Origin: Deltaproteobacteria bacterium
GTDB lineage: Bacteria > Desulfobacterota > Dissulfuribacteria > Dissulfuribacterales > QOAL01
Assembly: GCA_027003115.1 (NCBI GenBank)
Contig: JALWYS010000193.1
Span: 1-33,515 of the forward strand
Length of the DNA: 33,515 bases
Direction: 5' to 3'
Shown: positions 1 to 33,515 of the stretch, piece by piece
How the letters are laid out: each line of letters starts with the position of its first letter
Numbering within the stretch: position 1 is the stretch's first letter
Notes under the pieces: model-generated
Database searches by the model: none
Told to the model about the DNA's origin: nothing
What the model saw: only the letters and a program-made list of their open reading frames with translations
Translations under genes and position numbers: made by a program

Positions 1-124
1 CAAATATGGCCTCACTGGAACCAAATACCGCACCCACTTCAGCACCCTTTCCCTGCTGAAGCAATACGGTAATCACCAATATTATACAAGTAATCACATG
101 GACTGCTATCAAAAATGGCTGCAT
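1..124 (-). CDS. secG: Preprotein translocase subunit SecG, N-terminal part, truncated by window edge
   Basis: Reverse strand from ATG at 122-124 reads MQPFLIAVHVITCIILVITVLLQQGKGAEVGAVFGSSEAIF, matching the SecG LLQ.GKGAE.GA.FG motif; lies just downstream of tpiA as is common. Confidence 0.9.
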   Translation of the reverse strand, partial: MQPFLIAVHVITCIILVITVLLQQGKGAEVGAVFGSSEAIF

Positions 125-142
125 TTAGACTATATCCTATCC

Positions 143-910
143 TCAGTTGTCTTCGAACCTTACTATCCTGGCAAAGCTTTCAGGTTCAAGAGAAGCACCA
201 CCAACAAGTGCCCCGTCAACATCATCAAGCGACATAATGTCCTTGACGTTTGCCGGCTTGACCGAGCCACCATACAATATTCTCAGGTTTTCTGCAATAT
301 CTTCTCCTGCAAGTTCCCTTACCCTGTCACGAACAAGCCTGTGGGCCTCCTGTATCTGCTCAAGACTTGCCGTCTTGCCTGTTCCGATTGCCCAAACAGG
401 CTCGTAGGCAATAACTATTTTGTGAATATCAATGTTTTTTAATCCCTTCAGTCCCAACCTTATCTGGTTTTCAAGCACATGGGATGTTTCACCCGCCTCT
501 CTTTCGTCCAGTGTCTCCCCAATACAAAAGACAGGGGTCATCCCATGGGATATTGCAGAGCTGATCTTCTTGTTTATAAGTTCATCGTCTTCATGGAATA
601 TGTGGCGCCTTTCAGAATGACCAATTATCACGATATCTATCCCAATATCCAGAAGCATCCCTGGAGAAACCTCTCCAGTAAAGGCCCCCTCGTCCTGATA
701 AAACATGTTCTGGGCAGCCGCCTTTACGTTACTTCCATTTAGTAACTCTACCATTCGGTTAAGGCAGGTGTAGTTTGGTGCAAGCATAATGTCCCTGTCA
801 TCAATACCGGCCACAAGGCCAAGGAATGAAGAAAGATATTTCTCCATTTCCGACAAGGTTTTGTACATCTTCCAGTTTGCTGCAAGAAGTGGCCTTCTTT
901 TCTTCTCCAT
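143..910 (-). CDS. tpiA: Triosephosphate isomerase
   Basis: 255 aa; AANWKMYKT, IGHSERR, AYEPVWAIGTGKTA and LYGGSVKPAN motifs. Confidence 0.97.
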   Translation of the reverse strand: MEKKRRPLLAANWKMYKTLSEMEKYLSSFLGLVAGIDDRDIMLAPNYTCLNRMVELLNGSNVKAAAQNMFYQDEGAFTGEVSPGMLLDIGIDIVIIGHSERRHIFHEDDELINKKISSAISHGMTPVFCIGETLDEREAGETSHVLENQIRLGLKGLKNIDIHKIVIAYEPVWAIGTGKTASLEQIQEAHRLVRDRVRELAGEDIAENLRILYGGSVKPANVKDIMSLDDVDGALVGGASLEPESFARIVRFEDN

Positions 911-919
911 CCTGCCTCC

Positions 920-2119
920 TTATGAACCCTTGCCTGCACACTTTTCTAAGGCCTTAAACCCAGGTAGTTCCTTTCCTTCCAAAAGGGTCAAAAAGGCACC
1001 GCCACCCGTGGATATATAGGAAACATTGTCACTCTCTCCCGCCTTTTTGACTGCAGCACCAGTGTCCCCACCCCCTATTATGGAAAGGGCAGGGCTTGAT
1101 CCCACGGCACGCGCAATCTCAACGGTTCCTTTATCAAACGGCTCCGTTTCAAAGGCACCAACGGGCCCGTTCCAGACTATGGTCTTAGCCTTTTTTATCT
1201 CATCCCTGAAAAGGTCAATGGTCCTAGGACCTATGTCCACAATCATCATATCATCTGGCACCTGGTCAACTGAAACCTCCTTAAAGGATACTTCTGGACC
1301 AAGCTCCTCAGCTACCACAACATCCACCGGCAGGAAAAGGCCAGTGCCAGATTGCTTTGCCCTCTCCATTATCGCTTTTGCCGTCTCAACTAGGTCCTTC
1401 TCCACCAGAGACCTTCCCACGGAATATCCGCTGGCAAGCAGAAAGGTATTTGCCATGGCCCCGCCTATGAGAAGGCTATCTACCTTTGGAAGTATATTTT
1501 CTATTGCCCCGAGTTTACTCGATACCTTTGCCCCACCTAGAATGGCAAGAAACGGCCGCTCAGGCTTCTCCATGGCCTTTTCAAAATAGGTTATCTCGTT
1601 TTTCATAAGAAAACCCGCGCCACAAACGCTTACACGTTCAGGCACACCAACCACCGAGGCATGTGCCCTGTGGGAGACGGCAAAGGCATCGTTTACATAT
1701 ACGTCACAAAGAGATGCAAGGGAGGAGGCGAACTGAGGGTCATTTTGCGTCTCTTCCTTATGAAAACGCAGGTTTTCAAGCATCATTACCTGCCCTGACT
1801 CAAGACCATTGGCCATCTTTTCCACATCCGGGCCAATACAATCCGGGGCCATAAGGACCTTCTTTTCAAGTAACAAACCCAGCCTTTCGGCAACTGGAGC
1901 AAGACTGAATTCTGGCCTTTTTTCCCCTTTTGGCCTTCCGAGGTGAGAGGCCACAATGAGCCGAGCACCATTATCAATAGCGTATCTTACGGTGGGAAGC
2001 GCCGCCCTGATGCGATTGTCATCGGTGATCTCTAGTTTCTCATCAAGGGGCACGTTAAAATCCACCCTGAGAAACATCCTTTTACCGTCAAAGTCAAGCT
2101 CGTCTATGAACTTGATCAT
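920..2119 (-). CDS. pgk: Phosphoglycerate kinase
   Basis: 399 aa; RVDFNVPLD, ASHLGRPKG, AILGGAKVSSK and GGGDTGAAV motifs. Confidence 0.97.
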   Translation of the reverse strand: MIKFIDELDFDGKRMFLRVDFNVPLDEKLEITDDNRIRAALPTVRYAIDNGARLIVASHLGRPKGEKRPEFSLAPVAERLGLLLEKKVLMAPDCIGPDVEKMANGLESGQVMMLENLRFHKEETQNDPQFASSLASLCDVYVNDAFAVSHRAHASVVGVPERVSVCGAGFLMKNEITYFEKAMEKPERPFLAILGGAKVSSKLGAIENILPKVDSLLIGGAMANTFLLASGYSVGRSLVEKDLVETAKAIMERAKQSGTGLFLPVDVVVAEELGPEVSFKEVSVDQVPDDMMIVDIGPRTIDLFRDEIKKAKTIVWNGPVGAFETEPFDKGTVEIARAVGSSPALSIIGGGDTGAAVKKAGESDNVSYISTGGGAFLTLLEGKELPGFKALEKCAGKGS

Positions 2120-2142
2120 TTGGGGCCTCCTTTCCCTTTTAA

Positions 2143-3393
2143 CTAAAGCATGGAATCAGCAATGGATGCGGTCCTCTCGCCAAGCATGTTTGTGTAACTA
2201 CCAAGCTCATTGTCGTACCATCCGTAGATAACCACCTGGGTTACCGGCACGCTTATGGTATCACAGATGATCTGGGTGGACTCATCCAGGCCCCTGCACG
2301 CCTTCCTCGGATCTATCTGAATGGCGGCAGTCCTGGTATGGGTCTCTGTGGCCTCTATTATGGCCGCAGCAGCAGGCATGCCGATAATGTCACTGGATAC
2401 GTGCTGGGTCTCCGTATAAAGAAGACGCCCCTTCATCGGCCCCTCTGCAGCGTTTTTGTAAATGGAATTTATGACGTTTCGATTGATGGGGTCCTCCAGG
2501 CTCTCATCATGAATGGTGAGAACAAGCACGATAAGAGAACCCGTGTTTGTGGGGACCCGTACCGACTCGGCAATGAAACCGATATTTTTCATCTCTGGAA
2601 TGACAAGGGCCAAGGCCTTTGCCGCCCCTGTAGTGGTAAGGATTATATTGTTGAATATACTCCTGTTTTTCCTCAAATCCTTTGCCCCTGTCTTTGGGAG
2701 CCTATCAAGAACTTGCTGACTTCCAGTTGCCGCATGAACCGTCACCATGGACGCAGAAAGAATGCGGTTTGCACCGAAATGATCAAGAATGGGCTTTACC
2801 ATGAAGGACAGACAGGTGGTGGTACAGGAGGCTGCAGAGATGAGCTTGTGTTTTTCTGGGATGTAGTCATCCTCGTTTATTCCCATAACTGTTGTTACGG
2901 CATCTTCCGGCATCTCAGCCGCCTTGTCCTTGATCTTAAAGGGTGCAGAAAGAATTACTTTTTCGGCCCCTGCCTCAATATGGCCCCTCAGGCTTCCCTT
3001 TGGATCATCGGGAGGGGCAGTAGGGTCCCTGAATACGCCAGTGGTATCCACAACAAGCTTTACGTCGTGCTCTGCCCAGTTTATCCCCCTTGGATCACGG
3101 CTCTCCCTCAAGATGGTGACAGGCACCCCGTCAACAGTCATGCGGCCAGTCTTTTCATCCAGATTCTCAACAACCCTCGGGCACTTGTACCCGTAAAGGT
3201 AACTTCCCAGCCTGCCATAAGTGCTGTCCATCTCAATGGCATGGGCGATATCGGCAAGACCCTGTCCCACCTGACGACCTATGTTGACAACTATTTCAGA
3301 AAAATCCTTCTTGCTTACGTGATACCATAAACTGAGCTTTCCTATTCTCCCAAGTCCATTAATACCGAGTTTCATGGGGCGGGCTTCAGACAT
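2143..3393 (-). CDS. Divergent glyceraldehyde-3-phosphate dehydrogenase (416 aa paralog)
   Basis: LGINGLGRIGKL N-terminal Rossmann motif, SAASCTTTCL catalytic-Cys region, TVHAATGSQ, C-terminal YDNELGSYTNM; upstream SD GGAGGAGG. Longer than and divergent from canonical GapA. Confidence 0.88.
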   Translation of the reverse strand: MSEARPMKLGINGLGRIGKLSLWYHVSKKDFSEIVVNIGRQVGQGLADIAHAIEMDSTYGRLGSYLYGYKCPRVVENLDEKTGRMTVDGVPVTILRESRDPRGINWAEHDVKLVVDTTGVFRDPTAPPDDPKGSLRGHIEAGAEKVILSAPFKIKDKAAEMPEDAVTTVMGINEDDYIPEKHKLISAASCTTTCLSFMVKPILDHFGANRILSASMVTVHAATGSQQVLDRLPKTGAKDLRKNRSIFNNIILTTTGAAKALALVIPEMKNIGFIAESVRVPTNTGSLIVLVLTIHDESLEDPINRNVINSIYKNAAEGPMKGRLLYTETQHVSSDIIGMPAAAAIIEATETHTRTAAIQIDPRKACRGLDESTQIICDTISVPVTQVVIYGWYDNELGSYTNMLGERTASIADSML

Positions 3394-3506
3394 TTAGGGT
3401 ACCTCCTCCAATCTTTTTCTGAATTTTTTAACTCTTAAATCTTTTTATACTTTTATCTATTAAGAATTATTTAATTAAAAGTCTATAGCCAACCAAAGAT
3501 TTCCGA
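3394..3506 (-). promoter_or_regulatory. AT-rich intergenic region, probable promoter of the gap-pgk-tpiA-secG operon
   Basis: 113 nt strongly AT-rich spacer between the stop of the PPDK-like ORF (3507) and the GAPDH start (3393) in otherwise tightly packed genes; ends in a strong SD. No confident -35/-10 assigned. Confidence 0.4.
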
Positions 3507-6500
3507 TTAAATAAGGGCGCTGTCCTCCCCAGTCCTTACCGGATGCTTGCCCAAATAAACAAAGCCATTTCTCCCGTCAATGCTCACATAATCCCCAGAG
3601 CGAATAACATGACCATTTATCTCGGCCCTTCCTTCAAGCTCGTAGACCTTAAGCTGCTCACAGCCCACAACACATGTCTTGTCAAGCCTGAAAGCAACAA
3701 TTGATGCATGGGAGGTCTGCCCTCCCTTGGCCGTAAGTATGCCGTCAGCAGATGATATCTCCTTTATATCGTCTGGAACCGTATCGGACCTTATTAGGAT
3801 GAGCTTTGTTTGAGGCTCCTCTTTTCGTATGCGCTCTATCTCCTCCATGGTGAAGACGGCCTTGCCGCTGAGAGCGCCTCCGCTAACGCCGATACCCCTT
3901 CCAAGATACCTCTTTTCAAGCTCCTTGGATGGAGCAAAAAAAGCCACCTGTGTTCTTCGCTTTGTAACCATGTCCCTGGTCTGAAGAATGAAGAGGTCCT
4001 CAGCCTTTGGACCCTGAAAGGTGAACTCTATCTCTTGCGGGGTCCACTTCTTGTCAAAAATCAAATACCTGACCCATTTTAGAAGGGCCTCATAAATTTC
4101 AGGAAATCTCTTTTCAAGGCTTTCATCTACGCTCAGGCCAAGCTCCTCGCTCTGCTCAACGGATATGGGGCTCGTTGCCACAAGACCGCTGACTATATCT
4201 TCCCCCTGATTTCCAACCGTGTAGTCCCCCCAAAGGCTAACCCTGTCCAGCTTCTTGTATGGGTTTGCGGTAAAGAGAACCCCTGTCCCCGACTCGGCGG
4301 AGAGGTTTCCATAGGCCATGGCCTGAATAATTACTGCCGTGCCCCAATGGTCTGAAATTTCCATTATCTCCCTGTAGGCCTTGGCCTTTTCAGAATCCCA
4401 GGAATTAAGTACAAGCCTTATGGACATGAGAAGCTGCTCAAAAGGGTCATCCTCTATATGTACGCCCCTTGAGATGACGGCCTCCCTGTAGGCAAGGGCA
4501 AGCTCCTTCATCTGCTCCCCTGTAAACTGTCTCTTCTTCTCAACGTTGTACGTGGCCTTTTGGGCCTGCATAAGGGCGGTAAAGACCTCCCTTTCAAGGC
4601 CAAAGGACATGGCCCAGGACTGGACGAACCTGCGATAGTTGTCCCAGGCAAACCACTTGTTGCCATATTTCCTGGCAAGCCCTTCCGCTATCTCCAGGTT
4701 CATCCCCACGTTGATTACAGTGGACATCATGCCAGGCATGGAGATTGCCGCACCGCTTCTCACTGAAAGAAGAAGGGGATCGCCTGGGTCTCCAAAGCGC
4801 ATTCCTGAGCGCTCTTCCAGCTCGGCAAGGCCCTCCCGCACCTGCCTTTTAAAATTCTGATAGGCCCCCTTTAGCTTGTAAAAGAGGGAGTAGTACCTGA
4901 AGACCTCGGTGGTTACGATTATGGCAGGAGGGACTGGTATGCCAGCCTGTGCCAGAAGCAGGAGGTTGTACCCCTTGTTTCCAAGCTGTATGAGGTTGCC
5001 TGTCACCCGGTCTGGCTGATGAATGGAGCAAAGATCCTGCTCAGGGTCATAACTTAGTAACATGTCCAGCTCCCTCAGAGTTAGATACTCCCGCTGGCTG
5101 GACAAGGCCTGGTAGAGCCTGGCCACGAAATTATCCAGGTGCTGAAGGCCAAAGGTTGAAGAAATGAGCCTCCTCAGGAAGGCCTCTGAGACCTGATGCA
5201 CCACCTCCTGAATGGAGGCATCCTTTCTGATCATAGCCTTGTACTTTGGAAGTAGCTTATCAGGCCACAGCTGGCGGATGATCTTGTTCAGGTTTTCCTC
5301 GTGGGGGCTCAGGTAGTAGACGTAGATCATATCCTTTACACCCTCTGAAAGCCCCTTAACGATGTCGAGGTACTGGGTGAAGGAAAAACGCCTCACCCCC
5401 AGGGATTTTTCTAAAAGCGTAAGATATGTGGCAAACTTTTTGGAATAGACCCCATTTAACTGGACGGCCCTCCAGAGAAGCTTCAGATGACGAAGAAGAT
5501 TTACAAAGGTGGATCTGGTTATGAACGGGACCTCCACCTGGGCGATGAGACGCTCAAAAAAGAGATTTGCAAGGTTCTCGAGACGAAACGTAAGCCCCAG
5601 GGCGTCAAACTTCCTTTCGTGGTACTTGCCATACATGGAGGGGATGTCTGCAGCAATGTGGCGCTTGTGATATATGGTTTCCTGGACGTCGTACTTTTCC
5701 TTTGAAAGGATTATGTTTTTTAGCTCTTCTATCTCGTCCAGTATGACCTTAAGGGCATGCTCGTTGTCGTCTGAGTCTATCACCTCAAGCACCCTGTCCA
5801 TGCCCTCGAAACCAAGCTTCTTTGCCTCCTCAAGATTAAAACGTATCTCCTGGACCCCAAGGTTGTATTTCATGTATTCCAGGCGGTACATCTTTATAAG
5901 AAGCTCCACCCTGCGCTTTTCCTGGGGAGGCACGTCCCTTACCTCGTCAATGATCCGCCTTATCTCCTCTTCAGAAGAGCTTAGAAAGAGATGAACCTTT
6001 CTGGCAAAGGGTTCAAGACCAAGCCTTGAGGCAATGTGACGCACAATCTTGTGCACATGATCCACGTACGGGCCGTGGGGACTTATCTGCTCAAGTATTT
6101 CAGGAGGAAGAAACTGGGCTAGGCCCTCCTTTTGCCTGCTGTACCAAAAGCAGAAGATGGCCTCGATGAAATCTACTATGAGGTTGTTGCTTTCAACGTG
6201 ACTCTGTTTTCTTAGAAAATGAATGAGGATATCGCGTCTTTTGGATATTTCGTCAAGCTCTGTGGAGACGTCGCGTAGCAGACCTTCTGCGCCAATCTCA
6301 TTGAAGTAAACAGGGATTGAGCGGGCAAACTCCTTCACCAGGTTGTATATGGGCTCTATATCGCTATTTAACAACTTGGTGATGTCCCGCTGGAAAAGGT
6401 CCGTGTCCTTTATGCAGGTACCCCCTAACTGGAGGTTTATGGTAAGGGCGGAAAGAAGTGTGCTACAGACCTTTGGCTTCTGGCATACCAGGTCCAGCCA

Positions 6501-7790
6501 GGCCCTGATATTTTGCAGATGCGCCGGGTTTGAAAGGACATGCCACTCCGTATCAACGCCCTGGACCCCAGGGGTCTGGAAGCCAAAGGCAACCACCTGT
6601 TCAAGAAAAAGCTCAATGAGCCTGGTATTTTCCCTTTGAAGTATCTCTGTTCCAAGGGCATTTATGCATTGAAGGGCCGTCCTTGGAAACTGACCTATCT
6701 GCTGTTTAAGTAGTGCAAAGCTCTTGGGGATAATCTGTCTCAGCTCATCAAAATCTGCAGTCTTTACCAGGCAGACAAGATTCTTGTTGAGCTGGCGAAG
6801 GACTTCCTCGTGGATGATGTTAAGGCCCTCCATCTCCACCATGTGAAAAAGGAAAAGCAGATGGATGGAGATTCCGTCAACGTCCTTCCTCTTGCCCTTT
6901 TTGAAAGAAAGCCTGCAGGGTGCCTGCCCAAGGGCCTTTGCTATCTCTTTGTATCTTTTTACAACGTCCACGTGGCCCGGAAGTTCGGCAAGTGCCAGGG
7001 CAGCCTCCCTGGGATTATCCATTTTTTCTATCTCTTTGGTCCTTTCAATAAGGAGGGTCTTGAAGGTGGCGTGGCTGACAGGTTCAAGAAGCTTCATGAT
7101 GCGCTTGTAGTCCCCCTCATCTATCCAGAGGCCATACTGAGTGAGGCTCGATTTTAGCCACTTTTGCGGGCCATCCTGACTGAGCCAGTATTTGTAGGTT
7201 ATGCGCCTCACCTTTAGAAGGAGCTCCTTGCACCACTTCCATATGGGGTCGGTCTCAGGCACTTCCTTAAGCCTGCGGGCAAGATTTTTAACAAGCCGGG
7301 CCAGGGGATGAAAGCTCGTTGCTATGGCATAGGCCATGGAATCATCCACTGTTGAAAGCTCCCTCAGGACGCGTGAAAGGGCGGGAACGAGGCCGTGGAG
7401 CGTTTCATCATCTGCGGCCCTTGCTATCTTTTCCATGTAGGCAAGAAGGCCGTCGGCAGCCCTCTTCTTCTCCTTTTCCCTTGGAGCCTCCTTTATTAGC
7501 TTGAGAAAGGTGTCAAGGAGTATCTCGCATGCCTGGACTCCAAAGGGTGAACGGACGTAGGTGTTGAAATTCTTGAGGGAGAAGGACCTCAGATCATAAA
7601 CAAGGGCACCCCAGTTCTTAAAAGGATGGTGCAGCTCAAAAAGGAGGTAGTCTGCCTGTCTGAGTACCCCCTTGTACCCTTCCACTGCCTTCCTGAGCAC
7701 CTCGTACTTTTTCTCGATCTCTACCTGTTCAACCTGGGTCTCCTTCAGGTTGATCTCAAGGGCCTTTGATTGTGCTATGAGGCTTGTCAT
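3507..7790 (-). CDS. PPDK-like PEP/pyruvate-binding (ATP-grasp) + phosphohistidine swivel protein with very large N-terminal extension; no PEP-binding TIM barrel
   Basis: 1427 aa. From about residue 925: LIQLGNKGYNLLLLAQAGIPVPPAIIVTTE, DPLLLSVRSGAAISMPGMMSTVINVGMN, SGTGVLFTANP, IEFTFQGPKAEDLFILQTRD (PPDK ATP-grasp); GGQTSHASIVAFRLDKTCVVGCEQLKV (swivel His, codon at 3708-3710). The protein ends right after SIDGRNGFVYLGK. The N-terminal region was not recognised. Confidence 0.9.
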   Translation of the reverse strand: MTSLIAQSKALEINLKETQVEQVEIEKKYEVLRKAVEGYKGVLRQADYLLFELHHPFKNWGALVYDLRSFSLKNFNTYVRSPFGVQACEILLDTFLKLIKEAPREKEKKRAADGLLAYMEKIARAADDETLHGLVPALSRVLRELSTVDDSMAYAIATSFHPLARLVKNLARRLKEVPETDPIWKWCKELLLKVRRITYKYWLSQDGPQKWLKSSLTQYGLWIDEGDYKRIMKLLEPVSHATFKTLLIERTKEIEKMDNPREAALALAELPGHVDVVKRYKEIAKALGQAPCRLSFKKGKRKDVDGISIHLLFLFHMVEMEGLNIIHEEVLRQLNKNLVCLVKTADFDELRQIIPKSFALLKQQIGQFPRTALQCINALGTEILQRENTRLIELFLEQVVAFGFQTPGVQGVDTEWHVLSNPAHLQNIRAWLDLVCQKPKVCSTLLSALTINLQLGGTCIKDTDLFQRDITKLLNSDIEPIYNLVKEFARSIPVYFNEIGAEGLLRDVSTELDEISKRRDILIHFLRKQSHVESNNLIVDFIEAIFCFWYSRQKEGLAQFLPPEILEQISPHGPYVDHVHKIVRHIASRLGLEPFARKVHLFLSSSEEEIRRIIDEVRDVPPQEKRRVELLIKMYRLEYMKYNLGVQEIRFNLEEAKKLGFEGMDRVLEVIDSDDNEHALKVILDEIEELKNIILSKEKYDVQETIYHKRHIAADIPSMYGKYHERKFDALGLTFRLENLANLFFERLIAQVEVPFITRSTFVNLLRHLKLLWRAVQLNGVYSKKFATYLTLLEKSLGVRRFSFTQYLDIVKGLSEGVKDMIYVYYLSPHEENLNKIIRQLWPDKLLPKYKAMIRKDASIQEVVHQVSEAFLRRLISSTFGLQHLDNFVARLYQALSSQREYLTLRELDMLLSYDPEQDLCSIHQPDRVTGNLIQLGNKGYNLLLLAQAGIPVPPAIIVTTEVFRYYSLFYKLKGAYQNFKRQVREGLAELEERSGMRFGDPGDPLLLSVRSGAAISMPGMMSTVINVGMNLEIAEGLARKYGNKWFAWDNYRRFVQSWAMSFGLEREVFTALMQAQKATYNVEKKRQFTGEQMKELALAYREAVISRGVHIEDDPFEQLLMSIRLVLNSWDSEKAKAYREIMEISDHWGTAVIIQAMAYGNLSAESGTGVLFTANPYKKLDRVSLWGDYTVGNQGEDIVSGLVATSPISVEQSEELGLSVDESLEKRFPEIYEALLKWVRYLIFDKKWTPQEIEFTFQGPKAEDLFILQTRDMVTKRRTQVAFFAPSKELEKRYLGRGIGVSGGALSGKAVFTMEEIERIRKEEPQTKLILIRSDTVPDDIKEISSADGILTAKGGQTSHASIVAFRLDKTCVVGCEQLKVYELEGRAEINGHVIRSGDYVSIDGRNGFVYLGKHPVRTGEDSALI

Positions 7791-7793
7791 AAC

Positions 7794-8846
<1,053 letters not shown>

Positions 8847-9302
8847 TCATTCCTGAAACAATTTCATCTCCATTACACAAAAATTTCCCCTTACCTTTTC
8901 CACGGGCGCAGCAAGTAAAAGGCCCCGCTTTGAATAAAAAGACATGGCCTCCTTGTTTTCCTTGTGTACATCTATAACCAATCTTGTAGCCTTACGCCTT
9001 TTCAAAAATCTCATCATGTAGCGAAATAAAATCGTGCCAAGGCCTTTGCCCTGGCATGATTTATCAATGGAGATATTAAGCAGGTAACACTCTCTGCCAA
9101 GTATTCGAAAGCAGATGTAACCCAATATTTCCCATGGACTTATTAAGGGACAGATGCACCAAAAGAAGGTTTTACCGTCCTTGTCTTCTATTTCTCTTAA
9201 TAGGCCCTCTTTTGACCAGGGACAGGGCTGGACCCTGTCTTCAATGGACTTTATGGCATTAATATCGGCAGGAACTGCCTTTCTAATTATCCATCTGGCC
9301 AT
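8847..9302 (-). CDS. rimI: GNAT acetyltransferase, likely ribosomal-protein-alanine N-acetyltransferase
   Basis: 151 aa; LLNISIDKSCQGKGLGTILFRYMM acetyl-CoA loop and VHKENKEAMSFYSKRGL motif typical of RimI. Confidence 0.8.
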   Translation of the reverse strand: MARWIIRKAVPADINAIKSIEDRVQPCPWSKEGLLREIEDKDGKTFFWCICPLISPWEILGYICFRILGRECYLLNISIDKSCQGKGLGTILFRYMMRFLKRRKATRLVIDVHKENKEAMSFYSKRGLLLAAPVEKVRGNFCVMEMKLFQE

Positions 9303-9345
9303 ATAATAAGAATAGGACGGGCCTTGGGAGATAGGCCTGTAAGAA

Positions 9346-9744
9346 CTAGCGCTTTAGTATCTGGGTCGCCTGATTGATGCTTTTTCGGCCGTATTCAACT
9401 ATGGACTGGGCCGCCTCCTGAAGGGTCATGGTCTCCCTGCACTGGGTAAGCCTTATGAGCATTGGCAGATTCACTCCGGTGATAACCTCAACCTTACCCT
9501 CTTCAAGGAAACTCAGGCTCATATTGGCGGGCGTTCCACCAAACATATCTGTAAGGATAAGGATTCCGCCTCCTGCATCCACCTGTTTTATGGCCTTTCT
9601 TATGGTCTTTTTCATGTGGTCAACACTGGTGGATGGATCCACGGTAAGGGCCACCATATTCTCCTGTTGACCAACTATGAAACTTGTGGTTTCAACCAGC
9701 TCGTGGGCAAGGCTTCCATGGGCCGCAACCACTACTCCGATCAT
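9346..9744 (-). CDS. PTS EIIA component, mannose family
   Basis: 132 aa; MIGVVVAAHGSLA with the active-site His, ILTDMFGGTPANMSL motif. Confidence 0.9.
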   Translation of the reverse strand: MIGVVVAAHGSLAHELVETTSFIVGQQENMVALTVDPSTSVDHMKKTIRKAIKQVDAGGGILILTDMFGGTPANMSLSFLEEGKVEVITGVNLPMLIRLTQCRETMTLQEAAQSIVEYGRKSINQATQILKR

Positions 9745-9747
9745 GAA

Positions 9748-10632
9748 TCAACCCTCTCTGTCCAGATCTCGATGGGTGACAATAACCTCTTCCCCTTTTC
9801 GTGTAAACATCTCACCGAGCCACCTGGCAATGGCAACGCTCCTGTGCCTGCCGCCAGTGCATCCAATGCCAACAACAAGGTAGACCTTGCCTTCGGCCCT
9901 GTACTGAGGGATTAAAAAGGAGAACATGGACTCAAGATGTTTCAAAAAGGCCCTTGTTTGCTCCTTGTGGTGAACAAAGTCGTATACCCTTTCGTCCAGA
10001 CCGCTAAATGACCTAAGTTCCGGAACAAAGTAGGGATTTGGCAGAAAACGCACGTCCAGTACAAGGCTTGCATCGGCGGGCACCCCATACTTGAAGCCAA
10101 AGGATATGACGTGGATAAGAGGACGGGTAAGATCCTGCCTGAAGGAGTACATGTCAAGGACAATCTGCCTTAGCTGGTGCACGTTCCTATTGGATGTGTC
10201 TATGTAGTTGTCTGCAAATTCCCGAAGGCCCCTGAGCCTTTTCCTTTCCTCAGAGATGGCCTTGATTATGTCGCCCTTTTGCTGAAGCGGATGCTTCCTC
10301 CTGGTCTGGCTGAAACGTTGAACAAGAACGTTATCAGATGCATCGAGGAAAAGCACCTCCAGGTGGAAGCCCTGATTTTTTACCTGGGAGAATATGGAGC
10401 CGTACTGGTCCAGAAAGCCCTTTTCCCGAACATCCATGACAAGGGCCACCCTGGTTGGGATTTCCGTGCTGTTTTCTGTAAGGGATAAAAAATCTGGAAG
10501 AAGGGCAATGGGCAGGTTATCGACACAGTAATAACCCATGTCCTCAAAGGCACGGAGAGCGGTACTCTTGCCCGATCCGGACATTCCCGTGATTATTACT
10601 GTCTGGATGTTTCTTGACGGGTGCCCTGTCAA
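9748..10632 (-). CDS. rapZ: RNase adapter protein RapZ (YvcJ family nucleotide-binding protein)
   Basis: 294 aa; Walker A GMSGSGKSTALRAFED, C-terminal GIGCTGGRHRSVAIARWL. Confidence 0.94.
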   Translation of the reverse strand: MTGHPSRNIQTVIITGMSGSGKSTALRAFEDMGYYCVDNLPIALLPDFLSLTENSTEIPTRVALVMDVREKGFLDQYGSIFSQVKNQGFHLEVLFLDASDNVLVQRFSQTRRKHPLQQKGDIIKAISEERKRLRGLREFADNYIDTSNRNVHQLRQIVLDMYSFRQDLTRPLIHVISFGFKYGVPADASLVLDVRFLPNPYFVPELRSFSGLDERVYDFVHHKEQTRAFLKHLESMFSFLIPQYRAEGKVYLVVGIGCTGGRHRSVAIARWLGEMFTRKGEEVIVTHRDLDREG

Positions 10633-11105
10633 ACTAACGCACCGTAGGACCTGTTTTCTGCATGCTCAATCATCTCTGGAATCTGGGACAAATCCTGCGC
10701 TTTCTTCAATTCAAAGATCAGCTCCCTGTTTTTTAAAAGACGAGAAACATTGGCAAGAACGCGCAGGTAGCTTGGAGTGGCATCTTCCGGCGCAAGAAGC
10801 ATAAAGATCACATGAACCGGTTCTCCATCCAGAGAATCAAAGGGTACTCCCTGAGGACTTACTGCAACCACCATGGAAAGTCGCTCCAATCCCTCTACCC
10901 GTGCATGGGGTATGGCTACCCCCCCGCCAATGGCAGTTGTCCCAAGCTCTTCCCTTTCCTCTATGGCCCTTATTACCTCTTCTTCAGAAATATTGCCAAG
11001 ACACAAGGCGGCCTTGCTTGCCAGAACCCTGATTACGTCTTCCTTTGACGAACCTTGAAGCGGGAAAATTACACAACTTTCCTTTAAATACTGTCTTATC
11101 CTCAC
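10629..11105 (-). CDS. ptsN: PTS IIA-like nitrogen regulatory protein
   Basis: 158 aa; GGGVAIPHARVEG active-site His motif; between hpf and rapZ in an rpoN cluster. Confidence 0.9.
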   Translation of the reverse strand: MRIRQYLKESCVIFPLQGSSKEDVIRVLASKAALCLGNISEEEVIRAIEEREELGTTAIGGGVAIPHARVEGLERLSMVVAVSPQGVPFDSLDGEPVHVIFMLLAPEDATPSYLRVLANVSRLLKNRELIFELKKAQDLSQIPEMIEHAENRSYGALV

Positions 11106-11118
11106 TTACCTAACTTAC

Positions 11119-11640
11119 CTAAGGCTCCAGGAGTCCAAGCCCCCCATCCTTTCGCCAGTAAATGACATTAACCCGGTTGGTTTCCGCATTTATGAAGGCG
11201 AGAAAATCCTTTCCGCTTATCTGGAGCTGATCCGCTGCCTCCTCAATAGACATGGGCTTTGTATTTATCTTTTGTATCACAATGATCTGGTCTGCATCTT
11301 CTGACTCCGAAGCGGCTGAAGAAGGGGCTGGTGTCTGTGACTGGCTTCCACCACGCCTGTTTTTCACCTTTTCCCTGAATTTCTTAAGCTGTCTCTCTAT
11401 CTTGTCAAGGACAAGATCAATGGCCGCCCTCAGGTCGTCATGCTCCTGTTTTGCAGCAGCCCTTATTCCGTCACCAGTAATAACCACCTCTGCAGTCTTT
11501 CTGAACTTTTCTGCAGTAAGCACCACGTTGACGTTCATGGGAGAATCACTGTACTTCTTAAGCCTTGCAAACCTGTCGTTTATGTAGTCTTTCAACTCCT
11601 CAGAGTGGTCCATATGACGGAAAGTCACGTTAATTTGCAT
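11119..11640 (-). CDS. hpf: Ribosome hibernation promoting factor (long form)
   Basis: 173 aa; N-terminal MQINVTFRHMDHSEELKDYI, C-terminal dimerisation-like KPMSIEEAADQL...FLAFINAETNRVNVIYWRKDGGLGLLEP. Confidence 0.93.
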   Translation of the reverse strand: MQINVTFRHMDHSEELKDYINDRFARLKKYSDSPMNVNVVLTAEKFRKTAEVVITGDGIRAAAKQEHDDLRAAIDLVLDKIERQLKKFREKVKNRRGGSQSQTPAPSSAASESEDADQIIVIQKINTKPMSIEEAADQLQISGKDFLAFINAETNRVNVIYWRKDGGLGLLEP

Positions 11641-11674
11641 AAAAAATTGTCCTCCATTTCAATATGTGAGTAAA

Positions 11675-13144
11675 TCAAACCTTTGGCCTTTTCCGGCGGC
11701 TTGATGGCAGAATCCCCATGAGGTCCCTGTACTTGGCAACGGTCCTTCTTGCTATCTTGATGTTGTCCTTGGCAAGGATTTCAACTATCTGCTTGTCGCT
11801 GAAGGGTTTTGTCGGGTCTTCACTCTCTATTAGCCTTCGAATCCTTTCCTTTACACTTTGGGCCGCCACGTCCTTGGAGCCATCATTCCTTGGAAGCCCT
11901 GTGCTGAAGAAGAATTTGAGTTCAAATATTCCCTGGGGGGTATGGACGTACTTGTTGCTGGTGACCCTGCTGATGGTGGATTCATGCATGCCCACATCTT
12001 CGGCCACATCCTTGAGCACCATTGGCTTAAGATGGGTGATACCTTTTTCCAGGAACTCCCTCTGAAATTTGACTATGCTTTGGGTAACCTTGTAAATGGT
12101 TTTCTTTCTCTGGTGGATGCTCTTTATCAGCCACTGGGCGGACTTCATTTTCTCCTGGATGAATTCCTTGGCCTTTTTGGACACGTTGCCATTCTTTGCC
12201 GCATCCTTGTAATAGGAATTTATCCTCAGATTGGGAAGATCCTCCTCGTTAAGCGCAACAACGTACTCGTCCCCAACCTTGTAAACGTAGATGTCAGGAA
12301 CGATATACTGGACCTCCTCCGAAGAGTAGGCCCTGCCCGGCCTTGGTTCAAGGGATTTGATAACATCTATGGCCTTGACCACATCCTCGGCGCTTCTTCC
12401 CGTGGCCTTGGCGATCTGCTGGTAATTGTGAAGCTCAACCTGGTGAAGGTGCCTGGAAACAAGCTCCTTTACAAGAGGGTCTTCTATCCCAAGGTGATTG
12501 ATCTGAATCAACAGACACTCGCGAAGATCCCTGGCTGCAACTCCAACCGGGTCAAACTCCTGAACCCGTCTTAACACCCTTTCAACCTCCTCGGGCTCCG
12601 CCTTGGCATCCTCTGCTATCTCTTCAATGGTCGCCTTTAGATACCCGTCTCTGTCAAGATTACCTATTATGAGGCCAGCAATCCTGCGCTCTTCCTCTGA
12701 AAGATCAGACATCTGGAGCTGCCAGGTAAGATGATCCTTGAGATCGGACTTGGATGACACCAGGTTTTCGTAGTTTGGCATCTCCTTTTCTTCAAAGGAG
12801 TATGAAGGAAGAGCGCGCCTGTACTCGTCGTCCCAGACCTCCTGCCAGTTGGTCTCCTTGATGGCCTCCTTTTCCCAGGGGGTCTTTTCCGCCTCAGATG
12901 CAGCAAGCTCAGGAACGGATTCCTGTGCCCCCCACTCTTCCTGGTCCTTACTGTCCGTCTTTCCGGCATGTTCAAGATCGGCCGTGGAGGACTCTTCCAG
13001 CAAAGGATTAGTCTCAAGCTCCTGGTTTATGGTCTCAATGAGCTCAAGACGGGAAAGCTGGAGCAGCTTGATGGCCTGCTGCAATTGGGGGGTCATTACA
13101 AGCTGCTGGGTCAGCTTCAGATTCTGTTTAAGTTCAAGGGCCAT
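11675..13144 (-). CDS. rpoN: RNA polymerase sigma-54 factor
   Basis: 489 aa; N-terminal LKLTQQLVMTPQLQQAIKLLQLSRLEL, RpoN box ARRTVAKYRDLMGILPS. Confidence 0.97.
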   Translation of the reverse strand: MALELKQNLKLTQQLVMTPQLQQAIKLLQLSRLELIETINQELETNPLLEESSTADLEHAGKTDSKDQEEWGAQESVPELAASEAEKTPWEKEAIKETNWQEVWDDEYRRALPSYSFEEKEMPNYENLVSSKSDLKDHLTWQLQMSDLSEEERRIAGLIIGNLDRDGYLKATIEEIAEDAKAEPEEVERVLRRVQEFDPVGVAARDLRECLLIQINHLGIEDPLVKELVSRHLHQVELHNYQQIAKATGRSAEDVVKAIDVIKSLEPRPGRAYSSEEVQYIVPDIYVYKVGDEYVVALNEEDLPNLRINSYYKDAAKNGNVSKKAKEFIQEKMKSAQWLIKSIHQRKKTIYKVTQSIVKFQREFLEKGITHLKPMVLKDVAEDVGMHESTISRVTSNKYVHTPQGIFELKFFFSTGLPRNDGSKDVAAQSVKERIRRLIESEDPTKPFSDKQIVEILAKDNIKIARRTVAKYRDLMGILPSSRRKRPKV

Positions 13145-13147
13145 ATT

Positions 13148-13879
13148 CTAAAGCGAAAATTCCTCTCCTAGGTAAATCTTTCTGGCGATCTTGCTGTTGG
13201 CAATCTTTTCAGGAGTGCCATATTCGATCACCCTTCCAGAACTTACAATATAAGCGCTGTCACACACCGTCAAGGTTTCCCGGACGTTGTGATCAGACAG
13301 AAAAATTCCTATACCTCTATCCCTTAGTCCCTTTATAATGGCCTGTATATCAGCAACCGCCAGGGGATCCACACCTGCAAAAGGCTCGTCAAGAAGGATG
13401 AACTTGGGATCTGTTGCTAGTGCCCTGGCAACCTCCACCCTGCGTCTTTCTCCGCCTGAAAGCGACTCTGCCTTTTGGCTTGAAAGTGATTCCAGGCCCA
13501 TCTCCTTAAGTAGCCCAATTACACGCTCCCTGCGTTTCTTCCTGCCAAGCCCCTTGTTTTCAAAGACCACCTCAATGTTCTCGAACACCGTAAGCTTTCT
13601 GAAGACAGAGGGCTCTTGCGGAAGGTAGGTAAGCCCCAACTGGGCCCTTTTGTGCATGGGCATATCTGTTATATCAGTGCCATCAAGAAAAACCTGGCCA
13701 GCGTCAGGCCTGATAAGGCCTGCTATCATGTAAAAGGTGGTTGTCTTTCCGGCACCGTTTGGTCCAAGAAGCCCTGTAATGGTGGAGCTTTCAAGAATGA
13801 GACTGACACCATCCACCACTGGCCGCCCCTTGTATATCTTTTTGAGCTCCTTTGCCTCAAGACAACTCTTTTCAACCAT
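13148..13879 (-). CDS. lptB: LPS export ABC transporter ATP-binding protein
   Basis: 243 aa; GLLGPNGAGKTTTFYMI, LSGGERRRVEVARALA, ILLDEPFAGVDPLAV. Confidence 0.96.
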   Translation of the reverse strand: MVEKSCLEAKELKKIYKGRPVVDGVSLILESSTITGLLGPNGAGKTTTFYMIAGLIRPDAGQVFLDGTDITDMPMHKRAQLGLTYLPQEPSVFRKLTVFENIEVVFENKGLGRKKRRERVIGLLKEMGLESLSSQKAESLSGGERRRVEVARALATDPKFILLDEPFAGVDPLAVADIQAIIKGLRDRGIGIFLSDHNVRETLTVCDSAYIVSSGRVIEYGTPEKIANSKIARKIYLGEEFSL

Positions 13880-14412
13880 CAGTCCCCTTCAGAGTAGACA
13901 ACTGCCTCCACCCTCTCCTTTCCAGAACTCTCCACAACGCTTCTGTTCTCGTTGACGTAGAGGACAATCTTGTCTCCCTTTATGCTGTTTTGGCCGTCCC
14001 AGACCTGGGCGTTTTTTAGTAGCACTATCTTCTCCTGGGGCTTAAAATATACTGCTTTCTTTGCCGTGGCCCTTCTTCTGCCCTGTACAATCTTTAAATG
14101 CCCCTTAACCACGATTTTCTTAAGATTCCTCTTTTTCTTGTTATCGGCAGTCCTTTTCTGGTCGTAAAAGACCTCAAGCCTGTCTGCATAAATGGTAAGA
14201 TTACCCTTCCTGGCAACCACGTTACCAATAAACACAACGGTTCCCTTTGTATCGTAGGCCTCCATCCTGTCACTGGTAATCCTAATGGCCTGGGAAGGCT
14301 TTGGCTTTGCCTTTTCCGGACCCTTACAAAGGCCCCCTGAAACCAAAAGACCAGAACCTAGAAAATAGAAAAAGGTCAGAAATAGGATTAGCCGCACTGT
14401 GTTATTAATCAT
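13879..14412 (-). CDS. lptA: LPS transport periplasmic protein LptA
   Basis: OstA-like repeats (ITSDRMEAYDTKGTVVFIGNVVARKGNLTIYADRLEVFYD); signal peptide after MINNTVRLILFL. Start set at 14412 rather than 14445; adjacent to lptB/lptC. Confidence 0.88.
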   Translation of the reverse strand: MINNTVRLILFLTFFYFLGSGLLVSGGLCKGPEKAKPKPSQAIRITSDRMEAYDTKGTVVFIGNVVARKGNLTIYADRLEVFYDQKRTADNKKKRNLKKIVVKGHLKIVQGRRRATAKKAVYFKPQEKIVLLKNAQVWDGQNSIKGDKIVLYVNENRSVVESSGKERVEAVVYSEGD

Positions 14413-14521
14413 CTTAAAAGTCACCTCTTCTAGAACCTGGCGCAATCTAACCTCCAGGCTAATTGGCGCTCTTATTCAAGGCCCTGGCACCAAAAACAGA
14501 AATTCTTGCAAGACCCTTGTC

Positions 14522-15085
14522 TTAAGCGCCTACATCTTCTTCTTTTATAATTGCCCTTGGGAAATAAAGCAAAAGTTTGTGTTCTTTGAGAAGATAGACC
14601 ATATCCCTTCCTGTCAGCTCGTTTCCGTTTCCACCCCTAAGCTCAACGTTTCCAGGTGACTCTATGGCAAGCCTTTCTGGATAGTAAAACAGGACATCTG
14701 CCAGCAGCGTATAGTCCTTTACACCCTTCACCTTTACGTTTCCAGAAACGGACACGGTCCCACTGGAGATCCTGTACTGGCCCGTGTTGGCAGTTACCTT
14801 GACAGGATTTTTACTCCCCGGTTGAAAGGTGATTCTAACAGTATCAAAATCCACCTCTTTTTTCTTCTCGTAAAAGCGGGCAAGCCTTGCATGAACAAGC
14901 CACTGGGACGCCTTGCCTTTTACGTCTCGTCTGTATCTTACACCATATAACACAAGATCCGCCTTGATCTTTTTAAGCTCAGGCGAGAAAAAGGCCTGCT
15001 CCTGGTCCTGCCCCTTAAAGAACATTATTCCCACAACAAGGGTAAAAAGAACCACAGAAATCCAGAAGTAAAATCTCTTGTTCAC
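14522..15085 (-). CDS. lptC: LPS export ABC transporter periplasmic protein LptC
   Basis: 187 aa; N-terminal TM anchor, LptC-like beta region (YRISSGTVSVSGNVKVKGVKDYTLLADVLFYYPE), genomic context. Confidence 0.85.
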   Translation of the reverse strand: MNKRFYFWISVVLFTLVVGIMFFKGQDQEQAFFSPELKKIKADLVLYGVRYRRDVKGKASQWLVHARLARFYEKKKEVDFDTVRITFQPGSKNPVKVTANTGQYRISSGTVSVSGNVKVKGVKDYTLLADVLFYYPERLAIESPGNVELRGGNGNELTGRDMVYLLKEHKLLLYFPRAIIKEEDVGA

Positions 15086-15097
15086 GCTGTGTGTAAG

Positions 15098-15661
15098 TCA
15101 GGCAGGCAGATTGAGATAACGGCTGATACTTCTTTCAAGAAGGCCCTTGGCATTAAGTATAAGCTCACAAACCTCCCTGACTGCGCCCCTGCCGCCTGGT
15201 GCATTTGTAACATAGTCCACGTGATCTGCCATAAAATTTGCTCCATCCTTTACGGTAACAGAAAATCCGCACCTTTTCAAAAGGGGCAGATCCACCCAGT
15301 CATCCCCCATTGCACAGACATTTTCGTAATCAATGCCAAGCTCTGAAAGAAGGGTAGAAAGGCAGGAAAGCTTGTCTTTTACAGCCTGAAAGACGTACCT
15401 TATGCCAAGCTCAAAACACCTTTTTTCCACGGCGTCTGATTTTCTTGCGCTTATTATGGCCGTCTCTATGTTGTTGTTGGCAAGAAGCTTTATGCCAAGC
15501 CCGTCTCTTACGTGAAAGGTCTGTACCTGTATTCCTTCTTGGGTATAAACGATACCTCCATCTGTAAGTACGCCGTCCACGTCCAGAACCAAGAGCCTGA
15601 CACTCCTGGCCTTTTTTAGGATATCCGGACCTAAGATGTGCTTTTCTGAAACATTTAGCAT
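15098..15661 (-). CDS. kdsC: 3-deoxy-D-manno-octulosonate 8-phosphate phosphatase (HAD IIIA)
   Basis: 187 aa; LLVLDVDGVLTDGGIVY, CAMGDDWVDLPLLKRCGFSV; next to kdsA. Confidence 0.92.
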   Translation of the reverse strand: MLNVSEKHILGPDILKKARSVRLLVLDVDGVLTDGGIVYTQEGIQVQTFHVRDGLGIKLLANNNIETAIISARKSDAVEKRCFELGIRYVFQAVKDKLSCLSTLLSELGIDYENVCAMGDDWVDLPLLKRCGFSVTVKDGANFMADHVDYVTNAPGGRGAVREVCELILNAKGLLERSISRYLNLPA

Positions 15662-15671
15662 TTAACACCTG

Positions 15672-16514
15672 TCAGGTCACGTCGGGCAAAACATCCAGGA
15701 TACTTTTAAGTTGTTCAAGAAGAAGCCTGGCATCTTCAAGAGAAAGGCTGTTTGGCCCATCACACCTTGCCTTTTCCGGATCTGGATACACCTCCATGAA
15801 TATGCCGTCGCAGCCGCATGCAACAGCAGCCCTGGCAAGGTAAGGCACAAACTGACGCTGTCCGCTTGAGCAACCGTCTCCGCCGCCTGGAAGCTGAACG
15901 CTGTGGGTGGCATCAAAAATGACCGGACACCCAAGGGACCTCATGATGGGAAGTGATCTCATGTCCACAACCAAGTTGTTGTAACCAAAGCTTGCCCCCC
16001 GCTCGGTAAGAAGAATGTCCTGGCCTCCAGAATCCCTGACCTTGCCCACTGCATGTTTCATGTCCCACGGGGCCATGAACTGCCCCTTCTTGATGTTTAC
16101 TGCCTTGCCGGTGCGGGCCGCAGCCACAAGCAGGTCCGTCTGTCTGCAAAGAAATGCAGGAATCTGAAGACAGTCAACCACTTCGGCAACAGGAGCCGCC
16201 TGTTCTGGCAGATGAATATCCGTTATTACGAGACAGCCAAGTTCTTGCTTTACCACTGAAAGAATCTCAAGGCCCTTTTCCATGCCTGGTCCACGATAGG
16301 AGGAGATGGAAGTCCTATTGGCCTTATCAAAGGAGGCCTTGAACATGTAGGTGAAGCCGTTTTTTTCCGCCTCCCTTTTCATAAAGGCCCCTATTTCAAG
16401 GGAGATTGCTGCATCTTCAAGGACACAGGGGCCGGCGATAAGAAGAGGAGGGGCGCCTGTACCCACCCCCACGCCGGAGACGTGCGCAAGGACCGGTTCA
16501 GGACTGTCTTTCAT
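15672..16514 (-). CDS. kdsA: 3-deoxy-8-phosphooctulonate synthase
   Basis: 280 aa; [40 protein letters not shown]. Confidence 0.96.
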
Positions 16515-18141
16515 ATTTCCTCTTTAGAGCGGCACCAATGAAAGATACAAAGAGGGGATGAGGCTCAAGGGGCCTTGATTTGAATTCTGGATGGAACTGG
16601 CATCCAAGAAACCAAGGATGCTCCTCTATCTCCACTATCTCAACCAGCTCTCCATTGGGGCTCAACCCTGAAATTTTAAGCCCTGCCTTCTCCAAGGTGT
16701 CACGGTAAAAGTTGTTGAATTCGTAGCGGTGCCTGTGCCTTTCAAATATCTCTTCCTTCTGGTAGGCCTTAAAGGCAGTGGTGTCTGGAACCAGCTTGCA
16801 GGGGTATGCGCCAAGGCGCATGGTGCCGCCCATCTGGCTGTTTTCATCCCGTTTCTGGATGGTGTCCGTTCTGTAATCGTACCACTCCTTCATGAGATAG
16901 ATGACAGGGTCTGGGGTATTGGGCGCAAATTCCGTGCTGTCTGCCATGGAGATTCCTGCCACGTGTCTTGCAAATTCGATTACGGCAAGCTGCATCCCAA
17001 GGCATATTCCGAAAAAGGGTATGTTATGCTCGCGGGCATAGTTTATGGCCTCGAGCTTTCCTGGAATTCCGCGGCTTCCAAAACCACCTGGCACTAATAC
17101 GCCATCCACCTGGGAAAGCCTCTCCTCAAGTTCCTTGCCTCGCACCTCATCAGAGTTGACAAAGTCGATCTCCACCTTGGCGTTGTTTGCAATACCCCCA
17201 TGAAAAAGGGCCTCGTTAAGGCTTTTGTAGGACTCCCTGAGGTTCACGTATTTCCCCACCATAGCAATCCGCACCGTGTACTGGGGCTGCTCTATCCTTG
17301 CCATGAGGTTTTCCCAGGCAGTGAGAACAGGCTGGCGAGTCCAGATATTCAGGCACTCAACCACCCTCTCGTCGAGCCCCTCCCTGTGAAAACAGAGGGG
17401 AACCTCATAAATGCACTTCACATCCTTTGCAGTAATGACCCTGTCCTCTTTAACGTCGCAAAAAAGCGCTATCTTTGCCTTTATTTCCGGGGATAGATCC
17501 ATTTCGGTACGGCAAAGTATTATGTCTGGCTGGATACCAATTGAGCGAAGCTCTTTTACGGAATGCTGGGTTGGTTTTGTCTTGAGTTCTCCTGCAGCCT
17601 TTATGAAGGGCACGTAGGTAACATGTATGTAAAGGGTGTTGTCACGACCAAGATCACCACGGAGCTGGCGGATGGCCTCTATGAAGGGAAGGCCCTCTAT
17701 ATCACCTATGGTGCCTCCTATTTCCACAATGGCAATGTCTGCCTCGCCGTTTAACTGGAGTATGGCCTGCTTTATCTCATCTGTTACGTGTGGAATAACC
17801 TGAACGGTTCCCCCCAGATAATCACCTGCCCTCTCCTTGTTGATAACGCTGTAATAGATACGCCCAGAGGTATAATTGTGCCTTTGGCCGCATTTTACAC
17901 CTGTGTAACGCTCGTAGTGGCCAAGGTCCAGGTCGGTTTCTGCACCGTCGTCAGTCACGTACACCTCACCATGCTGAAAGGGGTTCATTGTCCCAGGGTC
18001 CACGTTGATGTAGGGATCGAGTTTCTGAAGGGTGACCGTTAGGCCCCTTGCCTCTAAAAGTGCCCCGATAGAGGCAGCAGCAAGCCCCTTTCCAAGGGAT
18101 GACAGCACACCACCGGTTACAAATATGAACTTTGTCTTCAT
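16498..18141 (-). CDS. pyrG: CTP synthase
   Basis: [26 protein letters not shown] start (18141), [40 protein letters not shown] glutaminase. The 22-aa upstream extension in the ORF track is probably not translated. Confidence 0.97.
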
Positions 18142-18228
18142 CTTAGCCCTTCTCCACCCTTTTATTTTTTTCAAATCGTACTGCCCCAGCGCAGTACAAA
18201 GAACCACCCTGAGACCTGCCCCAAACCC

Positions 18229-18672
18229 TTAGTCATAAAAAAACATAGGTTCAACAAGACTTATGCCTGACTTATCAAGGGCAGTGAGGGCCGCCTCCAG
18301 CCTCTCTGAAGGCACCTTGAAAATCAGGACCGCCTTGCTTGAATCCCCTACAAAGGCATAGGTGTAATCTATGTTTATGTCAGCATCTGAAAGGACCTTT
18401 ACCACCTTGTAAAAGCTCCCAGGTTCATCCGGCACCTCCACTGCAAACACGTACTGCTCCCTCAAGGTAAAGCCAGCGGAAGAAAGAACGCTCTTTGCCT
18501 TTTCCGGATTGTTGACCACAAGCCTTAAGATACCGAACTCTGCAGACTCAGCCAGTGCAAGGGCCCTGATGTTTATGGCTGCATCCTTGAGAGCCTTGGT
18601 AACCTCCAGAAGCCTGCCCTTTCTGTTCTCCAAAAAGATGGAAAGCTGCTTTATGCCGTATTTTTTAATCAT
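18229..18672 (-). CDS. Tandem ACT-domain amino-acid-binding protein
   Basis: 147 aa; two ACT-like halves ([61 protein letters not shown]). Confidence 0.88.
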
Positions 18673-19976
18673 TTTTGCAACCCCTCTGCCTCTCTTTTGT
18701 CAATAATCCTTTTCGCCTTTCCCATGCTTCTTTCAAGTGTCTTTGGTTCAACAAGCTTTATCCTGACGTTAATGTAGAGGTCGTTCAGCATCTCCTGCTG
18801 CAGTCTCGCCTTGAGCTGTTCAAGGGCGCCAATGCCGTCTGCAAAGGTGCGGTCATCCACCTCTACCCATACCTCCAGCTTGTCCAGCACTCCCTTCTTA
18901 TCAAGCACTATGACGTAGTTCGGTGTAACACCCTCCACCTTGGTGAGCACGTGCTCCACCTGAGACGGAAATACGTTTACTCCATTTACGATGAGCATGT
19001 CATCTGCCCTGCCCTTTACTGACTCCATGATGGTAAGGGTTCTGCCGCACTTGCACGGCTCCCTGTGAAGAACTGTCACGTCCTTTGTCCTGTAGCGAAT
19101 GATGGGAAGTGCCTGCTTGGTTATGGTGGTAAAGACAAGCTCTCCCTCTGTACCATCCGGTAGCACCTCGCCTGTGTCCGTATCGATAATTTCCGGGATA
19201 AAATGGTCCTCAAATACGTGGAGATGGCCGTATAGGCAGCCGGCTGCCACACCAGGGCCTATTATCTCGGAAAGACCGTAGGCCTCGATATAGGTAAGGC
19301 CCCAAGCATCCCTGAGAGCCTGCCTGAGTCCCTCGCTTGCAGGTTCAGCGCCAAAAAAGCCAGCCCTTATCTTAAAATCCTTCTTGAGATCATAACCGTC
19401 TTCCTTTGCCACCTCTGCCATATGAAGGGCAAAGGACGGGGTGGAACAGAGTATGGTTGCGCCAAAATCCTTCATCAAAAGGAGCTGTCTCTTGGTGAAA
19501 CCTCCACTTGAAGGCACAACAGCAGCCCCAACCCGCTCGGCTCCGTAATGAAAGCCAAGGCCTCCTGTGAAGAGCCCGTAACCATAGGCGTTGTGCACCA
19601 CGTCCTTGGGCCCGACATCCACCATGGCCATGGTCCGTGCCATGACCTCGATCCAGACCTCCATGTCATGGCGTGTATAGCCAACAACAGTGGGTTTCCC
19701 TGTGGTACCTGAGGAAGAGTGTATCCTCACCACCTGATCCAATGGAACCGTAAAGAGTCCAAAAGGGTAATGGTCCCTGAGGTCCTGCTTGGTGGTAAAG
19801 GGAAGCCTTTTGAGATCTTCCAGGGTTTTTACGTCTTCTGGCCTTATGCCCATTTCATCAAACTTTTTCTTGTAGAAGGGAACCAGATGATAAACCCTTT
19901 GAATCGTGTCCTGAAGCCTTCTTAGCTGTAGCCTTTCAAGCTCCTCCCGTGGAGCCCCCTCGATTTGATTCCACAT
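18669..19976 (-). CDS. paaK: Phenylacetate-CoA ligase family (AMP-forming)
   Basis: 435 aa; [17 protein letters not shown]-loop, [24 protein letters not shown]. Substrate not certain. Confidence 0.9.
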
Positions 19977-20172
19977 GATAGTAGCGCTCCTCCCAACTTA
20001 TTTTGGACCAATTGAAGGCATCCCCGGTACCAACCGAAAAATCAAGGCCCCTGTGCAACAAAGGCCCAGGTATCATTGGGCTAGTGCAGGAGTTAAAGCC
20101 CTTCAAAAAGTCCAGAAAAAATCATCAAGATCGTATCCTCGATTGACAGCTTTAACACAAGAAAAAATTTGT

Positions 20173-20835
20173 TCAAGACCCTGGATCTGATGCTGTTTCA
20201 TTAGCATCTGCTGCAAGCCTGATAATGGCGTTTACTGCTGCTACGGCCACTGGTGTTCCGCCCTTTCTTCCAAGACAGGTGATAAACGGAACAGGTGAAT
20301 GTTCAACAAGTTCCTCCTTGGATTCTTCTGCGTTTACAAAACCCACTGGTACACCTATTACAAGCCTTGGCAAAAACCTCTTCGCGCGCATCATATCAAT
20401 GAGCCTTAAAAGGGCAGTGGGCGCATTCCCAATGACAACAATCCCTGGCCTCATTTCTGCTGCGATCTCCATGGCAGCCTCTGCCATGGTGCCCCCCAAC
20501 TTTTGCGCAAGGCTTTTACATTTGTCTGTGCCCATTGGGGATAGCACCCTGGACTTGCCGTCCGTAAGAAGACCCTTACTGATGCCAGAGGCTGCCATCT
20601 GGGTATCGGTTACTATTGGGCAGCCATCCATGATGGCCTTTATGCCTGCATCTATTGCATTCTCGTGGAACCTGATTGTCTTTGCAAAATCAAAATCCGC
20701 TGTGGCATGGATTATCCTTTTAACCACCTGAAGCTCCCTTTTCCCATACTCATTTGGGCCAAGCTCCCCTTCGATGATCTCCATGCTAAGCCTTTCTATC
20801 TCAGGCCCCTTAAGGCCACGAACAGGCTGACTCAT
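20173..20835 (-). CDS. cobH/cbiC: Precorrin-8X / cobalt-precorrin-8 methylmutase
   Basis: 220 aa; VKRIIHATADFDFAKTIRF, GCPIVTDTQMAASGISK, VIGVPVGFVNAEESKEEL, GRKGGTPVAVAAVNAI. Confidence 0.94.
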   Translation of the reverse strand: MSQPVRGLKGPEIERLSMEIIEGELGPNEYGKRELQVVKRIIHATADFDFAKTIRFHENAIDAGIKAIMDGCPIVTDTQMAASGISKGLLTDGKSRVLSPMGTDKCKSLAQKLGGTMAEAAMEIAAEMRPGIVVIGNAPTALLRLIDMMRAKRFLPRLVIGVPVGFVNAEESKEELVEHSPVPFITCLGRKGGTPVAVAAVNAIIRLAADANETASDPGS

Positions 20836-21347
20836 TTTTCAATACCCTCCCTGGCCTTTACACCCTTTTGAAAATAGTGCTTCACCATCCTGCACTCTGT
20901 AACCAGATCTGCTGCCTCTACTATCTCTTTGGGTGCATATCTTCCAGTTAGTATAAGCTCCACATTGTCCGGTTTTTTTTTAATAACTTTAATAACCTCT
21001 GCAACATCTATGAGGCCCATGTTTACTGCCACATTAACCTCATCAAGGATTACAATATCGTAGGTACCGCTTTCCATAAGCCTTTCCGCACTTAAAAGTC
21101 CCTTGGATGCAAGCTCAATGTCGGACTTTTCCGGCTTTCCCTTCACAAACCGACCTGAACCAAACTGCATTATTTTTATTCTGTCTCCAAAATATTTTAG
21201 TCCCTTTATCTCACTGAATTCTCCTTTCTTTAGAAACTGCACGAGAAGAACCCGTTTCCCTGCACCCACTGCTCTTACGCAAAGGCCCAAGGATGCGGTT
21301 GTCTTGCCCTTTCCATCCCCTGTGTAAACCTGAACATACCCTTTCAT
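20832..21347 (-). CDS. cobO: Cob(I)yrinic acid a,c-diamide adenosyltransferase
   Basis: MKGYVQVYTGDGKGKTTASLGLCVRAVG (start at 21347), VILDEVNVAVNMGL, ELILTGRYAP. Confidence 0.94.
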   Translation of the reverse strand: MKGYVQVYTGDGKGKTTASLGLCVRAVGAGKRVLLVQFLKKGEFSEIKGLKYFGDRIKIMQFGSGRFVKGKPEKSDIELASKGLLSAERLMESGTYDIVILDEVNVAVNMGLIDVAEVIKVIKKKPDNVELILTGRYAPKEIVEAADLVTECRMVKHYFQKGVKAREGIEK

Positions 21348-22405
21348 TTTTGAATCTCCTTTTCTCCACGGGAAAGAAGCGCCTCCGCCTCTGAATTTGT
21401 GCCGAGAAGGATTGCCATCCACCTGGTTCTTTGGTGTACGCCCATTGCAATCTTTATGGACATGGTAATGGGAACGGAAAGAAACATTCCAACGGGCCCA
21501 AGCACCCAGCCCCAAAAGGCCATTGACAGGAAAATTACAAGGGGGGACAGGCCTACCCCCTCGCCCATGAGTTTGGGCTCGAGGATATTGCCAACAGCAA
21601 TGTTGACCACCACGTATATTATAAGCGTTATCAAAGACTGGACAAAGCCAAGTTTCACAAGGGCAAGCAAAACAGCAGGGACTGCTGCGATGATGGAGCC
21701 AATGGTTGGGATAAAGTTTAGTGCAAAGGCGCATACACCCCACAAGGCGGGGAAATCCACACCTTGGATGAGAAGGCCAAGCCATATCAACAAGCCTGAA
21801 AGAAAACTTGTAAAGCTCTTTATGGCAAAAAAGCGGTTTATACCGTCCATTATGAGCCTGAGCTCGCTGGTTTTTCTGATGCCTAGAAGGTTGAGGGCCT
21901 CAAGTTTGTAAACCATTCCCCCTGCCTCAAGAAGCATGAAGATCAAGGTAAGAATGATGACAAAGGTGTTGGTGATGAGCACCCCCATGCTCTTGAGGGT
22001 GGAGGCCACAAGGCCCATAATCCTTGATACATCAAGCTCTTTGAGTACCGAAAGCTCGACCTCTGTAAAACCAAGTCTTTTGGCAAAGGCTGTTATGCTG
22101 TTGTACATGGCGCCAAGCCTTTCCTGATAAATGGGTAGCTCCTTGGAAAACTCGGCGACCGATGTGCCAAGAAGTGCACCAACCCCTGTTTCAATGAGTA
22201 TAAACAGGATGATTAGAAAGATTATTGAAAACCAGTCGGGAAGCCCCTTTCTCCTGAGCCAGAAGTGGATGGGGGCCATGAGAACCGCAAAGAATGCAGA
22301 AAGGAGAAATGGCACAAGGACCGAGGTACAGGCCCTTATGCCAGCAATCACCACCACTAGGGAGGCAAGATTTAAAAGAAGTGAGCTAACCACTTTGGGT
22401 TCCAA
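21344..22405 (-). CDS. AI-2E transporter family permease
   Basis: 353 aa multi-TM protein with AI-2E family pattern (...GVDFPALWGVCAFALNFIPTIGSIIAAVPAVLLAL, VGNILEPKLMGEGVGLSPLVIFLSMAFWGWVLGPVGMFLSVPIT). Confidence 0.93.
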   Translation of the reverse strand: MEPKVVSSLLLNLASLVVVIAGIRACTSVLVPFLLSAFFAVLMAPIHFWLRRKGLPDWFSIIFLIILFILIETGVGALLGTSVAEFSKELPIYQERLGAMYNSITAFAKRLGFTEVELSVLKELDVSRIMGLVASTLKSMGVLITNTFVIILTLIFMLLEAGGMVYKLEALNLLGIRKTSELRLIMDGINRFFAIKSFTSFLSGLLIWLGLLIQGVDFPALWGVCAFALNFIPTIGSIIAAVPAVLLALVKLGFVQSLITLIIYVVVNIAVGNILEPKLMGEGVGLSPLVIFLSMAFWGWVLGPVGMFLSVPITMSIKIAMGVHQRTRWMAILLGTNSEAEALLSRGEKEIQK

Positions 22406-22474
22406 CCCCTTTACTGCATTTTGTCATTAGTGAAGCCTTGACCAAACGATACACGGGCCTCTGTACTTTCTCCA

Positions 22475-25400
22475 CTAAGGTTTCATGGAAAACGGTGCTG
22501 TTATTACGTTAAATATCAGCTTTTTGAAGATGTCAGTAACCGTTTTTGTCTGAAGGGTATCAACCCTTGGATCGTTCCAGTTGCCGCTAACCTTAACTGG
22601 TATGGCAAAGAGGGATTTGTTTTCACCCCCTATGATGCCCCCTATGATTGGAAGGCTTGTAATGATCTTGTCAACGGTCTTTAGTGGCTGAATAAATATG
22701 ATCAGATCAAGTGATTTCTTGTTGAGGAATACATCACCAGTGCCATAGAAATTGATGCCTTGGCCCCTTATGTATGCCTTTTTCATGTGAATGCACCCTG
22801 ATTTTATCTTGGCATCCACTAGGAGCTTTTTGTACGGAGACGTTCCCTCCAAAAGACCCTTGTTGAGGGAGAAGATGTCAACGATGTTGACCACGCTAAA
22901 TATCTTGGAAAGAAGCCCGAATCTGTGAATGTACCCGTTTCTTGCCTTTATTTTCAGACTTCCGTCTCCAAGAAGAACCCTGTCCTTTCCCCTAAGGTAC
23001 AGATTTAACGTAACAGGCCCTGTAATTAGATCCTGTTTTACACCAAGACAATCAAGCACCTCCTCGAAGCGGGCCTGATGCCCGGAAGGGGTGATGGCGG
23101 AAAACTCGCTGAAGACAGAGCCCTTTTCGTTTTGCTTCCTCAAATAGAGATCAAGCCCGCATGTGTCATCAGAGTAGGCCTCAAGTCTTCTTAACACATT
23201 GCCTTCCACGACGGCACTTCCCTTTAAATGTTTCAATATGAGCTCGTGGGGCTTTGCCTTTCGATTTTCGGAAAACTCGGTTACTGCGTATCTAACCTCC
23301 TCGGTATTGAAATCAAACCTGATGTTAAGCCCCTTGGCCAGCTCTCCAAATAGTTCCGCCTCTTCCTCATTTTGTTTTTTTTGAGGTCTCGCTCCACCTA
23401 ATGCCCCTTCGCCCTGGTTTGAAAAATCCTGGATAATGCCAAAAGACTTAGCGGAAAGCCTTGGGGCAAAGAAGTGAAAAACACCCAGAAGCTTGCCCGG
23501 CCTTGTTTCAAAGGTACCGTTTGCATCTACCAAATCGTGAAAAAAATCGATCTTTGCTTTTACGCTTCCCTGGCCATTTTTTGAAAGCACAGAAAGCCTT
23601 TTGAAGAAAAGCCCTGAAACAGGCCCCCAGATCCAGTTAAGACCTTGAATATCAATATTCCCCTTTAATGAATAGGTCCTTTTGCCATCTGCTTCTGAAA
23701 AGGCAGCAGAAAAATCCCCCTTGGCCTTCCCCTTCAGCAAAATATTTTTCATTAGGATTGCATCCAGGACATCCACGTCAACTTCACCCTTAAAGGAAAA
23801 GGCAAGAGATTCTCTCTCCCTTGACGTTGATCTTCTAAAACCAACCACACAGGACTTTCCAGCCCTTGATATCTCCAGGCGTTCAATATCAAGTTTATGG
23901 GGGCCGGTTGAACCCTTGACTTTGAGCCTTACCCCTGCCCCTTTCCACTCAAGTCCTCCCTCAAAACCCGTGGTGTGGCCATTAGTAAAAAGTATCCTGA
24001 AATCCCTGGCATAAAAGGGAAGATGCAAGTTGAACTCATCCATGTGGAGGCCCTTTTTCTCAAGCCAGCTCCACAGCCCCCTTCTCACAACGCCGCTTGA
24101 CTTTATAGAACCACTCCAGTTGTCAAATCCCTGGTGTGATAGGTCCGCTGTAAGGTAAAACCAATCCCCACCAAGCCGCGTCTTGAGGTCCCTAATGCTC
24201 ACCTTTTTGTTACTGACCTGCACCCTTCCCTTTTTGAGATACACATCACCCGGAAGCATGTTCGTCCTGAGGTTCATGCCAAGGGGAGAAAAGGAAACCA
24301 GATAGGTCATGGAGGCCGTACCATCAAGGCTCATGTTCAGGCGAAGCCTGTTCAGGGCAAAGGGCCCTGAAACATCAACCTCCTTTTCCTTGAAAAAGGC
24401 AGTTTCGATATCAAACCTTTTGCACAGGGAAAGGAGCGATTCTGCCTGAAACTTTCCCCTTGCCCTTTCTATCAAGATCTTGAATAAGTGATTTTGCCAG
24501 GAAATGCGTCCGCCAAGGCCTTCCACAGAATTTGGGCCTAAAAGGCCAGAAACGTCAAAAAGGGAAAGGGTGTCCTCCTCGTATTGTGCCTTTCCCTCCC
24601 TTATTTTGATGTTCATGCCCAGGGTTTCGTAAAAACCGGAAAGCCTTGTATCCTGTACGAACACCTTGACCTTCTTGTGGTGTTTTCTGTCACCAACCCA
24701 CAAACGGCCCTTTACCTTGCCTTCAAGCCTTGAAATTTTCCCAAGCTCCTCATGAAGCCTTTTTTCATGAGTGAATTTTAAAAGTGCCCACCTGACATCT
24801 TGGGCATGGGCCATAAGCAGGATGTCCAGTTTGAACTGTTCGCATCCCTTTGAAAGGCCAAGAACAAGGCTTCCTTTCGTCCCGGTGGTCTTTCGAAGCC
24901 GTGCCCTAGCTCCCTTGACATAAAGCACCCCGTCTATGATTTCAAAGGGCCCACTTGCAGAGTCGACGAAAAAGTCCTCATCTTTCACGTATATGTTCAC
25001 ATCCCTGGCACTACCCTTGATGTACATGCCTGACAGGGAATGCCACTTTGAAAGGGGCGCATCCAGATGAAGGGTTGCGTGTTCCACGGTTCCCCTTCTG
25101 ATGGCAGTGCAAAAGTCCTTGACGTCTTTATCCTTGATGGAAAGGGCATTTAGGGCGTCTCTGATCTGTCCAAGGTCCAGATCATTGCCAGAAATGTCTG
25201 CAATTGCCCAGTAGCGCCCCTTGCGCTTAAAGATTCGTGCCTTGCCTTTCATGTGAAGCCGTGGTTGCTTGATATCAAGGTCTTCCAGGATTATCTCTGC
25301 CTCTCCATTGGCATAAGAGTATTTCAAGAAGAGGCTTCCACATGAAAATACGGCAGAAAGGGCTTGCGCCTTTGAAATCACACAGTTTGAATAGGCCCTG

Positions 25401-26125
25401 ATAGCACCTTGGGACTTTTCAAGCCCCTTTCCCTCCACCTCGAACTCTATGTTTACAAAGCCATAGGTAGGAAACTGACGAATCGTTGTAACCCTTTTGA
25501 CCTTGAGTGCAGATAGATCTAGCTGATCAATCCTGCCCTTGATACTGTAGCCCAGGCCTTCAAGGTCCACATTACCCTTAAGCTCAATAGCCGCAGCCTG
25601 CCTTGTGTTCCCCTTAAGATCTGCGCGGAGTTTTTTGCCACTAATGTCTAAGTAACCGTAAAGATTCTTTATATAGGGCCTTTTGTTCTTAAAGGGCAAA
25701 AACGAAAGCCTTAGCCCCTTGGACACCTCGAAAAAGCCGTTTGTCACCTTGACGTGTCTTGGGAGAATAAGCCCGCTGGTTTCCTCTTTTCCGAGCCTTT
25801 TTAAGACAAATTGACAATCTTCAAGGTCGATTCCAGAGATGGCAGGCCTTCCTGAAATAAGTGAAAACCAGTCCGGATAAACACCCACAGTTGAGGCATC
25901 CAAGGAAAAGTCAGGAGATTTGACCCTGGCATCAAGAAAGGCCAGATGCGGAATGGGAAACCAGTACCAGGTGAGACTTGAAAAATCTGCCTCTGCGTGA
26001 ATCTCCCTTTGGATTACCTCCTTCAACAAAGAACGAGTTTTGGGTGATGAAGTTATGACATGGGGGGTTACGAACAAAAAGGCCCCCGCAAGAAGAAGGA
26101 GACTGAGAACAAAGGACCTTTTCAT
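22475..26125 (-). CDS. Large AsmA-like/YhdP-type envelope protein
   Basis: 1216 aa, N-terminal TM/signal, long beta-rich sequence; C-terminal LNLYLRGKDRVLLGDGSLKIKARNGYIHRF...FAIPVKVSGNWNDPRVDTL typical of the AsmA C-terminal region. Confidence 0.82.
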   Translation of the reverse strand: MKRSFVLSLLLLAGAFLFVTPHVITSSPKTRSLLKEVIQREIHAEADFSSLTWYWFPIPHLAFLDARVKSPDFSLDASTVGVYPDWFSLISGRPAISGIDLEDCQFVLKRLGKEETSGLILPRHVKVTNGFFEVSKGLRLSFLPFKNKRPYIKNLYGYLDISGKKLRADLKGNTRQAAAIELKGNVDLEGLGYSIKGRIDQLDLSALKVKRVTTIRQFPTYGFVNIEFEVEGKGLEKSQGAIRAYSNCVISKAQALSAVFSCGSLFLKYSYANGEAEIILEDLDIKQPRLHMKGKARIFKRKGRYWAIADISGNDLDLGQIRDALNALSIKDKDVKDFCTAIRRGTVEHATLHLDAPLSKWHSLSGMYIKGSARDVNIYVKDEDFFVDSASGPFEIIDGVLYVKGARARLRKTTGTKGSLVLGLSKGCEQFKLDILLMAHAQDVRWALLKFTHEKRLHEELGKISRLEGKVKGRLWVGDRKHHKKVKVFVQDTRLSGFYETLGMNIKIREGKAQYEEDTLSLFDVSGLLGPNSVEGLGGRISWQNHLFKILIERARGKFQAESLLSLCKRFDIETAFFKEKEVDVSGPFALNRLRLNMSLDGTASMTYLVSFSPLGMNLRTNMLPGDVYLKKGRVQVSNKKVSIRDLKTRLGGDWFYLTADLSHQGFDNWSGSIKSSGVVRRGLWSWLEKKGLHMDEFNLHLPFYARDFRILFTNGHTTGFEGGLEWKGAGVRLKVKGSTGPHKLDIERLEISRAGKSCVVGFRRSTSRERESLAFSFKGEVDVDVLDAILMKNILLKGKAKGDFSAAFSEADGKRTYSLKGNIDIQGLNWIWGPVSGLFFKRLSVLSKNGQGSVKAKIDFFHDLVDANGTFETRPGKLLGVFHFFAPRLSAKSFGIIQDFSNQGEGALGGARPQKKQNEEEAELFGELAKGLNIRFDFNTEEVRYAVTEFSENRKAKPHELILKHLKGSAVVEGNVLRRLEAYSDDTCGLDLYLRKQNEKGSVFSEFSAITPSGHQARFEEVLDCLGVKQDLITGPVTLNLYLRGKDRVLLGDGSLKIKARNGYIHRFGLLSKIFSVVNIVDIFSLNKGLLEGTSPYKKLLVDAKIKSGCIHMKKAYIRGQGINFYGTGDVFLNKKSLDLIIFIQPLKTVDKIITSLPIIGGIIGGENKSLFAIPVKVSGNWNDPRVDTLQTKTVTDIFKKLIFNVITAPFSMKP

Positions 26126-26226
26126 CTAATTAGGATACTAAAAGACATCTTTTTGGTCAAAAAAAGACCGTAACAAGCCAATCAAAAATGGACCAAGCTG
26201 CCTGGAATCAAGGGACTACTTTCATG

Positions 26227-27219
26227 TTAAGAACGAATCAGGACATCGTTATCCAACATCTTAAACATATCAATACTTGCCGTGAGAACCTCAGGAAAAT
26301 ACCTTATGGCAATCCAGGTAAGGTCCTTGAGGGCAGGCTTGATAAAGGCCTTGAAAAAGGGCCTTCCCTTTTTGCCATAGAGAAATCCATAGGCGCCAAG
26401 GGCCTGGAGCAGCCTTAAAACGGAAAGAACTGGCCACTGCTTTCTTACCTCATCTACCTGCCTTTTCACTTCATGCTCCTTGAGCATATTAACATACCTT
26501 TCAAACAGGTACTCTCTCAAGGAATAATCAAGCTGAACGTATGGATCGTGTAACAATGATGCCAGATCGTATGCCAAAGGACCAAGCCTGCCTGCCTGAA
26601 AGTCAACTATTCCCAGACCTCTTGCATTTTTTATCATGATGTTCCTGGACTGAAAATCTCGGTGAAGAAAATAGCGTCTGCATGAAAAGGAATCCACCTT
26701 AAGGGCCACATTTGAAAGCTCTTCCTCCACTTTTGAAGGGACTTTGTGGCCGGCAAAGTCCCTGACAAAGGCACCAAGGAAATAGCCCACCTCTTTTTCA
26801 AGGGCAACTGTAGAATCGTAAGCCTTCTCTTGCCAACACCAGGAAGTGTCAAAACCATCTCCGCCCCTTTTCTGCATGCGAATCAATGCCTTAATTACCT
26901 CCAGGTATCTCCTTTTTATCCTGTCTATATCCCCCTCTTTTTTAAGCCTTGTTACCTCCTCAAAAAGCATGGTCTCCCCAAGGTCTTCAACGATTAAAAC
27001 CCCAGAATCCCTGTCAAAAAAATATATTTCTGGCACGGGAATGCCCTTTTTAAAAAGGTGACCCCCTATATGGAAAAAAGAATGCGCCTCCCTTACCCCC
27101 TCTTTTCCGGGGGAAGGCCCAATCCTGATAGCTTTTTTGCCCTTCCAAATGATCCTTGAAAAGGACCTGTCTGATCCATCAGGTGCCACCTTTATGGATC
27201 TTTTTTTCTTCATCTCCAT
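26227..27219 (-). CDS. Aminoglycoside phosphotransferase (APH)-fold kinase, probably a sugar/cell-envelope kinase
   Basis: 330 aa; YFLHRDFQSRNIMIKNARGLGIVDFQAGRLGPLAYDLASLLHD (HRDfqsrN and DfQ catalytic motifs). Confidence 0.85.
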   Translation of the reverse strand: MEMKKKRSIKVAPDGSDRSFSRIIWKGKKAIRIGPSPGKEGVREAHSFFHIGGHLFKKGIPVPEIYFFDRDSGVLIVEDLGETMLFEEVTRLKKEGDIDRIKRRYLEVIKALIRMQKRGGDGFDTSWCWQEKAYDSTVALEKEVGYFLGAFVRDFAGHKVPSKVEEELSNVALKVDSFSCRRYFLHRDFQSRNIMIKNARGLGIVDFQAGRLGPLAYDLASLLHDPYVQLDYSLREYLFERYVNMLKEHEVKRQVDEVRKQWPVLSVLRLLQALGAYGFLYGKKGRPFFKAFIKPALKDLTWIAIRYFPEVLTASIDMFKMLDNDVLIRS

Positions 27220-27335
27220 GTTCTGCGCCTCTGTTTAAAAGCCTTGTGGCCCTTAAACTGAATCAAAGGGGAACCGATGCTTGAAGAAAAACAGTTATTT
27301 TTTGAAAGGGCAAGGAAAAGGCAGAATTATACTAG

Positions 27336-28073
27336 CTACTTTATGCCTTGGCGGGAGGCGAGTCTTGCTGCAATCTCTTCAACACTCATGTTTTCTGATC
27401 TTTTTGAAAGGTCAAGACGCCCAAGCTTTGTGTGAAACTGTGGACCCACGTCCGACTTTTCAGGTGCCCAGAGGGGAAACTTTATCCCTGCTGCCTTGTG
27501 GACTAGCCAGGCCTCAAAGGAGATGAGGATGGAGGAAAGGGAAAAGGCCATGATATTTATAGGATGCCCTAGATAGCCAAAGACAATCAGCAGGGTTGTG
27601 GATGCAGCAGGTGGGTGCAAAAGCCCTGTTATTCCCATGATCGTTCCGCATGTGCCCACGGCAGCGCCCAAGATTGCCACGTTTTCCATGCTAATTGTGC
27701 CTGGTACACCGCCGGCTTTTATGGTAAGCCAGTAAAAGCAGAGCCCAATCAGGCAACCAATGAGGTGTCCAAGAATGGTGTTTCTTGGAGACGACATGGG
27801 TGAGCTTGGTGCATAAAATTGCATGAAGATAGTGGGCCCTAGGGAGGGGAAAATAAGGTTCACTGAGCAAAATCTTGCTGCGATACCCAGGGACATTACT
27901 GCCAGAAAACATGTGGCCATCAGGTAAATGTAGCTAAGGAGCCGTGCATCTGTTCTGGTTGCCAAAAACCAGAAACGAAACCTGAATATCTTACTTAGTT
28001 TCCACAATATATGTTCATGGTGTCTCTTTTCAGTTATTATATCTTGTGTTTTTTTGTTTTTGGTATAATTCAT
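27336..28073 (-). CDS. HPP family membrane protein
   Basis: 245 aa; FPSLGPTIFMQFYAPSSPMSSPRNTILGHLIGCLIG, TGLLHPPAASTTLLIVFGY, characteristic of HPP proteins. Confidence 0.88.
   Translation of the reverse strand: MNYTKNKKTQDIITEKRHHEHILWKLSKIFRFRFWFLATRTDARLLSYIYLMATCFLAVMSLGIAARFCSVNLIFPSLGPTIFMQFYAPSSPMSSPRNTILGHLIGCLIGLCFYWLTIKAGGVPGTISMENVAILGAAVGTCGTIMGITGLLHPPAASTTLLIVFGYLGHPINIMAFSLSSILISFEAWLVHKAAGIKFPLWAPEKSDVGPQFHTKLGRLDLSKRSENMSVEEIAARLASRQGIK
28064..28069 (+). promoter_or_regulatory. Candidate -10 hexamer TATAAT for the HDOD gene
   Basis: Perfect TATAAT about 40 nt upstream of the plus-strand ATG at 28109; -35 is poor. Confidence 0.35.
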
Positions 28074-28108
28074 TAGTAAATATTATCAATCCGACTAAAA
28101 AGGAAAAA

Positions 28109-28993
28109 ATGAACCTGTTAAAAAAATTCCTGGACTATGCCAGATTCTCCACAGGTGATTTTGAAAAGCTCTTTGCCAATGTTGAAATGCCGCCATGCCC
28201 CAAGGTTGTGGCAACCCTTATGCAGAAACTAGAGGAGCCTGATACTAATATCGATCAAATCGTTCCTCTCCTTGAATCTGACGCAAGCCTTGCTGCCCAA
28301 ATCCTTAGGCTTGCCAACTCCGCCCTCTTTGGCCTTGCCGGCAAGGTTACAAGTATCGCCAAGGCAGTGGCACTCCTTGGTCTTACTGAGATAAGAAACA
28401 TTGCCATAGGCTATGCAATGACTACCACAGTCAAGGATCCAGCCAAGGAAGGCTTTCAAATGGAACGATACTGGTCAGATTCCATATTCAGGGCGATCTT
28501 TTCCAAAAAGGTGGCCGAGCACCTTGGGGTAGAATCTGACGAGGCCTTTTCTGCAGCCCTTCTTCAGGACATTGCCATTCCGATATTGATGGATAGATGG
28601 TTTAACCTCTACAAGGACGTGTTTGAAACGTGGCTTCAGAGTGACAGGAGGCTCCATGAGGTGGAAGACCAGATTCTTGCCTGGAATCATGCTCAAGCTG
28701 GAGCATGGATATCCAAGTCTTGGCAGTTGCCTGATATCTTCACATGCTCTATAGGCCTTCATGTAACATCCCTTGATGAAATAAAAAGGCTCAACCTGGG
28801 AGACAACGTTGTAGGTCCCGTTGCCCTTTCCAATAAGGTTTCAGTGGCCTTTCAGGACAGATCCTCCATGAAAGAAGCTGAACTTGAGGCAAAAAGCCTG
28901 GGTATTGATGGTGATACCTTGCAAGAACTATTCGAAGAATCCAAGGACCTGGTTTCATCTATAGCCGATGCCTTGGGAATCAGAGCAGTCTGA
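28109..28993 (+). CDS. HDOD domain protein
   Basis: MPPCPKVVATLMQKLEEPDTNIDQIVPLLESDASLAAQILRLANSALFG typical HDOD. Start set at 28109, behind AAGGAAAAA. Confidence 0.9.
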   Translation: MNLLKKFLDYARFSTGDFEKLFANVEMPPCPKVVATLMQKLEEPDTNIDQIVPLLESDASLAAQILRLANSALFGLAGKVTSIAKAVALLGLTEIRNIAIGYAMTTTVKDPAKEGFQMERYWSDSIFRAIFSKKVAEHLGVESDEAFSAALLQDIAIPILMDRWFNLYKDVFETWLQSDRRLHEVEDQILAWNHAQAGAWISKSWQLPDIFTCSIGLHVTSLDEIKRLNLGDNVVGPVALSNKVSVAFQDRSSMKEAELEAKSLGIDGDTLQELFEESKDLVSSIADALGIRAV

Positions 28994-29004
28994 ACAGGTC
29001 AGTC

Positions 29005-30036
29005 ATGTCCCTCAGGCTCGTAGAAATATTCCATCAAAAGGGAGAGCCAGAGGACCTTAGGTTTCTTCTGGAAGATGTTCCCGTTTACGAATTCTGGGCA
29101 GACAAGTTGCCAGATGGAAGGATGAACGTGCGCCTCCTCATTAAGGCCAGAGACGTTGACAAGGTGGTGGATGTGTTCGAGTCCTTCTTTCAAGACAAGG
29201 ATCACTACCGTATCGTGGTTCTACCGGTGGATGCGACCATTCCCAGGGAGGAAGAGGAAAAGAAAGAAGAGGAAAGCGCGGAAGGGGAGCCAGCCGCTGA
29301 AGGGGAAGAAGGCCGTGAAGGTATAAGCGTGGAAGAGCTTTACCAGAAGGTCAGCCCGTCGGCCAAACTCTCAGGCCGCTTTGTAAGCCTTGTTGTAATC
29401 TCAAGCATAGTTGCTGCCATTGGGCTTTTAAAGGATGATGTTGCCGTCATTATCGGCTCAATGGTAATCGCCCCGCTTCTTGGCCCCTTTGTAGGGCTCT
29501 CCCTTGCAAGCGTCCTTGGAGATTTTGAGCTAATGAAGGACTCTCTCCCAACAGTGCTGACAGGGGCAGCCATTGCCGTCTTTATTGGTCTTTTGGCGGG
29601 CTACTTTGCCCCCTCCACCATGGCCTTTTCCCATGAAGTCCTTTCTCGCTCCCAGGTGGATTTTCTCTTCATACTACTTGCCATCACCTCTGGTGTTGCA
29701 GGGGCCTATTCCCTCACCCAGGACATGCCAGAAACCCTTGTGGGCGTAATGATGGCGGTTTCTGTACTTCCGCCACTTGTGGCCTCTGGCATAATGTTGT
29801 CAAAGCACATGTTCATTCAGGCATCAGCTGCCACTATCCTTTTCCTAATAAACGCCGTCTGTATAAACCTTTCAGGCGTGGTCACCTTTGCCGCCAATGG
29901 CATAAGGCCCTTAAAGATTTGGGAGGCGAAGAGGGCCAAAAAGGCCCTCGTCTTTTCCGTCGCGGTATGGCTTTTGAGCCTGATTATTCTCTCGTGCGCC
30001 ATCTATCTTGAGCAAAGACTTCTTGCAAGGCATTGA
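29005..30036 (+). CDS. DUF389 / TIGR00341 family membrane protein
   Basis: 343 aa; KDDVAVIIGSMVIAPLLGPFVGLSLA, MPETLVGVMMAVSVLPPLVASGI; acidic linker before the membrane domain. Confidence 0.9.
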   Translation: MSLRLVEIFHQKGEPEDLRFLLEDVPVYEFWADKLPDGRMNVRLLIKARDVDKVVDVFESFFQDKDHYRIVVLPVDATIPREEEEKKEEESAEGEPAAEGEEGREGISVEELYQKVSPSAKLSGRFVSLVVISSIVAAIGLLKDDVAVIIGSMVIAPLLGPFVGLSLASVLGDFELMKDSLPTVLTGAAIAVFIGLLAGYFAPSTMAFSHEVLSRSQVDFLFILLAITSGVAGAYSLTQDMPETLVGVMMAVSVLPPLVASGIMLSKHMFIQASAATILFLINAVCINLSGVVTFAANGIRPLKIWEAKRAKKALVFSVAVWLLSLIILSCAIYLEQRLLARH

Positions 30037-30078
30037 ACCGCAAGGCCTTATCATCTAATTTGTAACCACACTCGGCAG

Positions 30079-30900
30079 CTATCTTCCAAGGACCTTGTGA
30101 TACTTCTTTTCTGGCACAACAACGAATCCTGTGATACCCACTCCCTGGTTATTTCTCTTGTCACTTGCCATGATCACCACCTTGTAGTTACCTGGCTCAC
30201 TGGGTGAAAACGCTGCCTCGAAATGGCTTATCCTGCCTGCCCATTTAAGCGGAATCTCGGAAATCATTTTTCCCTTAAAAAACACTTGGGCCGTAACGGT
30301 CACCTTGTTGGCATCCCACAGGAAACCGGGGCGCACAGGGCAACCGCACATGGGCGTAACATGTGCGCCAATTGTGACCCTTGCCCCTTTGGAATAAAAC
30401 TCATGTGGCTTTGGACTGTACGGATGCACTATGAGGCCATAAAGTATGAACACTAACCCATCACCCGTAACGTTCCTGCCTGGGATGAGCCATGTTGTTT
30501 TCACCTCATGGTGAATGTTATTTCCAGCGCCAAGTGGCCCTTTAAGTTCAATCTCAAGCTTGAGTGGTTCCTTGATGTCGAAAACGAATTCTGTCTTTGC
30601 TGCCCCACCCTTTGAAAGAACGGTTGCCCTCGAAATGGGGCTTTTCATCAAAAGCTTCGTATCACCAGTGCCCCCTTCCAGGACCTTTTGGGCGAGGACT
30701 TTTCCTGTAAGGGCCTCCCGTACGGTCACCTCAAGACCACCAACAGCAGTACCTATGAATTTGGCGTCATTGGCCCGAGCCCGTACCACGAGCCTTGTAG
30801 GAACTGCGCCAGCATCCAGTGAAAAGGTAACAACCGAAAGAATCAAAAATACAAAGATGATCCCAAGCCGGATGGATTTGAAAAAGCCACCTTGGATCAT
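30079..30900 (-). CDS. Secreted hypothetical protein with HVTPMCGCPVRPG motif and Ig-like C-terminal part
   Basis: Signal peptide MIQGGFFKSIRLGIIFVFLILSVVTFSLDAGA; beta-rich; C-terminal FEAAFSPSEPGNYKVVIMASD. Start set at 30900, behind AGGAGG. Confidence 0.75.
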   Translation of the reverse strand: MIQGGFFKSIRLGIIFVFLILSVVTFSLDAGAVPTRLVVRARANDAKFIGTAVGGLEVTVREALTGKVLAQKVLEGGTGDTKLLMKSPISRATVLSKGGAAKTEFVFDIKEPLKLEIELKGPLGAGNNIHHEVKTTWLIPGRNVTGDGLVFILYGLIVHPYSPKPHEFYSKGARVTIGAHVTPMCGCPVRPGFLWDANKVTVTAQVFFKGKMISEIPLKWAGRISHFEAAFSPSEPGNYKVVIMASDKRNNQGVGITGFVVVPEKKYHKVLGR

Positions 30901-31063
30901 GTCCCATCCTCCTTTGACTGTGTTTATGAATCTGCATTCAAAATGCCCCAAATATCCTACTTTAAAAAGGAATGATCACTAAAAGTGGAAAAGACAAGGT
31001 TTGGAGAGATGGTCGAGGAAATTTCTTTAAGGATGTGTCTGAGTTATAAGCATATTTATAGAC

Positions 31064-31807
31064 CTATTTGTCACCCTTGAACCTTTCCTTGTCCAAAAGG
31101 TCCTTACACCAGTCAGCCAGGGCTTCCAGGTCCTTTATCTCTAGCTTACCGCGCTGATAATCTATTACACCTAGTTTCTTCCAGTACTGCAGATGTCTGG
31201 TGACAACCACACGCACAGACCCTACCAGCCTTGCAATTGCCTCGTGTGAGAGATCGTTTATAAGGCGCAAGGGTGGAGGATTCTTTTTGGCAATGGGGTG
31301 CTCAGGCCCCACGTGTCGCAGGATAAGCCTTGCAAGTCTTGTCATGGTATCGTGCAGGGCAAAATCCGTGGCGAGGTTTTCCATGCGTCTAAACTGCTCA
31401 CCAACGTAGGGAAGAAAATTCTTGTTGAATTCAGGATAGATATCCAGCCATCTCCTTGCGTTTGCCATGGAAGTATAGAGTATTTCGACCTCATCAATGG
31501 CCATGGGGGTGACATCATGGGGTTTCCCGTCAAGGAGAGTGACTACGTCAAAGACGTCCCCAGGTCCAAGAAGCCACAAGGTAACCGTGCGGCCAGTATC
31601 TGGGTGTGACCGTTGCAGCTCAAGTCTTCCAGAAATCACAACGTGAAACCTCTTTGACGTATTTGAAGAAAGGCCTCGCACACCCTTTCCCCAGATCTCT
31701 GGCTTAAATGCCTTTAGCATCTCCTTTAAAACTTTATCATCAAGATTGGAAAAAACAGGGGACTGCCTAAGCAGTGTCTCATACTTGGTCGAAGGTTCAA
31801 CTGACAT
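31064..31807 (-). CDS. Crp/Fnr family transcriptional regulator
   Basis: 247 aa; cNMP-binding-like fold (VVISGRLELQR...VTLWLLGPGDVFDVVTLLDGKP), HTH DLSHEAIARLVGSVRVVVTRHLQYWKKLGVID. Confidence 0.9.
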   Translation of the reverse strand: MSVEPSTKYETLLRQSPVFSNLDDKVLKEMLKAFKPEIWGKGVRGLSSNTSKRFHVVISGRLELQRSHPDTGRTVTLWLLGPGDVFDVVTLLDGKPHDVTPMAIDEVEILYTSMANARRWLDIYPEFNKNFLPYVGEQFRRMENLATDFALHDTMTRLARLILRHVGPEHPIAKKNPPPLRLINDLSHEAIARLVGSVRVVVTRHLQYWKKLGVIDYQRGKLEIKDLEALADWCKDLLDKERFKGDK

Positions 31808-31941
31808 TTTTAAGACCTCTTAGCACCATTCCCAAAACCCGTTCCACTCTTCGCTCCATTTTCAAGAGGTTCCAAGTAATTTTTCTTTGCGACTTTAAAA
31901 CCTGTTTTTTAACTACCTGTTAAAGAAAAAGGGGCGTTTAA

Positions 31942-31966
31942 GAGATTGCAACCCTACAACAATCTC
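31942..31966. repeat. Inverted repeat GAGATTG-N11-CAATCTC
   Basis: 7-bp perfect arms in the intergenic region upstream of the Crp/Fnr gene (31942-31948 and 31960-31966). Confidence 0.45.
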
Positions 31967-32022
31967 CTTCAATAGCTCAGCCCAAAACATTTACATTTTT
32001 TTGTCTTTAGGTGTTGTTGTGC

Positions 32023-32040
32023 AAAACCGGCAGCGGTTTT
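32023..32040 (-). terminator. Weak candidate terminator hairpin AAAACCG-CTGC-CGGTTTT after the histidine kinase
   Basis: Perfect 7-bp inverted repeat with a 4-nt loop just after the kinase stop; only a 4-U tail on the minus-strand transcript. Confidence 0.35.
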
Positions 32041-32063
32041 CCATTAAATAAAAATTTGCCTGA

Positions 32064-33201
32064 CTAAAGAAATTCAGAACTCCTCCCTGTTTCATTTCTG
32101 TTATTCGTTTTTTCATGGGAGAGGTCGCCTTCTTTTTCAAAGGGAAATTCTACTCTAAATATTGCATAGTTTCCCAGCCTTCTGAAGGAAAGACGTCCAC
32201 CCATGTTTTTTATTATCTTGTTGGAGATGGGTAACCCAATACTGCGTCCGCCCTCATCAAGGGGCTTGAATATATTTTGTGGGTCCTCCACCTGCTTTAT
32301 CTCCATCTCGTTTTTAAAATCAATGGCTAAGGTTCCATCCTTAGTGAAGCAGTGGATTTCCAGTCTGCCCCCTGGACGCAGGGCTTCCACTGCATTTCTG
32401 ATAAGGTTTACGAAAACCTCCATGAGAGCGTCGTTGTTCACCTTCAGGGCCTTGAGCTCCGGGCAGAGTCTGAGATGTATCTTGACATTTTTTTTTCTTT
32501 ATTTCTGGGGAAAGGAGGCAAAGGCTCTTTTTTAGTACTGAAAGGACGTCAGCCTGTTTTGCATTGTCTCCCTGTGGTCTGACAAAGGTATTTATGGACC
32601 TTGTGAGCCTTTCAAGTCGATAGGCCTCAGACTGGATAATATCCAGTTCCCGGATATCTGGATGCCTTCTCTTGGCAAGCATTGCCAGACCACCAATGGC
32701 TATAATGGCGTTTTTTATTTCGTGGGTTATCTCCGCGGTCATTGTCCCGATGGTGATAAGCCGTTTGTCTCGTTCTGTAAAGCGGGATAAGAGCACCTTT
32801 TCCGTTTCATCGAGTGCATAGAAAAAAAGAAGGGGCCTTGATCCCCTGTCCTTTCCTTCAAGAAAAAAATAGGAACGAAGAAGGACGTAAATTGCAAAAC
32901 GCTCCTTGTGGTAGAGGGTGGTTCTGAAGCTGAAAAATCTCCTATCCTGATTTTCAAAGGCATCCTTTAAATTTTTTTCAAGAAGTTCCCTGTCGGCTGG
33001 ATTTAAAAGGGTGCCTAGACCGCCTCTTATGCCCTTTATTTCAGAAGGATTATAACCCAGCATACCCTGAACAGATCTGTTTGACCACTGGAGGCCACAT
33101 TTTTCATCAAGAGCAAATACCCAAATTGGGAGGTGATCAAAAAGGTCTGAGCAAAGAGCAAGGGGTAGACTATGTAGGCACTTTCCAGGATTGGTGTCCA
33201 T
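32064..33201 (-). pseudogene. PAS-domain sensor histidine kinase split by a frameshift
   Basis: ORF 32341-33201 holds PAS and HisKA (GTMTAEITHEIKNAIIAIGGLAML); ORF 32064-32441 holds the HATPase N-box (NLIRNAVEAL) in another frame. Removing one A from the A9 run (T9 at about 32488-32496 on plus) joins them: SPEIKKKNVKIHLRLCPELKALKVNNDALMEVFVNLIRNAVEAL. May be a sequencing artefact or slippage rather than a true pseudogene. Confidence 0.85.
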
Positions 33202-33515
33202 GCCTTTCTCCTTTCCCGTGATAAACGGACCACGGTTTTTAATGAGCCTTCCAAGCTACCGGATATCGCAAAAGGCCTGACATATGAAGGGGCCGCACCA
33301 ATATCAGGATGGACTCGGAAAAACACAGAACGCTTTAACCAATTGATATTACAACAAAAAGGGAAGCAACTTGAGAACTAAGCCAACTCCTTTAGTCAAC
33401 GGTCACCAGTGAGTGCGCTAAATTTTTCATATTGTTAATTTTCAGGGGTGTCAAGAGACCCAAGTTACAAAAACTGGAAACGTGCACCTGATTTAGGTGA
33501 AATTAAACGCTATTT

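Follow-up and report, generated by a model that had tools for sequence, protein, structure and literature searches.

The window analyzed here, a 33,515-nucleotide stretch of a deltaproteobacterial contig, encodes a pyruvate phosphate dikinase (PPDK)-like protein, PPDKL, which lacks the PEP/pyruvate barrel and occurs in exactly those genomes that encode GapX, a divergent GAPDH. PPDKL is likely active as a phosphohistidine phosphotransferase, with a function linked to GapX. Its domain make-up, its invariant catalytic residues, the absence of the barrel and the strict co-occurrence with GapX are well supported. The pathways of central sugar metabolism are considered completely known. A conserved obligate GAPDH partner in about a third of the sampled Desulfobacterota means that this trunk contains either a reaction or a control point not yet recognised.

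Table 1. Features of PPDKL and its neighborhood (positions in the window).
Feature	Position	Strand	Remarks
Triosephosphate isomerase (TPI)	143..910	(-)	sequence and context
Phosphoglycerate kinase (PGK)	920..2119	(-)	
GapX, divergent 416-aa GAPDH, obligate partner	2143..3393	(-)	catalytic Cys190/His220 kept
PPDKL, barrel-less PPDK-like phosphotransferase	3507..7790	(-)	1427 aa
PPDKL swivel (phosphohistidine) domain, residues 1294-1415	3546..3911	(-)	His1361 at 3708-3710
PPDKL PPDK-type ATP-grasp, residues 936-1276	3963..4985	(-)	K939/R1011/E1255/Q1270/R1272 invariant
PPDKL N-terminal region, residues 1-930	5001..7790	(-)	all-helical, no known family or fold
Conserved helical core, residues 396-775, proposed acceptor site	5466..6605	(-)	AlphaFold pLDDT 84.6, pTM 0.78
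Conserved beta-hairpin segment, residues 700-745	5556..5693	(-)	E.IY.KRH....IPS.YG.Y.E.KF
Most conserved strip, residues 458-534	6189..6419	(-)	DTDL...LLN...IGAEG.LR...T..DE...R.D.L.HFLRKQ.HVES
GapA, ordinary type I GAPDH, directly upstream of PPDKL	7794..8807	(-)	

PPDKL ends after the swivel domain and has no PEP/pyruvate barrel

The PPDKL frame runs from an ATG at 7790 to a stop at 3507. The first-pass annotation, made from the sequence alone, had reported an open reading frame at 3507-7790 with PPDK motifs, a stop right after the swivel domain and an unrecognised N-terminal region of about 920 aa. All of this held, with the addition that the frame lies on the minus strand: every quoted motif was found in PPDKL, the C-terminus lies 12 residues past the swivel domain, and residues 1-930 remained unmatched. 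The only two Pfam matches were PPDK_N (residues 936-1217, 1.4e-27) and PEP-utilizers (residues 1329-1409, 6.3e-18), and a PDB search aligned residues 936-1415 to residues 18-508 of the 873 residues of canonical PPDK (1.2e-82). The ATP-grasp and swivel domains are contiguous. Of 60 relatives, 58 gave a PPDKL orthologue at E<=0.001; a small number of these hits are to canonical PPDK or to fragments where a contig ends. Full-length orthologues have open frames of ~1400-1500 aa that end at the same point, and hence the short C-terminus is not a truncation artefact.

The C-terminal PEP/pyruvate TIM barrel (PF02896) was absent from PPDKL in the Pfam search, consistent with the end of the PDB alignment at PPDK residue 508. 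No PEP barrel was found adjoining the PPDKL gene, and no orphan free-standing barrel among the 139 genomes searched; every barrel match there belonged to a frame resembling EI, PPS or PPDK, some of these frames being cut by a contig end. Three related, complete or near-complete PPDKL genomes (G059, G148 and G191) encode no PEP-barrel protein at all, and with these results we ruled out that the barrel is supplied in trans. The earlier claim that PPDKL lacks a classical pyruvate site is supported. The first-pass annotation had named a cryptic barrel, an adjacent barrel gene or a characterised family of the same architecture as refuting its reading, and none of these was found.

PPDKL could still interconvert pyruvate and PEP if the helical core were a non-homologous pyruvate site. 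The three genomes without PEP-barrel proteins speak for this possibility, and pyruvate kinase, too, is missing from G059 (PEP carboxykinase was unchecked there). However, canonical PEP-barrel enzymes (EI, PPS or PPDK) are present in 77 of 80 PPDKL genomes, and the tie of PPDKL is to a GAPDH and not to pyruvate enzymes, which makes this function very unlikely. The genome from which the window comes encodes a true PEP synthase elsewhere (G000:C82).

Phosphohistidine formation and relationship to known phosphotransferases

Residues K939, R1011, E1255, Q1270, R1272, T1359 and H1361 are invariant across 105 PPDKL members. They correspond to K22, R92, E323, Q335, R337, T453 and H455 in C. symbiosum PPDK, which we take to have roles in autophosphorylation. 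The first-pass annotation had proposed that PPDKL makes a phosphohistidine from ATP, and the invariance of all checked residues supports this well; autophosphorylation itself is inferred from the sequence.

PPDKL resembles PPDK in the order of the ATP-grasp and swivel domains and in the intact autophosphorylation residues, but it lacks the barrel, has 930 extra N-terminal residues and reached only 380 bits against the PPDK equivalog model (cut-off 843). A phylogeny placed PPDKL together with its distant cousin as the sister clade to PPDK (100/98). PEP synthase (pyruvate, water dikinase) has the two-domain phosphotransfer unit in common with barrel-less PPDKL and fell into a separate clade.

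The first-pass annotation had also drawn an analogy to rifampin phosphotransferase and glucan dikinases. Rifampin phosphotransferase (PMC4844700) and HpeHI-type dikinases (PMC12167813) do combine an ATP-grasp domain and a swivel histidine with a non-barrel acceptor domain. The order in rifampin phosphotransferase is ATP-grasp, acceptor domain, His. PPDKL, in contrast, has no RIF-binding domain between ATP-grasp and His, its helical region is unrelated and N-terminal, and it scored 26 bits against the rifampin phosphotransferase model (cut-off 999). PPDKL differs from glucan water dikinase in carbohydrate module and domain order. PPDKL could be a bacterial counterpart of that enzyme, a glucan dikinase with glycogen instead of starch as its substrate, and the starch/glycogen synthase-like gene (GlgA type) upstream in many Desulfobulbaceae would fit this role. 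However, PPDKL has no carbohydrate-binding module (Pfam), and GlgA is missing from the operon in most other groups, whereas GapX is always in the genome. Glucan water dikinase has the reverse of the PPDKL order, ATP-grasp then His. This role is all but excluded.

A conserved, cationic core within the helical N-terminal region

Residues 1-930 gave no Pfam match even at E=10, and searching with profiles of this region found nothing in either the PDB or Pfam. The region is predicted to be helical (pLDDT 84), as the first-pass annotation had guessed; its suggestion that the region binds the acceptor is still an inference. The Pfam search and the structure prediction with Foldseek that it had proposed yielded neither a family nor, for the region or its core, a usable fold match. 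The nearest likeness in the PDB was to HEAT-type protein-binding solenoids, with a TM of about 0.14 that is too weak for homology.

Within the core, ~20 charged or polar residues are invariant, and the invariant or near-invariant positions include R506, R527, K528, H531, E533, K709, R710, H711, E725 and K727. The core is invariant, strongly cationic and suited to an acceptor site, and being rich in conserved Arg, Lys, His and Glu it would suit an anionic ligand. If it does bind the acceptor, which is inferred, PPDKL represents a new acceptor-domain type among phosphohistidine swivel enzymes.

PPDKL strictly co-occurs with GapX

PPDKL is present, essentially always full length, in 128 of 394 Desulfobacterota genomes, and GapX is present in the identical 128 genomes and in no others, a tie absent from the first-pass annotation. 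The two genes lie within 8 kb of each other in 96 pairs and do not in about 30, among which the pairs of G059, G211 and G398 are clearly unlinked. They are present or absent together in five presence-variable families (f12, f20, f43, f58 and f63). Presence and absence are phylogenetically structured, so the match in 128 of 128 genomes represents far fewer than 128 independent events.

GapX contains both GAPDH Pfam domains and the catalytic Cys and His, and scored 335 against the type I GAPDH equivalog cut-off of 367. The NAD-selecting Asp is replaced, with an invariant Asn-x-Gly-Arg instead, suggesting that GapX uses the anabolic cofactor NADP(H). GapX is the sole GAPDH (the only Gp_dh_C protein) in G074, G109, G238 and G419, each estimated to be 100% complete. 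Hence, GapX, whose GAPDH activity is inferred, is presumably gluconeogenic in these genomes, and the ordinary GAPDH is the dispensable one.

The operon context is GapA-PPDKL-GapX-PGK-TPI, and GlgA-GapA-PPDKL in Desulfobulbaceae; the constant neighbors of PPDKL are ordinary trunk enzymes. PGK is retained in nearly all PPDKL genomes and therefore no genome shows PPDKL replacing PGK. A missing pyruvate kinase, phosphofructokinase or PGK was ruled out as a general explanation, as most genomes have these enzymes.

Orphan-looking EIIA proteins are encoded upstream of PPDKL. Replacement of PTS Enzyme I by PPDKL for these EIIAs was ruled out, because the genome has HPr and Enzyme I genes at other loci.

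Possible functions of PPDKL

In the proposed mechanism, PPDKL would autophosphorylate its swivel histidine from ATP with release of AMP and PPi or Pi. The swivel would then deliver this phosphate to an acceptor that is bound in the helical core (residues ~396-775) and not in a PEP barrel. In function, PPDKL would serve GapX alone. Its most likely reaction would convert 3-phosphoglycerate to 1,3-bisphosphoglycerate, which would be handed to GapX and reduced to glyceraldehyde-3-phosphate. The net result would be a route for gluconeogenesis that runs alongside PGK with an energy boost, much as PEP synthase parallels pyruvate kinase. The acceptor site, the identity of the acceptor, the direction and the channelling are all inferred only.

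3-Phosphoglycerate is the acceptor we favour, though with more doubt than confidence. The co-occurrence with GapX, GapX as sole GAPDH, the hint of NADP(H), the operon context and the cationic core support it. Transfer from a phosphohistidine to an acyl phosphate occurs in succinyl-CoA synthetase. Against it, PGK is kept, no structural feature identifies 3-phosphoglycerate, distant relatives without GapX (L141-L143) lie in a sigma-54 activator operon, and there is a precedent, VadK, for a barrel-less PPDK whose role is regulatory, with binding to metabolic enzymes, and not that of a metabolite kinase.

VadK (M. tuberculosis Rv1127c) is a ~50 kDa protein of mycobacteria and related actinomycetes that is proposed to control enzymes of the methylcitrate cycle; its gene adjoins those of the metabolic enzymes with which it interacts (PMC13400623). 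Both proteins are PPDK-derived, lack the barrel and end after the His domain (PMC13400623), and PPDKL would be the second case of a barrel-less PPDK relative in a new job. VadK is short, without a helical N-terminal region, and belongs to the methylcitrate cycle, whereas PPDKL has 1427 aa, a 930-aa helical region and a GAPDH partner.

A close rival to the 3-phosphoglycerate reading is possible, in which PPDKL regulates GapX as a kinase or serves as its scaffold: GapX would dock on the helical region, and the phosphorylation state of His1361, reading out ATP versus AMP + PPi, would control GapX activity or assembly. This model is supported by VadK, which autophosphorylates and interacts with neighboring metabolic enzymes (PMC13400623), by the one-to-one tie with one particular GAPDH, as expected of a dedicated protein partner, by the weak likeness to HEAT-type solenoids, and by the GAF/sigma-54 activator gene adjoining the distant relatives. 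However, conservation in the N-terminal core resembles that of an active site and goes beyond the needs of docking, VadK has no helical region and the HEAT likeness does not establish homology.

Alternatively, PPDKL could phosphorylate another three-carbon acceptor (glycerate, glyceraldehyde, dihydroxyacetone or similar) whose product feeds GapX. The same phosphotransfer and context evidence applies as for 3-phosphoglycerate, but PPDKL has no recurrent neighbor gene for the catabolism of such a substrate, and we consider this unlikely.

A bolder form of the 3-phosphoglycerate reading, which we can only call possible, is a new gluconeogenic pair: a 3-phosphoglycerate dikinase powered by ATP, with a helical acceptor fold that would be new, and a probably NADPH-using GAPDH. 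If true, the labile 1,3-bisphosphoglycerate would pass directly to a dedicated GAPDH, and the normally reversible PGK/GAPDH span would become driven in anaerobes in which sugar synthesis predominates.

Distribution of the PPDKL family

The PPDKL family is old and common. A distant cousin is present in 3 further Desulfobacterota genomes, and all counts for PPDKL and GapX cover this phylum only (n=394). A scan of genome contigs returned at least 557 related loci; among the best 80, those with a named in-phylum lineage belong to Desulfobacterota (formerly Deltaproteobacteria), and a few are named only Proteobacteria. The literature searched contained neither a described family of this architecture nor a phosphoglycerate dikinase. 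Where checked, in Dissulfurimicrobium (LGS26_08520), PPDKL is misannotated as PEP synthase.

PPDKL retains the phosphohistidine machinery of PPDK

A Pfam search with PPDKL, the barrel-less protein resembling pyruvate phosphate dikinase (PPDK), matched only PPDK_N (residues 936-1217) and the mobile His domain (1329-1409). Among solved structures, residues 936-1415 aligned to residues 18-508 of the 873-aa PPDK in PDB entry 1kbl, the Clostridium symbiosum enzyme (1.2e-82), with nothing past PPDK residue 508, and PPDKL ends 12 residues past the swivel (phosphohistidine) domain. The claim of the first-pass annotation that the protein stops before the PEP/pyruvate barrel held.

All 105 members share Lys939, Arg1011, Glu1255, Gln1270, Arg1272, Thr1359, and His1361 without variation; by the alignment to 1kbl, these correspond to PPDK K22, R92, E323, Q335, R337, T453, and H455, respectively. 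PPDKL is likely still to form phosphohistidine, autophosphorylation being inferred from conserved residues. Maximum-likelihood analysis of the ATP-grasp and swivel region, with PEP synthase as the root and with rifampin phosphotransferase (RPH) and glucan dikinases omitted, placed PPDKL and a distant cousin on one branch (100/98) beside canonical PPDK (93/91); PPDKL alone was a single branch at 57/83.

A barrel supplied in trans was not found in the 138-139 distinct genomes searched (sets of 60 and 80, with G055 and G059 in both). We ruled it out because barrel matches sit in frames whose size fits Enzyme I, PEP synthase, or PPDK (~600, ~820, and ~920 aa, respectively), those elsewhere being fragments at contig ends, and because the search of 80 genomes detected no PEP-barrel protein in three that contain PPDKL (G059, G148, and G191). 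These three are related genomes; G059 (loci L021 and L177) is a single 2.77-Mb contig and, the only one checked for them, yielded no HPr, Enzyme I, or pyruvate kinase. The missing barrel raises the question of how pyruvate and PEP are interconverted there.

Locations of PPDKL, neighboring genes, and related loci
Feature	Location	Strand	Length	Remark
GapX	window 2143-3393	minus	416 aa	directly downstream of PPDKL
PPDKL	window 3507-7790	minus	1427 aa	
GapA	window 7794-8807	minus		ordinary type I GAPDH
RimI-type acetyltransferase	window 8847-9302			
Broken PPDKL copy (G109)	L144:6932-11099			one-base frameshift in A-run
Broken PPDKL copy	G305:C9:32211-34944			in-frame TAA
Distant cousin	L141:3573-9829			
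GapX and PGK, first copy	G023:C1:505476-507924			
GapX and PGK, second copy	G023:C1:1777503-1779951			score identical to first

Spread and integrity of the family

PPDKL is an old, intact family. It matched in 58 of 60 relatives searched and is full length across the window's own order, contig ends excepted. A scan of genome contigs gave at least 557 related loci, the best 80 of which, the source of the taxa named here, include Thermosulfurimonas dismutans, Desulfobulbus elongatus, Desulfocicer vacuolatum, and the cable bacteria Electrothrix and Electronema. An N-terminal profile matched 131 of 394 genomes sampled across the phylum, comprising 128 proper members and three weak matches to the distant cousin. 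The N-terminal region and PPDK part are fused in essentially every case, the exceptions being contig ends and broken copies; the A-run frameshift is possibly an assembly error.

In the Dissulfurimicrobium hydrothermale genome paper, LGS26_08520, whose number falls between those of two GAPDH genes, appears as one of the PEP synthases; we take it to be this organism's PPDKL. Several f2 genomes of the window's order carry a second paralogue (~42% identity) adjoining GapX (L025, L026, L027, and L028); in the examined cases (L035 and L036), the main copy has GapA and PGK as neighbors but not GapX.

PPDKL co-occurs with a divergent GAPDH

GapX belongs to a group of divergent GAPDHs of about 406-463 aa. 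Its profile matched exactly 128 of the same 394 genomes, and these are the identical 128 that contain PPDKL (Fisher's exact p ~3e-107, an overstatement, since the test takes no account of relatedness). Five families (f12, f20, f43, f58, and f63) mix presence and absence, and the two genes agree in every genome. They lie at most 8 kb apart in 96 of the 128; of the 32 pairs scored as unlinked, some reflect contig breaks, and in G312 the two genes probably adjoin where a circular record wraps around. The genes are clearly separate in G059, G211, and G398.

GapX keeps the catalytic Cys and His and both GAPDH Pfam domains. Because it lacks the NAD-selecting Asp and carries an invariant Asn-x-Gly-Arg motif, it possibly uses NADP, a cofactor inferred from residues only. 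GapX is the sole GAPDH in four genomes each estimated 100% complete (G074, G109, G238, and G419); GapA is therefore the dispensable neighbor and GapX the constant one. GapX and PGK seem duplicated in G023, which we take to be D. hydrothermale.

The helical region and a putative acceptor

Residues 1-930 gave no Pfam match as a single sequence and no chain in a profile search of the PDB, and member-by-member Pfam searches with the core (residues 396-775; 66 sequences) gave scattered chance matches only. AlphaFold modeled the N-terminal region confidently as all-helical (pLDDT 84), as first suspected, with a sole beta hairpin near residues 703-724; the core alone reached pLDDT 84.6 and pTM 0.78. 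For the core, Foldseek found no related fold (best E 1.4); the whole region gave only a very weak karyopherin-like solenoid resemblance (TM ~0.14). Two strips, 458-534 and 700-745, are the most conserved and are rich in invariant Asp, Arg, Lys, His, and Glu. The core resembles an acceptor site, acceptor binding being inferred.

We propose that ATP would phosphorylate His1361 and that the swivel domain would carry the phosphate to an acceptor held in the core. Since PPDKL is strictly tied to an anabolic-looking GAPDH, we favor 3-phosphoglycerate among acceptors, an inference we hold with less than even confidence; its product, 1,3-bisphosphoglycerate, would be supplied to GapX. In the gluconeogenic direction PGK leaves this span uphill, and the two phosphoanhydride bonds spent would drive it forward; PEP synthase likewise drives an earlier gluconeogenic step. 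PGK is kept in almost all genomes checked, so this route would parallel rather than replace it.

Alternatively, PPDKL may be a regulator, a close rival that present evidence cannot separate from the 3-phosphoglycerate reading. VadK (Rv1127c of M. tuberculosis; PMC13400623), likewise a barrel-less PPDK derivative, autophosphorylates and interacts with methylcitrate enzymes. The distant cousin, found in three large Desulfobacterota genomes of family f64 (L141, L142, and L143), is 26-28% identical to PPDKL, has an altered swivel motif with the His kept, and retains part of the helical core. Its genes adjoin one encoding a ~592-aa GAF/sigma-54 activator (overlapping by 4 bases in L141), and these genomes lack GapX.

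RPH and HpeHI are known swivel kinases with other acceptor domains. In the literature searched, we found no description of this helical region of 930 aa, of the obligate partnership with a GAPDH, or of the distribution of PPDKL. Should the acceptor turn out to be a metabolite, as in the 3-phosphoglycerate reading, PPDKL could lead to something larger.

Gene context

The typical operon, in the window's order and Thermodesulfobacteria, reads (EIIA-Man)-RimI-GapA-PPDKL-GapX-PGK-TPI-SecG. Many Desulfobulbaceae split the cluster into AroC-GlgA-GapA-PPDKL and GapX(-RimI)-PGK-TPI. This context is the lower gluconeogenic trunk, linked to glycogen. The RimI-type gene also recurs beside the cluster in L144, L147, L179, and L180, and sometimes adjoins GapX once the cluster is split.
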